NCBI GenBank assembly: GCA_919902505.1
Contig: CAKKRE010000002.1
Coordinates: forward strand, 1-64,000
Direction of reading: 5' to 3'
Length of the DNA stretch: 64,000 bases
Source: Nitrospiraceae bacterium
GTDB lineage: Bacteria; Nitrospirota; Nitrospiria; Nitrospirales; Nitrospiraceae
Shown: positions 1-64,000 of the stretch, piece by piece
Layout: every line of letters begins with the position of its first letter
How positions within the stretch are numbered: the first letter of the stretch is position 1
Made by a program: the position numbers and the translations under genes
Notes under the pieces: model-generated
Told to the model about the DNA's origin: nothing
What the model saw: the letters and a program-made list of their open reading frames with translations, nothing else
The model's database searches: none

Positions 1-94
1 CTAATCTGAACTGCAATGGGTAAAATTAAAGAACCGTGAGACATGAGGAGTGAGTTCGCGAGCCGCCACGTGCTTGCCACGTCCGTCTGATGTG

Positions 95-139
95 TGGAGC
101 TGGCGAGAGGAATCGAACCCCCAACCGGCGGTTTACAAA
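95..139. repeat. attL: 45-bp duplicate of the tRNA-Thr 3' half
   Basis: These 45 bases are identical to 5488-5532. They hold the CCA end, acceptor 3' strand, T arm and the anticodon arm up to the loop of the minus-strand tRNA-Thr. No D arm or 5' acceptor strand follows, so this is not a second tRNA. A partial tRNA copy facing an intact one about 5.4 kb away, with an integrase beside the intact copy, is the usual signature of a tyrosine-recombinase element. Bases 1-94 lie outside the element, and I see no gene in them. Confidence 0.9.
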
Positions 140-222
140 CCAGTCCTGAGCCTCTTTCATCCCATCACTCCACAGCATCAGAACCCATAGAATCGCCTGA
201 TCCACCATTGGGTTAGGCGATA

Positions 223-1290
223 GTGCCATGTTGCGTGGAGTTGCCATCGAAAAGGGTAAAAAGGGCTGTTACGGTTACACTTTCGGTTACACTTTTTGAG
301 GTGAGGTCGAGCGTGGACAGGACAGAGAAAGAACCAACGCAGCAATCGAGGCTGTCCCGCTCGGCCGGTGATGCCGGTGCGCGGGGTGGCGCAAGCCACC
401 CGCGCACGGGAGCCGCCCCAGCGGCATCTCCTAAACTTGACAGGAGGACATTTCTCGGCGAACACACCTGGCCACACATCACACTACCTACCGCAGGGAA
501 TGTCTGGTCCGTCACGATTCATGATTTCGGAAAACAATGGGTAGAAATGTCGTGGGGGAGGTTAGACCCGGTTCAAGGCAAGAGAGGAGAGAAAGGCGCA
601 TCGCGGAATAGAAAGATGAACGAGGCGCGGGCACGAGGCCGGGCTAAAGGCACAATTCGCAAGAAATGTCTGACCATCGGAGCCGACCATCTCGTGACCT
701 TGACCTATCGAGCGAATGTGGAGGATCGAGAGCGCGTATTACACGATCTGGGACGGTTACGACGTGCGCTCTCACGTTCCGGCTGCTCTATGCCCTATGT
801 GGCGGTCCTGGAACGGCAGCAACGTGGGGCGCTGCATCCCCATCTCGCCGTAAAAGGCTTTCAGGATGTTCGGCTCTTACGACGATGCTGGTACAAGATC
901 GTCGGCAATGGCCAGGGACAAGTCAATGTCAGAGGGCCTCGTCCCGGCAGTTCACCGGTGAAACTTGCCCGCTACCTGTCGAAATACATCAGCAAGGATT
1001 TTGACAACATGCCGCGTGAGTTTGAGGAACACCGGTACTTCTGCTCATTAGGCGTCAAGGTGCCAACGGAAAAGCATGAGTTTGTGCTAGACCGAAGGGC
1101 AACGGATGTGGAAAGGAAAATGTACAGCCTCATTCGGCAAGAGGCCTTGCGTCGCGTCGGCGTCTGCTGCCGGCTTACGGAATGGATAGGTGGATCGGGC
1201 ACTTATGGTTGGATGGCGGGGTTTGAAGATAGCTCGATAAGATGGGTTACAGGAAAGCCTGAACCGGTGCCGATTACTCCGAGCCCGTGA
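223..1290 (+). CDS. HUH-superfamily rolling-circle replication initiator (Rep)
   Basis: The 355-residue protein has the two hallmarks of HUH endonucleases: the metal-binding motif HPH at residues 205-207 (context GALHPHLAV) and a YLSKYISK motif with Tyr251 and Tyr255 as candidate nicking residues. Upstream, LVTLTYRA matches the usual first Rep motif. Such proteins nick one origin strand and join covalently to its 5' end. The overall pattern resembles replication initiators of Microviridae-like and small-plasmid elements; this is from memory. The first 70 or so residues are low-complexity and partly encode the repeat at 272-292, so a later start is possible. The GTG at 223 lies six bases after the stop that int would use in the excised circle, which favours this start. 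Confidence 0.75.
   Translation: MPCCVELPSKRVKRAVTVTLSVTLFEVRSSVDRTEKEPTQQSRLSRSAGDAGARGGASHPRTGAAPAASPKLDRRTFLGEHTWPHITLPTAGNVWSVTIHDFGKQWVEMSWGRLDPVQGKRGEKGASRNRKMNEARARGRAKGTIRKKCLTIGADHLVTLTYRANVEDRERVLHDLGRLRRALSRSGCSMPYVAVLERQQRGALHPHLAVKGFQDVRLLRRCWYKIVGNGQGQVNVRGPRPGSSPVKLARYLSKYISKDFDNMPREFEEHRYFCSLGVKVPTEKHEFVLDRRATDVERKMYSLIRQEALRRVGVCCRLTEWIGGSGTYGWMAGFEDSSIRWVTGKPEPVPITPSP
272..292 (+). repeat. Left pair of CGGTTACAC repeats (candidate integrase arm sites)
   Basis: CGGTTACAC occurs at 272-280 and again at 284-292, a 12-base period. The same pair with the same period and orientation occurs near the other end of the element, at 5398-5418. Short phased direct repeats inside both ends are typical arm-binding sites of tyrosine integrases. 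The function is inferred. Confidence 0.5.
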
Positions 1291-1295
1291 CTCAC

Positions 1296-1325
1296 TGCGT
1301 CGGCGCTTGCAGAAGCGCGGACGCA
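1296..1325. other. Strong hairpin just after rep (candidate replication origin or terminator)
   Basis: TGCGTC-G-GCGCTT, loop GCAG, AAGCGC-G-GACGCA forms two perfect 6-bp stems separated by one G/G mismatch. It starts six bases after the rep stop and lies between convergent genes. No T-run follows, so a simple intrinsic terminator is less convincing than a structured origin or a bidirectional stop. Confidence 0.5.
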
Positions 1326-1340
1326 CTCAGCTGAGGGTAT

Positions 1341-1363
1341 GGGGGGTGTCGGAGACTCCCCCC
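1341..1363. other. Second GC-rich hairpin between rep and the convergent lipoprotein gene
   Basis: GGGGGGTGTC, loop GGA, GACTCCCCCC makes a 10-bp stem with a single mismatch. Together with 1296-1325 it fills most of the space between the two convergent genes. It could be a terminator acting both ways or part of a rolling-circle origin. Confidence 0.45.
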
Positions 1364-1378
1364 GGAGCAGTCCGTCGC

Positions 1379-2155
1379 CTACTTGGTCTCTTCCGCCACG
1401 GTGGTTGATGGGAAGTCAGGACCAGACTCCCGACCAAAGAACTGTCTCCACAGATAGTCGGCGCAGGCATCTGCCAAAGTCTGTATTCCCGCTTTCACGG
1501 CTACACCGTGGTCATCTCCAAGAATGTCGGCATGAGTCAACTTTGGAGTCAAGGAATCGTCCTTCGTATATTCGCAGGTCCCTTGCCAAAGAGTTTTTTG
1601 ATCGTCAAGTCGGATCAATCGAGCCCGTCCAGTGTAGGATGGGCGATAGGTAATCGTTTCAAAGGAAAATCCACCTAGAATGATCGGATCGACGCTCCAT
1701 CGTTCCGTTTTGAAGTCGATCACGTAACCTTCGCCAAATTGCTGACGAAGCTTCTGCGAGCTGTCATTTTTCACGAGATGCGATGTCCCCACTGCCGTGA
1801 GTTTTAGCTCTTGTTGCCATGCCGCTACGAACCGATTTTCTACTTGTGTGATGGGGTCGAGAAGTTGAGTTGACGAGATGAATTTCGCTCCGACCTCCTT
1901 AGCGTCCGTCTGCTGCATCCCACCCTCAATAGCAGCACCGATCAATCCAAACATGCTTAAAGCAGTCGTGCGTGTTTTCGGTTCTCCCGTCCAAACCATA
2001 AACTGTTCAGGATCATAATGAACCACTGCCACCTTGGCATTCGCTGTTAGATCAGCAATGGCTTCAGATGGTGCAGGCAGCCGTGTCGTGCTACAGCCTG
2101 CTAAGAGCATAAGAGTCAGGGCGGCTAGTATCGGAGTGAGTCGCATTCGGAACAT
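1379..2155 (-). CDS. Predicted lipoprotein of unknown function (mobile-element cargo)
   Basis: The 258-residue protein starts with a short basic N-terminus, a hydrophobic stretch and the lipobox LLAGC with lipidated Cys21, so it should be anchored in a membrane facing the periplasm. The mature part has no motif I recognise. It is soluble-looking, with several Tyr/Trp-rich strands in the second half. A second in-frame ATG lies three codons downstream and could be the true start. It is transcribed with the next two minus-strand genes, all exported, which suggests a shared envelope role. Confidence 0.75.
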   Translation of the reverse strand: MFRMRLTPILAALTLMLLAGCSTTRLPAPSEAIADLTANAKVAVVHYDPEQFMVWTGEPKTRTTALSMFGLIGAAIEGGMQQTDAKEVGAKFISSTQLLDPITQVENRFVAAWQQELKLTAVGTSHLVKNDSSQKLRQQFGEGYVIDFKTERWSVDPIILGGFSFETITYRPSYTGRARLIRLDDQKTLWQGTCEYTKDDSLTPKLTHADILGDDHGVAVKAGIQTLADACADYLWRQFFGRESGPDFPSTTVAEETK

Positions 2156-2186
2156 CGTTCTATGGCCTTTCGCAAGGGTGTTGTGT

Positions 2187-2558
2187 TTACTTGTATTTCA
2201 CGGCGATGCCGCTCACTGTTGTGCAGGTGAAGCTGTAGACATTGTAGATCGGGATGAAGCCATACAAGCTGCTGGAGACGGTCACGTTGATCAATGCATC
2301 ACCACCTTTTTGACTGAGTGCTTCGTCCACAGCTTTTGAAAAACTGGAATCACCGAATGGAATGATGGCAAGTATGAAGTGCCGACAGCCAGATCCTTCC
2401 ACCGGTCCAAGCTCCTCAAAACTCACACCCGATTTAAGCCTGTCTGCGTTATTGGCCGAAGGTTTCGTGACAATGCCTAAGTTTCCGACCGACGTACAGC
2501 CGCTCATCAATGCGCCCCCAAGAACAAGAATTGCGCACAATCTCGACCAACGTTTCAT
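2187..2558 (-). CDS. Small lipoprotein, possibly TRL-like
   Basis: This 123-residue reading starts at an ATG preceded by GGAGGC. Longer readings of the frame begin in unrelated sequence. It has a basic N-terminus, a hydrophobic segment and lipobox LMSGC with Cys21. The C-terminal part reads GDSSFSKAVDEAL, then GGDALINVTV, then a Cys-containing tail. That pattern reminds me of the TRL-like lipoprotein family, whose function is unknown. It sits 31 bases upstream of the larger lipoprotein gene and is probably co-transcribed with it. Confidence 0.7.
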   Translation of the reverse strand: MKRWSRLCAILVLGGALMSGCTSVGNLGIVTKPSANNADRLKSGVSFEELGPVEGSGCRHFILAIIPFGDSSFSKAVDEALSQKGGDALINVTVSSSLYGFIPIYNVYSFTCTTVSGIAVKYK

Positions 2559-2616
2559 AGGGCCTCCAGTGATAATCAACGTGCTGGATGTCTTCATAAT
2601 CCCTCTGCTAGGCGGG

Positions 2617-3360
2617 TCAGTTTCCAAAGTGGACAGCAAGCCCACCCACGACATGACTGACATTGAAGGTATATCGCTCATCCTGCGTGGCACCGGTAGA
2701 GCTTGTGAAGCCGAAGGTTTGTGTGGCGTGCGTAAACTTATACTCCGCGAACAAGGAGACGCGTTTGGCAAGGAAGACGTGCATGCCGGCGACGGCTTGA
2801 AGTGCCAGATCATAGTCTGATTTTCCGTCGGAGCCGAACGACGATTTTTGAACGCCTGGCCCTCCCCCGAGATATGGATAAAGCCGACCCTGAGGAAACT
2901 CAGCTGATACATATAGCGGCAGACGGAGTAAGAGGTTGGTGGCAACGATAGTGGCATTCACATCCATGTTGCTACTCCGGCTAGCTGTTCCGATAATCGG
3001 AATTCCATTGAGTGTGCCGTTTGCCTGGAACCGCCCAGCCTTTACGTCTGGCTGATAATTCGTGACATCCAACTCCACACCAAAATCCAGACCGGTGGAA
3101 CGTCGCAGTCCAGGAAACCAGACACCGACTTTTCCTCCCAAGGATTTTGAGCTGCCGAAGTCTTGATCCAAGACCGTAAGATTCATTCCGGCATTATTGA
3201 CTTTCCCATCGGTTTTCGACGGCAACGTTATCCCGCCGAACAGTGCGATATAAGGATCGACTTGAGGTGTGAGACCGTTGTCTTCTGCGCAGGCAATAGG
3301 TACCGACCATGCCAGCGTGAGAACCAACACAACTCCACTCAGAGACCGTATGGTGAACAT
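2617..3360 (-). CDS. Outer-membrane beta-barrel protein
   Basis: The 247-residue protein has a signal peptide ending near ACA-ED, then alternating polar and hydrophobic segments rich in Gly and aromatics (VDPYIALFGGI, LYPYLGGGPG, VSLFAEYKF) and ends in VHFGN. These are typical of small OmpA/OmpW-like barrels. The start is supported by GGAGG 10-11 bases upstream. It is first in a minus-strand set of three exported proteins inside the mobile element. It may change surface properties, such as phage receptor or permeability; that is inference. Confidence 0.75.
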   Translation of the reverse strand: MFTIRSLSGVVLVLTLAWSVPIACAEDNGLTPQVDPYIALFGGITLPSKTDGKVNNAGMNLTVLDQDFGSSKSLGGKVGVWFPGLRRSTGLDFGVELDVTNYQPDVKAGRFQANGTLNGIPIIGTASRSSNMDVNATIVATNLLLRLPLYVSAEFPQGRLYPYLGGGPGVQKSSFGSDGKSDYDLALQAVAGMHVFLAKRVSLFAEYKFTHATQTFGFTSSTGATQDERYTFNVSHVVGGLAVHFGN

Positions 3361-3691
3361 TACTAGCCCTCCTCCAAAGCTGGCAAGAGACTACTGCGAG
3401 CGGCATCAAGGCAACTAGTAGTCGGAGGGGGGAAGGCACTCTGCTATCGAGGGAGGGCTTGAGTATGTAGGTCTTATCCGACGCGCTGTGGGTATCTGTG
3501 AGGAAAAAGAAATCAGGGGGGTCGCCACCATAGGTCACCTGTTTATTCCTAAAGGCCCGTGACTCGAATGGTGAGAAGGTCTGGGATGCAAGAGCCTGGA
3601 GCGCGCTTTGCCTGGGTGTGAGCGCCATCTGATAGTTCCCAGCCTCAGCATACAGTGTAGTGGTTAACGGGAGTTCACAACCGTTTGAGGA
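3361..3691. other. Divergent intergenic region between barrel gene and regulator
   Basis: About 330 bases hold the ribosome-binding site and presumably the promoter of the minus-strand barrel operon. Open frames here overlap the barrel gene and look like shadows. I see no RNA gene. The regulator promoter follows at 3692-3746. Confidence 0.5.
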
Positions 3692-3746
3692 TTGACTTTG
3701 ATATAACAGGTCGCTATAAACAAATTACTATAACGGAGGGCTATAA
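3692..3746 (+). promoter_or_regulatory. Sigma-70 promoter with three CTATAA repeats (probable auto-operator)
   Basis: TTGACT at 3692-3697 and TATAAA at 3715-3720 are separated by 17 bases, a near-consensus housekeeping promoter. CTATAA recurs at 3714, 3728 and 3741 (13-14 base spacing), with a related ATATAA at 3701. The repeats overlap the -10 box and the ribosome-binding site. Ribbon-helix-helix proteins typically bind such short phased repeats, so the downstream regulator probably represses itself and xis-int. Confidence 0.6.
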
Positions 3747-4046
3747 ATGAGTCCCAAACCTAAAAATACGCCACATCGAGTCCTGTTGTCGTTGCCCACC
3801 GATCTCTACGAGACGATCTCGCGCGTTTCGGCTGCAATGGAAAAACCACGGGCTGAAATTATTCGTGATCTCCTAAGCGAACAGCAGCCAATTCTCGAAC
3901 ATATGGCCACGATGTTGGAACAGGCAAAAGCGGGAAAACTGGATCAGGCGATGAAGGGATGGAAGAAAATGACTGGGGAGGCGTTAAAGGGCCTTGGAGT
4001 AATCATGAATCCGCCTGATCTTAAGAAATCCAAACTAAAACCCTAG
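3747..4046 (+). CDS. Ribbon-helix-helix (CopG/Arc-like) regulator
   Basis: The 99-residue protein begins with a beta strand HRVLLSLP, followed by helix YETISRVSAAM and then EKPRAEIIRDLL, the classic ribbon-helix-helix fold of small DNA-binding dimers. The remaining 50 residues are helical and basic. The gene is preceded by GGAGG. It is first in the plus-strand set leading to the excisionase and integrase, and the CTATAA repeats in its promoter are likely operators. It probably controls excision and copy number; this is inferred from context. Confidence 0.75.
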   Translation: MSPKPKNTPHRVLLSLPTDLYETISRVSAAMEKPRAEIIRDLLSEQQPILEHMATMLEQAKAGKLDQAMKGWKKMTGEALKGLGVIMNPPDLKKSKLKP

Positions 4047-4099
4047 CGGCGTGATCGGGCGTCAGTGTGAAAACAACCAGTTCTAAATGAAGGGGGGTG

Positions 4100-4384
4100 A
4101 TGGAAATGTCAGAGGAAGTATTCAAACGGCTGTATTCGGTTAGAGAGGCGGCTCGATACCTCGGTATCAGCCAGTGGGCAGTCCGGCACCTCAATTGGTC
4201 CAGCAAACTGCCCTGTGTGCGGCAGGGACGGCGGGTCCTATTCGATATTTACGATATGGACCGGTTTATCGAGAACAATAAGCGGGAGGGGCATCATGGG
4301 GATGATTTATCGACGCAAGAAACGCGATCCGACGACAGGGACTTTGGCCGAACAGGGCCCATATTGGATGAAGTATTACGTTGA
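4100..4384 (+). CDS. Excisionase-like helix-turn-helix protein
   Basis: The 94-residue protein contains YSVREAARYLGISQWAVRHLNWSSKLPCVRQGRRVLFDIYDMDRFIE, which matches the winged-helix MerR/AlpA/Xis class of excisionase DNA-binding domains. The ATG at 4100 follows AGGGGGG at short spacing; ATG 4109 is an alternative. The 3' end overlaps the integrase start by about 90 bases in another frame, so the two are translationally linked. It probably directs the integrase toward excision. Confidence 0.7.
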   Translation: MEMSEEVFKRLYSVREAARYLGISQWAVRHLNWSSKLPCVRQGRRVLFDIYDMDRFIENNKREGHHGDDLSTQETRSDDRDFGRTGPILDEVLR

Positions 4385-5582
4385 GGGCAGACCCATCCAA
4401 GAAAGCACAAGGACGAGTGATAAGGACCGAGCTAAACGGATTCTCCAAATTAAGGAAGGGGAGATAGCTGCAGGGCTATATCGTGGGCCCAATATCGACA
4501 GAATACGCTATGAGGACCTGGCTGCACTCGTAAAACAAGATTACGAATTGAATAAACGTAAGACCGGACGGCGGGTCAATGAGTATCAGAACCATTTAGA
4601 GCCATACTTCAGAAAGATGCGGATATCGGCCATTACGACTGAACGAATCAAAGCCTATATCGTGAAACGTCAAGGGGAGGGCGCAGCAAACGGGACCATC
4701 AACCGCGAAACAGGATTTCTCAAACGGATGTTTCGGATGGGCTTTCAACAAACACCCCAGCTGGTCGCTCGGGTTCCCCATATTCCCCAGCTCAAGGAAT
4801 ACAACATTCGATCAGGATTCTTCGAACACGAGGATTTTCTCGCCCTTCGTGGCGCATTACCTGATTATGCCCAGGTTGCAGCTACGCTCGCCTACTATAG
4901 CGGGATGCGAATGGGGGAGGTCTGCTCACTGCAATGGCGGCAAATCAATTGGACGGAGGGAAAGCTGTTTCTGCAAGCCCAGGACACCAAAACCAACACG
5001 CCCAGGGTTCTGTACCTGACGGGGGATCTTTACCGCGTTCTGTTGGCTTGGAAGACTCGCTGCGACCTCAAATGGTCGGGTTGTTCGTGGATCTGCCATC
5101 GTGGAGGAATCCGCCTACAGAGCTTGAAGCATTCTTGGCGGAAGGCATGCGAGAGGGTCGGCCTCGGCGGAATGGTGAAAGACGAGAAGAAAAAGCACTT
5201 GGTATGGGTAGGTAGAATCCCACATGACTTCCGTCGCACTGCTGTTCGCAATATGGTGCGGGCTGGAGTGCCTGAGAAGGTGGCGATGTCCATTTCCGGC
5301 CATAAGACTCGAAGCGTGTTCGACCGGTACAACATTGTGAACGAGCGGGACCTTGAACAGGCGGCGCGTTCGCTGTCTGCGTACTTCGAGCGTCAGACGG
5401 TTACACTTACGGTTACACTCGCAGAACTGCGAGGGGAGAGTAGTGGCTCTGTAAGCCGCCAACCGGTTGATTCGTCAGTGGAGTTTATGGAGCTGGCGAG
5501 AGGAATCGAACCCCCAACCGGCGGTTTACAAAACCGCTGCTCTGCCATTGAGCTACGCCAGCCCGCGAGATCAGGTACCTGA
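4296..5582 (+). CDS. int: Tyrosine recombinase (integrase)
   Basis: The 428-residue protein has an arm-binding N-terminus (YRRKKRDP), a SAM-like core-binding domain (about 85-190) and a catalytic domain with Arg205 (SGMRMGEV), His310 and Arg313 (HDFRR), His336 (SGHKTR) and the nucleophile Tyr345 (FDRYN). It is therefore complete. The start at 4296 has GGGAGGG just upstream; earlier starts read through the xis gene. The last 30 or so residues (from MELARGIEPP) are antisense tRNA-Thr and flanking DNA. In the excised circle the frame would instead run on to 216, giving 437 residues. Confidence 0.9.
   Translation: MGMIYRRKKRDPTTGTLAEQGPYWMKYYVEGRPIQESTRTSDKDRAKRILQIKEGEIAAGLYRGPNIDRIRYEDLAALVKQDYELNKRKTGRRVNEYQNHLEPYFRKMRISAITTERIKAYIVKRQGEGAANGTINRETGFLKRMFRMGFQQTPQLVARVPHIPQLKEYNIRSGFFEHEDFLALRGALPDYAQVAATLAYYSGMRMGEVCSLQWRQINWTEGKLFLQAQDTKTNTPRVLYLTGDLYRVLLAWKTRCDLKWSGCSWICHRGGIRLQSLKHSWRKACERVGLGGMVKDEKKKHLVWVGRIPHDFRRTAVRNMVRAGVPEKVAMSISGHKTRSVFDRYNIVNERDLEQAARSLSAYFERQTVTLTVTLAELRGESSGSVSRQPVDSSVEFMELARGIEPPTGGLQNRCSAIELRQPARSGT
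5398..5418 (+). repeat. Right pair of CGGTTACAC repeats (candidate integrase arm sites)
   Basis: CGGTTACAC occurs at 5398-5406 and 5410-5418 with the 12-base period seen at 272-292. It lies inside the integrase coding region, 70-90 bases from the core site. See the left pair for interpretation. Confidence 0.5.
5488..5532. repeat. attR: 45-bp core repeat inside tRNA-Thr
   Basis: Identical to 95-139. It covers the 3' part of the intact tRNA gene through the anticodon loop, the usual crossover region for this class of integrase. The next base differs (A here, C at 140). Confidence 0.88.
5488..5562 (-). tRNA. trnT: tRNA-Thr (anticodon TGT)
   Basis: Read on the minus strand, the acceptor GCTGGCG (from 5562) pairs with CGCCAGC. 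The D arm has TAGCTCAATGGCAGAGCA. The anticodon stem GCGGT/ACCGC encloses TTTGTAA, giving TGT. The T arm contains GGTTCGATTC. CCA is encoded (5488-5490). The element inserted at its 3' side, and the 45-bp repeat runs from the CCA end to the anticodon loop, so the gene stays intact after insertion. Confidence 0.95.
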
Positions 5583-5616
5583 TTAATACCAAGTGAATCT
5601 GAAAGGAGGATTTCGA

Positions 5617-5645
5617 ACCCTACAATTCTTCTTCTCACCTGTCAA
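5617..5645 (-). promoter_or_regulatory. Candidate promoter of tRNA-Thr
   Basis: On the minus strand a perfect TTGACA (5645-5640) is followed after 17 bases by TAGGGT (5622-5617), about 55 bases upstream of the tRNA 5' end. The -10 box is weak, so confidence is limited. Confidence 0.4.
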
Positions 5646-5664
5646 GATCTAGGCTGGGTGCGAT

Positions 5665-5685
5665 CAAAGAGAGAAGCTCTCTTTG
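5665..5685. other. Perfect 9-bp hairpin upstream of the tRNA
   Basis: CAAAGAGAG, loop AAG, CTCTCTTTG. No T-run follows on either strand. It could be a factor-assisted terminator or a regulatory structure. The rest of 5583-5866 shows no gene. Confidence 0.35.
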
Positions 5686-5866
5686 TGTAGGATCTGATGG
5701 CTTAGTTATGCAGGCCATCCTTACTTTCACTTGAATAAAGTTTCAATTCCCAATAAGCTGATTCTGTGTTCAATTCTTCGACGAGCGCGTTGTTTCTCGC
5801 AGTGCGTTGGTCGCCCTTATTTAGCCGAACCTGATTTTTTGGTCCCCTCAGAGAGGAGTGCCCTTG

Positions 5867-7282
5867 ATGAGCCAGTCACATATTCTCGTGATTGATGATG
5901 ATCCTGCTGTGCGTCAAATCTTGGCGGAGACGCTCACCGGTGAAGGCCATCAGGTAACGGTCATGTCCAGTGGCCTGGAGGGAGTAGAGGCTGTCAAGGA
6001 TCAGCCTGTGCATGTGGTGCTGACGGATCTCCAGATGCCGGGGATCGATGGATTGGAAACCATTGATCGAATCTCAAAAATCGACTCCAAGATTATTGCG
6101 ATTGTCATGACGGGGTATGGGACGGTCGACTATGCGGTACGGGCAATGAAAGCCGGTGCGTTTGATTTTATTACCAAGCCGTTCGAGCCCGATACCGTGG
6201 CGGTAGTGGTCCGAAAAGCATTGGACGTCTACAAGTTGAAGCAGGAGAACCATCTGCTTCGAAAAGCTGTGCGAGATCAATATCGTCTGGAGCATCTGGT
6301 GGGGACGAGTGCCCCGATGCGCATGGTGCTTGATTTTGTCGAAAAGGTGGCTGATAGCGACAGTACAGTGCTGATCGAGGGCGAGAGCGGGACCGGCAAG
6401 GAATTGATCGCGCGTATGTTGCATTTCAACAGCATGCGGAGGGAACGTCCGCTGGTCCCGGTCAACTGCGGGGCCATTCCAGAAACCTTGTTGGAGTCCG
6501 AACTGTTCGGGCATGAGAAGGGGGCCTTCACCGGAGCGGCCCATACGCGCTTGGGGCGATTCGAACTGGCTCATGGCGGCACCATCTTTTTGGACGAGGT
6601 CGGGGAGATGAGTTTGCCGTTGCAGGTCAAACTGCTACGGGTGTTACAAGAGCGGTGCTTTGAGCGGGTGGGCGGGACAAGGACGATCAATGTCGATGTG
6701 CGTATCATCGCGGCCACGAATCAGGATTTAGCACAAGCTGTTCAAGAGCGCCGGTTCCGACAAGACTTGTATTACCGGCTGCACGTGATTCCCATTCACA
6801 TTCCGCCATTGCGGGAGCGCCGTAGCGATATTCCGTTTTTGGTCAACCATTTCATCGCCCAGTTTAATCAATTACGGCGGACAGAGATTCTAGGCATGGA
6901 GCCTGATGCGTTAACCCGCATGATGGAAGAAGAATGGCCGGGGAATATCCGGGAACTCGAAAACATGATCGAACGTCTCTGTGTGTTGCAGAAACGGGGC
7001 ATGATCACCATGGGCGACTTGCCTGAGCGGCCGGTCAAAATGAATGTCGCTAAGGGAGTCGAGTCGCCTGAGCAGTTTATTCGCTTTTCGGAAGACGGGA
7101 TCAATTTGACCAAAGAACTCGAACACTATGAAAATAGGCTTATTGGGGAAGCGTTGCGAAAGGCCAATGGAATTACCAGCCGAGCCGCACAGTTGCTTCA
7201 AGTGAATCGAACCACACTTGTGGAAAAACTCAAACGGAAAGGATTTGATCCCAAGACTCACGGGTATTCGATTCAAAACTAA
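5867..7282 (+). CDS. Sigma-54-dependent response regulator (NtrC family)
   Basis: The 471-residue protein has a receiver domain with phospho-acceptor Asp54 (LTDLQMP), an AAA+ domain with Walker A GESGTGKE and the sigma-54 contact motif GAFTGA, and a C-terminal Fis-type HTH (TSRAAQLLQVNRTTLVEKL). ATG 5867 is chosen over GTG 5858 because AGGAG lies eight bases ahead. No histidine kinase is adjacent; the nearest is FlrB, two genes on. It may be a second flagellar activator beside FlrC or serve another system. The 130-base gap before the TPR gene suggests its own transcript. Confidence 0.88.
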   Translation: MSQSHILVIDDDPAVRQILAETLTGEGHQVTVMSSGLEGVEAVKDQPVHVVLTDLQMPGIDGLETIDRISKIDSKIIAIVMTGYGTVDYAVRAMKAGAFDFITKPFEPDTVAVVVRKALDVYKLKQENHLLRKAVRDQYRLEHLVGTSAPMRMVLDFVEKVADSDSTVLIEGESGTGKELIARMLHFNSMRRERPLVPVNCGAIPETLLESELFGHEKGAFTGAAHTRLGRFELAHGGTIFLDEVGEMSLPLQVKLLRVLQERCFERVGGTRTINVDVRIIAATNQDLAQAVQERRFRQDLYYRLHVIPIHIPPLRERRSDIPFLVNHFIAQFNQLRRTEILGMEPDALTRMMEEEWPGNIRELENMIERLCVLQKRGMITMGDLPERPVKMNVAKGVESPEQFIRFSEDGINLTKELEHYENRLIGEALRKANGITSRAAQLLQVNRTTLVEKLKRKGFDPKTHGYSIQN

Positions 7283-7413
7283 CGTTCCTCTCACGTTCTC
7301 TCCTCCCACACGTCATTTTTTTGACCGGCCCCACAAAGTGCCTGTCGGGATTTCTGACAACACCTGCTGTCCAGTTTTCTCTGCCGACTGAAATCCTCAA
7401 GTGATGCCGCTAT

Positions 7414-9636
7414 TTGGATGATTCCAGAAAGGGCACAGGACTTGCTGATTTGCCCCCTGTGCAATACCGATCTTCGCCACAACAACCCGTCAGGATCCGT
7501 ATAGGTCTGGTATTTTTCCTGGGAAGCCTGTTCCTCGCTGGGGGCTCTTCTGCCATGGCTGCCGGTGGGTCTTCGACGATGCGACAGGAATTACCTGCCA
7601 TGATGCCTGAACCGTCGGAATTGGTTCGAGGCACACTGCCGGATCCTGGGCCTCGTTTCGAACGGCTGGCTGAGAATGCTGCATGGGGTCAGTTTGAAAA
7701 GGGAGTGACCCTCTACAAACAGGGGCAGTATCTCGAGGCGCGGCTTCACTTCACCAACATGCTTCGAGAGCATCACGAAACACCCCTTCGATCCTCCATC
7801 CAGGCGTTTCTGGCAGAGAGCTCATTGAAGAGCAGCGCAGAGGAACTCAGGCCGCTGGAGATCATCGATCAATACAAGACGCTGATACGAGAGGATCCCC
7901 AGTCGACGAATGCGAAGCGAGCCGCCTGGAGAATCGGCGATGTGTATCGTGTGGAGGGCTGGTACCAGGAGGCGCAGATCGCCTACCAACATGCGCTCAG
8001 TCTCTCTGAGCGAGATTCCTACGATGCCAATCGAGCCATGCTCGGTCTGGGCTATGTCTTTCGCGGCATCAAGAGTTGGAAGGACAGCATACAGACGTTT
8101 GATCACGTCCTGAAGCGAACCACCGATCCCACGTTGCTGGTGTCCGCGTCGCTGGGACAGGCCCACAGCCTCTATCGAATGGGACGGATCAAGGACGCCG
8201 ATGCATTGTATGAAAGCATCAGCAGCCGCTGGCCTGCCGCTCTTCGGGCGGATCCGTATGCGTTACTGCGTTACGCGGATACGGCGGGAGAAGCGCAGCG
8301 CGGCCCGATCATGCGGGAACAACTCCTCCATTTCTACAATCTGTATCCCTCCAGGCCCGAGAATCCTTTTGTATTGATGCACCTGGCCGACAGTTACAAA
8401 GAGGCCGGGCGATGGGAAGATGCGAGCATTTTCTATGCGGCGTTGTTGAGCCAGTATCCGGATTCGAAGATTATCCCCACGGCCAAGCTCCGGTATGCGG
8501 ATGCGCAGGAGCGTCTCGCTCCTGAAGGCGAGGAAATTAATCTCCGGCACACCATCGCCGCGCATCTGGCCAATGTGCCCCTCAAGCCCGGTGAAATGCT
8601 CAGTCCGCGCCAGTTGTTCGAACGCAGCGCCAAGCAATATGAAGACTCACCGGTTGGAAGCGAGGCGTTATTTCATCTCGGGGAGGCGTTGGAGCGGGCA
8701 GGAAAACGTGAAGACGCGCTGAAAGCCTACGAGCAAGTGGTCCAGCGGGCCGGGAAATTTGAGAACGATCCCTGGCCGGAGAAGAGCGGGGCGCAGCTTG
8801 TGAGATTTCTGCGCCCCCGGCTGGAAGCGGCACTCAAAGCAGACGACGATTTTGAGATCATCAACCTGTTCCACCGTAACGGTCCGTTTGCCGATCGGGT
8901 GTACGCCGGTACGGAACTGCTGCTCAAAGTGGCCGAGGCGCATCGTCGGCTCGGATTTCCCATCGAATCTGCGCGGCTCTTTCAGTCGTTGATTCGAGAC
9001 TCGAAAGCCGAGGGCTTTCACGAAGTCGCCTTAATGGGGCTCGGCGATAGTTACTTGGAGCAAAAAGACATGCGCGCGGCCCGGGCCGTCTTCGAGCGGT
9101 ATCGGTTGCAATTTCCCGCCGGCCGGTTCGCTGGACAGGCTCTGCTTGGAATCCTGACGTCGTTCGAGGGCGAAGGAAACACGTCCGGGTTGGTGAAGCT
9201 TGGAAAGCAGTGGTTGATACACAACCCGCGCCATCCAGACCGCGCATTGGTGCAGCTGAAGTTAGCCGATGCCTTGAGGCAAGCAAAACAGGATGCTGAA
9301 GCCGCTCCCCTCTATGAGAGCGTACTCAAGGCGGGGATGGACCTGTCCGCATTGGACCGGCTGCGATATGCCGATGTGTTGGCAAGACTGAATCGTCAGG
9401 AGCCGGCGCTGGCCCTGTATAAGCAGGCATTGGTTGCGGGGTTGGAGCCTGAACAGGCAGCCTGGGCGCAATTTCAGATCGTACAGTTGGCGCGGGGAGT
9501 GAAGCGTGAAGAATTCGCAAGGAACGGGCTTCGCGCACTGAATGAGAACAGCGATAGCCTCGTTCGGCGTATGGCCGCCGTGTTGCAGACCCAGTTGTCT
9601 GAGCCCACTCCCGCCGCAGGAGGCAAAAAACGATGA
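7414..9636 (+). CDS. Secreted or periplasmic tetratricopeptide-repeat protein
   Basis: The 740-residue protein has a hydrophobic segment at about residues 30-50 (IGLVFFLGSLFLAGG) ending near AMA, so it is probably exported. After it come many helical repeats of TPR type, for example FEKGVTLYKQGQYLEARLHF and SEALFHLGEALERAGKREDALKAYEQV, across nearly the whole length. The only in-frame start before the signal is the TTG at 7414, or TTG/GTG codons shortly after, and no strong ribosome-binding site is visible, so the start is unsure. Its stop overlaps the flrB start by four bases, tying it to the flagellar two-component operon. Confidence 0.75.
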   Translation: MDDSRKGTGLADLPPVQYRSSPQQPVRIRIGLVFFLGSLFLAGGSSAMAAGGSSTMRQELPAMMPEPSELVRGTLPDPGPRFERLAENAAWGQFEKGVTLYKQGQYLEARLHFTNMLREHHETPLRSSIQAFLAESSLKSSAEELRPLEIIDQYKTLIREDPQSTNAKRAAWRIGDVYRVEGWYQEAQIAYQHALSLSERDSYDANRAMLGLGYVFRGIKSWKDSIQTFDHVLKRTTDPTLLVSASLGQAHSLYRMGRIKDADALYESISSRWPAALRADPYALLRYADTAGEAQRGPIMREQLLHFYNLYPSRPENPFVLMHLADSYKEAGRWEDASIFYAALLSQYPDSKIIPTAKLRYADAQERLAPEGEEINLRHTIAAHLANVPLKPGEMLSPRQLFERSAKQYEDSPVGSEALFHLGEALERAGKREDALKAYEQVVQRAGKFENDPWPEKSGAQLVRFLRPRLEAALKADDDFEIINLFHRNGPFADRVYAGTELLLKVAEAHRRLGFPIESARLFQSLIRDSKAEGFHEVALMGLGDSYLEQKDMRAARAVFERYRLQFPAGRFAGQALLGILTSFEGEGNTSGLVKLGKQWLIHNPRHPDRALVQLKLADALRQAKQDAEAAPLYESVLKAGMDLSALDRLRYADVLARLNRQEPALALYKQALVAGLEPEQAAWAQFQIVQLARGVKREEFARNGLRALNENSDSLVRRMAAVLQTQLSEPTPAAGGKKR

Positions 9637-10922
9637 CAGCGCGCGATGCCGAAGCATCGAACAACGATCTGCTGACACGTGCGTTCCACGACTTTGACCA
9701 GGCTGCCACCGTCCTTCAACAGTCGTATGACGCGTTGACGACACGGCTGCAGCAGATGGATCTGGAACTCGCGCAAACCAATGCCAGTTTGCGCGAACAT
9801 CTTCGTGAGACAGAAGAGATGCGGGCCCATGTGACGGCGGTGTTGGAGTCGCTGGATACGGGTGTGATCGTAGCGGACTCGCAGGATTCGGTCGTACGGT
9901 GCAATCACGCCACGGAACGCCTGTTGGGAGTTCCACAAGCCAGCCTCAGGGGGCGTCGGGCGACGGAGGTGTTGGAAGAGATCCGGAAAGACCATGGCGA
10001 GTATCCGCTGGTATTGCCGACAGGTGTGACCATTGCCCTCTCGCAAAGCGACTTGACCGATGAAACCGGGAGTTTGATCGGCAAACTGATGTTGATCCAT
10101 GACGTGACCCACATTCGACAGCTTGAAGACCGTTTGCAACGGCGCAATCGCCTGGAGGCCATGGGGCAGATGGTCGGTAACATCGCGCATGAGATCCGGA
10201 ATCCCCTGGGGAGCGTCGAATTGTTCGCGTCGATGCTGCGCAAGGATCTGCGCGATCAGCCGCATCTGCGGACGTATGCGGAGCATATCTCCGTGGCGGT
10301 GCGGGCCATGGACCGGTTGTTATCGAACCTGCTCGTCTATACCAGACCGGACTGTTCGAGGTTGGCATGGCAGGAGACGGAGTCGCTCATTCGGGAAGTA
10401 CTCACGCTGGCAAGCCATGCCATGTCACCGGCTTCGATCGTGGTCCGTTGCGAGGTCGATCCCCGCGTTCCGAAGATTTGGTGTGACGGCGGGAAAATGA
10501 AACAGGTGCTGTTGAATCTTGTTTTGAACGCGGTCCAGGCCATGCCCGAAGGCGGCAGCCTGACAGTGTCCGCTCGTACGGCTCCGGAACACATCTCAGA
10601 ATCGCCCGCCATCCAACTCACGGTCAGTGACACCGGCACGGGGATTCCGCCCGAGCTGCAGTCGCGGGTATTCGATCCGTTCTTTACCACGAAAGACCAT
10701 GGGACGGGATTGGGGCTCGCCATCGTCCATGCGTTGGTCGAGGCTCATCACGGCCGCATCGATGTAGAGAGCAGGCCGGGGCATGGGACCTCATTTGTCA
10801 TGACATTGCCCCAGGGCTCGATACAGCCGGCAATAATGTCTGCGCGAAACGCCGCGTTGGTCGGCCGGTCCGTGCACACCCGTCCGATCGCGAATGCAAC
10901 CGAAGAGGAGACCTACGAATGA
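9633..10922 (+). CDS. flrB: Flagellar sensor histidine kinase (FlrB/FleS type)
   Basis: The 429-residue soluble kinase has an N-terminal helical part, a PAS domain (about 65-160, HVTAVLESLDTGVIV), a HisKA domain with His186 (GNIAHEIRNPLGS) and an ATPase domain with N box NLVLNAVQAMP and G boxes DTGTGIP and GTGLGL. No membrane segment is seen, as in FlrB and FleS, so it senses a cytoplasmic signal such as export-apparatus assembly. It starts in the ATGA overlap with the TPR gene and overlaps flrC the same way. It should phosphorylate the next gene product. Confidence 0.85.
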   Translation: MTARDAEASNNDLLTRAFHDFDQAATVLQQSYDALTTRLQQMDLELAQTNASLREHLRETEEMRAHVTAVLESLDTGVIVADSQDSVVRCNHATERLLGVPQASLRGRRATEVLEEIRKDHGEYPLVLPTGVTIALSQSDLTDETGSLIGKLMLIHDVTHIRQLEDRLQRRNRLEAMGQMVGNIAHEIRNPLGSVELFASMLRKDLRDQPHLRTYAEHISVAVRAMDRLLSNLLVYTRPDCSRLAWQETESLIREVLTLASHAMSPASIVVRCEVDPRVPKIWCDGGKMKQVLLNLVLNAVQAMPEGGSLTVSARTAPEHISESPAIQLTVSDTGTGIPPELQSRVFDPFFTTKDHGTGLGLAIVHALVEAHHGRIDVESRPGHGTSFVMTLPQGSIQPAIMSARNAALVGRSVHTRPIANATEEETYE

Positions 10923-12337
10923 GCGTGCAACAGGATTTACACGGCCCCTCCGCCACCTCCGAAGAAGCTCGGATGGTCCTGATCGTCGATGATGAACCCT
11001 CGATGAGAACGGCCTTGTCTGAAACCGTCCGCAGATTGGGCTATCAAGTCCGGGGGGCGATCGACGGCGTCGACGCGATCGAGCAGATGGAACGCGTGAA
11101 ACCCTGGCTGGTGGTGACCGATTTGAAGATGCCGCGCCTGACCGGCCTGGAACTCGTCAAGGCCATCAAACACAAATCCCCCCAGACCTTCATTGTCCTG
11201 ATGACCGCCTACGGCACGGTGGAGACAGCGGTGGAAGCGATGAAATATGGCGCGAATGACTACATCTTAAAGCCCTTCTCGACGGACCTCTTGGAACGAG
11301 TGATTCTCAACCTGCAGGCAACCACGACGCCGGACGAGCAGGAAGGGCCCGCCACACTGGAAGCGCGCGCAATTTTGACGCAGGACCCCGGCATGATCCG
11401 CCTGCTCACCACGCTGGAGGGCGTCGCGGCGAGTCAGGCGACCGTGCTGATCAGCGGCGAGAGCGGGACCGGGAAGGAACTTCTGGCCCGCTACATCCAC
11501 GCGCGCAGTCCGCGCGCGCATCGCCCTTTCGTGGCGTTGAATTGCGCCGCACTCCCGGACAGTCTCCTCGAGAGCGAGCTGTTCGGCCACGAACGCGGCG
11601 CGTTTACCGGAGCCATTCAGAAAAAATTAGGCAAATTCGAAATGGCGCATACCGGGACGCTGTTTCTCGATGAAATCAGCGAAATGAATTTGGGCTTGCA
11701 GTCCAAACTGTTGCGCGTCTTGCAAGAGCGTGAAGTCGATCGTATCGGTGGACGGGAGCCCGTTCCAGTGAATATTCGCGTCATCGCCACAACCAATCGC
11801 TCCCTGTATCACGAAGTCACCCAGGGCCGATTCCGTGAGGATCTGTTCTATCGGCTGAACGTGTTTCCCGTCACGGTGCCTCCGCTTCGTGATCGGTCGG
11901 GCGATATCCCGCTTCTGGCGAGACATTTCCTTCGCTCCTCGGCACAGCGAAACGGGCTCACCATGCCGACGTTGTCCGAGCGAGCCATCGCCGATCTCCA
12001 GCGGCGTCCCTGGAAAGGCAATGTCCGTGAACTCGAAAACGTCATGGAACGTGCCATCCTGGTCGCCACCGGAGGGGCGGTGGATGTGGATCATCTCATG
12101 CCGGGGGATGGCACGGTGCCGGTGCGGGAAGTAGAGGCGGCAGACGCCCTCGTGACTCCCTCCACACATGGATCACTGTGGGAGATGGAGCGGGATCTTA
12201 TTTTCAAGACCCTGGCCCGCGTGAAAGAAAACCGCACGCATGCGGCGAAGGAATTGGGGATCAGTATCAGAACGTTGCGGAATAAATTGCGAGAGTATCG
12301 CGACCTGGGATACCAGGTCGAGGCGGAGAAGTCCTGA
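10919..12337 (+). CDS. flrC: Flagellar sigma-54 activator (FlrC/FleR type)
   Basis: The 472-residue protein has a receiver domain with Asp68 (VTDLKMP), an AAA+ domain with GESGTGKE, GAFTGA and the arginine-finger region, then a Fis-like HTH (THAAKELGISIRTLRNKL). It is translationally coupled to flrB (ATGA). The sigma-54 sites before flgB, fliK, fliL and flgF are its likely targets. The two activators in this window are paralogues; this one is the flagellar candidate because of the kinase pairing and the position just before flgB. Confidence 0.87.
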   Translation: MSVQQDLHGPSATSEEARMVLIVDDEPSMRTALSETVRRLGYQVRGAIDGVDAIEQMERVKPWLVVTDLKMPRLTGLELVKAIKHKSPQTFIVLMTAYGTVETAVEAMKYGANDYILKPFSTDLLERVILNLQATTTPDEQEGPATLEARAILTQDPGMIRLLTTLEGVAASQATVLISGESGTGKELLARYIHARSPRAHRPFVALNCAALPDSLLESELFGHERGAFTGAIQKKLGKFEMAHTGTLFLDEISEMNLGLQSKLLRVLQEREVDRIGGREPVPVNIRVIATTNRSLYHEVTQGRFREDLFYRLNVFPVTVPPLRDRSGDIPLLARHFLRSSAQRNGLTMPTLSERAIADLQRRPWKGNVRELENVMERAILVATGGAVDVDHLMPGDGTVPVREVEAADALVTPSTHGSLWEMERDLIFKTLARVKENRTHAAKELGISIRTLRNKLREYRDLGYQVEAEKS

Positions 12338-12451
12338 TCGCGTCGGCAGGGAGATGGGCAGATTATTCTCCGAGGTAGACATTTTTGCCGGGTGCCGACC
12401 GAAGCGTCGCACTAAAAACGGACGTGGTCCTGATTCGATGAGCCGCAAGCG

Positions 12452-12467
12452 CGGTATACGGATTGCA
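12452..12467 (+). promoter_or_regulatory. Sigma-54 promoter before flgB
   Basis: CGGTAT-ACGGA-TTGCA matches the -24/-12 pattern (GG, ten bases, GC). Transcription would start near 12478, about 30 bases before the flgB ATG and ahead of its AAGGAG. Confidence 0.65.
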
Positions 12468-12506
12468 CATCCTGTGATGGTGAAGCTTTTCTAAGGAGCG
12501 TTGGAC

Positions 12507-12914
12507 ATGACTATTTTTGACAGAACCATGCAGCTGCTGAGCCGGTCCCTGGATCTTCGCGGCGCGCGTCAGCAGGTGATCGCGGCGAATATCGCCAACG
12601 AAGAAACGCCCAAGTATCGCGCAAAGGATTTGAACTTCGGTCAGGCGCTGGCCCATGCGCAGCAGGGCACGTTGCCGATCTCTCTGGCTTCCACCAACGC
12701 TCAACATTTCGGGCCACAAGGCACTGGCTATCAACGGGTCCTCGGCCAGCTCGAAGACGTGCCGGCAGGCGATCTTCCGCTGGACGCCAATTCCGTCAAC
12801 ATTGAACTCGAAATGGCCAAGATGTCGGATAACGCCCAGCAATATAACACCGCGGCGACCATCATCGGAATGAAGTTCAAGGGGCTGTTGAGTGCCATTC
12901 GGGAAGGACGGTAG
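12507..12914 (+). CDS. flgB: Flagellar basal-body rod protein FlgB
   Basis: The 135-residue rod protein begins MTIFDRTMQLLSRSLDLR and has the conserved N-terminal QQVIAANIANEETPKYRAKD segment of the rod/hook family. It lacks the C-terminal motif of distal-rod proteins, as is usual for FlgB. ATG 12507 follows AAGGAG at proper spacing. It is first in the run flgB-flgC-fliE-fliF-fliG-fliH-fliI-fliJ. Confidence 0.93.
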   Translation: MTIFDRTMQLLSRSLDLRGARQQVIAANIANEETPKYRAKDLNFGQALAHAQQGTLPISLASTNAQHFGPQGTGYQRVLGQLEDVPAGDLPLDANSVNIELEMAKMSDNAQQYNTAATIIGMKFKGLLSAIREGR

Positions 12915-12974
12915 GCGCGATCGTGGGACTCCCTCGACTCATGACTTCTGGAAGCAACCACAAAGAGGTGTGTG

Positions 12975-13424
12975 ATGGAATTGACAGATAGTCTTGCGGT
13001 CTCCGTTTCCGCGTTAGATGCCCATCGGCATCGACTCAATGTCATTGCCAGCAACCTGGCCAACGCCCAGTCGACGAAAACCAGCACGGGCGGTCCCTAT
13101 CGCCGCCGTGATGTCGTGTTTCAGGCCGCGCCCGTATCCTCGGCGTTTCAAAAGGCATTCACGCAAGTGACGTCCGGACCAGGCCGTCAAGCGTTGGACG
13201 GTGTCAAAGTCGCGCGCGTCATCGAAGACAAGAAGCCCGGACAGACGGTGTATGACCCGCGTCATCCCGATGCGGATAAAAAGGGATTCGTGACGATGCC
13301 CAATGTGAATGTCATGGAAGAGATGGTCAACATGATCGGCGCCTCGCGCGCCTATGAAGCGAACGTGCAGGCGATCAACGCAACCCGCACCATGTGGAAT
13401 CGCGCGTTGGAGATCGGGAGGTAG
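12975..13424 (+). CDS. flgC: Flagellar basal-body rod protein FlgC
   Basis: The 149-residue proximal rod subunit has the N-terminal LNVIASNLANAQSTKT motif and the C-terminal NVMEEMVNMIGASRAYEANVQAINATR motif of the family, plus GGPYRRRDVVF typical of FlgC. ATG 12975 is chosen over GTG 12972 because AAAGAGG lies six bases upstream. It lies 60 bases after flgB and two bases before fliE. Confidence 0.94.
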   Translation: MELTDSLAVSVSALDAHRHRLNVIASNLANAQSTKTSTGGPYRRRDVVFQAAPVSSAFQKAFTQVTSGPGRQALDGVKVARVIEDKKPGQTVYDPRHPDADKKGFVTMPNVNVMEEMVNMIGASRAYEANVQAINATRTMWNRALEIGR

Positions 13425-13426
13425 TC

Positions 13427-13738
13427 ATGTCTGATCTGCGTATTGCGGGAGCGAATGGCCTCCGACCGATTGAAATGCCTGAGATTCACGAGGGGGGGCC
13501 AGGCGGTGAGGCCGGCGCAGCGAACTTCATGGGCTCCCTCAAGGAGGCCATCGGGCATATCAACGATGCACAGACCGGCGCCAGCCAGGCCGTCGATGCG
13601 TTGGTAACCGGGCAGAGTACCAACATTCATCAGACCATGGTGGCATTGCAGCAGGCCGATGTGTCCTTCCAGTTGATGATGCAGGTGCGGAACAAGCTGG
13701 TCACCGCCTACGAGGAAATTCAGCGGATGCAGATGTAG
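13427..13738 (+). CDS. fliE: Hook-basal body complex protein FliE
   Basis: The 103-residue protein shows the FliE pattern: FMGSLKEAIGHINDAQTGASQAVDAL, then HQTMVALQQADVSFQLMMQVRNKLVTAYEEIQRMQM at the end. FliE joins the MS ring to the proximal rod and is an early export substrate. ATG 13427 is preceded by GGAGGT inside the flgC end; an upstream in-frame start is less likely. Confidence 0.94.
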   Translation: MSDLRIAGANGLRPIEMPEIHEGGPGGEAGAANFMGSLKEAIGHINDAQTGASQAVDALVTGQSTNIHQTMVALQQADVSFQLMMQVRNKLVTAYEEIQRMQM

Positions 13739-13787
13739 GCGGTTGTTGTCCGGTCGCCGGTCTCACGCATAAAGGATTCCACACCGT

Positions 13788-15344
13788 ATGTTTTCAAAAT
13801 TCAACCAGTTCACGATCAACCAACGCTTCATCATCCTGCTCGCGCTCGCCGGGTCCATTGCAGGATTGGTCGCGGTCACCCTCTGGACCCAACAGCCGGA
13901 CATGCAGGTGCTCTTTGCCAACCTGGCGGTGGATGATGCGTCAGGCATTATCGACAAGCTGAAAGATGCAAAGGTGCCCTACGAGACGGCCAACGGAGGG
14001 ACCACCGTGCTGGTGCCCAGCGCGCAGGTGCATGACTTGCGTTTGGAGATGGCCGGTCAAGGTCTTCCGCATGGCGGGGGGGTGGGATATGAAATTTTCG
14101 ATCGGACGACGATGGGCATGTCCGATTTCGTGCAGAAGTTGAATTATCGACGGGCCTTACAGGGCGAGTTGGCCCGCACGATCACTCAAATGCCGGAAGT
14201 GGAACGCGCACGGGTGCATTTGGCGATTCCTGAACGCCGGCTGTTCGCCACCGAGCAGGACCGTGCGCGAGCCTCCGTGGTGGTTTCTCTACGCGCCAGT
14301 CAAACGTTGTCGAAGGCGCAAATTCAGGGCGTGGTGCACCTGGTCTCCAGCAGCGTCGAAGGACTTCAATCACGCGATGTGACCGTCGTCGATGGCCACG
14401 GCAATTTATTGTCCAACACTTCCAGCGATGAATCAGCCGGGCTCTCCGGAACCCAGATGGAATATCAACGTACGTTGGAAAAAGACATCGAAACCCGTAT
14501 TCAAACGATGTTGGAACGGATTGTCGGTGTCAACAAGGCCGTGGTGCGCGTGTCGAGTGTGCTGGATTTCCGCAAAATCGAAACCACTGAAGAACGCTAC
14601 GATCCGAACGGGCAGGTCGTTCGCAGTGAGCAGCGCGGACAGGAAAAATCGAGCGGGGTGAACGGCACCTCGGGCGGCGTGCCGGGCGTCGAGTCGAACG
14701 TGCCGGGTGGCACTGAAGCCGAAGGCGGACAAAGCAGCTCGAACAACAACCAGACGAAAAACGAGACGGTCAATTATGAAATCAGCCGGACCGTGTCGCG
14801 CATCGTGGAGCCGACCGGCACCATCAAGAAGCTCTCGGTCGCAGTCCTTGTAGACGGCACGTATGAGGGCGGGGGCAAGGCGGGCGAGGCCGGTGCGGAT
14901 CAGCCCAAGAAATATGTGCCTCGTTCTGAGGAAGAAATGAAACGCATCGAAGAAATCGTCAAGAAGGCGATGGGGTATTCGACCGAACGGCAGGATCAAG
15001 TGGAAGTGGTGAGCATTCAGTTCGGTCTTGGAGGGGAAGAGACGGCCGGTGCGGTAGAGGCGACGCCGGACACAACCAAAGCCTGGATGCCCTATGTTCG
15101 TTATGCGGTCGGTGGTGTGCTCTTCTTCCTGATTTTCTTCATGGTGGTTCGTCCGTTGATGGTGATGCTGGTTCAGTCCGCGCCCGCAGCCGGCGGCGGA
15201 GAGACGCCGGCGCTGCCCGCGTCGGTGGGACAGGTTGAAGCAGCCATCAGCGGCAAGCAGCCTGGGCAGATCCTCGATATGGCCAAGAACAACCCCGCCA
15301 ATACTGCTGTCGTCGTGAAACAGTGGCTGAAAAGTAACGCCTAA
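13788..15344 (+). CDS. fliF: Flagellar MS-ring protein FliF
   Basis: The 518-residue protein has an N-terminal membrane helix (FIILLALAGSIAGLVAV), YscJ-type ring-building domains and a C-terminal membrane helix near residue 440 (VGGVLFFLIFFMVV). It ends in a tail that should bind FliG. A Ser/Asn/Gly-rich loop lies at about 290-325. The length fits the family (500-560). FliF forms the inner-membrane ring on which the switch and export gate assemble. Confidence 0.95.
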   Translation: MFSKFNQFTINQRFIILLALAGSIAGLVAVTLWTQQPDMQVLFANLAVDDASGIIDKLKDAKVPYETANGGTTVLVPSAQVHDLRLEMAGQGLPHGGGVGYEIFDRTTMGMSDFVQKLNYRRALQGELARTITQMPEVERARVHLAIPERRLFATEQDRARASVVVSLRASQTLSKAQIQGVVHLVSSSVEGLQSRDVTVVDGHGNLLSNTSSDESAGLSGTQMEYQRTLEKDIETRIQTMLERIVGVNKAVVRVSSVLDFRKIETTEERYDPNGQVVRSEQRGQEKSSGVNGTSGGVPGVESNVPGGTEAEGGQSSSNNNQTKNETVNYEISRTVSRIVEPTGTIKKLSVAVLVDGTYEGGGKAGEAGADQPKKYVPRSEEEMKRIEEIVKKAMGYSTERQDQVEVVSIQFGLGGEETAGAVEATPDTTKAWMPYVRYAVGGVLFFLIFFMVVRPLMVMLVQSAPAAGGGETPALPASVGQVEAAISGKQPGQILDMAKNNPANTAVVVKQWLKSNA

Positions 15345-15355
15345 CCACGCTGATC

Positions 15356-16351
15356 ATGAATAAAGAACTGTCGGGCGCACAAAAAGCGGCGATCTTACTT
15401 CGAGCCATCGGTGAGGAAGCGGCTGCTGCGGTCATGAAGACCCTCGACCCCAAGGATATTCGCAAGCTCGGGAGCTTCATGAAAGAGACCGCGAACATTA
15501 CGAAGCAGGAAGAGGACAGCGTGATCGCCGAATTCGAGCAGGCGAGCTCATCCGGCGAGGTGCAATTCGAAGGACGCGAATTCATGGAAGCCATTCTGAA
15601 GAAAGCGCTGGGCCCTGAGAAGGCCGCCAGAATGATGGAGTCCTTGAATACGAAGACCTATCCCGGGATTGACGCCCTGAAGTGGGTCGATCCCAGAACC
15701 GTCGCGCAGATTCTCAAGATCGAACATCCCCAGACGATCGCCGTCTGCCTGGGACAAATGGAAGCCGAACAGGCCAGTGCCGTGCTGGCGTTGTTGCCGG
15801 TACATCTGCATGCCGACGTGTCGCTGCGATTGGCGACGATGCAAGAAGTGCAGCCGGAAGTGCTGTCCGAATTGAGCGATAGTTTGCAGGACATTCTGTC
15901 GGCTTCGATGGGTATGTCGAGCATGTCGGTCGGCGGCGCCGAGCTGATGGCCGATATTCTGACGCGTGTGGATAAGAACACCGAAGGGGCCATTATGGCC
16001 AAGATCACCGAACGCGATCAGGCCCTGGCAGAAAGCATCCGGGCGCTGATGTTCGTCTTCGATGACCTGGTGGAACTGGATTCCCGCGGCATGCAGGAAC
16101 TCATGAAGGAAATCAGCAAAGAAGACCTCCCGGTCGCGCTTCGTGGCGCCACCCCGGAGATCAAGGAGAAGTTTCTCAAAAATATGTCCAGCCGCGCGGC
16201 CGACATGCTCAAGGACGACATGGAAACGCGTGGGCCGGTCAAGGTATCCGATGTCGAGAAGGCGCAGCAGAACATTCTCAAAGTCTGTCGCAAGCTTGAG
16301 GAGGAAGGTCGCATCGTGCTCGGGGGCGGGGGAGGCGAGGAGTTGCTGTAG
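15356..16351 (+). CDS. fliG: Flagellar motor switch protein FliG
   Basis: The 331-residue protein has the armadillo-like N and middle domains (EHPQTIAVCLGQMEAEQASAVL) and the C-terminal torque domain with charged residues (VFDDLVELDSRGMQELMKEI, then RGPVKVSDVEKAQQNILK). FliG transmits the force of stator ion flow to FliF and switches rotation together with FliM. It starts 12 bases after fliF, and its stop directly abuts the fliH start. Confidence 0.95.
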   Translation: MNKELSGAQKAAILLRAIGEEAAAAVMKTLDPKDIRKLGSFMKETANITKQEEDSVIAEFEQASSSGEVQFEGREFMEAILKKALGPEKAARMMESLNTKTYPGIDALKWVDPRTVAQILKIEHPQTIAVCLGQMEAEQASAVLALLPVHLHADVSLRLATMQEVQPEVLSELSDSLQDILSASMGMSSMSVGGAELMADILTRVDKNTEGAIMAKITERDQALAESIRALMFVFDDLVELDSRGMQELMKEISKEDLPVALRGATPEIKEKFLKNMSSRAADMLKDDMETRGPVKVSDVEKAQQNILKVCRKLEEEGRIVLGGGGGEELL

Positions 16352-17401
16352 ATGGGAACCGTTGATGTGGGAAGTCGCCTGCCGCAAACGTCGCCCGCGG
16401 ACAATGAGAAGGAACTCGCGCCACGCGCCATTCTCATCGTTGACGACGAACCATCCATCGGCTTCCTCTTGACTGAAATGCTGCAGTCCACGGGGCACCC
16501 GATTCTCACGGCCGGGTCTGTCAGCGAGGCCCTGACGCACCTGAAATCCCGCCCGATCGCCGTGTTGATCGTCGATGTTCAATTGGCCGGAACAGATGGC
16601 ATTGCTTTCTTGCAACAGGCCTTGGAGGTCGATAGCCGTCTGCTCAGTATCGTCATGACCGGACACGGCAACATCGAACTGGCTGTGCGGGCCATGAAAT
16701 CCGGCGCCGCGGACTTCCTCACCAAGCCGTTCGAAGTCGAATTGGTGAGGCAGTCCGTGTCGAGACTGCTGGAGCTGTACCGCCTCAGGCAGGAGAATAC
16801 GGTCCTCACCCGCACCTTGATTCGTTCCGGCAACATACAGTTGCGGACGGTGCCGCTGGCGGATTTCAGCCGCGGCAATCGGCCCTTCGGAACGGATGAC
16901 GTGACCGAGTTCGAGCGGGGCGTGGCGGAGGGGGAAAAGCGGGTCACGGAGCGGGTCACCGCGTTGCGACAACGGGAACAGGCGCTGGTGGCGTCGCTGA
17001 TGGCGCAATTGGAGGGAAGCTGGCGCAATCTGCACGACACCGTGGAAGAGGAAGTCGCATCCCTTTCGTTCATGATCGCGCAGAAGGTCCTGCGCGAACT
17101 GGTGACGGAGAAACGTGAAGTGATCGTGACGCAGGTACGGACGGCACTGGCCCATTTGCATGAAAGCGGGCTTGTCCGGATCCGGGTGCATCCGTCGGAT
17201 CTTTCGCTGCTCGAAGCGTCGCGGGCGGCATTGAGTCAGACTCCGCATGGGCTATTGACTCTGAAATTTGAAACGGATCCCGGTATTAGCCCGGGGGGCT
17301 GTCTCCTGCAGGCGCAGAGCCTCTTGATCGACGCCACGCTGGATACCCAACTGCTGCGGCTCGGTGAAGCCTTGAGAAAGCGGGACGCCGGTGAAGCTTA
17401 G
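16352..17401 (+). CDS. fliH: Receiver-domain FliH fusion (flagellar ATPase stator with REC domain)
   Basis: Residues 25-145 form a complete response-regulator receiver: acidic pair Asp31/Asp32 (IVDDEPS), phospho-acceptor Asp75 (IVDVQLAG), Thr103 (VMTGHG) and Lys125 (TKPFE). Residues 190-349 are FliH-like: a coiled coil (FERGVAEGEKRVTERVTAL), VEEEVASLSFMIAQKVL, VRIRVHPSDLSLLE, and the ending DPGISPGGCLLQ...LIDATLDTQLLRLGEAL. Ordinary FliH is about 230 residues and begins with a Trp-containing segment that docks on FliN/FlhA; that segment is missing here. The gene abuts fliG and overlaps fliI, so the fusion is not an assembly artefact of distant genes. It implies phospho-control of export. Confidence 0.88.
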   Translation: MGTVDVGSRLPQTSPADNEKELAPRAILIVDDEPSIGFLLTEMLQSTGHPILTAGSVSEALTHLKSRPIAVLIVDVQLAGTDGIAFLQQALEVDSRLLSIVMTGHGNIELAVRAMKSGAADFLTKPFEVELVRQSVSRLLELYRLRQENTVLTRTLIRSGNIQLRTVPLADFSRGNRPFGTDDVTEFERGVAEGEKRVTERVTALRQREQALVASLMAQLEGSWRNLHDTVEEEVASLSFMIAQKVLRELVTEKREVIVTQVRTALAHLHESGLVRIRVHPSDLSLLEASRAALSQTPHGLLTLKFETDPGISPGGCLLQAQSLLIDATLDTQLLRLGEALRKRDAGEA

Positions 17402-18698
17402 CGAACGTCTGGAACAAGTCGAACCCTTATCCGTCACGGGCCGGGTGGCCCAAGCCGTCGGTATCGTCATTGAAGCCTCGGGGCCGTTCACCTCTGTCGG
17501 AGAGGTCTGCGAGATCACCCGCGAGGGTGGTCATGGCGCCGTGATGGCAGAAGTGGTCGGATTCCGTGAGGATCGTGTGTTGTTGATGCCGCTGGGTGAA
17601 ATGCAGGGCATCGGACCGGGCAGCCGGGTCGTGATGAAAGGGCACGTGGCTTCGGTGCCGGTCGGCCCGCAGATGTTGGGGCGCATTTTCGATGGACTCG
17701 GGCACCCGCTGGACGGATTGCCGCCGCTGCGCACCGACGTCCAGGTTCCATTGTATGCGCCTCCGCTGAATCCGTTGCATCGCGCCAGAATTACCCAGCC
17801 GGTGGATCTGGGCATTCGGGCGATCAATGCCCTGTTGACCTGCGGCCAAGGTCAGAAAATCGGTGTGTTCGCCGGTTCCGGGGTGGGGAAAAGCGTCTTG
17901 TTGGGCATGATCAGTCGGTATACGCAGGCCGACGTCAGGGTCATCGCCCTCGTCGGCGAACGGGGACGCGAGGTCAAAGAGTTCCTGGAGCGCGACCTGA
18001 CACCGGAAGCAAGGGCCCGCTCGATCGTGGTGGTCGCGACTTCGGATCAACCGCCGCTGGTGCGCATTCGCGGCGCCTTAGTGGCGACGGCTATCGCTGA
18101 ATATTTTCGCGATTGCGGCAAACATGTGTTGCTGATGATGGATTCCCTTTCCCGCCTGGCCTATAGCCAGAGGGAAGTCGGGCTCGCCATCGGTGAACCT
18201 CCGACCACCAAAGGGTATACACCGTCCGTGTTTGCCGTGTTGCCGAAGCTGTTGGAACGGGTCGGACCGGCACAAAGCGGGGGCAGTATTACAGGCCTCT
18301 ATACCGTGCTTGTCGACGGCGACGACCTGAATGATCCCGTCGCGGACGCCGTGCGCTCCATTCTCGACGGACACATTGTGCTCTCGCGTGAACTCGCCGC
18401 GCGCAATCACTTTCCGGCCATCGATATTCTGCAGAGTACCAGCCGGGTCATGCGGGACATTGTCACGCCGGCACACTATGCCGCGGCACGATTGGTCCTG
18501 GAACGCACGGCGCTCTATCGGCGATCTGAAGATCTCATCACCCTGGGCGCGTATAAGCCGGGCACGAGCAAAGACCTGGATAAAGCCGTGTCCGCTCATG
18601 AGGGCATCACGGCGTTTCTGCGGCAGGAGACGAAGCAGTCCGTCGGGTTGTCGCAGTCCATCGATGCCTTGCTGGCGCTGGCAGGAACGATTCAATGA
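17391..18698 (+). CDS. fliI: Flagellar export ATPase FliI
   Basis: The 435-residue F1-beta-like ATPase has Walker A GVFAGSGVGKSVLLG, Walker B region VLLMMDSLSR, and the type III secretion signature PPTTKGYTPSVFAVLPKLLERVG. It hydrolyses ATP to load export substrates and is held by FliH. The GTG start lies 11 bases before the fliH stop, so the two are translationally coupled. The stop overlaps the fliJ start (ATGA). Confidence 0.95.
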   Translation: MKLSERLEQVEPLSVTGRVAQAVGIVIEASGPFTSVGEVCEITREGGHGAVMAEVVGFREDRVLLMPLGEMQGIGPGSRVVMKGHVASVPVGPQMLGRIFDGLGHPLDGLPPLRTDVQVPLYAPPLNPLHRARITQPVDLGIRAINALLTCGQGQKIGVFAGSGVGKSVLLGMISRYTQADVRVIALVGERGREVKEFLERDLTPEARARSIVVVATSDQPPLVRIRGALVATAIAEYFRDCGKHVLLMMDSLSRLAYSQREVGLAIGEPPTTKGYTPSVFAVLPKLLERVGPAQSGGSITGLYTVLVDGDDLNDPVADAVRSILDGHIVLSRELAARNHFPAIDILQSTSRVMRDIVTPAHYAAARLVLERTALYRRSEDLITLGAYKPGTSKDLDKAVSAHEGITAFLRQETKQSVGLSQSIDALLALAGTIQ

Positions 18699-19135
18699 AC
18701 GTGACCGTGCTTCGCACCTACGCGATCCAACTTGAAGAGGTCGCCAAGCTCGAGTTGGCGGAACTCGCGAGCGCGCTGCAGCAGACAGTCGACCGTATGA
18801 CGATGTTGGATTCGCGGGCGAGGGCGGATGCCGACCAATATTTGCTCCAGGTCCGACAGGGGAGCACCGTGGATCAGGTGTACGGTCACCTCGACGCGAT
18901 GGATCAGGCCATCGCTGCACGGAAGAGCATGGAGCAGATGCAGAGGGATCAACAGGTCAAAATGGAAGACAAACGGGGAGAGCTCCTGGAAGCCATGCAG
19001 TATCGGAAGAAGCTGGACCTCCTCGATGCGCGCGCCGCGCTGGAACGACGTCGACGACGAGAACGGCAGGATCAGCAGCTGCTGGATGAACGAGCCTGGC
19101 GACGGAGTCCATTACAAATGGGAGAACGGGCATGA
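18695..19135 (+). CDS. fliJ: Flagellar export protein FliJ
   Basis: This 146-residue, almost entirely helical and highly charged protein has the heptad pattern of FliJ (LEEVAKLELAELASALQQTVDRM and RKKLDLLDARAALERRRRRERQDQQLLDE). FliJ is the central stalk of the FliI ring and contacts FlhA. Sequence identity in this family is low, so position between fliI and the motE-like gene carries much of the assignment. Both ends are ATGA overlaps. Confidence 0.88.
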   Translation: MNVTVLRTYAIQLEEVAKLELAELASALQQTVDRMTMLDSRARADADQYLLQVRQGSTVDQVYGHLDAMDQAIAARKSMEQMQRDQQVKMEDKRGELLEAMQYRKKLDLLDARAALERRRRRERQDQQLLDERAWRRSPLQMGERA

Positions 19136-19764
19136 CGGCGATTGCGAGAGGTGAGGCTCGAACCCACTGCAGATGGGGGATCCTCAGGGTGGCCTTCGGT
19201 GTGGCCCTGCTTGGAAGTATGGGCACGACAGCCTTCGCGGATGAACTGGCGCCGTCCCCCACAGCCTCGAAGGAAGAACCGAAAGCCGACGCGATCAAGA
19301 ACGAGGTCCAAGGGCCTGCCATCAGCGCGCCACGTGAAATGTTTCAGATGCTGGAGCAGCGCAAACGTGCTCTGGATAAGCGGGAGGCGGCGTTACGCGG
19401 ATCCGAAACGCATCTGCTGGAACTCAAAGCGGAACTCGAACAGATTGTGACGCGGCATGAACAGGCGGTTGAGGCCGAAAAAAAACGTCGCCAGGCAGTC
19501 CAGAGCAAGGCGACGAGTGAAGCGGAGAAGCCCAAGCCGACGGCCAAACCGGGAGGGGCGGCCAATGTCAATCAGACCCAGCTTGCGAAAATCTACGAAG
19601 CGATGCCGGCCGAGGAAGCCGCCGCCCGCCTGGAGCGTATGCCGGATCGGAAGGCGCTCGAAGTGCTACGCCTGATTAAGGGCAAATCTGCCGGCGCGAT
19701 CCTCGCTGAAGTCAAACCGGAGCGCGCAGCCCGCCTGACCGAACAATTGCTGACAGCCCCGTAA
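19132..19764 (+). CDS. MotE-like periplasmic flagellar chaperone
   Basis: The 210-residue protein has an N-terminal signal or anchor segment (FGVALLGSMGTTAFA), a central coiled coil (MLEQRKRALDKREAALRGSE) and a C-terminal MgtE_N-like domain (KIYEAMPAEEAAARLERMPDRKALEVLRLIKGKSAGAILAEV). This is the layout of MotE, which in rhizobia stabilises a periplasmic motility protein. It ends the flgB-to-fliJ transcript; a hairpin follows at 19864-19880. Confidence 0.7.
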   Translation: MTAIARGEARTHCRWGILRVAFGVALLGSMGTTAFADELAPSPTASKEEPKADAIKNEVQGPAISAPREMFQMLEQRKRALDKREAALRGSETHLLELKAELEQIVTRHEQAVEAEKKRRQAVQSKATSEAEKPKPTAKPGGAANVNQTQLAKIYEAMPAEEAAARLERMPDRKALEVLRLIKGKSAGAILAEVKPERAARLTEQLLTAP

Positions 19765-19863
19765 ACAGACCCTTCGTGTCCCGGTGATTCGGCAGGTTTT
19801 GCCGTCACCTCCTGCAGAAACTTCCGTCTTCAAGTTCTCGATTGTAGTCCTCCTTGCGAAAAT

Positions 19864-19880
19864 ACCGCGTCATGCGCGGT
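19864..19880 (+). terminator. Candidate terminator after the motE-like gene
   Basis: ACCGCG, loop TCATG, CGCGGT, then TTTCCC, flanked by AAAA/TTTT that can extend the stem. It lies between the first flagellar transcript and the sigma-54 promoter of fliK. The T-tract is short. Confidence 0.5.
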
Positions 19881-19898
19881 TTTCCCGTTCGACGCGGA

Positions 19899-19914
19899 TG
19901 GCACGGCCTTTGTA
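19899..19914 (+). promoter_or_regulatory. Sigma-54 promoter before fliK
   Basis: TGGCAC-GGCCT-TTGTA agrees with the -24/-12 consensus except for one base at -12. Transcription would begin near 19925, so the ATG at 19915 cannot be in the message. This supports the fliK start at 19963. Confidence 0.7.
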
Positions 19915-19962
19915 ATGCTGTTCCATGACAACGTACGGGGTTCGAAACGGACAGGAACACCT

Positions 19963-21537
19963 ATGGCCACTGACATGCAGCCTTTCTTGAACGGAATTCC
20001 AAGTCACAGCACTCATGCCGCCCCAGTCGCGCGAGATCGCCAGGCGACGGTTCAGGGTTCGGCGCTATCTCGCACATTCGATTCGTTGCTTGAGCGAGCA
20101 GAATCCCAGCGGGCGGCGATGACACCGGAACCGGCCTCAGCCCGAGCCGCATCGAAACCGGCTTCACAGGCTCGCTCGTCGCATCATTCCAAGATGGAAT
20201 CAGACAAGCAAGGAACTGCTCGCTCTACGGAGGCTGCACGACCGGAACGAACCGCCAGCCAGAAAGAAGAGCCCTGTGTGAAGGCCGACTGTGTATCCGA
20301 CACGGAAGTCGAGAGCCCCGATGCTGAAGACAATACTGAACAGGCTGACGATCAGCGCACGCAACGGCAGGAGATCCTTGTGGCCGCGTTGCTTCTTCCT
20401 ACGCCTGCGGTCGCACCGACGGAAATACAGGCCAGTGGTGAACCGGATTTGGAATTGGACACCTCTTCGGATGGGGCCGGGAACGTGGTGCCTACAGCCG
20501 CTGCAGGCCCTTACGAGACGCCTTCCGCTCAGCCCGCAGCGGTGAATCCCTCGGTACAGACCTCTGAAGCGGCACTCGTCGGCCATGCTGGAACGGCCCA
20601 AGCGCAGAATTCGGACATAAAAGAATCCGCTAAAAAAGAACAGCCAGGCGAGGGAATCATTGATATGTCGGCGTTCCCTCATCCCGACAGTCACGATGAG
20701 GCGCGAGAAGTGAGCGCTGATCGAACGGATGCGGCCGTCACCGCGAACACGATCGACCTGGAGAAAGTCACGACTGTCGTCGCGGCTGTCACGACACGCA
20801 CGGCAGAGGCAGGAGCCACGAAACAGGCTGAAGGCGATCCGGTTGACCGGCCCGCATTTCTTGAAGACCTCGCGCAGGACACCCCGGTGAGCACCGAACA
20901 GGGAAGTGCGAATGCCGGGAAATTTCTCGAGAATGAGTCAGAGCCTTTTCCCGACTCTTCCGGCGATGCCGATCGCTCGATGCCGAATCAGGCGATGAGC
21001 AACGGGCCGACCGATCGCTCGTTGTTTCTGGACCGAATGAACGGACTGAATCAACCGGCTCCGTCTCCAAACGACAGCGCCGTCGGCCGTAACGAGGCCG
21101 GCCAGTCCGCTGCGGTCTTGCGAGCCGCTGAATCTGAACGCATGAGTGAACTTCGAGAAGCGTCGCCTGTGGCGCACAGCGTCATGCTGGACTTGGATCC
21201 CCTGGACATGGGCCCCTTGCGGGTTCGTGTCATGATGAACGACCAAACGGTCCATGCGCATATCCGGACGGAACATGGAGAACTGGGACAGGGTCTGTTG
21301 CAACAGGGACAGTCACTGGAATCATCGCTCCGCGCGACAGGTCTGGAAATGGGCATGTTGCGGGTGACTGTCGATCAACAACAGGGGCGAAGCGACAATG
21401 CCTGGATGTTCCACCAACAGCATCAGGATCGCCCGACGACCTCGTCCGGCCAGCGGTCCACGACGGGAGAAGAAGAGCGCAGTGCGAGGGGAGAGACCGG
21501 CGACTACACGAGTGAACGCGTCAGTATATTTGCATGA
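19963..21537 (+). CDS. fliK: Flagellar hook-length control protein FliK
   Basis: The 524-residue protein has a long low-complexity, Ala/Glu/Thr-rich body acting as the molecular ruler. The C-terminal Flg_hook domain is recognisable by [41 protein letters not shown] and then [19 protein letters not shown]. The start is set at 19963 because the sigma-54 promoter implies a message starting after 19915, and AGGA precedes it. FliK measures the hook and triggers the FlhB specificity switch. flgD and flgE follow in the same direction. Confidence 0.88.
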
Positions 21538-21548
21538 TTGGAGGCCCC

Positions 21549-21839
21549 ATGGATATCAGCAAGGTGATTACACAGGCGACACCCACAGACTCATCCACGC
21601 CGACCACCGATGGCCCGAAGCCGCTCGGCAAGGACGATTTCCTGAAGCTGCTCGTCACTCAGCTTCAGCATCAGGATCCGTTGAAGCCGATGGAGAATGA
21701 GGATTTCATCGCCCAGACCGCGCAGTTCTCCCAGCTCGACCAGATGACGAAGCTGGTGTCGCTGATGGAGAAGAGCGTGACGCTGCAGGAAAACGCACAG
21801 AATAAAACTACGACCAGCGGCACGACGGTGGTCGCATAA
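21549..21839 (+). CDS. flgD: Short hook-cap scaffold protein FlgD
   Basis: The 96-residue protein contains the diagnostic FlgD N-terminal region: [40 protein letters not shown]. Typical FlgD proteins are 140-230 residues, with Tudor and Ig-like domains that form the cap plate. Here the protein ends soon after the N-terminal region, and only 72 bases separate it from flgE, so there is no room for a frameshifted remainder. ATG 21549 follows GGAGGC. FlgD caps the growing hook so FlgE can polymerise. Confidence 0.88.
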
Positions 21840-21911
21840 CCCCCGCTGCTTGCGGCGCGAGGGAACGCATAAAGAGCACTGTGCAGTTGTGGTAATAAGG
21901 AGGATGAGATA

Positions 21912-23135
21912 ATGGGCATTTTAACATCGATGTTCACCGCAGTGACCGGGTTGAGCTCCTACGGCAACGCCATGGGGGTGATCGGGAACAATATCGCCAA
22001 CGTCGGCACGGCGGGATTTAAATCCAGCCGGGCGACGTTTTCAGACCTGATATCATCTAGTCTGACTGGTGGAAGCGGTGGCGATCAAGTGGGCCTCGGG
22101 GTGTATATGAACGATGTTCAAACTAACTTCACGCAGGGATCAATCAGCACCACAGGCAATACGTTCGACCTGGCGATCGATGGGAATGGATTTTATCTTG
22201 TGCGGAATAGCTCCGGCGCCGATTTTTACACACGAGCTGGTCAGTTCAAGGTCGACAATCTCGGGCAGGTCGTCGATAGCAGTGGAGCCTTGTTGCAGGG
22301 CTATCAGGCCGATACGAACGGCAATATTACGAGCACCATCGGCGGCATCACGTTGTCGTCGAGTGCGGTGGCGCCTCAGACGACCAGCACGGCAACGATT
22401 CTCGGCAACCTCAATGCCAATGCCTCAGTGCCGACGACAGCCTTCAGCGTCACCGATACCTCCTCCTACAATTTCTCGACCGGGATGACGTTCTACGATT
22501 CCCTAGGAAACTCACATCAAATGCAGTTGTATTTCCGGAAGACGGCGGCGAATGCCTGGGGCGTGTACTCCCAGATTGACGGTGGCACGGCCGCTGCGCA
22601 AACCAATATGACATTTAATGCCAGCGGTGCGCTGACGGCCGGGGGAACACAGAGCGTAACCGCTGCGCTGACCAACGGTGCCACGACACCTCAGACTGTC
22701 ACGGTGAGTCTTGCAGGAATCACTCAATTCGGGTCCGTGTCCGGTATCATTAGTCAAACGCAGAACGGATTTGCCTCTGGAACTCTCGATCAAATCAGCG
22801 TCGATAAACAGGGGCATGTGGTGGCGCAGTTCACCAATGGGCAGACTCGATCTCTGGCGCAAGTGGTTCTGAACCGCTTCTTGAATCCGGATGGTTTGGT
22901 CAGCAACGGTGACAACCACTTCCTTGAAACCATTGAGTCCGGTGCGCCGCTGTCCGGTGCGCCAACGACGAACGGTTTAGGACGAATCTTGTCCGGGACC
23001 GTGGAACAGTCCAACGTGGATCTCGGCAAAGAATTTGTGGACATGATCATCACGCAGCGCGCGTTCCAAGCCAATTCACGCGCGATTACCACCAGCGACG
23101 AAATGTTGCAGGAACTCGTGAACCTCAAGCGCTAA
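21912..23135 (+). CDS. flgE: Flagellar hook protein FlgE
   Basis: The 407-residue protein has the rod/hook N-terminus (FTAVTGLSSYGNAMGVIGNNIANVGTAGFKSSR), the conserved FDLAIDGNGFYLV motif and the C-terminal helix (VDLGKEFVDMIITQRAFQANSRAITTSDEMLQELVNLKR). The middle carries Ser/Thr/Asn-rich beta domains that form the hook surface. FlgE polymerises under the FlgD cap. AAGGAGG lies upstream. A hairpin follows at 23145-23179, which probably ends this transcript. Confidence 0.95.
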   Translation: MGILTSMFTAVTGLSSYGNAMGVIGNNIANVGTAGFKSSRATFSDLISSSLTGGSGGDQVGLGVYMNDVQTNFTQGSISTTGNTFDLAIDGNGFYLVRNSSGADFYTRAGQFKVDNLGQVVDSSGALLQGYQADTNGNITSTIGGITLSSSAVAPQTTSTATILGNLNANASVPTTAFSVTDTSSYNFSTGMTFYDSLGNSHQMQLYFRKTAANAWGVYSQIDGGTAAAQTNMTFNASGALTAGGTQSVTAALTNGATTPQTVTVSLAGITQFGSVSGIISQTQNGFASGTLDQISVDKQGHVVAQFTNGQTRSLAQVVLNRFLNPDGLVSNGDNHFLETIESGAPLSGAPTTNGLGRILSGTVEQSNVDLGKEFVDMIITQRAFQANSRAITTSDEMLQELVNLKR

Positions 23136-23144
23136 GGAGAGACA

Positions 23145-23179
23145 GCCCTGTTGCCGCTCGCTAGAGCGCGCAGCAGGGC
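23145..23179 (+). terminator. Hairpin after flgE, probable transcript end
   Basis: GCCCTG...CAGGGC arms with further imperfect pairing and an inner GCTCGC/GCGCGC region. No clear T-run follows, so factor-assisted termination is possible. The rest of 23180-23410 shows no gene. Confidence 0.4.
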
Positions 23180-23412
23180 CCAAGTCGGCAATTTCTACCT
23201 AGCGCCTCGCCGACATACCGCCCCCTCGCGTGTTCTCGCCTTCGTCAACATTCTGTCGGCTTTCTCGACGCGCGCGTCACCCCACTGACAACGTCATCCG
23301 CCCGGCAATCGAGCCTAGGCGTCTGCGGAACGTAGCAGCCTGAAATCATGATGTTAGCTCACGTGCCGCGCTGTCCCCCGTCTGCGTGGAAGTGCGTGCG
23401 CCGTTCCCTGCG

Positions 23413-23428
23413 TGGCATATGCATTGCA
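23413..23428 (+). promoter_or_regulatory. Sigma-54 promoter before fliL
   Basis: TGGCAT-ATGCA-TTGCA is an essentially perfect -24/-12 element. The start would be near 23439, 32 bases before the fliL ATG at 23471, which has GGAGGT. It probably drives the long fliL-to-flhG/fliA run. An open frame from 23348 across it is spurious. Confidence 0.8.
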
Positions 23429-23470
23429 CAACCGAGCAGCGCCGGCAAACATTGTCCGCAGGAGGTCTGT

Positions 23471-24013
23471 ATGTCAGAAGTAGCTGAAGAGAAGGCGCCC
23501 GCCGCGCCGGCCGCGCCAGCGGGAATGCCCATGAAAATGGTTCTTATCCTCCTGGGAGGGACGCTGATCGTCGCGCTCGGCGGAGCATTTGCGATGTTCA
23601 AAATGATGTCCGGATCGTCCGAGAAACCGACTGCCGAAGGCGCCGTAGAAAAGCCGGCGGCTCACGGGGAAGTTGCGGCGAAAGAAGGCGGGCACGCTGC
23701 GGGAGGCGAGACGGGGGCGATCGCCGATCTGGATCCCTTCATCGTCAATCTAGCCGATTCGCCTGAAGTGCGGTACCTCAAAGTGACGATGAAACTCGAA
23801 ATGGACACCCCTAGTGCCGTCGAGGACGTCAAGGCCCGCACACCGCAGATTCGAGATGCCATACTGGTCTTGCTGACCAGTTTAGATTCCGTGACTGCGC
23901 GCTCTCCGCAGGGTAAATACAAGCTGCGCGAAGACGTGGCACAGCGCATCAACGGCCTCCTTCCAAAAAAATCGGTGAAGACGGCGTACTTCACGGACTT
24001 TGTCATTCAGTAG
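23471..24013 (+). CDS. fliL: Flagellar basal-body-associated protein FliL
   Basis: The 180-residue protein has a short cytoplasmic Ala/Pro-rich N-terminus, one membrane helix (MVLILLGGTLIVALGGAFAMF), a flexible linker and a periplasmic domain with DLDPFIVNLADSPEVRYLKVTMKLEMD and the C-terminal YFTDFVIQ typical of FliL. It forms a ring around the stator and raises torque. ATG 23471 is set by GGAGGT and by the sigma-54 promoter. Confidence 0.93.
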   Translation: MSEVAEEKAPAAPAAPAGMPMKMVLILLGGTLIVALGGAFAMFKMMSGSSEKPTAEGAVEKPAAHGEVAAKEGGHAAGGETGAIADLDPFIVNLADSPEVRYLKVTMKLEMDTPSAVEDVKARTPQIRDAILVLLTSLDSVTARSPQGKYKLREDVAQRINGLLPKKSVKTAYFTDFVIQ

Positions 24014-24038
24014 CGCATCGGCTCTTTTTGAGGGCGTG

Positions 24039-25010
24039 ATGGATAAGATACTTTCCCAGGAAGAAATCGATGCCTTAATGGGCGGCGTCATGTCCGGCGA
24101 AGTCGAGACGGCCTCGAAGGAGGAGGAAGACCCGGGCGGGGTCAAAACGTATAGCCTCACCAGCCAGGAACGCATCATTCGCGGGCGTATGCCCACGATG
24201 GAGATGATCAACGATCGCTTCACGCGTCAGCAATCCATAGCCTGGAGCGCCGTGTTGCGCGAGAAGATCGAATTCAGCGTCCTCGGTACCCACATCATGA
24301 AGTTCGGGGACTTCATTCAAAAAGTTCCGGTTCCCTCCTCCTTCAATCTGTTCGCCATGGAGCCGATGCGAGGCAACGGGCTCTACGTCATGGATGCCAT
24401 GCTGGTGTACCTGATTGTGGACTTCTTCTTCGGTGGAAAAGTGCAAACGCATGTGAAGCCTGAAGGCAGAGAGTTCACCACCATTCAAGTTCGGCTGATT
24501 AAGAAGCTGGTTCAGCAGGCGCTGGCCGATCTGGAGAAAGCCTGGCAGGCCGTAATGCCGGTGAAGATCGGGTATTTACGATCGGAGAGCAACCCGCAGT
24601 TCGCCATGGTCGTGACGACGTCTGAAATCGTCGTCGTGGTGACGTTGCAGGTGCACCTGGGCGACATCTCCCGTGAAATGTTTATCGCCTATCCCTACTC
24701 CATGTTGGAGCCGATCAAAGAAAAACTATACTCCGGTTTGTTTGCCGACAATGTCGAGCAGGACAGCAGTTGGGGCAGTCGTTTCAAGGATTCCTTACAG
24801 GAATGCGACGTGGCGATGACGGTGCAATTGGGAACCGCGCGTATCAATGTGCAGGACTTGCTCAATTTCAACCCCGGCGATGTGTTGATGCTCGACCAAC
24901 ATCCCGGCGATCCGATGCTGTGCCTGGTCGAGGGCGATCCGAAATTTCAAGGGCAGCCCGGGATCTTTAAGGGCAATCATGCGTGCCGCGTGACCAAGAT
25001 ATTGGGGTAG
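24039..25010 (+). CDS. fliM: Flagellar motor switch protein FliM
   Basis: The 323-residue protein begins MDKILSQEEIDALMGGV, the N-terminal CheY-binding segment of FliM, followed by a CheC-like middle domain and a FliN-like C-terminal domain (VAMTVQLGTARINVQDLLNFNPGDVLMLD). ATG 24039 is chosen because it starts exactly at that conserved segment. FliM is the main part of the C ring and receives the chemotaxis signal. Confidence 0.95.
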   Translation: MDKILSQEEIDALMGGVMSGEVETASKEEEDPGGVKTYSLTSQERIIRGRMPTMEMINDRFTRQQSIAWSAVLREKIEFSVLGTHIMKFGDFIQKVPVPSSFNLFAMEPMRGNGLYVMDAMLVYLIVDFFFGGKVQTHVKPEGREFTTIQVRLIKKLVQQALADLEKAWQAVMPVKIGYLRSESNPQFAMVVTTSEIVVVVTLQVHLGDISREMFIAYPYSMLEPIKEKLYSGLFADNVEQDSSWGSRFKDSLQECDVAMTVQLGTARINVQDLLNFNPGDVLMLDQHPGDPMLCLVEGDPKFQGQPGIFKGNHACRVTKILG

Positions 25011-25039
25011 AGCTTCCCGGAACCAAAGGAGATTTGCGC

Positions 25040-25414
25040 ATGGGCAACGGAGACACAACTGCACCGTCGGACGCGTCCACTGCCGGCGCCGGGGACATCA
25101 ACGTGCAACCGACCTCGTTTCCCCCTGTCGACAATCAGAACGCCGTGCCCGCCAACAAGAACATCGAGTTTGTGCTCGATATTCCGCTGCAAGTGACCGT
25201 GCAGATCGGCTCGACACGGATGCTGATCCGGGAGTTGCTGCAGTTGGGGCAGGGGTCGGTCATCGAACTCAACAAGCTGGCCGGCGAACCGATGGAAGTG
25301 TTGGTCAATAACAAATTGGTCGCGCGCGGCGAAGTCGTTGTGGTCAACGAAAAGTTCGGGATTCGCCTCACAGATGTCGTGAGTCCGAATCAGCGCATTC
25401 AGCAACTCGGGTAA
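25040..25414 (+). CDS. fliN: Flagellar motor switch protein FliN
   Basis: The 124-residue protein has a variable N-terminus and a SpoA-type C-terminal domain (LDIPLQVTVQIGSTRMLIRELLQLGQGSVIELNKLAGEPMEVLVNNKLVARGEVVVVNEKFGIRLTDVV). It builds the base of the C ring and docks FliH. ATG 25040 follows AAAGGAG. Since FliH here carries a receiver domain at its N-terminus, the usual FliN docking contact may differ. Confidence 0.95.
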   Translation: MGNGDTTAPSDASTAGAGDINVQPTSFPPVDNQNAVPANKNIEFVLDIPLQVTVQIGSTRMLIRELLQLGQGSVIELNKLAGEPMEVLVNNKLVARGEVVVVNEKFGIRLTDVVSPNQRIQQLG

Positions 25415-25470
25415 TCGGCGCAACGTCGGCAATGCCGCCGCTCCGGCAGCGAGAGGAATGAACGATCTCC

Positions 25471-25839
25471 ATGGAGATGTGGGAAAGTGTGGTTCGCATG
25501 GTGTCGGCGCTCGGGGTCGTCCTGGCATTGATCCTGGGTCTGCTGGCCGTGGCGCGATCCGCCGTCGGGCGTCGGTTTCTCCCTGTGACCGGCGCACCGT
25601 TGGTCAAGATTTTAGGAAGTGGTCCGCTCGGATCCAGAAAACACGTGATGGTTGTGGCGGTGGCAGGAGAGGTGCTGATCCTGGGCACCACCGCAACCGA
25701 ATTGGTGCCGCTCGGAAAGATCGCCGATCCTGACGTCACGAAACGCCTCATTGCCGAGGCGTCCGCGCTGCATTCCGGAGCACCGACCGGAATCCCCGAG
25801 TCCGGCAACCTTGAGGAGACCGCGCGTGCACACAGGTAG
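25471..25839 (+). CDS. fliO: Flagellar export-gate assembly protein FliO
   Basis: The 122-residue protein has one N-terminal membrane helix (VVRMVSALGVVLALILGLLAVA) and a short cytoplasmic domain (KHVMVVAVAGEVLILGTTATELVPLGKI) as in FliO. It helps assemble the FliP ring. Identity in the family is low, but the position between fliN and fliP is decisive. It overlaps the fliP start by 14 bases. Confidence 0.88.
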   Translation: MEMWESVVRMVSALGVVLALILGLLAVARSAVGRRFLPVTGAPLVKILGSGPLGSRKHVMVVAVAGEVLILGTTATELVPLGKIADPDVTKRLIAEASALHSGAPTGIPESGNLEETARAHR

Positions 25840-26626
25840 TGTCCCGAGCCTGCCGAGACAGGCATCGACCGCGCCACGTTCCGGATGGTGGGCCGGTCTC
25901 CTTATCAGTCTGGTCGTGCTCGCCTGCCTGTTCAGCGCCTCCTTCGCATATGCCGAAGGGCCTTCCCTGACGATCGATCTCGGCCAGGGCGGCAGCAAGC
26001 AGACTGCGGTCGTCCTGCAGATTCTGGCGCTGTTCACCGTCCTCTCCTTAGCGCCCGCTTTGTTCATCATGGTGACGTCGTTTACCCGTATGGTCATCGT
26101 GCTGTCCTTTCTTCGCCAAGCCATGGGGACGCAGCAGGTACCGCCCAATCAAGTTCTGATCAGCCTCGCGTTGTTTCTGACCATGTTTGTGATGGCGCCC
26201 GTCGGACAGGCCGTCTACAAAGACGCCTTGCAACCGCTGCTCGCCGAACAAATCGGGTACGAAGACGCCTGGAATCGAGGGATTCAGCCGATCCGGGCGT
26301 TCATGTTGAAACAAATGCGCGACAAGGATCTCGAACTGTTCATGGAGCTGTCGCATGCGCCCAAAGCGACGCAAGTAGAACAGGTGCCGATCCACGTGAT
26401 CATTCCTGCCTTCGTCCTGAGTGAGCTGCGCATTTCGTTTCAAATCGGATTTCTCCTCTACATTCCGTTCCTCATCGTGGACATGGTCGTCGCCAGCGTC
26501 CTGATGTCTATGGGCATGATGTTGTTGCCGCCCGTCATGATCTCCTTGCCGTTCAAATTGATTTTGTTCGTGCTGGCTGACGGCTGGTATCTGGTCGTCG
26601 GATCGATGGTCAGGAGCTTTCAGTAG
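25826..26626 (+). CDS. fliP: Flagellar export-gate protein FliP
   Basis: The 266-residue protein has a cleavable N-terminal segment and the FliP signature LSLAPALFIMVTSFTRMVIVLSFLRQAMGTQQVPPNQVLISLALFLTMFVMAP, plus further helices (FQIGFLLYIPFLIVDMVVASVLMSMGMMLLPPVMISLPFKL). The GTG at 25826 is chosen because GAGGAG lies seven bases upstream; the longer reading from 25751 overlaps fliO deeply. FliP pentamer forms the core export channel. Confidence 0.94.
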   Translation: MHTGSVPSLPRQASTAPRSGWWAGLLISLVVLACLFSASFAYAEGPSLTIDLGQGGSKQTAVVLQILALFTVLSLAPALFIMVTSFTRMVIVLSFLRQAMGTQQVPPNQVLISLALFLTMFVMAPVGQAVYKDALQPLLAEQIGYEDAWNRGIQPIRAFMLKQMRDKDLELFMELSHAPKATQVEQVPIHVIIPAFVLSELRISFQIGFLLYIPFLIVDMVVASVLMSMGMMLLPPVMISLPFKLILFVLADGWYLVVGSMVRSFQ

Positions 26627-26637
26627 GAGCGCGACAC

Positions 26638-26907
26638 ATGACGATTGAAACAGTCACAGAAATCGGTCGCCAAGCGATTGAAACCACCATGCTGGTGTCG
26701 GCGCCGATCTTGGGTTTGAGCCTGATCGTAGGGTTGCTGGTCAGCACCGTTCAGGCGATGACTCAGATCAACGAAGCGACGTTGACCTTTGTGCCCAAGG
26801 TGCTGGCGGTGTTCGCCGCCACACTCTTGTTTCTGCCGTGGATGATGGGTGTCCTCATTGCATTTATGACCCATATCATCACGAGTATCCCGTCCCTGAT
26901 TCACTGA
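26638..26907 (+). CDS. fliQ: Flagellar export-gate protein FliQ
   Basis: The 89-residue protein has two membrane helices (LVSAPILGLSLIVGLLVSTVQA and FVPKVLAVFAATLLFLPWMMGVLIAF) with the conserved TQINEATLTF loop. It is part of the FliPQR channel. It starts 11 bases after fliP. Confidence 0.95.
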   Translation: MTIETVTEIGRQAIETTMLVSAPILGLSLIVGLLVSTVQAMTQINEATLTFVPKVLAVFAATLLFLPWMMGVLIAFMTHIITSIPSLIH

Positions 26908-26923
26908 TAGGCCCGGTACCACG

Positions 26924-27712
26924 ATGAGCGCTGCGCAAACCCTGCATCTCGCACTGCCTCAGTTCCAGGCCTTTTCCATCCTGCTGGTGCGGATTGCCGG
27001 CATTGTCAGCGTCTTTCCTATCCTCAATACGCGCACGATTCCAATGCCGGTCAAAACAGGACTCGTCGCCACGCTGGGCCTGGTCTTGGCGCCAATCATT
27101 CACCTGCCGAGCCTGCCGACGGATCCGGCCTTGGTCATCGCCGGGATCGGCAGCGAGTTTCTGATCGGGCTGACGATTGGTTTGGCCGTGCGACTGCTGT
27201 TCTCGGGCTTCCAGGTCGCCGGTGACATGATCGGCACGCAGATGGGTTTCAGCGCCATTCAAATGTTCGATCCCATGAGCCACCAGAACACGCCGATCAT
27301 TGCACAATTTCAACTCACGCTCGGGTCCCTGGTCTTTCTCTCTCTCAACGCACACCTGCTGGTGGTGCATGCGATCGGCATGAGCTACGAATACGTGCCG
27401 CCCTTCGGAGCCTCGTTATCCGACGGCATCGCTCAGGATATCATTCACCTGGCGCAAAACATGTTGGGAGTCGCCCTCAAGCTCGCGGCTCCCGTCTTCG
27501 CCACCCTCCTGATCGTCAATACCGTCCTGGCGATCCTCGGTCGGGCAGTCCCTCAAATGAACGTGTTCGTCACGAGTTTTCCGATCACCATCGGGGCTGG
27601 CTTTCTCGCGATGAGCCTGGCGATGCCCTTCACCTTGTTGTTGTTTGAAAAAGAATTCGAAACCCTGGTGGAAACCATTCTCGGACTCCTGAAGGCACTC
27701 GGTCATGGCTGA
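26924..27712 (+). CDS. fliR: Flagellar export-gate protein FliR
   Basis: The 262-residue polytopic membrane protein has the FliR motifs FSILLVRIAGIVSVFPIL, FLIGLTIGLAVRLLFSGFQVAGDMIGTQMGF and FVTSFPITIGAGFLAMSLAMPF. It completes the FliPQR channel. Its 3' end overlaps flhB by eight bases. Confidence 0.95.
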   Translation: MSAAQTLHLALPQFQAFSILLVRIAGIVSVFPILNTRTIPMPVKTGLVATLGLVLAPIIHLPSLPTDPALVIAGIGSEFLIGLTIGLAVRLLFSGFQVAGDMIGTQMGFSAIQMFDPMSHQNTPIIAQFQLTLGSLVFLSLNAHLLVVHAIGMSYEYVPPFGASLSDGIAQDIIHLAQNMLGVALKLAAPVFATLLIVNTVLAILGRAVPQMNVFVTSFPITIGAGFLAMSLAMPFTLLLFEKEFETLVETILGLLKALGHG

Positions 27713-28787
27713 CAGCGGACAGAATCGGACAGAACAGGCCACCCCGAAACGCAAAGCGGATGCGAGGGCGAAAGGCCAGGTCGCTCTCAGCCGGGATGCC
27801 GCCATGGCAGTGGGATTGCTGGGGAGCTTGGGCTCCCTCTATTGGATGACGCCGGGTATCCTGAACAAGCTTCGAGAGTCGCTGCAATTGTGGCTGAGCA
27901 AATCCATGGAAGACTCCACGCAGCGCACACTGAGTCTCGACCATCTGCACTTAATCCTGAGGCAGATCGGGATCGATGTGTTCGTCATGCTCGGCCCGGT
28001 CATTGCCGGGATCGCGGTGGTCGGCGTAGGTGCCAACCTCATGCAAACCGGTTTCCTCTGGAAGCGGGACGGACTGCAGTTGGAGTTTTCCCGCATTAGC
28101 CCGATGGGCGGGTTCTCACGGCTCTTCTCCGTCCGGTCCTTCAGCGAACTGGTGAAATCGTGGCTCAAGATCTTCGCCATCGGAGGAGTCGGCTATCTCA
28201 CGATCAAGCAGGATATGCTGGTGTTCTCTCCACTGACACAATTCGGCCTGGAGACGCTCTTGCCGACAGTCGGGTGGGCGACATTCAACGCGGCGCTCAT
28301 GATGGGCGGTGCGGCTCTGGTGATCGGCGCCCTCGACTATGGCTTCCAACGGTTCGAATGGGAGCGTGACCTCCGCATGTCACGCGACGAAATCAAAGAG
28401 GAAAGTCGGGCGGCAGAAGGAGACCCAGGGCTGAAGGCCAAGATCCGTAGCACTCAGAGAGAGATGTCCCGGAAACGCATGATGGACGCCGTGCCGAAAG
28501 CGGATGTCATCATCACCAACCCGACACACCTGGCGGTGGCCCTGAAGTATGACTCCAAGGCCATGGGAGCGCCGATCGTCGTGGCCAAAGGCGCCGGCTA
28601 CGTGGCCGAGAAGATCCGTGAAATCGGCCGTCAACACGGAGTCATGATCGTCGAAAACAAGCTGGTCGCACGAACCCTCTTCAAACTGGTCGAGGTGGGC
28701 CGTGAAGTGCCCGAAGATCTCTATCGTGCGGTCGCCGAAATCCTGGCGTTTGTGTATCGCGTGCGCGGCAAACTGCCGCCGGCGTAA
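27705..28787 (+). CDS. flhB: Flagellar export switch protein FlhB
   Basis: The 360-residue protein has the N-terminal motif EQATPKRKADARAKGQVALSRD, four membrane helices and a cytoplasmic domain with the self-cleavage site NPTH at residues 272-275. Cleavage there lets the export gate change from rod/hook to filament substrates after FliK measures the hook. All key residues are present. Confidence 0.96.
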   Translation: MADSGQNRTEQATPKRKADARAKGQVALSRDAAMAVGLLGSLGSLYWMTPGILNKLRESLQLWLSKSMEDSTQRTLSLDHLHLILRQIGIDVFVMLGPVIAGIAVVGVGANLMQTGFLWKRDGLQLEFSRISPMGGFSRLFSVRSFSELVKSWLKIFAIGGVGYLTIKQDMLVFSPLTQFGLETLLPTVGWATFNAALMMGGAALVIGALDYGFQRFEWERDLRMSRDEIKEESRAAEGDPGLKAKIRSTQREMSRKRMMDAVPKADVIITNPTHLAVALKYDSKAMGAPIVVAKGAGYVAEKIREIGRQHGVMIVENKLVARTLFKLVEVGREVPEDLYRAVAEILAFVYRVRGKLPPA

Positions 28788-28809
28788 ATCCGATTGGATT
28801 GGAGTCTAG

Positions 28810-30918
28810 ATGGCGAACGAGAACACATCGGTTTCCACGACCTCGTTGGTCAAACACCCCGACATCATGATGTCCGTGGGGGTTGTGGGCATTTTGATGG
28901 TCATGTTGATTCCTCTTCCCCGGTTTTTTCTGGATCTGCTGCTGGCCTTCAACATCACGCTATCCATCATCATTCTGCTGGTCGGCATGCAGGTGCGCCG
29001 TCCACTGGAGTTCTCGGTGTTCCCCTCGATTCTGCTGATGGTGACACTCCTGCGTCTCGCCCTCAATATCGCCTCCACGCGCTTGATACTCCTGCACGGC
29101 AATGAAGGCGCCGCCGCTGCAGGGGAGGTCATCCGGGCCTTCGGCACGTTCGTGGTCGGCGGCAATTATACCGTCGGGCTCGTCGTGTTCACCATTCTCG
29201 TCATTATCAACTTCGTGGTCATCACGAAGGGCGCCGGGCGCGTCGCCGAAGTGGCAGCCCGGTTCACCTTGGACGCGATGCCCGGCAAACAGATGAGCAT
29301 CGACGCCGATCTGAACGCCGGCCTGATCAATGACAAAGAGGCCCGCCAACGGCGGAAGGAGATCGCCCAGGAAGCGGATTTCTACGGCGCCATGGATGGT
29401 TCGAGCAAATTTGTGCGTGGCGACGCCGTGGCGGCCGTCATTATCACCCTCGTCAACATTCTGGGCGGGTTGACGATCGGTGTGTTGCAACAGGGCATGA
29501 CGCTGGCCGCAGCGGCGCAGACCTATACGTTGTTGACGGTGGGTGAAGGCCTTGTGGCGCAAGTGCCGGCGCTCATTGTTTCAACCGCGGCCGGTATCGT
29601 CATCACTCGGGCCGCCTCCGAGGTCAACTTAGGATTTGAGATCAGCCGTCAGATCCTCATTTCCCCGAAGGCTATCGGCACGGCTTCAGGAATTCTTATC
29701 ACGCTGGGCCTGGTCCCCGGACTTCCCCATCTCGCTTTCCTCGCGTTGGGCGGCCTGACCGCCTGGATGGCATATCAGATCAATGAACAGCAGAAAACCG
29801 CTGAAGCCGTTCCGACACCGGCCTCGCCTCAGGTCAAAATCGAGGAGGCCGGCACCCAGGTGGTCCCCCTGGATCTCATGGAAGTGCAGGTCGGGTACGG
29901 TCTCATCAGTCTGGTGGACGGAGGGCAAGGCGGCGCCCTGCTGGACCGGATCAAGGGGCTCCGGCGGCAGTTCGCCGAACAAATGGGCTTTGTCCTGCCG
30001 CCGATCCATATTCGCGACAACTTGCAGCTTCGGCCCAACGAATATGCGGCGCTGCTCAAAGGCGTGGAACTCGCCAAGTCGGAGGTGATGCCGGCGCATG
30101 TGCTGGCGATCGATCCCGGTACGGCTCAGCGCGGGGCTATCCATGGGTTGCCGACCAAAGAACCGGCGTTCGGTCTGCCGGCCATGTGGGTACCGGAGCA
30201 GCAGCGTGAACAGGCGCAAATGGCAGGGTATACGGTCGTGGATCCGGGATCGGCCATCGCGACGCACTTGTCTGAGTTGATCAAACGGCATGCGCATGAA
30301 CTCCTGGGGCGGCAAGAAGTGCAGGGCCTGCTCGATCAACTGGGCAAAAATCACCCCAAGCTGGTTGAGGAAGTGATTCCAAATCTGATCCCGTTGGGCA
30401 CGCTCGTCAGAGTTTTGTCGCATCTCCTGCGAGAGGGTGTCCCAATTCGTGACTTGCGGACGATTCTTGAAACGATTGCCGACCATGCGGCGACCACAAA
30501 AGACGCCGATATTTTGACGGAAGTCGCCAGGCAAGCGCTGGGACGGACCATCACGAAGCAATATCTCGCGCCAGATGGCTCGTTGCCGATCATCGGACTG
30601 GATCCGCGATTGGATCGCACACTCGCCGATCAAGCGAATGCCGCCGGACAGGGAGCCCAGTGGGTACCCGATCCGCTGGTGGCACAGAAACTGCTCACTG
30701 CATTGAAGGCTGCCGCGGAACGCATGGTCGGTCGCGGGCATCAACCGGTCATTTTGTGCTCGCCTTCGTTGCGACGACATCTACGGAAACTGACGGACAG
30801 AATTTTGCACTCGGTTCCGATTTTAGGATTGAACGAGGTGGAAAGCGTGACACGTTTGCAGGCAGTGGAAACCGTACGGCTCGACCTCGAGGTCGGTGAA
30901 ACCAGGAGCTTGGCATGA
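28810..30918 (+). CDS. flhA: Flagellar export-gate protein FlhA
   Basis: The 702-residue protein has about eight N-terminal membrane helices, the conserved cytoplasmic loop with MPGKQMSIDADLNAGLINDKEARQRR, and a large C-terminal domain forming the nonameric ring (about 345-702). It takes up proton-motive force for export and binds substrate-chaperone complexes. Length and motifs are normal. The stop overlaps the flhF start. Confidence 0.96.
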   Translation: MANENTSVSTTSLVKHPDIMMSVGVVGILMVMLIPLPRFFLDLLLAFNITLSIIILLVGMQVRRPLEFSVFPSILLMVTLLRLALNIASTRLILLHGNEGAAAAGEVIRAFGTFVVGGNYTVGLVVFTILVIINFVVITKGAGRVAEVAARFTLDAMPGKQMSIDADLNAGLINDKEARQRRKEIAQEADFYGAMDGSSKFVRGDAVAAVIITLVNILGGLTIGVLQQGMTLAAAAQTYTLLTVGEGLVAQVPALIVSTAAGIVITRAASEVNLGFEISRQILISPKAIGTASGILITLGLVPGLPHLAFLALGGLTAWMAYQINEQQKTAEAVPTPASPQVKIEEAGTQVVPLDLMEVQVGYGLISLVDGGQGGALLDRIKGLRRQFAEQMGFVLPPIHIRDNLQLRPNEYAALLKGVELAKSEVMPAHVLAIDPGTAQRGAIHGLPTKEPAFGLPAMWVPEQQREQAQMAGYTVVDPGSAIATHLSELIKRHAHELLGRQEVQGLLDQLGKNHPKLVEEVIPNLIPLGTLVRVLSHLLREGVPIRDLRTILETIADHAATTKDADILTEVARQALGRTITKQYLAPDGSLPIIGLDPRLDRTLADQANAAGQGAQWVPDPLVAQKLLTALKAAAERMVGRGHQPVILCSPSLRRHLRKLTDRILHSVPILGLNEVESVTRLQAVETVRLDLEVGETRSLA

Positions 30919-32198
30919 AGGTACGGACGTTCCACGTCAAGTCGATGCATGAGGCCATTCGCTCCATTAAGGACACGTTAGGGCCGGATGCGGTGATTCT
31001 GTCCACGAAACGCGTGCGTTCCTGGGATAACGGATTCGGGTTGTTGGGCGGGTCGGTATTGGAGGTCATGGCGGCCATTGAAGACGACGCCGCCGTTCCC
31101 GATGCCGCGCCGCTGCTCGGTGAAGATGAGCAGACACGTGCGGCCGTGACTCACGCGCCGATGCTGCCGGCGGAGGAATCGCGCTTTCAAAAAACCCTGC
31201 AGGGAGCGATGGAAACGGGGAAGGAGCAGTCGCGACCTGCGGCTCGTCAGGTTCCCGGTCCTTCGCGGGAGACTCGCGCGACACCGGCGTCCACCCGCAA
31301 CAATGGGGAGAACCAGGGCGCCACGTTCCAGTCCTTCCAGCGCGTCTATGAAGACCTGTTGGCGCAGGGCGTCGAGCATGTCACGGCGGAAGCCTGTCTG
31401 CGGGAACTGCGTGAAACGCTGGTGGAGCAGGGGTCCGTTCAGCGGAACTCCTCACTACAGTTGCTCAGGACCGTGTTGTTGGATCGGGTCACCACGGCCG
31501 GCCCGTTGCTGAGCGCGGCAGGGGAACAAAAGATTGCGCTGTTCGTCGGCCCGAGCGGAGTCGGCAAGACCTCGACCATCGCCAAACTGGCGACGCACTA
31601 TGGCATTGTCGAGCAACGGAGTGTGGCCCTGATTACCATGGATACGTATCGGCCTGCGGCGGTGGAACACCTTCGCCTCTATGCCGAGGTCCTGGGTATC
31701 GAGCTCTCGGTGGCGGCGTCTTGTGAGGAGGCCCGCGCCGCGATTGCGCAGGCCCGTGAAGCGGAACTGATTTTGATCGACACCACAGGGTTCAATCCCT
31801 ATGAACCTATCACGGCGCAACGTTGGAGAGGGTTGCTGAACGGGGCCTCTCCCATGGAGGTCCATCTCGTCCTCGCGGCAGGCACACGAGTGCCGGATCT
31901 CGTGGTCAGCACCAGTCAATGTGTCGACGTGCCGGGCCTCCGGTTGTTGTTTACCAAACTCGACGAGACGGCGGGCTATGGCGGCATCTTCGAAGCCACT
32001 CATCGCACCGGCATCCCGCTGTCCTATTGGGGAACCGGTCAACGGGTGCCCGATGACTTGGTTCAGGCGCACGTCGATCGCCTGGGCGACCTGCTGCTGG
32101 GGGGGCAGGTACGGACGCCGGCGACCGGCACCACTCAGGCGTGGGAGCGACACACGACACCGACATGTGTGCCTGGTATCAAGACCTACGCGCGATAG
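30915..32198 (+). CDS. flhF: Flagellar placement GTPase FlhF
   Basis: The 427-residue SRP-type GTPase has an N-terminal B domain (MKVRTFHVKSMHEAIRSIKDTLGPDAVIL), a linker, and an NG domain with P-loop GPSGVGKTSTIAKLA, MDTYRPAAVEHL and DTTGFN, plus TKLDETA. It marks the pole or site where the first MS ring forms. The ATGA overlap with flhA and the flhG neighbour are typical of polarly flagellated bacteria. Confidence 0.95.
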   Translation: MKVRTFHVKSMHEAIRSIKDTLGPDAVILSTKRVRSWDNGFGLLGGSVLEVMAAIEDDAAVPDAAPLLGEDEQTRAAVTHAPMLPAEESRFQKTLQGAMETGKEQSRPAARQVPGPSRETRATPASTRNNGENQGATFQSFQRVYEDLLAQGVEHVTAEACLRELRETLVEQGSVQRNSSLQLLRTVLLDRVTTAGPLLSAAGEQKIALFVGPSGVGKTSTIAKLATHYGIVEQRSVALITMDTYRPAAVEHLRLYAEVLGIELSVAASCEEARAAIAQAREAELILIDTTGFNPYEPITAQRWRGLLNGASPMEVHLVLAAGTRVPDLVVSTSQCVDVPGLRLLFTKLDETAGYGGIFEATHRTGIPLSYWGTGQRVPDDLVQAHVDRLGDLLLGGQVRTPATGTTQAWERHTTPTCVPGIKTYAR

Positions 32199-32226
32199 GC
32201 GACTGACGAACAAGAGGGGAGTGACG

Positions 32227-33093
32227 ATGGCGATGCAACCAGGAATTTTGGATCCGCAGATGAGAGCGCTTGATGACAACGTCGGTCCCTCCCGCACGCA
32301 AGTGATTACCGTCACCAGCGGAAAAGGGGGGGTGGGGAAGACCAACGTGGTGGCAAACACCGCCATCGCCCTGGCCCAAACCGGAAAGCGTGTGCTCGTG
32401 CTGGATGCGGATCTCGGGCTGGGGAATGTCGATATTCTGCTCGGTCTGACACCGAAATATACGTTGGAGCACGTGCTCGCGAAGACCTGCCGGTTGGAAG
32501 ATATCGCGCTGACCGGTCCGCATGGCATTACCGTCCTCCCGGCCAGTACCGGCATTTCTCAGTTGACGATCCTGACGGAAGCGCAACAGCTCATCCTTCA
32601 AGATGAACTTGAGCGATTGGCATCGAACATGGATGTGTTGTTGATCGATACCGGGGCGGGCATTTCTTCGACCGTGACCTACTTTGCGGCGGCGGCCCAA
32701 TCTATCATCGTCGTGGTGTCTCCCGAGCCGACCTCCATGACGGACGCCTATGCGTTGATGAAAGTCCTGTTGCGGCAATACCGGGAGCGCCGCTTCCATG
32801 TGCTCGTCAACATGGTGAAGTCGCCGCGGGACGCCGCGCGCATCTTCCGGAAACTGGAGTTGGCCGTCAGTCGATTCCTGCATATTTCGCTGGATTACCT
32901 GGGCGCGATTCCCTTGGACGACTATGTGCCGATGGCCGTGACCCAGCAGCGGGCCGTCATCGATCTCTTTCCGCACGCGCCGTCCAGCCGTGCGTTTCGA
33001 GAACTGACTGAGGCGGTGGCTCAGTTGACCCCACCGGCGCTTCCCAAAGGCACAGTGCAGTTCCTCTGGCAACAACTTTTGCGGACGCACTGA
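32227..33093 (+). CDS. flhG: Flagellar number regulator FlhG (FleN, MinD-like ATPase)
   Basis: The 288-residue protein has a deviant Walker A (SGKGGVGKTNVVAN), the MinD-type motif DADLGLGNVDILLGL and a second core motif LLIDTGAGIS. ATG 32227 with GAGGGG upstream is chosen; longer readings run inside flhF. FlhG limits flagellar number by acting on FlhF. In Vibrio and Pseudomonas it also represses the sigma-54 master activator, which is plausible here given FlrC. Confidence 0.93.
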   Translation: MAMQPGILDPQMRALDDNVGPSRTQVITVTSGKGGVGKTNVVANTAIALAQTGKRVLVLDADLGLGNVDILLGLTPKYTLEHVLAKTCRLEDIALTGPHGITVLPASTGISQLTILTEAQQLILQDELERLASNMDVLLIDTGAGISSTVTYFAAAAQSIIVVVSPEPTSMTDAYALMKVLLRQYRERRFHVLVNMVKSPRDAARIFRKLELAVSRFLHISLDYLGAIPLDDYVPMAVTQQRAVIDLFPHAPSSRAFRELTEAVAQLTPPALPKGTVQFLWQQLLRTH

Positions 33094-33111
33094 CTGAAAG
33101 GACTGTAGCGA

Positions 33112-33873
33112 ATGATGGACGCTCGAAAAATGTCTGCGGTCAGAAACGCCCCGCGCCGCGTGATTGCGGAAGCGGATCGTGAACGGGTGATTCAAGAATT
33201 CACCCACGTCGTGAAGGCCATGGCCCATCGACTGGCGTTTCGCTTGCCGGCATATATGGACGCGGAAGATTTGATGTCCGTCGGGATCATGGGCCTCATG
33301 GATGCGATGGATAAGTACGATCCGACCCGCGAAGCCAAGTTCAAAACCTACGCGGAGTTCCGTATCCGTGGCGCCATGCTCGATGAAATCCGGTCGATGG
33401 ATTGGATCCCGCGCTCGGTCCACGAGCGGATTACGCTCCTTCAAAAAACCTATTCCGAGCTGCTGCACAGACTCGGACGCCCGCCGACGGACGAGGAAGT
33501 CGGCACAGAGCTGAAGATGTCCGCGGAGGAACTGGACGAATTCCTGACTCGCTCCCGTGGCGCCGTGGTGATCAGTCTGGACGATCTCGGCGTGCAGGAT
33601 GCAGACGGGCATAAGATCATCAGTGTGTTGACCGACTCCAATCAGCCGGATCCGCTCTCGGTCCTGGTGAACGAGCGGGCGCGCCACGTGCTCGAAGCTG
33701 CAATCCAGGATTTGCCGGAGAAAGAACGGCTGGTGTTGTCCCTCTACTATTTCGAGGAACTCACGATGAAGGAGATCGGGCAGGCGCTCAAGGTGACCGA
33801 ATCGCGAGTATGCCAGATCCATTCGAAAGCCATCCTCCACTTGAAAGCGCGGCTCGAACCAGTCGATGTGTGA
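33112..33873 (+). CDS. fliA: Flagellar sigma-28 factor FliA
   Basis: The 253-residue sigma factor has region 2 (AHRLAFRLPAYMDAEDLMSVGIMGLMDAMDKYDP and FRIRGAMLDEIRSMDWIPRSV), region 3 (EEVGTELKMSAEELDEFL) and region 4 (LPEKERLVLSLYYFEELTMKEIGQALKVTESRVCQIHSKAILHLK). It lacks region 1, as usual for FliA. It should read the sigma-28-like boxes before flgM, csrA, and the GGDEF-like, PilZ and HD-GYP genes. FlgM, encoded at 40235, is its anti-sigma factor. Confidence 0.96.
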   Translation: MMDARKMSAVRNAPRRVIAEADRERVIQEFTHVVKAMAHRLAFRLPAYMDAEDLMSVGIMGLMDAMDKYDPTREAKFKTYAEFRIRGAMLDEIRSMDWIPRSVHERITLLQKTYSELLHRLGRPPTDEEVGTELKMSAEELDEFLTRSRGAVVISLDDLGVQDADGHKIISVLTDSNQPDPLSVLVNERARHVLEAAIQDLPEKERLVLSLYYFEELTMKEIGQALKVTESRVCQIHSKAILHLKARLEPVDV

Positions 33874-33956
33874 CCTGGTGATCCGGGCGGCCTAGCAGTC
33901 GTTCGTGTTCGTTGGTGCCGACGACGCCCGGGTGGGGGCGTGCGGCTCTCCCTGCC

Positions 33957-33984
33957 TTTAGTTTCTGCTCACCTTTTCCGATAC
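33957..33984 (+). promoter_or_regulatory. Sigma-28-like promoter before the GGDEF-like gene
   Basis: TTTAGTTT, 12 bases, TCCGATAC resembles the FliA consensus TAAAGTTT-N11-GCCGATAA with one extra spacer base. The same 12-base spacer occurs at the flgM, csrA and HD-GYP sites. Confidence 0.5.
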
Positions 33985-34033
33985 TTCCCTAGCCCCAACC
34001 GAATGTTGGCGGCTTTGTGCCACGGGGAAGCGT

Positions 34034-34909
34034 ATGAGTTCGCCACATCAGGACACCAACGATTCGACCGATCCCGCCGGGTCGGATTCGATCGATCTGC
34101 CGTACCGCTCCAGTGACGGAGCGGCCTCCCGACCGTTTGACAGCGCTCGACTTGGCGTCGTGGCTTGTCTCTTGTTCATGGCGGGCGGGTTATATTGGAC
34201 GGCGACCGTGGGGCTGCTGACCATCTCGGCGTTGATGGCCTATCCGGTGATGATCCAGGCCGGCGTGCTTCTGACGCTGGTCATCTTCGGCGCGACCTTT
34301 TGGACCCCGAAAGAGCCACAATCGGATGCGGCGATGATCTCAGGCTCGCTTGAGCCGGGCTCCTGCGCGATGCATACCTATGATTCAGTTACGGGATTAC
34401 CGACCCAGCGCCTGTTTTTCTCTCTCCTGAAGCAGGCGCTGTCGCGTGCTCACAAACATAGCCGGCAGATTGCGCTCCTCGTCATTGAATTAGATCACTT
34501 TTCTCCAAGGATCGACGGGCAGGCACCGATCAATTCCAACCTCATGTACCGGGTCCAGGCTGCGCGTGTGAAGAGCGCCCTGCGCACCGCCGACACGGTG
34601 GCGCGAATTGCCGAACGCACCTTTGTCGTCCTGCTGGATCGGGTCACAGGTCCGGAGGAGGTGTTGGCCATCGCCAGAAAGATGCACCTCACGATATCGC
34701 TGCCGGTCACCCTTGACGGGCACGAACTCTTCCTCACCAGCCGCATAGGGATCAGCCTCTCCAGCCATGACACTGTGGACAGTGATGCGCTCCTCGATGC
34801 GGCCACCCGGGCCGTCGAAACGGCTCGCACCGAAGGGTACGCCCTCTATGGACTCCCCGGTGCAATGGCATCCCCTTCCGTTGATGCGACCTCCACGATC
34901 GCTGCCTGA
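34034..34909 (+). CDS. Membrane protein with degenerate GGDEF domain
   Basis: The 291-residue protein has two membrane helices (about 42-62 and 65-88) and a cytoplasmic domain starting with DSVTGLPTQRLFFSLLKQAL, the usual entry of diguanylate cyclase domains. RVKSALRTADTVARIAERTFVVLLD follows at the position where the active site normally reads GGDEF. Here it is AERTF, so cyclase activity is not expected. It may act as a c-di-GMP/GTP sensor or scaffold. It lies between fliA and flgF behind a sigma-28-like promoter. Confidence 0.75.
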   Translation: MSSPHQDTNDSTDPAGSDSIDLPYRSSDGAASRPFDSARLGVVACLLFMAGGLYWTATVGLLTISALMAYPVMIQAGVLLTLVIFGATFWTPKEPQSDAAMISGSLEPGSCAMHTYDSVTGLPTQRLFFSLLKQALSRAHKHSRQIALLVIELDHFSPRIDGQAPINSNLMYRVQAARVKSALRTADTVARIAERTFVVLLDRVTGPEEVLAIARKMHLTISLPVTLDGHELFLTSRIGISLSSHDTVDSDALLDAATRAVETARTEGYALYGLPGAMASPSVDATSTIAA

Positions 34910-35266
34910 TCCCTAGCCCACATGATTCATGAGCGCTTCTACTGCAACCGCCGATCCGCTGCTGCGACGAGCCTTCGGCCGAGGGGCTCCGCACGCCGGT
35001 CTCGCGACGCGGCTCAGCGATTTCGTGACGAACCATCATGAATACTGCGGGCTAGCACTCTCGTCGCGCGCTATTCCATGTAGGCAGGACTTTCCCTGCT
35101 TCCGGCAAAGACTTCCGGTTGGCCACGCCGTTTGACAGCCGCCGTTGACGGGGGAAGCATTTCCCTCCGGCCCCTCACATACCTTCCGGTTCCCATCTCT
35201 CGACAATCACAAGGATTTTCGTTCGGCGATCGCTTCGGCTGTGCCGGGCCGCCTGACGTATCGCGA
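34910..35266. other. Intergenic region before flgF
   Basis: About 360 bases without a convincing gene. A short inverted repeat (GCAGG...CCTGC near 35082-35097) may be part of a terminator after the GGDEF-like gene. The sigma-54 site of flgF follows. Confidence 0.4.
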
Positions 35267-35282
35267 TGGCATGTCCATTGCT
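35267..35282 (+). promoter_or_regulatory. Sigma-54 promoter before flgF
   Basis: TGGCAT-GTCCA-TTGCT matches the -24/-12 consensus closely. Transcription would start near 35293, about 34 bases before the flgF ATG. It probably drives flgF-flgG-flgA-flgH-flgI-flgJ. Confidence 0.78.
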
Positions 35283-35326
35283 AACTCCCCCTGTAGCACG
35301 ACAAGTACATCTGGAATATACGAACA

Positions 35327-36094
35327 ATGAATCGAGCGATTTACCCCATACTGTCAGGCGCCGTAGCCCAGGAAAAACAACTCGCGGTCTTCGCCAATAA
35401 TCTGGCGAATGTGAACACGGCCGGATTCAAACAGGATCAGCAGGGGTTCCGCGGCCTCTTCGCCCGTGCCAGTTCGGCAGGGATGGGCCCCGTATCAGGA
35501 GGCCTCTCCTCCGCCATTTCGACCAGACCGGCCGGTCCCAGTGAACGGGTATTTGCCGAAGTGCATGGGGTCCGAACGGCCTTTGAGCCGGGGCGGATCC
35601 GCATTACTGGCAATCCACTGGATGTCGCCATACAGAACGATGGGTTTTTTGAGGTCAAGACCCCGGACGGGGTTCGCTATACGCGCAACGGCATCTTTTC
35701 TCTCGATAGCCAACGACGCCTGGTCACCAATCTCGGGCACCCTGTCATGGGGACCAAAGGAGAGATCAAGGTGCCGCCCGGCAACATTCAGATCAATGCG
35801 GAAGGGGCGATCCAGGTGGACGGCACTCCGATCGGCAGCATCAAAGTGGTCGAGTTTCCGGAGAACGGGATGCCGCAAAAGTTTGCCGAAGGACTGTTTG
35901 TCGGCGGGAAACCGACGGTGTCGACGAGGCCGCAGGTGCAGTCGGGACACATCGAAGAGTCCAACGTGAATTCGTTGAGTGAAATGGTGAAGATGATGCA
36001 AGGCATGCGCAGTTACGAGTCGGCGCAGAAATTGATCCAGACGATGGATCGCATGACCGAAACGGCCATTCAGGATCTTGGCCGGGTGCAATAG
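35327..36094 (+). CDS. flgF: Flagellar basal-body rod protein FlgF
   Basis: The 255-residue proximal-rod protein has the N-terminal LAVFANNLANVNTAGFKQDQ motif, the PLDVAIQNDGFFEVKTPDGVRYTRNG motif and the C-terminal EESNVNSLSEMVKMMQGMRSYESAQKLIQTMDRM helix. It differs from FlgG by the FlgF-type SGAVAQEKQ start. It lies ten bases before flgG. Confidence 0.94.
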   Translation: MNRAIYPILSGAVAQEKQLAVFANNLANVNTAGFKQDQQGFRGLFARASSAGMGPVSGGLSSAISTRPAGPSERVFAEVHGVRTAFEPGRIRITGNPLDVAIQNDGFFEVKTPDGVRYTRNGIFSLDSQRRLVTNLGHPVMGTKGEIKVPPGNIQINAEGAIQVDGTPIGSIKVVEFPENGMPQKFAEGLFVGGKPTVSTRPQVQSGHIEESNVNSLSEMVKMMQGMRSYESAQKLIQTMDRMTETAIQDLGRVQ

Positions 36095-36103
36095 GAGGAG
36101 CGT

Positions 36104-36895
36104 ATGATTCGCGCAATGTGGACGGCCGCGACAGGCATGACGGCCCAGCAACTGAACGTGGATACCATCGCCAACAATCTGGCGAACGTGAACACGAACG
36201 CGTTCAAACGCAGCCGTGCGGAATTCGGCGATCTGCTGTATCAGATCCAACGCTTGCCGGGCACGAACGCGTCGAACGTGGGCGTCTTTCCTGTCGGCGT
36301 GCAGGTCGGGGGCGGTGTGCGTCCCATTACGGTGGCCAAGGAATGGGTGCAAGGTAACATGCGGCAGACCGGGAACGATCTCGACTTGGCTATCGACGGC
36401 GCCGGATTTTTCCAAGTGACCCGGCCCGACGGGACCATCATGTATAGCCGCAACGGATCCTTCAAGCGCGATAACGTCGGCAACCTCGTGACCGGCGACG
36501 GCGACCAGCTCAACCCGGTGATTACGATTCCGTCGGGCGCGCTGAAAATCGATGTCGGCCAGGACGGGACCGTCTCCGTTCTGCTTCCCGGCGTCACACA
36601 AGCGTCGCAGGTGGGGCAGATTCAGTTGGTACGCTTCGACAACCCTTCGGGCTTGGTGGCGATGGGCGGCAACCTGTTCCTGGACAGCTTTGCCTCCGGA
36701 CCGGCGCAACAGGGTACCGGCGGATTCTCGACCGGCTTCGGCACCTTGCAGCAGGGATTCCTGGAAAGTTCGAACGTCAATCTGGCGGAGGAGATGGTCA
36801 ACATGATCATCGCCCAACGGAGTTACGAAATTAACTCCAAGACCATTCAGGCATCCGATGAAATGATGCAGATTGCCAACAACCTGCGCCGGTAA
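36104..36895 (+). CDS. flgG: Flagellar distal rod protein FlgG
   Basis: The 263-residue protein begins MIRAMWTAATGMTAQQLNVDTIANNLANVNTNAFKRSRAEF, the textbook FlgG start. It has DLAIDGAGFFQVTRPDGTIMYSRNGSF and the C-terminal SSNVNLAEEMVNMIIAQRSYEINSKTIQASDEMMQIANNLRR. It builds the distal rod. AGGAGG lies seven bases upstream. Confidence 0.96.
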   Translation: MIRAMWTAATGMTAQQLNVDTIANNLANVNTNAFKRSRAEFGDLLYQIQRLPGTNASNVGVFPVGVQVGGGVRPITVAKEWVQGNMRQTGNDLDLAIDGAGFFQVTRPDGTIMYSRNGSFKRDNVGNLVTGDGDQLNPVITIPSGALKIDVGQDGTVSVLLPGVTQASQVGQIQLVRFDNPSGLVAMGGNLFLDSFASGPAQQGTGGFSTGFGTLQQGFLESSNVNLAEEMVNMIIAQRSYEINSKTIQASDEMMQIANNLRR

Positions 36896-36927
36896 TCGGC
36901 GCCGCGCCTTCAACCAAGGGTGACACT

Positions 36928-37725
36928 GTGAATCGACTCAGCCTCCTGTCTGTTGCGACCATCAGCCTGGTCACGAGCGCGGTCCTCCCGGCCATGGCAG
37001 GGGAGCGGGCTCCGGTCCGGCCGCTGTTCCAGGTGCAGGGGGCTGTTGCGCATCAGGCGCAGGGTCTCCCGCAGGCCCGAGGGAAACGGCTCATCTATCC
37101 CGAACAAATCCGCGGGGTGATCCACGATTTCGTCAAGCGGGAACTTGCCGGACGCGCCGTCGACTGCCAGGTGGCAATCGGCGATCCTCAGCAGCCGATC
37201 GTCGTGCCATCCGGAACGGTCGATCTGCAAGTCAGCGCGGGACGATCGGACGAACCGCTGGGACGTCGAGTGTTCCAGATTCATCTGGCCGTGAACGGGC
37301 GATTCATCAAGACCGTCGATGCCACCGCCGATGTGGCCGCCATTGTCGAGGTGGTGGTGCCGGTGCGGTCGATCAAGGTCGACGAGGAGATCGCGGCCGA
37401 CGACGTCACCACGGAACGGATCGTCCTGTACGACCTGAAGCAACCGTTTGTGACCAGTCCTGCCGAAGTCATCGGTAAAGCGGCCATTCGCCCGCTTCCG
37501 CCTCAAAATGCCATACGCATGACTTCGGTGCGGCGCCCCTTCGCCGTGCACAAGGGCGATCGGGTGACGATTGAAGCCCGGCAGGGCGGGCTGTCGATTC
37601 AAACCGTGGGAGTCACGAAATCGCATGGTGAATTGGGTCAAACCATCACGGTCTCCAATGTCGATTCAGGCAAGGAATTGCGGGCGACCGTCGTTGCCCC
37701 GGGGGTGGTCCGTGTCAGTTTTTAA
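36928..37725 (+). CDS. flgA: P-ring assembly chaperone FlgA
   Basis: The 265-residue protein has a signal peptide (LLSVATISLVTSAVLPAMA) and SAF-type C-terminal domain (VVVPVRSIKVDEEIAADDVTTERI, then GKAAIRPLPPQNAIRMTSVRRPFAVHKGDRVTIEARQGGLSIQTVG). It works in the periplasm to fold and place FlgI. GTG 36928 is the start, with a modest AAGGG upstream. flgH starts inside its last codons. Confidence 0.92.
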   Translation: MNRLSLLSVATISLVTSAVLPAMAGERAPVRPLFQVQGAVAHQAQGLPQARGKRLIYPEQIRGVIHDFVKRELAGRAVDCQVAIGDPQQPIVVPSGTVDLQVSAGRSDEPLGRRVFQIHLAVNGRFIKTVDATADVAAIVEVVVPVRSIKVDEEIAADDVTTERIVLYDLKQPFVTSPAEVIGKAAIRPLPPQNAIRMTSVRRPFAVHKGDRVTIEARQGGLSIQTVGVTKSHGELGQTITVSNVDSGKELRATVVAPGVVRVSF

Positions 37726-38428
37726 CCGGTCTCTCACACAATATCGCTGCATCCGGTTCATCTGGTTCGGTGTGGCGCTGTGCGTGATGGTCGGTTGTTC
37801 GGCCTCGCCCAGCACGAAGCAGCAAAAGGTGGAGATGGCCAAATTGCCTCCCCCCAAGACCATGGGGTCGCTGTGGCAGGAAGAGAATGGGCGGGCCTAT
37901 CTCTATGAAGATCTTCGCGCCATGCGCATCGGCGACATCATCACGATTCTGATCGTGGAAAAACACAAGGGCTCGAAGAGCGCCGATACGAACGCAGAGC
38001 GAGACTCCACTATTTCGAATGGAATCGGCGGGACCGGGATGGGCTATCTCGGCATTCCGGGAATCCGCCTGGGCGGAGAAGCCAAGCGAGGGTTCGGCAT
38101 CGATGCCACTGCGAAGAGCAAGTTCGGCGGCAAAGGCGCAACCAACCGGGAAGACACGTTGACGGGCACGATTTCGGCCATCGTGACGGAAGTGTTGCCG
38201 AACGGAGATTTACGGGTCGAGGGCCGACGTGAGGTGACCGTCAATTCGGAACGCCAGATCATGACCATCGGGGGCATCGTCAGGCGTGTGGATGTGAATA
38301 CGAAGAACACGGTGCAGTCGAGCGCCATTGCCGACGCCAAGATCGAATACTCCGGCCTGGGAGTCGTCGACGATGTACAGCGGCCGGGCTGGCTCGTCAG
38401 AATTCTGGATTGGGTCTACCCGTTCTAA
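37712..38428 (+). CDS. flgH: Flagellar L-ring lipoprotein FlgH
   Basis: The 238-residue protein starts at a GTG overlapping the flgA end and has a signal peptide with lipobox MVGC (Cys29). Then come SLWQEENGRAYLYEDLRAMRIGDIITILIVEKHKGSKSADT and the C-terminal GDLRVEGRREVTVNSERQIMTIGGIVRR, both diagnostic of FlgH. It forms the outer-membrane L ring, confirming a Gram-negative envelope. The longer reading from 37571 is a shadow of flgA. Confidence 0.94.
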   Translation: MSVFNRSLTQYRCIRFIWFGVALCVMVGCSASPSTKQQKVEMAKLPPPKTMGSLWQEENGRAYLYEDLRAMRIGDIITILIVEKHKGSKSADTNAERDSTISNGIGGTGMGYLGIPGIRLGGEAKRGFGIDATAKSKFGGKGATNREDTLTGTISAIVTEVLPNGDLRVEGRREVTVNSERQIMTIGGIVRRVDVNTKNTVQSSAIADAKIEYSGLGVVDDVQRPGWLVRILDWVYPF

Positions 38429-38471
38429 TCGCAAGTCCGTCGAGAAGCATCGACCAGCCACAGGAGTCATC

Positions 38472-39782
38472 ATGACGAGGCCGCGCAAACAACAACGGGC
38501 GATGATTACGCAATGCTTTCGTCTCATGCTTTCAAGCGGGGTTCTGCGACCGGCCTCGATGGATCCCGGCCTCCTTGCGCGCCCATGGACACCTCCGCCG
38601 CCGAAGCCGGTGCCTGTTCCTGAAAGACAGCCACAAGGAACGGCCTGGTTTCGGCGAACCGTGGTGGGCATGCTGGCCTTCCTCACGATCACGTTATTTA
38701 CGGCCTCATTGGCCCAGGCTGTTCGAGTCAAGGACGTGGCCACGATCGAAGGCGTGCGCGAAAACCAGCTGATCGGGTATGGATTGGTCGTCGGTCTCGA
38801 CCGGACGGGCGATCAGGTCATCGGCGGACAGTTCACGATTCAAGCCATGATGTCCATGTTGAACAAGATGGGCATCAATCTGGTGATCGATCCCATCCAG
38901 TTGCTCACCCGCAATATTGCGTCGGTAATGGTGACGGCGAAACTCCCGCCGTTTGTGAAACCCGGCATGACGCTGGACGCGGTCGTTTCTTCCATGGCCA
39001 ATGCGAAAAGTCTCCAAGGCGGCACGCTGCTGTCGACGCCGCTGAAGGCGCCGAACCAACAGGTGTTTGCGGTGGCTCAAGGGCCGGTCTCCATCGGTGG
39101 ATTCCTCGGCGGGACCGGGGGCGCCGGCGGCGCGACGATTACCAAGAACCATCAGGCGGCCGGGGTGGTGCCTGCCGGCGCCATCGTAGAAAAAGAGTTG
39201 GTGGTGGATATCGAGAACTGGGACACCGTGTCCGTGTTGCTGCGGCATCCCGATTTCACCACCGCCATTCGCACGGCGGAAGCGATCGACGGGACATTTG
39301 GGAAGGGCACGGCTGTCCCGGTGAATGCAGGCCTCGTCAAAACGTCGCTTCCCGCAACCTTTCACGGACGGGTCGTGGAATATATCGCGACCATGGAGGG
39401 ATTGGACGTCACCGTCGATGTCGCCGCCAAAGTGGTGGTGAATGAACGCACCGGTACGGTCGTGCTCGGCGAACATGTGCGGTTATCCACGTGCGCGATC
39501 TCGCATGGCAACCTCACGATTTCCGTCAAGAACACGCTCAACGTGTCACAGCCTCCGGCTCCGTTGATCGGCTCGACCCAAGGGCAAACGACGGTCACGC
39601 CCGATGTGCAGACAGAAGTCACCGAACAGGAGTCGCGACTGATCGTGGTCGATCAAACGGTGACGCTTGGAGAAGTGGTACGGGCACTCAACGCGGTGGG
39701 CGTGACTCCGCGAGATCTCGTGGCCATCCTGTCGGCCCTGCGTTCCGCCGGAGCACTTCAAGCGAATCTTGAGATTGTCTAA
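38472..39782 (+). CDS. flgI: Flagellar P-ring protein FlgI
   Basis: The 436-residue reading from ATG 38472 (AGGAG eight bases upstream) has an unusual basic, Pro-rich N-terminal extension of about 60 residues before the signal segment (VVGMLAFLTITLFTASLAQA). The mature part has the FlgI hallmarks VRVKDVATIEGVRENQLIGYGLVVGLDRTGDQ, NIASVMVTAKLPPFVKPGMTLDAVVSSMANAKSLQGGTLL and the ending LRSAGALQANLEIV. Family length is about 365, so a later start is possible. It forms the P ring around the rod. Confidence 0.92.
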   Translation: MTRPRKQQRAMITQCFRLMLSSGVLRPASMDPGLLARPWTPPPPKPVPVPERQPQGTAWFRRTVVGMLAFLTITLFTASLAQAVRVKDVATIEGVRENQLIGYGLVVGLDRTGDQVIGGQFTIQAMMSMLNKMGINLVIDPIQLLTRNIASVMVTAKLPPFVKPGMTLDAVVSSMANAKSLQGGTLLSTPLKAPNQQVFAVAQGPVSIGGFLGGTGGAGGATITKNHQAAGVVPAGAIVEKELVVDIENWDTVSVLLRHPDFTTAIRTAEAIDGTFGKGTAVPVNAGLVKTSLPATFHGRVVEYIATMEGLDVTVDVAAKVVVNERTGTVVLGEHVRLSTCAISHGNLTISVKNTLNVSQPPAPLIGSTQGQTTVTPDVQTEVTEQESRLIVVDQTVTLGEVVRALNAVGVTPRDLVAILSALRSAGALQANLEIV

Positions 39783-39800
39783 GAAAGGGCCACGCTTCCA

Positions 39801-40130
39801 ATGGAAATACAGCATCTTATGTCAGGCCAACTCGATCTGGTCCAAATGGCGACTCCACAGCCGCTCGGATTCCGCGGTCCGGTCGAACAGGGGCCGGCAG
39901 GGGACAAGGCCCGCGCGGCGCTCCATAAAGCCGGGCAGGAGTTTGAAGCGTATTTCATTTCTTATCTGATTAAAAATATGAGGGAAACTGTTCCGAAGGG
40001 ACTCCTGGACCGGAAAAGCGAGCAGGTCTGGTATTCCTTTTACGATCAAGAGATAGCCAAGTTATCCACAGAAGCAGGGGGGATCGGCATTACGGCATTC
40101 GTCGATGCCTATGCAGAAAAACTTCCCTGA
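39801..40130 (+). CDS. flgJ: Rod-binding protein FlgJ (N-terminal domain only)
   Basis: The 109-residue protein contains AGQEFEAYFISYLIKNMRETVPKGLLDRKSEQVWYSFYDQEIAKLSTEAGGIGITAFVDAY, the rod-binding (rod-scaffold) domain of FlgJ. The muramidase domain found in enterobacterial FlgJ is absent, which is common in many phyla; a separate hydrolase must then open the cell wall. It lies 18 bases after flgI. Confidence 0.9.
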   Translation: MEIQHLMSGQLDLVQMATPQPLGFRGPVEQGPAGDKARAALHKAGQEFEAYFISYLIKNMRETVPKGLLDRKSEQVWYSFYDQEIAKLSTEAGGIGITAFVDAYAEKLP

Positions 40131-40145
40131 TTCGATCGCTTTTCC

Positions 40146-40173
40146 TAAAGTTCCCGGCCGATCCCGCCGATAG
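40146..40173 (+). promoter_or_regulatory. Sigma-28-like promoter before flgM
   Basis: TAAAGTTC, 12 bases, GCCGATAG is the best FliA-type match in the window. The predicted start is near 40180, with flgM at 40235. It fits FlgM being made with late genes. Confidence 0.65.
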
Positions 40174-40234
40174 AGTACTCGACTAGGGGAAAGGCCTTTC
40201 GGAAGACCCTGGCAATGGGGGAGGAGAAGCAGTC

Positions 40235-40540
40235 ATGGAGATCTCACATAACGGCCGGGCGGCAGATCTCGCGAAAATCCTGTTGGGAGTTCAGGACACT
40301 GAACGGACACACAACAAGAAGACCGCGTCTCAGGGGACGCAGTCACAGGATCGTGTCCAGATTTCCGAACAGGCCAAGGAACTCCAGCGTCTGAGGGCGG
40401 CAGCGGAGCAGCCGGATGCGGAGCGCGATGCCAGAGTCGGTCAAATTCGTCAGTCGGTCGAAGGGGGCACGTACAACGTGGACGGCAAGAAGGTTGCGGA
40501 TGCCATCATTCGTAACGTTCTGACCGACGCGGCCCTGTAA
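40235..40540 (+). CDS. flgM: Anti-sigma-28 factor FlgM
   Basis: The 101-residue protein has the FlgM pattern: a loose N-terminus, then DRVQISEQAKELQRLRAAAEQ and the C-terminal helix RDARVGQIRQSVEGGTYNVDGKKVADAIIRNVL that binds FliA. It is exported through the finished hook so that FliA is released. GGGGGAGG lies upstream. Confidence 0.9.
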   Translation: MEISHNGRAADLAKILLGVQDTERTHNKKTASQGTQSQDRVQISEQAKELQRLRAAAEQPDAERDARVGQIRQSVEGGTYNVDGKKVADAIIRNVLTDAAL

Positions 40541-40616
40541 CGTCCCTCGCGTACGGCTCGACTCTTCGATCACGCGGACTCACATGCCGGAACCATTCGT
40601 TTGAAGGGGAGATATC

Positions 40617-41066
40617 GTGTCGACCGTACAGCAGCCGCTCGCCACAGCCTCCGACTCCCTTCTTTGCCGCATGCTCGACAAACTCACGGCTTTTCAGGCC
40701 CTGTTGATTGAAGAGCAGGACGCCATTCGATCCCTTTCATTCGGACAATTCACATCCGTGACCATGCGAAAAACTCACCTATTGGATGAGATTCGTGAAT
40801 TGGAACAGCAGCGTAGAACCAGGCCGTCATCGACGGCGTCGCTGGCTCCGTCGCTCGTGCTCGAACAGCAGGAAGCCGACCTCATTGCGGCAATCGGACA
40901 GACCGATCGGCTGAACCGGTTCAACGCCGCCCTCATCGGGCAGTCGCTTGAATTTTTGCAGGGCACGCTTCGGCTCTGGCAGCGCTCACCGCAGTCGGGG
41001 GCCTTGTATTCTTCATCCGGCTCCGCCGTGGCGGAAAGCGGCGGCAGAGCGAGAGCCAAGGGATAA
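40617..41066 (+). CDS. flgN: Flagellar export chaperone FlgN
   Basis: The 149-residue, mostly helical protein has LLCRMLDKLTAFQALLIEEQDAIRSLSFGQFTSVTMRKTHLLDEIREL, the FlgN pattern, and ends in a basic Ser/Gly tail. FlgN escorts FlgK and FlgL, encoded next. The GTG start follows AAGGGGA. Confidence 0.85.
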   Translation: MSTVQQPLATASDSLLCRMLDKLTAFQALLIEEQDAIRSLSFGQFTSVTMRKTHLLDEIRELEQQRRTRPSSTASLAPSLVLEQQEADLIAAIGQTDRLNRFNAALIGQSLEFLQGTLRLWQRSPQSGALYSSSGSAVAESGGRARAKG

Positions 41067-41077
41067 CGGGTGGTCGT

Positions 41078-42472
41078 ATGTCGGGACTGAACGGACTTTT
41101 CGGAGTCGGCTCTAACGCATTGGCGACCTTCCAGCGGGCCTTGTCCGTCACCGGTCAGAATATTGCCAACGTCAGCACCCCGGGTTATTCTCGCCAGGAG
41201 ATCATCCTCACTGAAGCTCTGCCTGAGAATGGTCAGCCCGGCCAAATTGGAACCGGCGTCCAGGCGTCTGAAATTCGTCGCTCCGTCGATCGCTTCGTCG
41301 AACAACGATTGTTGAGTTCGAACGAGCGGATTGGCCAGTTTACAGCATCACAGAAATCCCTCTCGCAAATTCAATTGCTGTTCAATGATGCGAACGATCA
41401 AGGTATCGCGGCAGGCCTCAATGAGTTCTTCAAGGCCTGGCAGGATGTCGCCACCAATCCTGCCGATCTGACCGCCCGCACCGTGCTACTGACCAAGGCC
41501 GATGGGGTCACCAAACTGTTGAATCAGGCGGCCTCGCAACTGTCGGCGCAACGCATTTCGCTGGATGGCCAGGTTCAGAGCAGCATTAACGACGTCAACT
41601 CCCTAGCGAGCAAGATTGCCGATCTGAACAGCCAGATCAAGCTGGCAGAGGTTAGCGGTCAGCAGGCCAACGATTTGCGCGATCAGCGCGGTCGGTTTCT
41701 GAATGATCTTGCCGGCCTGGTCGATATCTCCTCGATTGAGGACGCCACCGGACAGATGACGGTGTTCGTCGGGATCGGACAGTTGCTGGTTACGGAGCAG
41801 AAGGCCTACGCACTGACCGGCGTCTCGAACGTGGCCAACAATGGCCTCCTGGACGTGCGGTACGATGGGGGAACCGGACCCAATACGGATATCACGTCGG
41901 TGATCGGCGGCGGTCGGCTCAAGGGGTTGATCGACGCGCGGGATACTACTGCGGTGGGTCTGCAGACATCGCTCAATACCCTCACCTCTCAACTCGTCTC
42001 GCAGGTCAACACCCAGCATCGCCTGGGGTACGGTCTGGATGGATCCACGACGCAGGACTTCTTTACGGCTTCAGGGACCACGGCCGGCACCATCAGCCTG
42101 GCCCTGACCGATCGACAGAAGATCGCGGCCTCATCCACTGCCGCCGGCGTGCCCGGGAACAATGTAAATGCCCTGGCGTTGAGTAGCCTGCAAGCGGCAG
42201 CGGTAGCGGGATTGGGCAACACGACCTTTCAAAGTTACTATAGTGCTATGGCCGGAAGCTTCGGCGCGACCCTCCAGGGGGCCACACGCGATCTGCAAGG
42301 GCAGGAGATCCTGCACAACCAGTTGCTGTCGCACCGGGCGGAAGCGTCCGGGGTGTCGATGGACGAAGAGCTCATCAATCTATTGAAGTATCAACGCGCA
42401 TTTGAGGCAGCCTCGAAGCTGATTACCACCAGCGATGAGATGCTGCAGACCATTCTGACATTAAAACGGTAA
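41078..42472 (+). CDS. flgK: Hook-filament junction protein FlgK (HAP1)
   Basis: The 464-residue protein has the N-terminal LFGVGSNALATFQRALSVTGQNIANVSTPGYSRQEI motif, the coiled segment GLNEFFKAWQDVATNPADLTARTVLL and the C-terminal GVSMDEELINLLKYQRAFEAASKLITTSDEMLQTILTLKR. The length is short but normal for FlgK outside enterobacteria. It joins hook and filament. Confidence 0.95.
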   Translation: MSGLNGLFGVGSNALATFQRALSVTGQNIANVSTPGYSRQEIILTEALPENGQPGQIGTGVQASEIRRSVDRFVEQRLLSSNERIGQFTASQKSLSQIQLLFNDANDQGIAAGLNEFFKAWQDVATNPADLTARTVLLTKADGVTKLLNQAASQLSAQRISLDGQVQSSINDVNSLASKIADLNSQIKLAEVSGQQANDLRDQRGRFLNDLAGLVDISSIEDATGQMTVFVGIGQLLVTEQKAYALTGVSNVANNGLLDVRYDGGTGPNTDITSVIGGGRLKGLIDARDTTAVGLQTSLNTLTSQLVSQVNTQHRLGYGLDGSTTQDFFTASGTTAGTISLALTDRQKIAASSTAAGVPGNNVNALALSSLQAAAVAGLGNTTFQSYYSAMAGSFGATLQGATRDLQGQEILHNQLLSHRAEASGVSMDEELINLLKYQRAFEAASKLITTSDEMLQTILTLKR

Positions 42473-42503
42473 TAGCCTCGTCATCTCACAGGGAGCAACC
42501 AGT

Positions 42504-43394
42504 ATGAGAGTCGCCGACCAACAAATGTATGGAACCTTGCTCGGCAATCTTCAACGCTCCCGGTTGCAGTTGCTCACCTCGCAGGAACAGATTTCCAGCC
42601 AGAAACGGGTCACCAATCCATCGGACGATCCAAGCGCGTTCGGACAGATCGTGCTCGACAAATCTGCGCTCTCGCAGACGACGCAATGGATTCGCAATAT
42701 TAATTTCGGCACGGCCAGGGTTGATGCTGCCGACCACGCATTGGGACAGGTGCAGAACCTGATTACCAGAGTGCGGGAGCTGACCATTCAGGCGAGCAGC
42801 GACACGACGTCCGCAGAAGGGCGTCAGAGCATCGCCAAAGAGGTCCGGCAGCTTCAGCGCCAGCTGGTTCAACTCGGCAATACGGAAGTGGCCGGGCAGG
42901 CGGTCTTCGGCGGGACGAAAACGGATGTGACTCCCTTCACGATTACGGCAGGAGATACGGTCGCCTATCAGGGTAACAGCGAAATCCAGTCGATCGCGGT
43001 CGGTGAAAACCAAACCGTGCAAATCCTCGTGCCGGGAAGCAGTATTTTTGCCGGATCGACCACCAACATGTTCGATTCCCTACGTGACCTCCTTGCGGCA
43101 TTGGAAAGCAACAATCGCCCCGGTATTCAAGCAGGACTGGGGAATCTGGATTTGGCGACGGCCCAAATCAGCGATGCGCAGGGCACCGTCGGAGCCCTTG
43201 CCAACCGTTTGCAAGTCACACACGAGGCGTTGGACACGGCCACGTTGACCATCACGAAATCCATCTCGGACAATCAAGATGCCGATCTTGCCACCGCCAT
43301 TACCCAACTCCGTCTCCAGGAAGTGGCCGTGCAGGCCGCCAGTGAAACGTTTGTCAAAATTTTCGACTCGTCGTTGATCAACTATCTCCGGTAA
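42504..43394 (+). CDS. flgL: Hook-filament junction protein FlgL (HAP3)
   Basis: The 296-residue flagellin-like protein has N-terminal MRVADQQMYGTLLGNLQRSRLQLLTSQEQISSQKRVTNPSDDPSAFGQIV and C-terminal DADLATAITQLRLQEVAVQAASETFVKIFDSSLINYLR. The flagellin gene itself is not here. It lies 31 bases after flgK, in the flgM-flgN-flgK-flgL run. Confidence 0.94.
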   Translation: MRVADQQMYGTLLGNLQRSRLQLLTSQEQISSQKRVTNPSDDPSAFGQIVLDKSALSQTTQWIRNINFGTARVDAADHALGQVQNLITRVRELTIQASSDTTSAEGRQSIAKEVRQLQRQLVQLGNTEVAGQAVFGGTKTDVTPFTITAGDTVAYQGNSEIQSIAVGENQTVQILVPGSSIFAGSTTNMFDSLRDLLAALESNNRPGIQAGLGNLDLATAQISDAQGTVGALANRLQVTHEALDTATLTITKSISDNQDADLATAITQLRLQEVAVQAASETFVKIFDSSLINYLR

Positions 43395-43401
43395 GTCACG
43401 C

Positions 43402-43429
43402 TCAAGTTCATCTCTAACGGAACCGATAT
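43402..43429 (+). promoter_or_regulatory. Sigma-28-like promoter before csrA
   Basis: TCAAGTTC, 12 bases, ACCGATAT. It starts seven bases after the flgL stop and would begin transcription near 43436, ahead of csrA at 43468. It suggests a late-gene burst of CsrA and FliW. Confidence 0.55.
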
Positions 43430-43467
43430 ATCCATGTACCCGTATTCACATGCCAAGGAAGGCTTGT

Positions 43468-43713
43468 ATGCTGGTCTTAACACGACGTCGGGGAGAGGGT
43501 GTGACTATCGGTCCCGATGTCCGCATTGTGGTGCTCGGCATCAAAGGCGGTCAGGTCCGGCTGGGAATCGAAGCTCCGCCCAACGTGCAAGTACATCGCG
43601 ATGAAGTGCATGCGAGGATTCAAGAGGAGAATCGTATCGCAGCGGGGCCCGGGGTCATCCCCCTGGAGGCCTTTCGTCAGTTGTCCAATAAAACCGGGCG
43701 CCGTGGAGGGTGA
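43468..43713 (+). CDS. csrA: Carbon storage regulator CsrA
   Basis: The 81-residue protein begins MLVLTRRRGEGVTIGPDVRIVVLGIKGGQVRLGIEAP, the conserved CsrA fold. ATG 43468 is chosen over 43450 because AAGGAAGG precedes it and the conserved N-terminus starts there. CsrA binds GGA motifs in mRNA leaders, classically that of flagellin. fliW follows nine bases later. Confidence 0.96.
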   Translation: MLVLTRRRGEGVTIGPDVRIVVLGIKGGQVRLGIEAPPNVQVHRDEVHARIQEENRIAAGPGVIPLEAFRQLSNKTGRRGG

Positions 43714-43722
43714 GAACAGATC

Positions 43723-44199
43723 ATGAAGTGTCGGTCGACCAGATTCGGAGCGTTTGAGGTGCACGACGACACGCTCCTGGTGTTTCCCTCCGGGATTCTC
43801 GGGTTTCCGGACTGGAGCAAGTACGTGATCCTCGATCACGATACGGATGTCCCGTTCAAGTGGCTCCAATGTGTCGAGGAACCTCAGTTGGCCTTCGTGA
43901 TCCTCGATCCGGCCTTCTTCAAACCCGACTATCAGACCGAGATCCCATTGGATGCGCTCATCGAAATTCAAAAGCAGGACAGCGACGAGCTGTCCGTCGT
44001 GACCATCTTGACCATTCCTTCAGACGATCCCACTGCCGTGACGGCCAATTTGCGGGGACCGTTGGTGATGAATCACCGAACCAGGCTCTGCAAGCAATTG
44101 GTCCTCTCTGAAGATTGGCCGACCCGGTATCCCCTCTTTTCCGCTGCCCCCGCACAACGCCCCACTCCGGCGGTTCCCCTTCAAGCGTCAGCTCGCTAA
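43723..44199 (+). CDS. fliW: Flagellar assembly factor FliW (CsrA antagonist)
   Basis: The 158-residue protein has the FliW pattern: FEVHDDTLLVFPSGILGFPDWSKYVILD, PFKWLQCVEEPQLAFVILDP and LTIPSDDPTAVTANLRGPLVMNHRTRLCKQLVL. FliW binds CsrA and flagellin by turns, so free flagellin level sets flagellin translation. Its presence predicts CsrA control of a flagellin gene outside this window. Confidence 0.95.
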   Translation: MKCRSTRFGAFEVHDDTLLVFPSGILGFPDWSKYVILDHDTDVPFKWLQCVEEPQLAFVILDPAFFKPDYQTEIPLDALIEIQKQDSDELSVVTILTIPSDDPTAVTANLRGPLVMNHRTRLCKQLVLSEDWPTRYPLFSAAPAQRPTPAVPLQASAR

Positions 44200-44281
44200 T
44201 CACGCAGCACTCATCGCGTATCAGACTCAGCGTCCGTTCCGTCGACGGTGTTCTGCGCCTGCCGCGCGCGCCGTTCCGATA

Positions 44282-44299
44282 GGAGGGCTTCGGCCTTCC
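44282..44299. terminator. TTCG-loop hairpin between convergent fliW and kinase genes
   Basis: GGAGGGC, loop TTCG, GCCTTCC, a 7-bp stem with one G-U pair. It lies between convergent genes and may stop transcription from both sides, though no clear T-run follows. Confidence 0.45.
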
Positions 44300-44316
44300 G
44301 ATGTAATGTGACTAGA

Positions 44317-47169
44317 CTAACGCGACTGATCCGGGTCTGCCGGTGTGATCTGCCGCTTCAACACGGCGACCAATTGCTGGACCGTACGCTCGAGTTGGGC
44401 GAATAGGGCAGGAGCTTCAGCGAGGGTTCCGAGACGTCCGTTGGCTTCCAGCTGGCTTGCCAGGAGTACGACATCCGGCGCGCACAAATTGCCGGCCGTC
44501 CCTTTGAGGCTATGAGCGGCCTGTTCAAGCGCGACACCGTCCGCCTGCTTGACGGCGACTTCAATCTCCTGGACCATCACCCGTTGACGCTCTAAGAACA
44601 AACGGATCAACTGATCGAACAGTTCGATATCGCCACCGATATTCGCCAGCATGGTGTTCGCGTCGAACACGCTGGCATCGCTTTTGGTCATTTCACGAGG
44701 AGGCGTCGGCGGGGCAATCTGCTCGGAAGTCCCGACCGGGGCCCAGCGTTCAAGAATTTTTCCGAGATCGTCCGTCTTCACCGGTTTCGTGAGATAGTCA
44801 TCCATGCCGGCAGCCTTGCACCGCTCGCGATCACCCGGCATGGCATTGGCGGTCAGCGCAATGATGGGGACGTGGGCGCGGGTTCTGGTCGAGTCGGCTC
44901 GCTGTTCCAGCTCGCGAATGCGCCGAGTCGCCTCATATCCGTCCATCATCGGCATCTGACAATCCATCACGATGACTGAGTAGAGACCTCGCTCAAACGC
45001 CGCCACGGCCTCCTGGCCGTTCGACACGACATCCGGTTGGTACCCGATCCGCTCCAGCATGCGTACGGCCAGTTTCTGGTTTACCACGTTGTCTTCTGCC
45101 ACGAGCACGCGCGGGCGGACTCGTTGTTCGGCCAAGGTATGCCGCGTCACCAAGGTGGGAGCGAGTGCCGGACCCGCATCGCCGCCGGCAGCGGCGGGCG
45201 TAGCCGGCTGCTGCAATCCGAACACGACGCGGAGGCAGCCTTGAAGCTGATCATGCCGGACCGGCTTCGTCAGGTAGGCCGTAAATCCGGCGCGCCGCGC
45301 GCGTTCGGCGTGGCCGGGCTGAATCAACGACGTCAGGACGATCAAGCGCACCCCGGCCCCTTGGCGATGGGTCCTGATGTCCTGGGCGAGTTGCAGCCCG
45401 TCTTTGCCGGGCATCAGCATGTCGAGCACGGCCGCGTCGTAGGGCGCACCGGCTGCAGCGGCCTGTTCCAGCATCTGAATAGCTTCGTCGGCATTGCGCG
45501 CCTGGCCGTCCTGCATGCCCCATCCCGAGACCAGGTGATGAAGGATCGTGCGATTGGATTCGTTATCGTCCACGATCAGAATGCGGCGACCGCTCAACTC
45601 GACCGAAGGCACGATGGCCGGCGCGCAGACCGGCTGCTTCTGAAACGTGGCGGTGCACCAGAAGGTGGTGCCCTGGCCGGGCTGGCTGCGAAGCCCGACT
45701 GTGCCTCCCATCAGTTCGACCAATTGTTTGGAGATCGCAAGTCCGAGTCCTGTACCGCCGTACTTTCTGGTCGTGGAACTATCCGCCTGGGTAAAGGCCT
45801 GGAACAATCGCGCCTGCACCTCTTCGCTGATGCCGATGCCGGAGTCCGTCACTTCGAATTTGATGGTCACACCCGACGCCGTGTCGCTCTCCAGAAAGGC
45901 CTGCAACGTGACTTCGCCGCGCTCGGTGAATTTGATGGCGTTGCCCACGAAATTGGTGAGCACCTGCCGCAGCCGTCCAGGGTCGCCGCGCAACGCGTTC
46001 GGCACGGCGGCATGCACCAGGCCCGTAATCTCCAGGCCTTTGCGCTGAGCGCGTTCCGCGAACTGAGACAACACGTCTTCAACGGTCGTACGCAGGTGAA
46101 AATCGAGCTGCTCCAGCTCCAGCTTGCCCGCCTCGATCTTGCTGCATTCGAGCACGTCGTTGATCAACGAGAGTTGCGCTTCCCCGCATTGCTGAATGGT
46201 ATTCGTGAAAGACCGTTGTTCCTCGGTCAAGGGCGTATCCAACAGTAAACTGGCCATGCCGATGACGCCGTTCATCGGCGTGCGCAATTCGTGTGTAATC
46301 ATCGCCAGGAAGGACGATTTCGCCCGCGCCGCCGCCTGCGCCTGTTGGAGGGCCTGGTCCAGCTGACGGTTGCTTTCGCGGAGACGATCGGCGGTCTCGT
46401 TGAGCGTCCGGTGCGTTGCGTGTATTTCGCCAAGGTCAATGGCGAAGGCTCGCACCAGCCCATGGCTGGGCACCGGACAGAGGGTCCAGCTAAAACAGGC
46501 CTCGCCGCGTACCACGTCCTGGGAGGTCAAGGTTCGTCCCTCCAGCAAGCAGGTGGCGGCAAGCGCGGGGAGATTGTCCGGAAGAATGTCCGGCTTGCCG
46601 GACAGGTCGTACCCGAAGCGACAGAGGATGTCGGCCATCGCCGGATTCACATAGAGAAGATTTCCATCCCGGTCGATTTCGACGATCGGATAGGGGCTTT
46701 CCTCAGCCACTTCGGCGAGACGGTCCCGGTCCTTTTCCAATTCGAATTCACGCGAGACATCCCTCAGGGTCAGCAGAGTGGCCGCGGAGGGAATCCCGGG
46801 GACCCGGAGTTGTTGCCATTCGATCACCGTGGAATTGCCGGCGTCGCCGGCGTCACCTGGGGTTGCCTGGCCGGTGGAGGGCAACGACCCGTCGGGAAGC
46901 GTCCAGATGCCGGTGGATCGAAGCGAGTCGCCTAGATCGATACGTTGCCCGACCAGCTCCGGCAAGGTCTTGCCGATACAGGCGGCTGAAGATCGGCGGA
47001 GCAGGCGCGCGGCCGTGCGATTGGCAAACACCATCGTCTTGTCGTGAGCCACGAGACAGATGCCGACCGGCACGGCATCCCAGAGTAAGGTCAGCGCCTC
47101 TACCGGCATTGCCAGGCCGGCTGAATTCGGAGGCTGTATCCCGCGTGGCTGCTGAGGATGATTCATCAC
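44317..47169 (-). CDS. Hybrid sensor histidine kinase (PAS-PAS-HisKA-HATPase-REC-REC-Hpt, BarA-like)
   Basis: The 950-residue soluble protein has two PAS domains (about 25-130 and 150-260), a HisKA domain with His293 (MITHELRTPMNG), an ATPase domain with GTGLGLAISKQLVELMGG, two receiver domains (ILIVDDNESNR...AVLDMLMPG and VLVAEDNVVNQK...VMDCQMPMMDG) and a C-terminal Hpt domain with His886 (AAHSLKGTAGN). It is a full phosphorelay in one chain, BarA-like in order but without membrane segments. Its start overlaps the HD-GYP stop by four bases, so the two are co-translated. The output regulator is not adjacent; the receiver of REC-FliH is a speculative partner. Confidence 0.88.
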   Translation of the reverse strand: MMNHPQQPRGIQPPNSAGLAMPVEALTLLWDAVPVGICLVAHDKTMVFANRTAARLLRRSSAACIGKTLPELVGQRIDLGDSLRSTGIWTLPDGSLPSTGQATPGDAGDAGNSTVIEWQQLRVPGIPSAATLLTLRDVSREFELEKDRDRLAEVAEESPYPIVEIDRDGNLLYVNPAMADILCRFGYDLSGKPDILPDNLPALAATCLLEGRTLTSQDVVRGEACFSWTLCPVPSHGLVRAFAIDLGEIHATHRTLNETADRLRESNRQLDQALQQAQAAARAKSSFLAMITHELRTPMNGVIGMASLLLDTPLTEEQRSFTNTIQQCGEAQLSLINDVLECSKIEAGKLELEQLDFHLRTTVEDVLSQFAERAQRKGLEITGLVHAAVPNALRGDPGRLRQVLTNFVGNAIKFTERGEVTLQAFLESDTASGVTIKFEVTDSGIGISEEVQARLFQAFTQADSSTTRKYGGTGLGLAISKQLVELMGGTVGLRSQPGQGTTFWCTATFQKQPVCAPAIVPSVELSGRRILIVDDNESNRTILHHLVSGWGMQDGQARNADEAIQMLEQAAAAGAPYDAAVLDMLMPGKDGLQLAQDIRTHRQGAGVRLIVLTSLIQPGHAERARRAGFTAYLTKPVRHDQLQGCLRVVFGLQQPATPAAAGGDAGPALAPTLVTRHTLAEQRVRPRVLVAEDNVVNQKLAVRMLERIGYQPDVVSNGQEAVAAFERGLYSVIVMDCQMPMMDGYEATRRIRELEQRADSTRTRAHVPIIALTANAMPGDRERCKAAGMDDYLTKPVKTDDLGKILERWAPVGTSEQIAPPTPPREMTKSDASVFDANTMLANIGGDIELFDQLIRLFLERQRVMVQEIEVAVKQADGVALEQAAHSLKGTAGNLCAPDVVLLASQLEANGRLGTLAEAPALFAQLERTVQQLVAVLKRQITPADPDQSR

Positions 47170-48419
47170 GAGGGCCCACCTACGGCGGTTTCAAGGTATT
47201 GCGGCAGATCGACATGCTCCTGATTGGGATCCAACGCGCGGATGATCGAGCGCGTCGGCTGATCGGGCGCCTGGTTTTGAAGGTCGACCTCGATCGGATC
47301 CTTCTGATCCTTCCCGTCGGTGCCTCTGATGATCCTGATACGAGGGCGTAACCGGTCTTCATGGTTCAGACCGACCACCAGGGCGCATTCATTCGTATTG
47401 AGCTTGATCAGGCTCCCGAGTGGGTAGACGCCCAGGGCCTTGATGGCGACTTCCACCAGCGTCTTTTCGTACCGGCCTTTTGCTCCAAGCACGAAGAGTT
47501 GCCGGATGGCATCGTGCGGCAACAGGGGGGGGCTGCCATATCGCGCACTGACCAATTCGTCGTAGGTGTCCGCCAACCCCACCAATTGGGCCAGCGTGGA
47601 GAGACCTTCCTGCTTCAGATGTTGAGGAAACCCGCTCCCGTCTTGATATTCATGGTGTTGCGCGATAATGCGGGTGACCGCATCGGGGATCGAGTCCACT
47701 TGAGCCAGTACCGTCGCCGCCAATTGCGGATGCTGCTTCATCAGGACCTGCTCCTGATCGGTCAGGGGAGTCGTTTTTCGATACAGATTGCGCGGGAGTC
47801 GGATATAGCCGATGTCGTGGAGGAGCGCCCCCAGTCCGAGTGCTTCCAGCTCGGCTTCCGTACAGTCGTTTTCCACCGCCAGAATGAGAGTGAGTACGCA
47901 GACATCCATGCCATGGTTGGAGAGGGTGGCGTCAAATCGTCGGACTTTATCCAGACAGAACTGGATCAGCATGGCTTCCGGTTCGGCGACGATTTGCTCC
48001 AGAAGCCGGTTCACAATCGGCTTCAGCGCCGCGATCTTCGGCGGGTGTCCCGCTTCGAGGTCGTTGAAGACGCGTTCCACTGCTGCCGTGGCGTCCCGAT
48101 AGGCCGCCGCCGCCGACACGGCCTGCGGACTGTGGTCGATCGGCTGCGGGGCGACGGCTTCGGCAACGGCCGGCGGCGGTTCATCCGGAGGCGGCACCGC
48201 CTGTGGCTCGGCCGTGGTCGCGGCCCCGACGTCCAGCCCGCGTTCAGTATCGATGGTGACGACGAGGATGCCATGGCGTTTGAGTTGCACGATGTCGCCG
48301 GGATTCGAGACCAACCACTTATGGAGGAGGAACGGGGTTCGGTACCAAGGCTGGTCCAAGCCCGCGATAAACATGCCGACGGTGAGTTGATCGATGGAGA
48401 TGCGTTTTGTCGAGGCCAT
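47166..48419 (-). CDS. HD-GYP-type phosphodiesterase (variant) with DUF3391-like N-terminus
   Basis: The 417-residue protein has an N-terminal region (ISIDQLTVGMFIAGLDQPW) like that found before many HD-GYP domains, an Ala/Pro linker (about 80-110) and an HD-GYP domain with LLHDIGYIRLPRNLY, HHEYQDGSGFPQHL and GLADTYDELVS. HD-GYP enzymes hydrolyse c-di-GMP. Here the Lys of HDIGK is Tyr and GYP is GFP, so activity may be altered. It shares a transcript with the hybrid kinase, and a sigma-28-like site lies upstream on the minus strand. Confidence 0.82.
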   Translation of the reverse strand: MASTKRISIDQLTVGMFIAGLDQPWYRTPFLLHKWLVSNPGDIVQLKRHGILVVTIDTERGLDVGAATTAEPQAVPPPDEPPPAVAEAVAPQPIDHSPQAVSAAAAYRDATAAVERVFNDLEAGHPPKIAALKPIVNRLLEQIVAEPEAMLIQFCLDKVRRFDATLSNHGMDVCVLTLILAVENDCTEAELEALGLGALLHDIGYIRLPRNLYRKTTPLTDQEQVLMKQHPQLAATVLAQVDSIPDAVTRIIAQHHEYQDGSGFPQHLKQEGLSTLAQLVGLADTYDELVSARYGSPPLLPHDAIRQLFVLGAKGRYEKTLVEVAIKALGVYPLGSLIKLNTNECALVVGLNHEDRLRPRIRIIRGTDGKDQKDPIEVDLQNQAPDQPTRSIIRALDPNQEHVDLPQYLETAVGGPS

Positions 48420-48497
48420 ATCAGCGCTGTGCCTGTTCCTTGGGACCGATCGGAATGAGTGGAGTGCTTCCGATGTTGCGGAAGTGCTGTAGAGTTC

Positions 48498-48525
48498 ATA
48501 TCGGTTGAAGTCGAGCCGGTCTTTA
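48498..48525 (-). promoter_or_regulatory. Sigma-28-like promoter before the HD-GYP/kinase pair
   Basis: On the minus strand: TAAAGACC (48525-48518), 12 bases, ACCGATAT (48505-48498). The start would be near 48490, about 70 bases before the gene. It lies back to back with the PilZ promoter. Confidence 0.55.
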
Positions 48526-48555
48526 CCTGTGCGGGCGCGCAGGTCCAGGAGTCAT

Positions 48556-48582
48556 TTCAGTTTTGCAGGGTTCTGCCGATAC
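48556..48582 (+). promoter_or_regulatory. Sigma-28-like promoter before the PilZ gene
   Basis: TTCAGTTT, 11 bases, GCCGATAC, close to the FliA consensus with canonical spacing. The start would be near 48589, about 43 bases before the ATG at 48632. Confidence 0.6.
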
Positions 48583-48631
48583 GGCTGATCAGGATGTGTG
48601 TATGTGCGTGCAGCAGGTCTGGTGAATCGAT

Positions 48632-49345
48632 ATGAGCGAATCGGTCATCCATCGTCATCCATCCTCGTTTCTCTCGGTCGGTCTCTCGCTGCAGCTCAGC
48701 CTGCCGCAGGACGACACGCGGGGGCAGTACGGCTCGTCGATCCTGGGGTGGAAACAGCGTCGTTGGATCGTCTGTGAATGGCCGTTTCAATTGGGAGAAC
48801 CGATTCCCTGCGCGAAAGGGACCCTCTGTCTGTTGCGGTATATCTATGAAGGAAACATGATCGGGTATCGCACGGAGGTGCTGGAGACGCAGATGCAGCC
48901 GTTCCCGTTTCTGCTGCTCGCATTTCCCTCCGAACTGGACGAGGTGCCGCTCCGGAAGCATGGGCGGGTGTCGGCACAGGAGCCGATCGTGCTCTCTGCC
49001 GTGCAGGAGTACGCATCCAGCCCGCGAAATGAACCCCCGATCCGCATCGGCGGGCTCCTGAAGGATTTGAGTGCCTCCGGCTGCGCCGTTCTCATTCAAC
49101 GCCCGGTGCAGGACTTTTACCTGGGGATGGCTCTGCGTGTTGAGTTCGAAATCATCGGCACCGGACATGTCAACAATCTGACAGGGGTCGTCCGAAACCT
49201 GTCACTGCAGGCCGACGGAACGCATCTCGGCCTGGAGTTCCGGTTCGACGGCAAAGAAACGATCGAGTACCGCGGGTGGGGAGGATCGGTGCGGAACGCG
49301 CTTGAATCCTTCCTGCATCGGAAACATTCCTTCGAGTCCGCCTAG
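48632..49345 (+). CDS. PilZ-domain c-di-GMP receptor (YcgR-like)
   Basis: The 237-residue protein has an N-terminal YcgR-N-like barrel (about 20-100) and a PilZ domain whose c-di-GMP motifs are both visible: RKHGR near residue 108-112 (RxxxR) and DLSASG near 147 (D/NxSxxG). YcgR-type proteins slow or bias the motor when c-di-GMP rises. It lies divergent from the HD-GYP gene behind a sigma-28-like promoter, which supports a flagellar brake role. It is not linked by transcript to the glycan genes that follow. Confidence 0.82.
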   Translation: MSESVIHRHPSSFLSVGLSLQLSLPQDDTRGQYGSSILGWKQRRWIVCEWPFQLGEPIPCAKGTLCLLRYIYEGNMIGYRTEVLETQMQPFPFLLLAFPSELDEVPLRKHGRVSAQEPIVLSAVQEYASSPRNEPPIRIGGLLKDLSASGCAVLIQRPVQDFYLGMALRVEFEIIGTGHVNNLTGVVRNLSLQADGTHLGLEFRFDGKETIEYRGWGGSVRNALESFLHRKHSFESA

Positions 49346-49541
49346 ACTGCAGCGGTTGCCGATGACTGGGAAGTTTTTGCCCGGCCGAACTCGTCAACGC
49401 GTTCGCAACACCAAGAAATCCCTTCGTTTCACTTCTTCCTGCCGCAGAGGCCGGTGGCATACATCTTGATTGGTATCCCGTTGCCACACCTCGTCCTGTG
49501 AGGGACGCAGGCCATGTTCAGGAGCAAGAGGGACGACCATC

Positions 49542-50735
49542 ATGACGCTTCACGCACAGAGTACCAAGCTCAATCCTCGCTGGTGCCTCGCGCAGGATAC
49601 GATCGACCGGCAGGATATCGACCATTTGATCGAGTGGCTGCGGACCTATCCTCGCCTCACCAAAGGGGCGGTGACCCTCGACTTCGAGCGGCAATGGTCG
49701 GAATGGTTAGGGCGTCCCTATTCGGTGCACTGCAACTCCGGCTCGTCGGCCAATCTGTTGATGTATTACGCATTGCTCCGCGCAGGCAAACTGCGCAACA
49801 CGAACGTGATCGTCCCGAGTGTCGGATGGGTGACGTCCATCGCCCCGGCAATTCAATTCGGTTTTACGCCCATTATGTGCGAGGCCGATCCGGATACCTT
49901 CGGCCTCGACCTCAACCATCTGGAAGATCTCTTACAACGCCATGACGCGCAGACGGTAGTACTCGTACAGGTACTCGGGGTCCCGCATCGCATGCAGGAA
50001 CTGCAGACTCTGAAGGACCGGTACGGGTTTTATCTGCTCGAAGATGCCTGTGCCGCCATCGGGGCGGAATATGGCGGCAAGAAGGTCGGCACATTCGGCG
50101 ACATGGCGAGCTTCTCCTTCTATTTCGGCCACCAGATGTCGACGATTGAAGGCGGCATGGTGTCGGCCAGCGACAAGCAGCTTGCGGACATGCTCTTGAT
50201 GCTACGCAGCCATGGGTGGAGCAAGGACCTCGACCAGAGCAGCCATCAGGCGTTAGTGACGCAATACCAGGTCGACGATTTCCACTCGCCGTTTGTGTTT
50301 TACGAGCCGGGCTTCAATCTCCGCTCGACCGATCTCAATGCCTTTATCGGCATCGAGCAGCTGCACAAGCTGGACTGGATGACCGGCCGACGGCAGGCCA
50401 ATCACGAACGGTACCTGCAGCATTTGGGTAGCCGGTTTTACACTCAGCGGCCGCCGAAAGGGAGCAAAGTTGCCAGCATCTCCTTCGGCCTGCTCGCGGA
50501 TTCGACGGAACAACGCCGTCGGATCGTCCGGGCATTGGTCACAGAAGGGGTGGAAACGAGAATTTTCTCCGCCGGCAATCTGGGGCTTCATCCTTTCTGG
50601 ATGAACCGCTACGGGAAGGCCAGCTTCCCTGTGGCAGACCGCGTGCATCATTGCGGCTTCTTTCTGCCCAATCACGCCTCCATGAACGAACAGGATGTGG
50701 CTCACATCGCCCGCATTGTCCTGGAGGCCGCATGA
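49542..50735 (+). CDS. DegT/DnrJ/EryC1 family PLP enzyme with His at the Lys position (dehydratase-like)
   Basis: The 397-residue protein follows the sugar-aminotransferase fold: HCNSGSSANLLMYYALL, PSVGWVTSIAPAIQFGFTPIMCEADPDTFGLD and LLEDACAAIGAEYGGKKVGTFGDMASFSFYFGHQMSTIEGGM. In aminotransferases the residue before the EGG motif is the PLP-binding Lys; here it is His (FGHQM). That change is known from 4-keto-6-deoxysugar 3-dehydratases such as ColD and E1/AscC, so deoxygenation at C3 is more likely than transamination. ATG 49542 has AGAGG upstream. It is first in the glycan operon. Confidence 0.78.
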   Translation: MTLHAQSTKLNPRWCLAQDTIDRQDIDHLIEWLRTYPRLTKGAVTLDFERQWSEWLGRPYSVHCNSGSSANLLMYYALLRAGKLRNTNVIVPSVGWVTSIAPAIQFGFTPIMCEADPDTFGLDLNHLEDLLQRHDAQTVVLVQVLGVPHRMQELQTLKDRYGFYLLEDACAAIGAEYGGKKVGTFGDMASFSFYFGHQMSTIEGGMVSASDKQLADMLLMLRSHGWSKDLDQSSHQALVTQYQVDDFHSPFVFYEPGFNLRSTDLNAFIGIEQLHKLDWMTGRRQANHERYLQHLGSRFYTQRPPKGSKVASISFGLLADSTEQRRRIVRALVTEGVETRIFSAGNLGLHPFWMNRYGKASFPVADRVHHCGFFLPNHASMNEQDVAHIARIVLEAA

Positions 50736-50787
50736 CAGCATCGTTGTATTTCAGCAGCGATGTATTCACAGGGGAGCTCGTTCGATC

Positions 50788-51735
50788 ATGACGATAGCCG
50801 CAACCCATGTGCTGGTGACCGGCGGCGCCGGTTATCTCGGCTCCGTGCTCAGCAGACGTTTATTGGATCGGGGGTACAAGGTCACCGTCCTCGACAATTT
50901 CATGTATCGCCAGAACAGTCTGATGGACTGTTGCGGCGAAGAGGGATTTCAAGTGGTGCGGGGCGACTGCCGGGACGAACGCCTGTTGACCGATCTCGTG
51001 CGGACCGCCGACATCATCATTCCATTGGCCGCGTTGGTCGGGGCGCCGCTCTGCGAGAGGGACCGTGTCGGAGCGTATACCGTCAACTTCGAAGCCATAC
51101 AGCTCTTGTGCAAACTGTCTTCTCTCCGGCAGCGGATCATTTTTCCCGTCACGAACAGCGGCTATGGCATCGGGCAACCGGGAGTGCCCTGCACGGAAGA
51201 ATCACCGCTTCGCCCCATCAGCCTCTATGGCGAGACCAAAGTGAAAGCCGAGCGGGTGGTGCTGGATCGGGGAAACGCCATCACGCTGCGCCTGGCGACG
51301 GTGTTCGGCGTGTCGCCGAGAATGCGAATGGATCTGCTGGTCAACGATTTTGTCTGGCGCGCCGTGCAGGATCGCGCCGTCGTCGTATTCGAAGGGCACT
51401 GCCAACGCAACTATATCCATATCCGGGACGTCGTCCGGACGTTTCTGCATGCCATCGATCATTTCGACGAGATGAAAGATCGTCCGTATAACGTGGGGCT
51501 GGACGATGCCAACCTGTCGAAACTCGAACTCTGCCGGGTCATCCAGAAGCTCATTCCGCATTTCGTGTCGTTCGAGGCGCCGATCGGCGAGGACCCGGAT
51601 AAGCGCGACTACATCGTATCCAACCAGCGTCTCCTGGCAACCGGGTTCAAGCCGGAGTGGTCGCTGGAACGCGGCATCCGTGAGTTGATCAAGTGTTACA
51701 CGATCATCAAAGCCGGTCAGTATGCCAATGTCTGA
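50788..51735 (+). CDS. NAD-dependent epimerase/dehydratase (extended SDR)
   Basis: The 315-residue protein has the NAD-binding GGAGYLGSVL at residues 12-21, an active-site Ser-Gly-Tyr region (TNSGYGIG) and the YGETK Tyr/Lys pair. The rest resembles nucleotide-sugar 4-epimerases and dehydratases. ATG 50788 is preceded by GGGGAG. The substrate is unknown. In context it probably changes a nucleotide-activated heptose or deoxysugar made by neighbours. Confidence 0.82.
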   Translation: MTIAATHVLVTGGAGYLGSVLSRRLLDRGYKVTVLDNFMYRQNSLMDCCGEEGFQVVRGDCRDERLLTDLVRTADIIIPLAALVGAPLCERDRVGAYTVNFEAIQLLCKLSSLRQRIIFPVTNSGYGIGQPGVPCTEESPLRPISLYGETKVKAERVVLDRGNAITLRLATVFGVSPRMRMDLLVNDFVWRAVQDRAVVVFEGHCQRNYIHIRDVVRTFLHAIDHFDEMKDRPYNVGLDDANLSKLELCRVIQKLIPHFVSFEAPIGEDPDKRDYIVSNQRLLATGFKPEWSLERGIRELIKCYTIIKAGQYANV

Positions 51736-51765
51736 TTCGAGATCGGATGGACGGGGAGGGCATCG

Positions 51766-52836
51766 ATGATTATCAGTCGAACACCGTTCCGCATGTCCTT
51801 CTTCGGCGGCGGCACAGACTATCCCGTGTGGTTCCGTGAACATGGCGGAGCCGTCCTTGCCACGACCATCGATAAGTATTGTTACATCAGCTGCCGCCGC
51901 CTGCCGCCGTTCTTCGAACACCGGTCGCGCATTGCCTATTCGCGTATCGAACTGGTGAAGAACCATGAAGAGATCGAACATCCCGCCGTTCGCGGAGTCC
52001 TGAAGTATCTCAACATCAGCGACGGCCTGGAAATTCACCACGACGGGGATCTGCCTGCGCGAACCGGCTTAGGCTCGAGCTCGTCGTTTACGGTAGGCCT
52101 GCTCCACACCCTCTATGCCCTTCAACACATCATGCCCAGCAAGGATCAACTGGCCCAAGCGGCCATCCACGTCGAGCAGAACGTGCTTGGCGAAGCCGTC
52201 GGTTGCCAGGATCAAGTGCTCGCGGCGCATGGCAGTCTCTGCAAGGCGACGTTCTTTCAGAACGGAGAGATCGGCCATACCCCGATCATCATGCGACCCG
52301 ACCGGCTTGCCGCCTTCCAGAGCCACTTGCAACTCTACTTCACGGGGTTTTCGCGGATTGCGTCGGAGGTGGCGCGCGAGCAGATCGATCGCACGAGCCA
52401 GCGAAAAGCCGAACTGTTTGCCATGCTGGAAATGGTGAAAGAGGGCATCGCGATCCTCACCGGCGGCGGCGATCTGGCTGCGTTCGGAACCTTGCTGCAT
52501 GAAGCCTGGATGCTCAAACGCCGCTTGACGTCACGCATCACCACTCCGGCTATCGACGAGATCTACTCGACGGCCAGAGCGGCCGGAGCGATCGGTGGAA
52601 AGTTGCTGGGGGCCGGAGGCGGAGGGTTCATGCTCCTGTTTGCCAAGCCGGAGGACCATGAGCGGATTCGCAGAGCTCTGCCCGGATTGTTGCAGGTTCC
52701 GTTTAAGTTTGAAGGCCTGGGTACACAGATCGTGTTTTATCAGGAAGATCATCTCATGCTCGACGACGTGTGGGCTCACAACTCGGCTGATACGGCCTCC
52801 CAATTGAAGGCCGCGTTACTCGGAAAGGCAGCGTGA
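51766..52836 (+). CDS. GHMP kinase, D-glycero-D-manno-heptose 7-phosphate kinase (HddA)-like
   Basis: The 356-residue protein has N-terminal SRTPFRMSFFGGGTDYPVWF, the ATP-binding motif DLPARTGLGSSSSFTVGLL and the C-terminal GGKLLGAGGGGFMLLF, as in HddA and related sugar kinases. HddA makes heptose 1,7-bisphosphate for the GDP-heptose route. The pairing with an HddC-like gene directly downstream (start within its stop) supports this, but other C1 or C7 sugar kinases share the motifs. Confidence 0.8.
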   Translation: MIISRTPFRMSFFGGGTDYPVWFREHGGAVLATTIDKYCYISCRRLPPFFEHRSRIAYSRIELVKNHEEIEHPAVRGVLKYLNISDGLEIHHDGDLPARTGLGSSSSFTVGLLHTLYALQHIMPSKDQLAQAAIHVEQNVLGEAVGCQDQVLAAHGSLCKATFFQNGEIGHTPIIMRPDRLAAFQSHLQLYFTGFSRIASEVAREQIDRTSQRKAELFAMLEMVKEGIAILTGGGDLAAFGTLLHEAWMLKRRLTSRITTPAIDEIYSTARAAGAIGGKLLGAGGGGFMLLFAKPEDHERIRRALPGLLQVPFKFEGLGTQIVFYQEDHLMLDDVWAHNSADTASQLKAALLGKAA

Positions 52837-53600
52837 CGATGGGCCGGTTTGTGGATGGCGATGTGGTCATTCTGTGCGGGGGGCTCGGTACACGCCTGCA
52901 ATCGGTCGTGGCGGATCGCCCGAAATCGATGACGGAGATTCATGGCCGCCCGTTTGTGGCATGGCTCGTCGAACATTTTCTGCGCCATGGCGCGCGTCGG
53001 TTTATTTTCAGCACCGGATACAAGGGCGACATGATCGAGGACTGGTTTGGCCGCCATCGAAGCGGGTATGAAACCCTGTTCGTCCGCGACCCCGCTCCGC
53101 TGGGAACGGGCGGAGCGGTCGCGCAAGCCATGACGCTCGTTCGCAGCAATCCCTTTCTGGTGCTGAACGGAGATTCCCTCTGTGAGATCGATCCGGAGCG
53201 ACTCCTGCGGTTCCATACCCGGAAACGCGCCCGCCTGACGATCGCGGTCACGCACGCTGACTCACGGGAAGATGCCGGAGCCGTGACATTAGGGGAGGAC
53301 GACCGCGTCCTGTCCATGGTGGAGAAGCCGCGCACCAGAACGACGGGCTATCACAATGCCGGCATCTATCTGTTCGATCGTACCGTCGAGGCGCTGTTTC
53401 CAAACAGTCGTTCCTGGTCCCTGGAGTGCGAGTTACTTCCGCAGCTGGTCACCGAACCGTGCTATGGATTCGTCACCGCCAGCCCCCTGTACGACATCGG
53501 CACCCCCGAGCGCCTCGCGCATTTTCGCGAGTTCTGGAAAGACCCGTCAGTTCATTTTCCGGTCACGTCTCTGCATCAGGAACAAGGATCGCTGTTGTAA
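52833..53600 (+). CDS. Sugar-1-phosphate nucleotidyltransferase, HddC-like
   Basis: The 255-residue protein has VVILCGGLGTRLQSVVADRPKSM near its N-terminus (residues 9-32), the signature of nucleotidyltransferases, plus FIFSTGYKGDMIEDWF and FLVLNGDSLCEID with the metal-binding Asp. It resembles HddC, which makes GDP-D-glycero-D-manno-heptose. The start is GTG 52833 in the kinase stop or ATG 52839; AAAGG fits both. No separate GmhB phosphatase is seen between the two steps in this window. Confidence 0.8.
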   Translation: MTMGRFVDGDVVILCGGLGTRLQSVVADRPKSMTEIHGRPFVAWLVEHFLRHGARRFIFSTGYKGDMIEDWFGRHRSGYETLFVRDPAPLGTGGAVAQAMTLVRSNPFLVLNGDSLCEIDPERLLRFHTRKRARLTIAVTHADSREDAGAVTLGEDDRVLSMVEKPRTRTTGYHNAGIYLFDRTVEALFPNSRSWSLECELLPQLVTEPCYGFVTASPLYDIGTPERLAHFREFWKDPSVHFPVTSLHQEQGSLL

Positions 53601-54820
53601 TGGCTCATCGGACAGTCCCGGCTTCACAGACAACGCGCCGATTGGCATTTTCATCGCGAGGTGAACGCCTGATCGGGCAGGAGATGTTCAGGGTCATGGA
53701 TCGGGCTCAAGCGCTGGAGCGGCAGGGGTATCGCATCTATCACCTGGAACTTGGCAATCCCCGCATGGCTCCGCCGGGTGAGATCGTCGACGGCACCGTA
53801 CAGGCGCTCCGCGAGAAACAGCTGGGGTATGCGCCGATGGCCGGCGTGAAGGAATTACGAGCCGCATTGGCTGCTCGATACAGCTCGTTGACGGGCGAGG
53901 CGCTGACCGACTCCCAGGTCGTGATCAGCCCGGCGAATCTCCTGATTCACCAGTTTTTGGACATCACCTGCAATCCCGGCGATCGCGTGGTGCTATTCAC
54001 GCCGGCGTTTCCCTCCTACTGGGCCGCCGCGGCGCATCAGGGAGTTCAGGTCAGGCCGGTGCCGCTTTCTGAGCGCGACGGATTTCACCTGACCCGACAG
54101 GCCATCGATGACGCGCTGGCTGCCGAACCAAGGGCGATTGTCGTCAACAACGCCAACAACCCCACGGGGGCCCTCTACGATCCGACGATTCTGCGCGCGC
54201 TTGCGGCCCGTTGTGAAGAGGCGGGGATCTGGCTGCTCAGCGATGAAACCTACGCCGATCTGACCTTCGATGGTTCGTTCGTGACCCTCGCCTCGGCGCG
54301 AGCCAGGTATGTCATGGCGATATCGTCTTTCTCAAAAGTGTGCTCGATCCCAGGGTTTCGAACCGGATATGCCTTCGCCCATGAAGCGGTGGCGGAAAAA
54401 CTCGCGCTCTCCAATTCAACCCTCTATTCCTGCCTTCCCCTGTTTACTCAACTGGGTTGCCTCGCCGGTATGAAGGTGCTCGATACCTATGCGAGCGAGG
54501 TTCGATCACGGGGCGCCAGGCTGATCGGATCCTGCCACGACCGCATCAACCGTTCCGGCGTCCTGCGTTGCCACAGGCCTGAATCGGGGTTTTATCTGTT
54601 TGTCGATATCGCACGCACCGGACTCGGCGACATGACTTTCTGTCAGCGGCTGCTCGATGAGCACCATACAGCGGTCACCCCGGGCCGTAGTTTCGGCGAG
54701 GCCTATGCCACGTTCATTCGTATCGCCGTGTGCGGGCAGGAAGAGGATGTGCACGAAGGCCTGTCGCGTACCATCGCCTTTGCGCAACAACTGGGAGGTT
54801 GTCGTGTCCAAGCCGCTTGA
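53600..54820 (+). CDS. Class I/II PLP-dependent aminotransferase
   Basis: The 406-residue protein has the aspartate-aminotransferase fold with YHLELGNPRMAPP, YAPMAGVKELRAALA, NNANNPTGALYD, LLSDETYADLTFDG and the PLP Lys in SSFSKVCSIPGFRTGYA. ATG 53600 overlaps the end of the preceding gene by one base. Amino-acid substrates are most common for this class, so it may supply an amino-acid substituent for the glycan, or act on a keto-sugar; the sequence alone does not decide. Confidence 0.82.
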   Translation: MAHRTVPASQTTRRLAFSSRGERLIGQEMFRVMDRAQALERQGYRIYHLELGNPRMAPPGEIVDGTVQALREKQLGYAPMAGVKELRAALAARYSSLTGEALTDSQVVISPANLLIHQFLDITCNPGDRVVLFTPAFPSYWAAAAHQGVQVRPVPLSERDGFHLTRQAIDDALAAEPRAIVVNNANNPTGALYDPTILRALAARCEEAGIWLLSDETYADLTFDGSFVTLASARARYVMAISSFSKVCSIPGFRTGYAFAHEAVAEKLALSNSTLYSCLPLFTQLGCLAGMKVLDTYASEVRSRGARLIGSCHDRINRSGVLRCHRPESGFYLFVDIARTGLGDMTFCQRLLDEHHTAVTPGRSFGEAYATFIRIAVCGQEEDVHEGLSRTIAFAQQLGGCRVQAA

Positions 54821-56312
54821 CGTGTTGCTGGTCACCCCGCCCAGTCGGATGCAGGTGTATCAAGAGCTGAGCCGGGACTTTGCCGCCATCGAACCGCCCG
54901 TCTGGTCGGGCTTGATCGCGACTTTCCTGCGACAACACAGCTGTTCCGTCGCCATTCTGGATGCCGAGGCTCAGGGGTTGAATCACCAGCAGACGGCGGA
55001 GCGGATCGCCGCCATCGCGCCGAGACTCGCAGTCTTCGTGATCTATGGTCAACAACCGTCTGCCTCCACACAATGTATGCCTGCCGGTCGTAAAGTCTGC
55101 GAAATCCTGACTACGCTGGCCGATATTCCCACGCTCGTGATGGGGACTCACCCGTCGGCCCTGCCGAAGCGGACCCTGCTGGAAGAGCCCTATACCTATG
55201 TCTGCCAGGGAGAAGGTCCTGCCACGATTCTCGGGTTGGTGATTGCCTTACGCGCGCCGCAACATTCCCTTCGCGAGGTTCCCGGCTTATGGCACATGGA
55301 GCAGGGTGTGCCGGTCGGTAATGCGCCGGCGCAACTCTTGACGAATCTGGATCGCGAGTTGCCGGGGCAGGCCTGGGATCTCCTCGATATGAGCCGGTAT
55401 CGCGCCCACAACTGGCATTGCTTCGGAAATTTGGCCACACGGGCACCGTACGCATCGTTGCAGACGAGTCTGGGCTGTCCCTTCACCTGTTCGTTCTGTT
55501 GTATCAATTCGCCCTTCGGGACTCCCATGTTGCGGACCTGGAGTCCGGATAACGTTATCGGTCAGATAGACCGACTGGTCCGGGACTATGGCGTCACCAA
55601 TATCAAAATCCCCGATGAAATGTTTGTGCTGAATCGACGGCATGTGATCGGCATTTGCGATCGGATCATTGAACGAGGGTACCGGCTCAATATCTGGGCC
55701 TATGCCAGGGTGGACACGGTCCAGGACGAAGTGTTGGCCAAACTCGCGCGAGCGGGATTTACCTGGCTGGGACTCGGCATCGAATCCGGCAGCCAACATG
55801 TCCGCGACGGCGTCGAAAAGGGCCGCTTCGTCGAACGGGACATTGTGGCGACAGTCGACAAGATCCGCTCGCACGGCATTCATGTGGCGGCCAACTATAT
55901 CTTCGGCCTGCCCGACGACACGATGGAGAGTATGCGCGCGACGTTGGATCTGGCCATCACGCTCAATACGGAATGGGCCAACTTTTATTGTGCCATGGCT
56001 TACCCGGGCTCACCGCTGTACGACCTGGCGAAGCAGAAGCATTGGGCGCTGCCGGACGATGAAGGCGGTCCCGGATGGATCGGCTATTCACAACATGCCT
56101 ACGAGAGCGCTCCCTTGCCGACCGACAGCCTCACGGCCACGCAGGTGCTGACATTCCGGGATCGCGCGTTCGTAGAGTATTTCACCCATCCGGACTATCT
56201 GGGCATGCTCCGGCAGACATTCGGAGCGCAGGTCGCCGACCATGTCACGGACATGTGCCGGCATCAGGTCCGCCGTCGTCATCACGATGTGGTCACCGAT
56301 GCAGTCGCCTAG
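54804..56312 (+). CDS. B12-binding-domain radical SAM enzyme
   Basis: The 502-residue protein has an N-terminal Rossmann domain of B12-binding type (LDVLLVTPPSRM, about 5-160; no clear DxHxxG base-off motif) and a radical SAM domain with the 4Fe-4S motif CPFTCSFC (CxxxCxxC) near residue 220. Later parts are the GIESGS and ANYIFGLPDDT of the barrel. Class-B members often methylate unactivated carbons; others cyclise or epimerise. GTG 54804 follows GGAGGT and overlaps the aminotransferase stop by 17 bases. The substrate is unknown. Confidence 0.8.
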   Translation: MSKPLDVLLVTPPSRMQVYQELSRDFAAIEPPVWSGLIATFLRQHSCSVAILDAEAQGLNHQQTAERIAAIAPRLAVFVIYGQQPSASTQCMPAGRKVCEILTTLADIPTLVMGTHPSALPKRTLLEEPYTYVCQGEGPATILGLVIALRAPQHSLREVPGLWHMEQGVPVGNAPAQLLTNLDRELPGQAWDLLDMSRYRAHNWHCFGNLATRAPYASLQTSLGCPFTCSFCCINSPFGTPMLRTWSPDNVIGQIDRLVRDYGVTNIKIPDEMFVLNRRHVIGICDRIIERGYRLNIWAYARVDTVQDEVLAKLARAGFTWLGLGIESGSQHVRDGVEKGRFVERDIVATVDKIRSHGIHVAANYIFGLPDDTMESMRATLDLAITLNTEWANFYCAMAYPGSPLYDLAKQKHWALPDDEGGPGWIGYSQHAYESAPLPTDSLTATQVLTFRDRAFVEYFTHPDYLGMLRQTFGAQVADHVTDMCRHQVRRRHHDVVTDAVA

Positions 56313-56337
56313 CGACAGAGAGGGGAAAGGAGTGGTC

Positions 56338-58176
56338 ATGGTCAAGGTTGCGGACTTCATCATCCAGACATTGGCGGAGCGCGGAATCGACAAAATGTTC
56401 GTGGTGTACGGCGCTGCCAACGGTGACCTGATCGATGCGTTCACACGCACCGCTGCCACGGAATACGTCGCCGTCATGCATGAGCAGGCCGGCGGGTTTG
56501 CAGCCGAGGCCTATGCCAAGGTGAAGGGCGTGCCCGGTGTGGCCATCGCCACCAGTGGACCGGGCGGGATGAATCTGCTCACGGCGATGGGCAACTGCTT
56601 TTATGACTCCGTGCCCTGTGTGTTTCTGACCGGCCAGATCAATTCCCGCTTCCTCCGGCCCGATCCTGCCATTCGCCAGATCGGATTCCAGGAGACCGAC
56701 ATCGTCGCCATGGCGGCTCCGGTCACGAAGTACGCCAAGATGATTCTGAAGCCTGAAGACGTGCGGTACGAGTTGGAGAAAGCGCTGTGGCTCTGTCAGG
56801 AAGGGCGGCCGGGACCGGTGCTCTTGGATATTCCCCTCGATGTTCAGAAGACGAAGATCGACGCAAACCAACTTGTCGGCTTCGAGCCCCCGGCCGCCGT
56901 GAGTTTCGACCTCACGGTGGTCGATGAACAGATCTCCCGGTTTATCGCCGAGCTCCAACATGCTGAACGACCGGTCATTCTCGTCGGCGGCGGCGTACGC
57001 CTCGCGGATGCCCAGGATGACGTGCGCGCCTTGGGGCGACGCCTGAATGTCCCCTGTTTTCCGACCTGGAACGCATTGGACGTCATCAGCTCGGACTATG
57101 AAAACTACGGCGGACGGGTCGGGACGTACGGAGGAGCCGGCCGCAACTTCGGCATTCAGAACAGCGATCTGCTCCTCTCGATCGGCAGCCGCATCTCCGG
57201 CCGCATCACCGGTGGAAATGTCCAGAGCTTTGCGCGCCAGGCCAAGAAGTTTTTGGTGGAAATCGATCCGGCCATGGTGCAGCGGAAGTTTCAACAGGTT
57301 CCCTTCGATGTCAACATTCTTTGCGACGCCAAGGTGTTCACCCAGCGCCTGTTGATCGCACTCGATCACCGGAGCAAGCCATTGCCGGACTACTCGGGCT
57401 GGACCGAGCGAGTCATGGAATGGAAACGCCAATACGACCCGGTCCGGCCGGAATTTTTCGCCCAGCGCGAGCAGGTACACCCCTATGCCTTCATGCGCCG
57501 TCTCTCAGAAAAGATGGGCACCACGGATATTCTGGTCGGAGATTGCGGAGGCAATATCGTCGTCAGCAACCATGCCTTTGAAACCAAATACGGGCAGCGG
57601 AATCTCACGAACAACGGCAACTCTCCCATGGGATTCTCGTTTGCCGGAGCGATGGGCGCCTGGTTTTCCTCGCCAAACCGTCAAGTGGTCTGCACGATCG
57701 GGGACGGGGGCTTCAACATGAATCCCCAGGAACTGCAGACCTTCATCAATTATGGCGTCAAAGTCAAAACCTTCATTCTCAACAATCACATTTACGGCAT
57801 CACCAAGGCCTACCAGGAGACGAATTTCCAGGGCCGCGCGGAGGCCTGCGGGCCGAAGGGCTACAACCCGCCGGATTTTCTGAAGATCGTGCAGGCCTAC
57901 GGCATTAAGACCGTCGCGATTGCGAACCATGCTGAGATGGACGCCAAAATCGACGAGGTGCTGGCGTTCGACGGTCCGGTGGTGTGCGACGTGGACATGC
58001 ATGAATTCCACACTTATGAGCCGCGGATCTTCGGCTGGAAGACGCCCATCGAGGATATGTATCCCTATCTGCCTCGTGAAGAATTCCGCGCCAACATGGT
58101 GATCGAACCGGCTGAGGGCTGGATGAGCCCGGAATACCCGGACGTCGTTCGCCGGAACGATCGGTCACAGCCGTAA
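56338..58176 (+). CDS. Thiamine-diphosphate-dependent enzyme, acetolactate-synthase-like
   Basis: The 612-residue protein has the three ThDP-enzyme domains: the N-terminal Pyr domain with catalytic Glu near 49 (VMHEQAGGFAAEAYAKVKG), the central domain, and the C-terminal PP domain with the ThDP/Mg motif GDGGFNMNPQELQTFINYGVKVKTFILNN. It resembles IlvB but stands alone without the IlvN regulatory subunit, and it sits among sugar genes. YerE-type relatives add a two-carbon acetyl unit to keto-sugars, so a branched sugar is one possibility. ATG 56338 follows AAAGGAG. Confidence 0.82.
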   Translation: MVKVADFIIQTLAERGIDKMFVVYGAANGDLIDAFTRTAATEYVAVMHEQAGGFAAEAYAKVKGVPGVAIATSGPGGMNLLTAMGNCFYDSVPCVFLTGQINSRFLRPDPAIRQIGFQETDIVAMAAPVTKYAKMILKPEDVRYELEKALWLCQEGRPGPVLLDIPLDVQKTKIDANQLVGFEPPAAVSFDLTVVDEQISRFIAELQHAERPVILVGGGVRLADAQDDVRALGRRLNVPCFPTWNALDVISSDYENYGGRVGTYGGAGRNFGIQNSDLLLSIGSRISGRITGGNVQSFARQAKKFLVEIDPAMVQRKFQQVPFDVNILCDAKVFTQRLLIALDHRSKPLPDYSGWTERVMEWKRQYDPVRPEFFAQREQVHPYAFMRRLSEKMGTTDILVGDCGGNIVVSNHAFETKYGQRNLTNNGNSPMGFSFAGAMGAWFSSPNRQVVCTIGDGGFNMNPQELQTFINYGVKVKTFILNNHIYGITKAYQETNFQGRAEACGPKGYNPPDFLKIVQAYGIKTVAIANHAEMDAKIDEVLAFDGPVVCDVDMHEFHTYEPRIFGWKTPIEDMYPYLPREEFRANMVIEPAEGWMSPEYPDVVRRNDRSQP

Positions 58177-58186
58177 GGGGACTGAT

Positions 58187-61100
58187 ATGTCGCAAGGTGC
58201 ACGTGAGGCAAACCGAGTGACTCTGCTGGACGTTGAGTACTACCAATTCTGCCGCGAACGGCTGCGCCCCTATTTCGGTCGAGTGATGTGGGCGTCGCAA
58301 GGACTCCCGCTTCGCCACGTGGTGATGCAGGAACTGGTGCGGCTGGAGGCCTCCCGGCAAGGCACAGGTCCGTTTCATATTCTTGAGGTGGGATCGTGGG
58401 CCGGGGGATCGGCTATTACGTGGGCCGAGGCATTGACCAGGCATCATCGAGCCAACGGCCGTGTCGTCTGTGTCGATCCCTGGAAGCCGTATTTCGATGT
58501 GAAGAAGCGGCCAGACGCGGCCGTGTACCGTGAGATGTCCGACGCCTTGGCCAACGATACGATCTACGAGTTGTTTCTGCATAACATCACCACTGCCGGC
58601 CATGCGGGGCTGGTCCTTCCGCTTAGAGGGGCTGCCACCAGCATGTTGCCGGCCCTTTCGCGGAACTATTTCGATCTCGTCTTTGTCGACGGCGACCACT
58701 CCTATGCGGCAGTGCTGGCGGATATCCAGGCAGCCGCGGGCCTGATCAAAGACGGGGGCCTATTGTGCGGTGACGATCTGGAACGTCAATCCTTCGAAAT
58801 CGACCAGGCCTATGCCCGCACACAAATCGAGTCGGACTACATTCGCGACCCGCGATCGGGGCACGAATATCATCCCGGGGTCACGTTGGCCGTGGGGGAA
58901 CTCTTCGGTGAAGTGTCCCAAGTGGCAGGGTGCTGGGCGGTGAGAAAACGCGGCACCGGCTGGGAACGTGTCGACATGTCGCCGGTGGGTTGTTCTGAGG
59001 ATCGTATTCCCGCTCACCTCATTCGCCGGGACCCCACGGTAGATCCTGAGTTTCGACGCTGGCGGGACCAACGAGGTCGACCGGCGAGTGTGGCTGTGTC
59101 CAGGGGAGCGGAACGCGGCGAACCGGCCCGGACTGCTTCGGCAGTTTCCAGAGCCTCTGTCGCCGCTCCTCGGAAACGAGCCCTGTTGATTCAATTGGAT
59201 TTCCAAACCTGGGCCACCGCGCGTCCCTGGACCTATAGCGCAGCCTTCGGTGTGCAGGAAGGGTTGCGGGCGAACGACGTCGAGTGTGTCACCGTGCCGG
59301 CGATTGCCGAGCACGCCTGCTCGACACCTGCGTCATGGGTCTACCATGCCAAGAAAGCCCTGGCCGGGCAGCACTTCGATCAGGTCTGGCTCTGGCTTAT
59401 CCATACTCCGCTCGACCAGGCGACGCTGGAATGGGTCGCTCAACTGGCGCCGGTGCGAGTCGGAGTCCTCATGGAGTCGCTCCACTACGACGTGGAGGAC
59501 TATGCCTGGGCGCCACAATTGAAACATCGTGCCGCACAATTGGCGGCGCAACTTCCCTATTTGACCCATGTGCTGGCGCCGGACGAGCAGGATGCGGCCG
59601 AGCTCAAGGCGCGTGGATTCGCCAACGTGCTCTGGTGGCCGCCGATGGTGCCGGAACGGTTCATCGTTCCCCCCGCCGGCGCTCCGACCCAAGCACAGGC
59701 CGTCTTCCATGGAACGCCGTATGGACGACGGCAGCATTGGGTGAGTGAGCCGGCACTGACCGGCCGCCTGCATTGCGCGAAAGGGACCCAGCCTCCGACC
59801 AGAAACCAGCAGTTGTTCGATCAGTTGCAGCAAGTCGCGGCTCAATACCTGGCAGAGGGGCATGCAGTCACCGACGAGGCTATCCGGGAATATGCCCAAT
59901 CGCTGCAACAGATCCGCCTCGCCGAATTCAGCGAGTGGATGGGGCAATTGGGGCAATGGCCGGCCGTCGTGAACCTGCCGAGTCTCGCCAAATTTTATGG
60001 CGGACGGGTCATGGAAGCCATGGCGGCCGGTCGACCGGTGATCTCCTGGGACATTCCCGGGCACCCGAAGAACAGGGGACTCTTCGAACCGGAGCAGGAC
60101 CTCCTGCTGTTCCCCCCGGATGACCCTCAAGCCCTTGCCGGACAGATCGACCGGATTCTGCACGATCGCATATTTGCTGCGTCCCTGGCCCAGCGGGCAC
60201 AGGGGAAGATCAAGCGGTATCACACAGCCGAACGACGTCTCCAGGGAACCTTGGAGTGGATTCACACCGGACAGACTCCTGACTATGGATTGTCGGAACA
60301 GGCACACTCCCCATCCGCAGCCCAGACCACGGTTCCGGCGTCTGCAGCTCAATCCTCGCCGTCCGCCACAGGGTTGCCGACGGCAGACCCGATTTCCCAC
60401 CCATCAGCCAAGGTGCCTAAGGTGTCTATGGATCAGAATGCCTTTTATGTAGACCTGTTCGTCAACAAACCGGCTTGGTCGACACCCGAACCGAACGCCG
60501 ATGAAGCGGCGCGCTGGTCGAAGATTGCGTCGTTCCTTGAACATGTCCTACGACAGACGGGGCGCGAGACTCCTGGTCGCACGCTACGGATTCTCGATGT
60601 GGGTTGTGGCCGGGGGTGGCTGACGAATCTGGCGACAGTCTATGGAACCTGTGAAGGCATCGAGCCGGTGGCCGGCGTGGTCGAGCATGCGCGTCGGATG
60701 TTTCCACACATTCGGTTCGAGGCGGGCACACCCGAGACGGTGTTGGCCAGGCCGGACTTCATGCCGTTCGATATCGTGCTCTGCTCAGAAGTGATCGAAC
60801 ATGTCCCCCATCCAGAGAAGCCGGGGTTCGTCGCTCAACTCGCGCAGCTCCTCACCAGTGAAGGCTATCTCATTCTGACGACTCCGCGCGGGGATGTGTG
60901 GGAAGAATGGCGACGCATCGCTCCGCCCAATCAGCCCGTGGAGGATTGGGTGACGGAGCAGCAGCTGGGCCAACTATTGGCCGACGGCGGCTTTCATCAT
61001 TTGGGGCTGGAACGCATTCCGATCGAAGTGCCTTCCCTCCGGTATTTCCCGGCGGCCACCGCCCATGACTATCGAACCAAGACACTCATGCCCATTTATC

Positions 61101-63556
61101 AGGTCTGGGCCTGCCGTCGCACGGCGGCGACGGGGACGCACCCGGTGCCGTTTACACGACGACCGATGGTGTCGGTGATTGTGCCGACCTATAACCGGCC
61201 GGACCGTTTGCGCATGGCCTTGGAGAGTCTCAACTCCCAACAATACCAGGATTTTGAAGTGATCGTGGTCAATGATGGCACGACTCCGGTCGAATCCGTT
61301 GTCGCGGAGACGAACCGTGCCGGACGGACGACGCTGGTGAATCATGACCGCAACCGGGGACTGGCAGGGGCGCGCAACACCGGCCTTCGCCATGCCACCG
61401 GCACCTACGTCGCTTATCTCGATGACGATGACCGCTTCCTGCCCGATCACCTGGGCACCCTCGTTGCCTTTCTCGAACGTGGCACCCATCAGGTGGCCTA
61501 CACCGATGCCTGGCGTGTCAGCGAGCAGGAAACGGGAGCCGAGGCGACAGTATTGCGTCGTGACCGGCCCTACTCCTATGAGTTCGATGCTCAGCGTCTG
61601 CTTGTTCACAACTATATTCCGGTGCTCTGTCTGATGCACCGGCGGTCCTGTCTCGATGAGGTGGGCCTGTTCGACGAGAGTCTGTTCGTCCACGAAGACT
61701 GGGATCTCTGGATCAGGATGGCCACCTGCTATCCCTTTGCGCACATCGCGCAAACGACCGCCGAGTTCACCTGGAGAACCGACGGCTCCTCGATGACCAG
61801 TCACGATCACGATGCGTTCTGCCGCACCACGGACATTATTTATCGCAAATACGTTCCGTACGTGGCTGCCAATCCGAAATTGCTGGAAGCGCAACAACGC
61901 CATTTGGCCGGGCTGAATGGCCGGGCGAAGAAGCCGCCGTATGCATGTTCAATCATTATTCCCGTCTGGAATAATGCGGCCTTGACCCGGCAATGTCTGA
62001 CGGCGCTGGCGGAGGTCACCGACGACGTGACCTATGAAGTGATTCTGGTCGATAACGGATCGACGGACGGCGTGCAGGATTTTCTCCGGACGCTCGGGGG
62101 TGACGTACAAGTGATCCGTAACGAAGAGAACCTCGGATTTGCCAAGGCCTGCAATCAGGGCGCGCGGGCGGCACGCGGCGAATTCCTGGTGTTTCTGAAT
62201 AACGACACGATTCCATTGAAGGGATGGCTGTCGGCGCTGGTCGAGGACATCCGCGCCCACGCGGAGGTGGCGGTGGTGGGCAGCAAACTCCTCTTCGAAG
62301 ACGGGTCGATCCAACATGCCGGCGTTGCCTTCTCACGTGAATGTCTGATGCCTTACCATATGTATCGTGGAGGTCGCGCCGAGGCTGCCTGTGCAAACAG
62401 ACGGCGCGAATTGCAGTGCGTCACTGCCGCATGCATGCTCGTGCGCCGTAGCGTCTTTGAGCAGGTGGATGGATTCGACGAAGGCTATCGAAACGGCTTT
62501 GAGGATGTCGATCTCTGTCTCAAAATTCGGAAGCAAGCGTGGAAGATCGTCTATCAACCCAAGAGTGTGCTCTATCACCTGGAAAGCAAGACACCGGGCA
62601 GAAAAGCTCATGACCTCGACAATGGTCGCCGTCTCCATGAACGCTGGGGCGACTGTTGGTGGCTGACGGATGAAGATCTCCTGTACTTTGAGGACGGATA
62701 TGCCCTTCACACGCATGTCACCGACGGCATGCTGGGCTACCGTCTTCAAGTGATTGCCGACCCGGAGACCAAGACCGAACGGGCGATCCTGGCAGAGGTC
62801 CAGGGTGCGGCCCATCGCCGCGACATCAATGCCGTCTCCGCCTACCTCGCGCGCGTGGATGAGTGGCCCGCCGACCCATGGATCCTGCGTTGGGGGGTGC
62901 TCGTCTGTCTCGGGGGCACCCGACCCAAACTGGCTATTCCATTCTGGCGGCGCATCCTCACCTTCGAGGAAGACTCCTATGCCCGTATCGGACTGGCGAA
63001 GCAAGCGCTGAAAACAGGCGCGTTCGATGAGGCGGACCTCCATGTGACGGCGCTGTTGGAACATGAACCTACGCACGGGGAGGGGTGGCTGCTGCGCGGC
63101 ATTGTCGCCATGCAGGTCAATGCCTATCAGGATGCGGAACAAGCGTTCGAGCGGGCGAAACGTTTCGGTGGCGATCGACGCAAAGCCTCCTTGGGCATCG
63201 TCATGGCAGCGATGGGCGCCGGCCGCACCGAGGCAGCCTGGACGGAATCGACGACCTTGTGCGCCGATGAGCCGGACGATGAAGAATGCATGCACTGGAT
63301 GCTCAAATGCGGAACGATGCTTCAACGCTGGGACGCCCTGGCGTCACGCCTCTCGTCGTTTGTCGCCCGCAATCCGGGCAATATCGCTATGCGATTTGCC
63401 CTGGCGGGCGTATGGCTGAGAGCGGGACGTCGGGCGGATGCCCAGCGGGAATATGACTGGTTGCGCGCCATGGCCCCAGGGTTGGAGGGCATGGACGAAT
63501 TGGCACAACAACTGACCGGATTCGAACGTCGCCTGGTGCCGAATCATGCCGCATGA
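58187..63556 (+). CDS. Giant multidomain methyltransferase-glycosyltransferase with TPR-like tail
   Basis: The 1789-residue protein appears to hold, in order: a class I SAM methyltransferase (about 55-210; LEVGSWAGGSAI, VDGDHSYAAVLADI), a GT-B glycosyltransferase (about 330-700; GGRVMEAMAAGRPVISWD), a Pro/Ser linker (about 700-745), a second methyltransferase (about 745-960; ILDVGCGRGWL), a GT2 domain (about 993-1240; VSVIVPTYNRPDRL, YLDDDDRF), another GT2 domain (about 1252-1510; IIIPVWNN, FLNNDT, EDVDLCLKI), and helical TPR-like repeats (about 1560-1789). TPR parts in such proteins can bind the protein acceptor. It fits a flagellin or surface-glycan polymerising enzyme. Confidence 0.82.
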   Translation: MSQGAREANRVTLLDVEYYQFCRERLRPYFGRVMWASQGLPLRHVVMQELVRLEASRQGTGPFHILEVGSWAGGSAITWAEALTRHHRANGRVVCVDPWKPYFDVKKRPDAAVYREMSDALANDTIYELFLHNITTAGHAGLVLPLRGAATSMLPALSRNYFDLVFVDGDHSYAAVLADIQAAAGLIKDGGLLCGDDLERQSFEIDQAYARTQIESDYIRDPRSGHEYHPGVTLAVGELFGEVSQVAGCWAVRKRGTGWERVDMSPVGCSEDRIPAHLIRRDPTVDPEFRRWRDQRGRPASVAVSRGAERGEPARTASAVSRASVAAPRKRALLIQLDFQTWATARPWTYSAAFGVQEGLRANDVECVTVPAIAEHACSTPASWVYHAKKALAGQHFDQVWLWLIHTPLDQATLEWVAQLAPVRVGVLMESLHYDVEDYAWAPQLKHRAAQLAAQLPYLTHVLAPDEQDAAELKARGFANVLWWPPMVPERFIVPPAGAPTQAQAVFHGTPYGRRQHWVSEPALTGRLHCAKGTQPPTRNQQLFDQLQQVAAQYLAEGHAVTDEAIREYAQSLQQIRLAEFSEWMGQLGQWPAVVNLPSLAKFYGGRVMEAMAAGRPVISWDIPGHPKNRGLFEPEQDLLLFPPDDPQALAGQIDRILHDRIFAASLAQRAQGKIKRYHTAERRLQGTLEWIHTGQTPDYGLSEQAHSPSAAQTTVPASAAQSSPSATGLPTADPISHPSAKVPKVSMDQNAFYVDLFVNKPAWSTPEPNADEAARWSKIASFLEHVLRQTGRETPGRTLRILDVGCGRGWLTNLATVYGTCEGIEPVAGVVEHARRMFPHIRFEAGTPETVLARPDFMPFDIVLCSEVIEHVPHPEKPGFVAQLAQLLTSEGYLILTTPRGDVWEEWRRIAPPNQPVEDWVTEQQLGQLLADGGFHHLGLERIPIEVPSLRYFPAATAHDYRTKTLMPIYQVWACRRTAATGTHPVPFTRRPMVSVIVPTYNRPDRLRMALESLNSQQYQDFEVIVVNDGTTPVESVVAETNRAGRTTLVNHDRNRGLAGARNTGLRHATGTYVAYLDDDDRFLPDHLGTLVAFLERGTHQVAYTDAWRVSEQETGAEATVLRRDRPYSYEFDAQRLLVHNYIPVLCLMHRRSCLDEVGLFDESLFVHEDWDLWIRMATCYPFAHIAQTTAEFTWRTDGSSMTSHDHDAFCRTTDIIYRKYVPYVAANPKLLEAQQRHLAGLNGRAKKPPYACSIIIPVWNNAALTRQCLTALAEVTDDVTYEVILVDNGSTDGVQDFLRTLGGDVQVIRNEENLGFAKACNQGARAARGEFLVFLNNDTIPLKGWLSALVEDIRAHAEVAVVGSKLLFEDGSIQHAGVAFSRECLMPYHMYRGGRAEAACANRRRELQCVTAACMLVRRSVFEQVDGFDEGYRNGFEDVDLCLKIRKQAWKIVYQPKSVLYHLESKTPGRKAHDLDNGRRLHERWGDCWWLTDEDLLYFEDGYALHTHVTDGMLGYRLQVIADPETKTERAILAEVQGAAHRRDINAVSAYLARVDEWPADPWILRWGVLVCLGGTRPKLAIPFWRRILTFEEDSYARIGLAKQALKTGAFDEADLHVTALLEHEPTHGEGWLLRGIVAMQVNAYQDAEQAFERAKRFGGDRRKASLGIVMAAMGAGRTEAAWTESTTLCADEPDDEECMHWMLKCGTMLQRWDALASRLSSFVARNPGNIAMRFALAGVWLRAGRRADAQREYDWLRAMAPGLEGMDELAQQLTGFERRLVPNHAA

Positions 63557-64000
63557 GCCCTCTGCGGCGCGCCGCGATCTCTTGATTCAACTGGCCCGAT
63601 TGGGGGATCTGGTTCAAACGCTTCCCGCTGTCGAAGCCTTGCAGGAGGTCTATCCGGACCGAACGCTGGACGTCCTCTGTGCGGCCCCTTTGACAGCGGT
63701 CCTCGCCGGAGCCAGGCATATTGGTCGTGTCATTCCCTGGGACGGGGCACAATGGCGTGCCTGGGCCGATCGCTGGCAGGACAATCCGACTCACACCCTG
63801 CAAGCCATGCAAGCCTATGTCGCCGCTCTCGCTGAAATGGCATACGACCGTGTGTATCCGTTGAATCAGCATGTTCGAAGCCATCTTTTGACGCGGTTGT
63901 TTTCAGGCCGTTCCTTGCGCGAGGACGAACAGGATCACGTTGAGGCGCGCATACGTCCATGGGCCGAGTATCTCCGACATATCGCGCCACACCGTGGGAA
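63546..64000 (+). CDS. Glycosyltransferase family 9 (heptosyltransferase-like), partial
   Basis: A frame starting at ATG 63546, eleven bases before the previous stop, stays open to the window end (151 complete codons). Its N-terminus reads RRDLLIQLARLGDLVQTLPAVEALQEVYPDRTLDVLC, the typical first strand-loop-helix of ADP-heptose:LPS heptosyltransferases (GT9). The HddA/HddC-like genes upstream make an activated heptose, so this enzyme may add it. The C-terminal half lies outside the window. Confidence 0.75.
   Translation, partial: MPHEPSAARRDLLIQLARLGDLVQTLPAVEALQEVYPDRTLDVLCAAPLTAVLAGARHIGRVIPWDGAQWRAWADRWQDNPTHTLQAMQAYVAALAEMAYDRVYPLNQHVRSHLLTRLFSGRSLREDEQDHVEARIRPWAEYLRHIAPHRG

Follow-up and report, generated by a model that had tools for sequence, protein, structure and literature searches.

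In nitrite-oxidising Nitrospira and its kin, FliH, the stator of the flagellar export ATPase, carries an intact receiver (REC) domain. In the window, the whole 64,000-nucleotide stretch of Nitrospiraceae DNA that we analysed, this REC-FliH fusion is encoded by one frame of 349 codons with no interruption, whose ATG abuts the stop codon of fliG and whose 3' end overlaps fliI (Table 1). Domain content and synteny make the protein a FliH, and its N-terminal part has the fold and the residues of a receiver. Pfam places Response_reg at residues 27-135 (E = 8.6e-22, 77.9 bits) and the FliH domain (PF02108) at residues 211-336 (E = 8.2e-20, 71.5 bits against a curated cut-off of 24.1). Both matches lie well above their cut-offs, and Pfam gives REC and FliH alone, with no AAA+ or HTH domain in the protein. 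The five residues named in the first-pass annotation, Asp31, Asp32, Asp75, Thr103 and Lys125, are all present, which bears out its claim of a fusion with a complete phosphorylation site. To our knowledge, no FliH described so far carries a receiver domain, and we found no description of REC-FliH or of a phosphorylated FliH in open-access papers.

The AlphaFold model consists, in order, of a confident REC (pLDDT about 90), a single 30-residue helix (residues 129-158), a disordered arm, a long stalk (residues 186-253) and the FliH C-terminal domain; at a pTM of 0.41, the relative placement of these domains is not predicted. The Foldseek neighbours of FliH-REC are NtrX, NtrC1 and DctD, and the C-terminal domain matches the FliH chain 5b0o_E (E = 2e-5).

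Table 1. Positions in the window of REC-FliH, its parts and the neighbouring genes discussed in the text.
Feature	Position	Strand	Remarks
RR-A, sigma-54 NtrC-type response regulator	5858..7282	+	head of flagellar cluster; complete REC; by sequence comparison, source of FliH REC
FlrB-like PAS/HisKA/HATPase kinase	9633..10922	+	candidate phosphodonor
RR-B, FlrC-like response regulator	10919..12337	+	overlaps kinase gene
fliG (rotor protein)	15356..16351	+	directly upstream of REC-FliH; named from sequence and synteny
REC-FliH fusion gene	16352..17401	+	349 aa
Receiver domain, NtrC/DctD type, residues 26-124	16427..16723	+	Pfam, AlphaFold, Foldseek
Asp75 codon	16574..16576	+	predicted phospho-acceptor; kept in 72/72
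Alpha5 and linker helix, residues 129-158	16736..16825	+	homologous to REC-AAA+ linker of RR-A and DctD
Arm, mostly disordered, residues 159-185	16826..16906	+	putative relocated FliH docking arm; canonical motif seen only in early-branching relatives
FliH stalk helix, residues 186-253	16907..17110	+	AlphaFold
FliH C-terminal FliI-binding domain (predicted), residues 254-345	17111..17386	+	Pfam; 5b0o_E
fliI (export ATPase)	17391..18698	+	overlaps REC-FliH 3' end; named from sequence and synteny

FliH was detected in 129 of 175 genomes of the Nitrospiraceae (f1), and its frame was read in 77. REC is present on 72 of these 77 FliH genes, in genera g1, g10, g12, g13, g15, g19, g140, g142 and g146; the five REC-less FliH, from g11, g14 and g147, form one clade. 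Within the window's genus, 24 of 25 genomes (the window included) have the fusion, nearly all at exactly 349 amino acids, and the 25th, G016, has no FliH match whatever. Elsewhere in the Nitrospirota, the FliH frames inspected, those of the sister family f3 included, are 170-313 amino acids long and have no REC. The check for the fusion in other Nitrospirota genomes, which had been proposed on the basis of the window, was thus positive throughout most of the Nitrospiraceae but negative in the rest of the phylum. Searches of 398, 247, 246 and 195 genomes from four other phyla (about 1,090) returned no match to a REC-into-FliH fusion, with only a few candidates scored per genome, such that fusions to receivers of another subfamily could escape. 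As a positive control for this search, held-out fusions from g140 and g146 were recovered with E values below 1e-110. In a tree of FliG and FliI, all REC-bearing genera group together, next to the REC-less clade, so that a single gain suffices to explain the distribution; the deciding node has only 42% bootstrap. One assembly (G017) holds two different REC-FliH genes, on contigs C33 and C47, reflecting a second flagellar cluster or a mixed bin.

Because the same fused frame recurs in 72 genomes, a sequencing or assembly error joining two genes, which had been raised as a reason to discard the fusion, is ruled out. We also rejected a separate short FliH made from an internal start, as there is no conserved start with a ribosome-binding site. 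Phosphorylation residues are strongly retained among the REC-FliH sequences, in which pairwise identity of the receiver falls to 36%. Asp75, on whose conservation among homologues the first-pass annotation had staked its proposal, is found in 72 of 72, as is Lys125; position 103 is Thr in 70 and Ser in 2, Asp31 is kept in 69 (2 Glu, 1 gap), and 65 have Phe at the switch aromatic, F122. Asp32 is kept in 62 (7 Ala, 1 Gly, 1 His, 1 gap), and eight of its nine replacements fall in one part of g10. In this part (L062, L063, L064, L067, L077, L086, L090 and L097), Asp32 is replaced by Ala, or by His in L090, while Asp75 and Lys125 stay; since Asp32 is missing there, metal binding by these proteins may be weaker.

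The REC codons are under purifying selection, with a dN/dS of about 0.09. Within the window's genus, the ratios, which are rough as synonymous sites are near saturation, rise from 0.069 (FliH C-terminal domain) through 0.083 (linker helix), 0.085 (arm), 0.088 (REC) and 0.119 (stalk) to 0.34 (N-terminal tail), with REC close to the FliH C-terminal domain. The absence of Asp32 from nine of the 72 proteins and of REC from one clade could be taken as signs of a non-functional, decaying leftover, or of an assembly join, the latter already refuted. However, the frame is continuous in 72 independent genomes, among them single-contig assemblies, REC evolves at the ratio given above, and a conserved internal start for a separate FliH is lacking. 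An artefact or relic is hardly credible.

We asked where the receiver came from. Self aside, the nearest relative of FliH-REC among the genome's 61 receiver matches is that of RR-A, at 113 bits, with the next at 74. In a REC tree built with FastTree, the 39 FliH-RECs sampled all fall into one clade next to the RR-A receivers of f1, and RR-A of f3, the family with unfused FliH, lies outside; support is 0.94 for FliH-REC plus RR-A and 0.79 for the f1 part. Homology to RR-A runs beyond REC into the linker helix (RR-A 'LKQENHLLRKAVRD', FliH 'LRQENTVLTRTLIR'), and among solved structures the nearest in sequence is DctD REC plus linker (1QKK), matching residues 24-156. Homology to both RR-A and DctD through the linker helix points to REC plus coiled-coil linker as the copied unit, and these comparisons indicate that it is a copy from RR-A of the same flagellar cluster. 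FliH-REC and RR-A have diverged to about 40% identity. An origin from CheY was rejected, the nearest relatives being RR-A, NtrC, DctD and NtrX. In one genome (G211, locus L073), the acid pair of RR-A is degraded (VENEEGI), and FliH-REC retains DDE.

Every f1 and f3 cluster examined has one PAS/HisKA/HATPase-type kinase beside RR-B and downstream of RR-A (the f3 locus L106 ends short of RR-A), and for this reason the FlrB-like kinase is our best guess for a candidate phosphodonor to REC-FliH. The identity of alpha1, the kinase-contact helix, relative to that of the rest of REC is 0.80 versus 0.72 in RR-B, 0.55 versus 0.63 in RR-A and 0.48 versus 0.60 in FliH-REC, of which it is the most variable measured part. 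Because alpha1 is far less conserved in FliH-REC and RR-A than in RR-B, RR-B looks like the dedicated partner of the FlrB-like kinase, and phosphotransfer to FliH-REC is conjectural. The alpha1 of FliH-REC is 0.34 identical to that of RR-A and 0.22 to that of RR-B, so there is no shared kinase-contact helix. For the hybrid kinase at 44317-47169, which had been put forward as a second possible donor, we found nothing specific in its favour. This kinase, encoded on the minus strand, comprises PAS, HisKA, HATPase, two receivers and Hpt, and its gene is overlapped by that of a DUF3391/HD-domain protein (HD-GYP-like; 47166-48419, minus strand).

The first-pass annotation also held that the Trp-containing docking segment of FliH is missing from the fusion. 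In Salmonella, the extreme N-terminus of FliH binds FliN and FlhA, with Trp-7 and Trp-10 making these contacts (PMC9114704). Unfused Nitrospirota FliH have instead an N-terminus with a pattern such as (I/V)(I/L)K...V..(F/Y).(L/M)..(L/V); among the 17 with a recognisable motif, Trp precedes it in 5 and is absent in 12, and we rejected a Trp-bearing docking segment as a rule for the phylum. In early-branching fusions, the end of the arm motif lies directly after the REC linker ('HVNAFRLADL' in g19, 'RVTNFQLEDM' in g146 and 'RMSPFQLSHI' in g140; p 0.002-0.016 versus shuffles), and its counterpart in unfused f3 FliH is 'AVHAFEMTEL'. A motif scan gave no convincing match to the canonical arm motif in the window's genus. 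There the arm, residues 159-185, evolves as slowly as the folded domains, and F172 within it is found in 69 of 72 REC-FliH. Because the motif stands behind REC in the early-branching fusions and the segment is constrained in the window's genus, we conclude that the docking arm was probably relocated behind REC and diverged in the window's genus, and was not simply lost. The Trp is therefore absent as claimed, a trait shared with most of the unfused proteins, but the arm region appears to persist. The canonical motif is eroded in the REC-bearing crown genera, and the REC-less sister clade retains it (e.g. L066 'ILKTADAESAKSYQLEPA').

This erosion in genera with REC looks as if REC took over part of the docking, and would suit a structural module in which REC and linker serve as an extra dimerisation or spacer domain, or as a constitutive C-ring docking adaptor, with phosphorylation incidental. 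An NtrC-type linker is a dimer helix, and the variability of alpha1 in FliH-REC is also consistent with such a role. However, the acidic pocket is usually lost from a REC whose role is purely structural, FleQ being an example, whereas Asp75, Lys125 and Thr or Ser at position 103 are essentially invariant in REC-FliH. We therefore regard a structural module as rather unlikely.

Instead, we favour a role for REC as a phosphorylation-dependent switch. In this model, the RR-A REC and its dimerising linker helix would have been duplicated and placed before the FliH docking arm once, in the ancestor of most Nitrospiraceae, and REC would have been kept phosphorylation-competent since the fusion. FliH spokes join FliI to the C-ring (PMC6946799), and by analogy each FliH2 stalk would bear two REC copies at its outer tip, the place at which FliH contacts the C-ring and the export gate. 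The window encodes FliM with a CheY-binding-type N-terminus (LSQEEIDALMGG) and a FliN-like protein, so the usual C-ring partners are present. Once Asp75 was phosphorylated, with the cluster's FlrB-like kinase as the likeliest donor, REC-REC packing would change, as in DctD and NtrC, and the altered packing would change docking or activity of the FliH2-FliI complex. The input to flagellar transcription would then tune export as well. A phosphorylation-dependent REC pair that alters docking or FliI control is the most economical reading; phospho-control of FliH/FliI is plausible from sequence, and the conserved site suggests that the export machine may be phosphorylated directly to control flagellum building. 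We give the whole reading, an RR-A-derived REC that makes FliH a phospho-responsive switch tuning export via FliI docking or activity, a probability of roughly 0.48. Counted against it are the nine of 72 proteins without Asp32, a metal-binding acid, the variable alpha1, the pTM of 0.41 for the model, and the g11, g14 and g147 clade, which keeps its flagellar cluster without REC.

The activity of FlrB/FleS requires the fT3SS, FliF and FliG, yet direct binding to FliF or FliG was not detected (PMC7064773), and REC on the export complex could for that reason also be the reporting element for a kinase of this type. It is doubtful, in our estimate, that the switch extends so far that the cluster kinase phosphorylates REC-FliH at the C-ring, coupling the transcription checkpoint and export via sister RECs and possibly reporting export-apparatus assembly. 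The undetected binding leaves room for an additional factor (PMC7064773) and would equally fit signalling in reverse, with REC-FliH as a phosphate sink or reporter in competition with RR-A or RR-B for their shared kinase, or paired with RR-A via REC, and free versus docked FliH reporting assembly progress to the transcription programme. The apparent descent of the FliH REC from that of RR-A, and the presence of kinase, regulators and REC-FliH in one cluster, lend themselves to this explanation; divergence of the two receivers to about 40% identity and their unshared alpha1 (0.34) do not, and reversed signalling is decidedly unlikely.

Comparison with known systems places the switch reading in context. 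REC-FliH resembles FliH/SctL (YscL), the stator of flagellar and virulence type III export ATPases, in its C-terminal FliH domain, its place in the operon between fliG and fliI, its stalk and its predicted FliI-binding domain, but has REC and linker before the docking arm. With NtrC/DctD-type receivers and linkers (RR-A, 1QKK, 1L5Y, NtrC1), it shares fold, phosphorylation residues, the long alpha5-linker helix and phylogenetic origin, whereas its output is a type III export stator rather than an AAA+ sigma-54 activator with HTH. Similar to CheY and other single-domain receivers on the flagellar switch, FliH-REC would act at or near the C-ring after translation; in contrast to them, it is covalently joined to the export ATPase complex, belongs to the NtrC type, and is presumed to affect assembly, not rotation. 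The FlrBC, FleSR and FlgSR two-component systems likewise have a kinase and NtrC-type regulators in one cluster, but their known outputs are transcriptional, while here the cluster's third REC sits on FliH.

Flagellar export control is known mainly via transcription, chaperones, hook length and c-di-GMP. A phosphorylatable domain in the ATPase stator, conserved in a family of nitrifying Nitrospira, would let a two-component system act directly on a type III export machine. How FlrB/FleS senses export-apparatus assembly is an open question (PMC7064773), for which REC-FliH is a candidate physical link, addressable via one residue, Asp75.

Further genes of the window adjoin those discussed above. 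The gene for a 740-aa TPR protein (7414-9636) separates RR-A from the FlrB-like kinase, whose gene it overlaps. Where the run of flagellar genes ends, a GGDEF diguanylate cyclase gene (34034-34909) comes after that for the flagellar sigma factor (33112-33873). Genes for a Rep-like protein (REP_ORF2-G2P; 223-1290) and a phage-type integrase (4215-5582) immediately precede the flagellar cluster, which suggests that an integrated mobile element adjoins RR-A.
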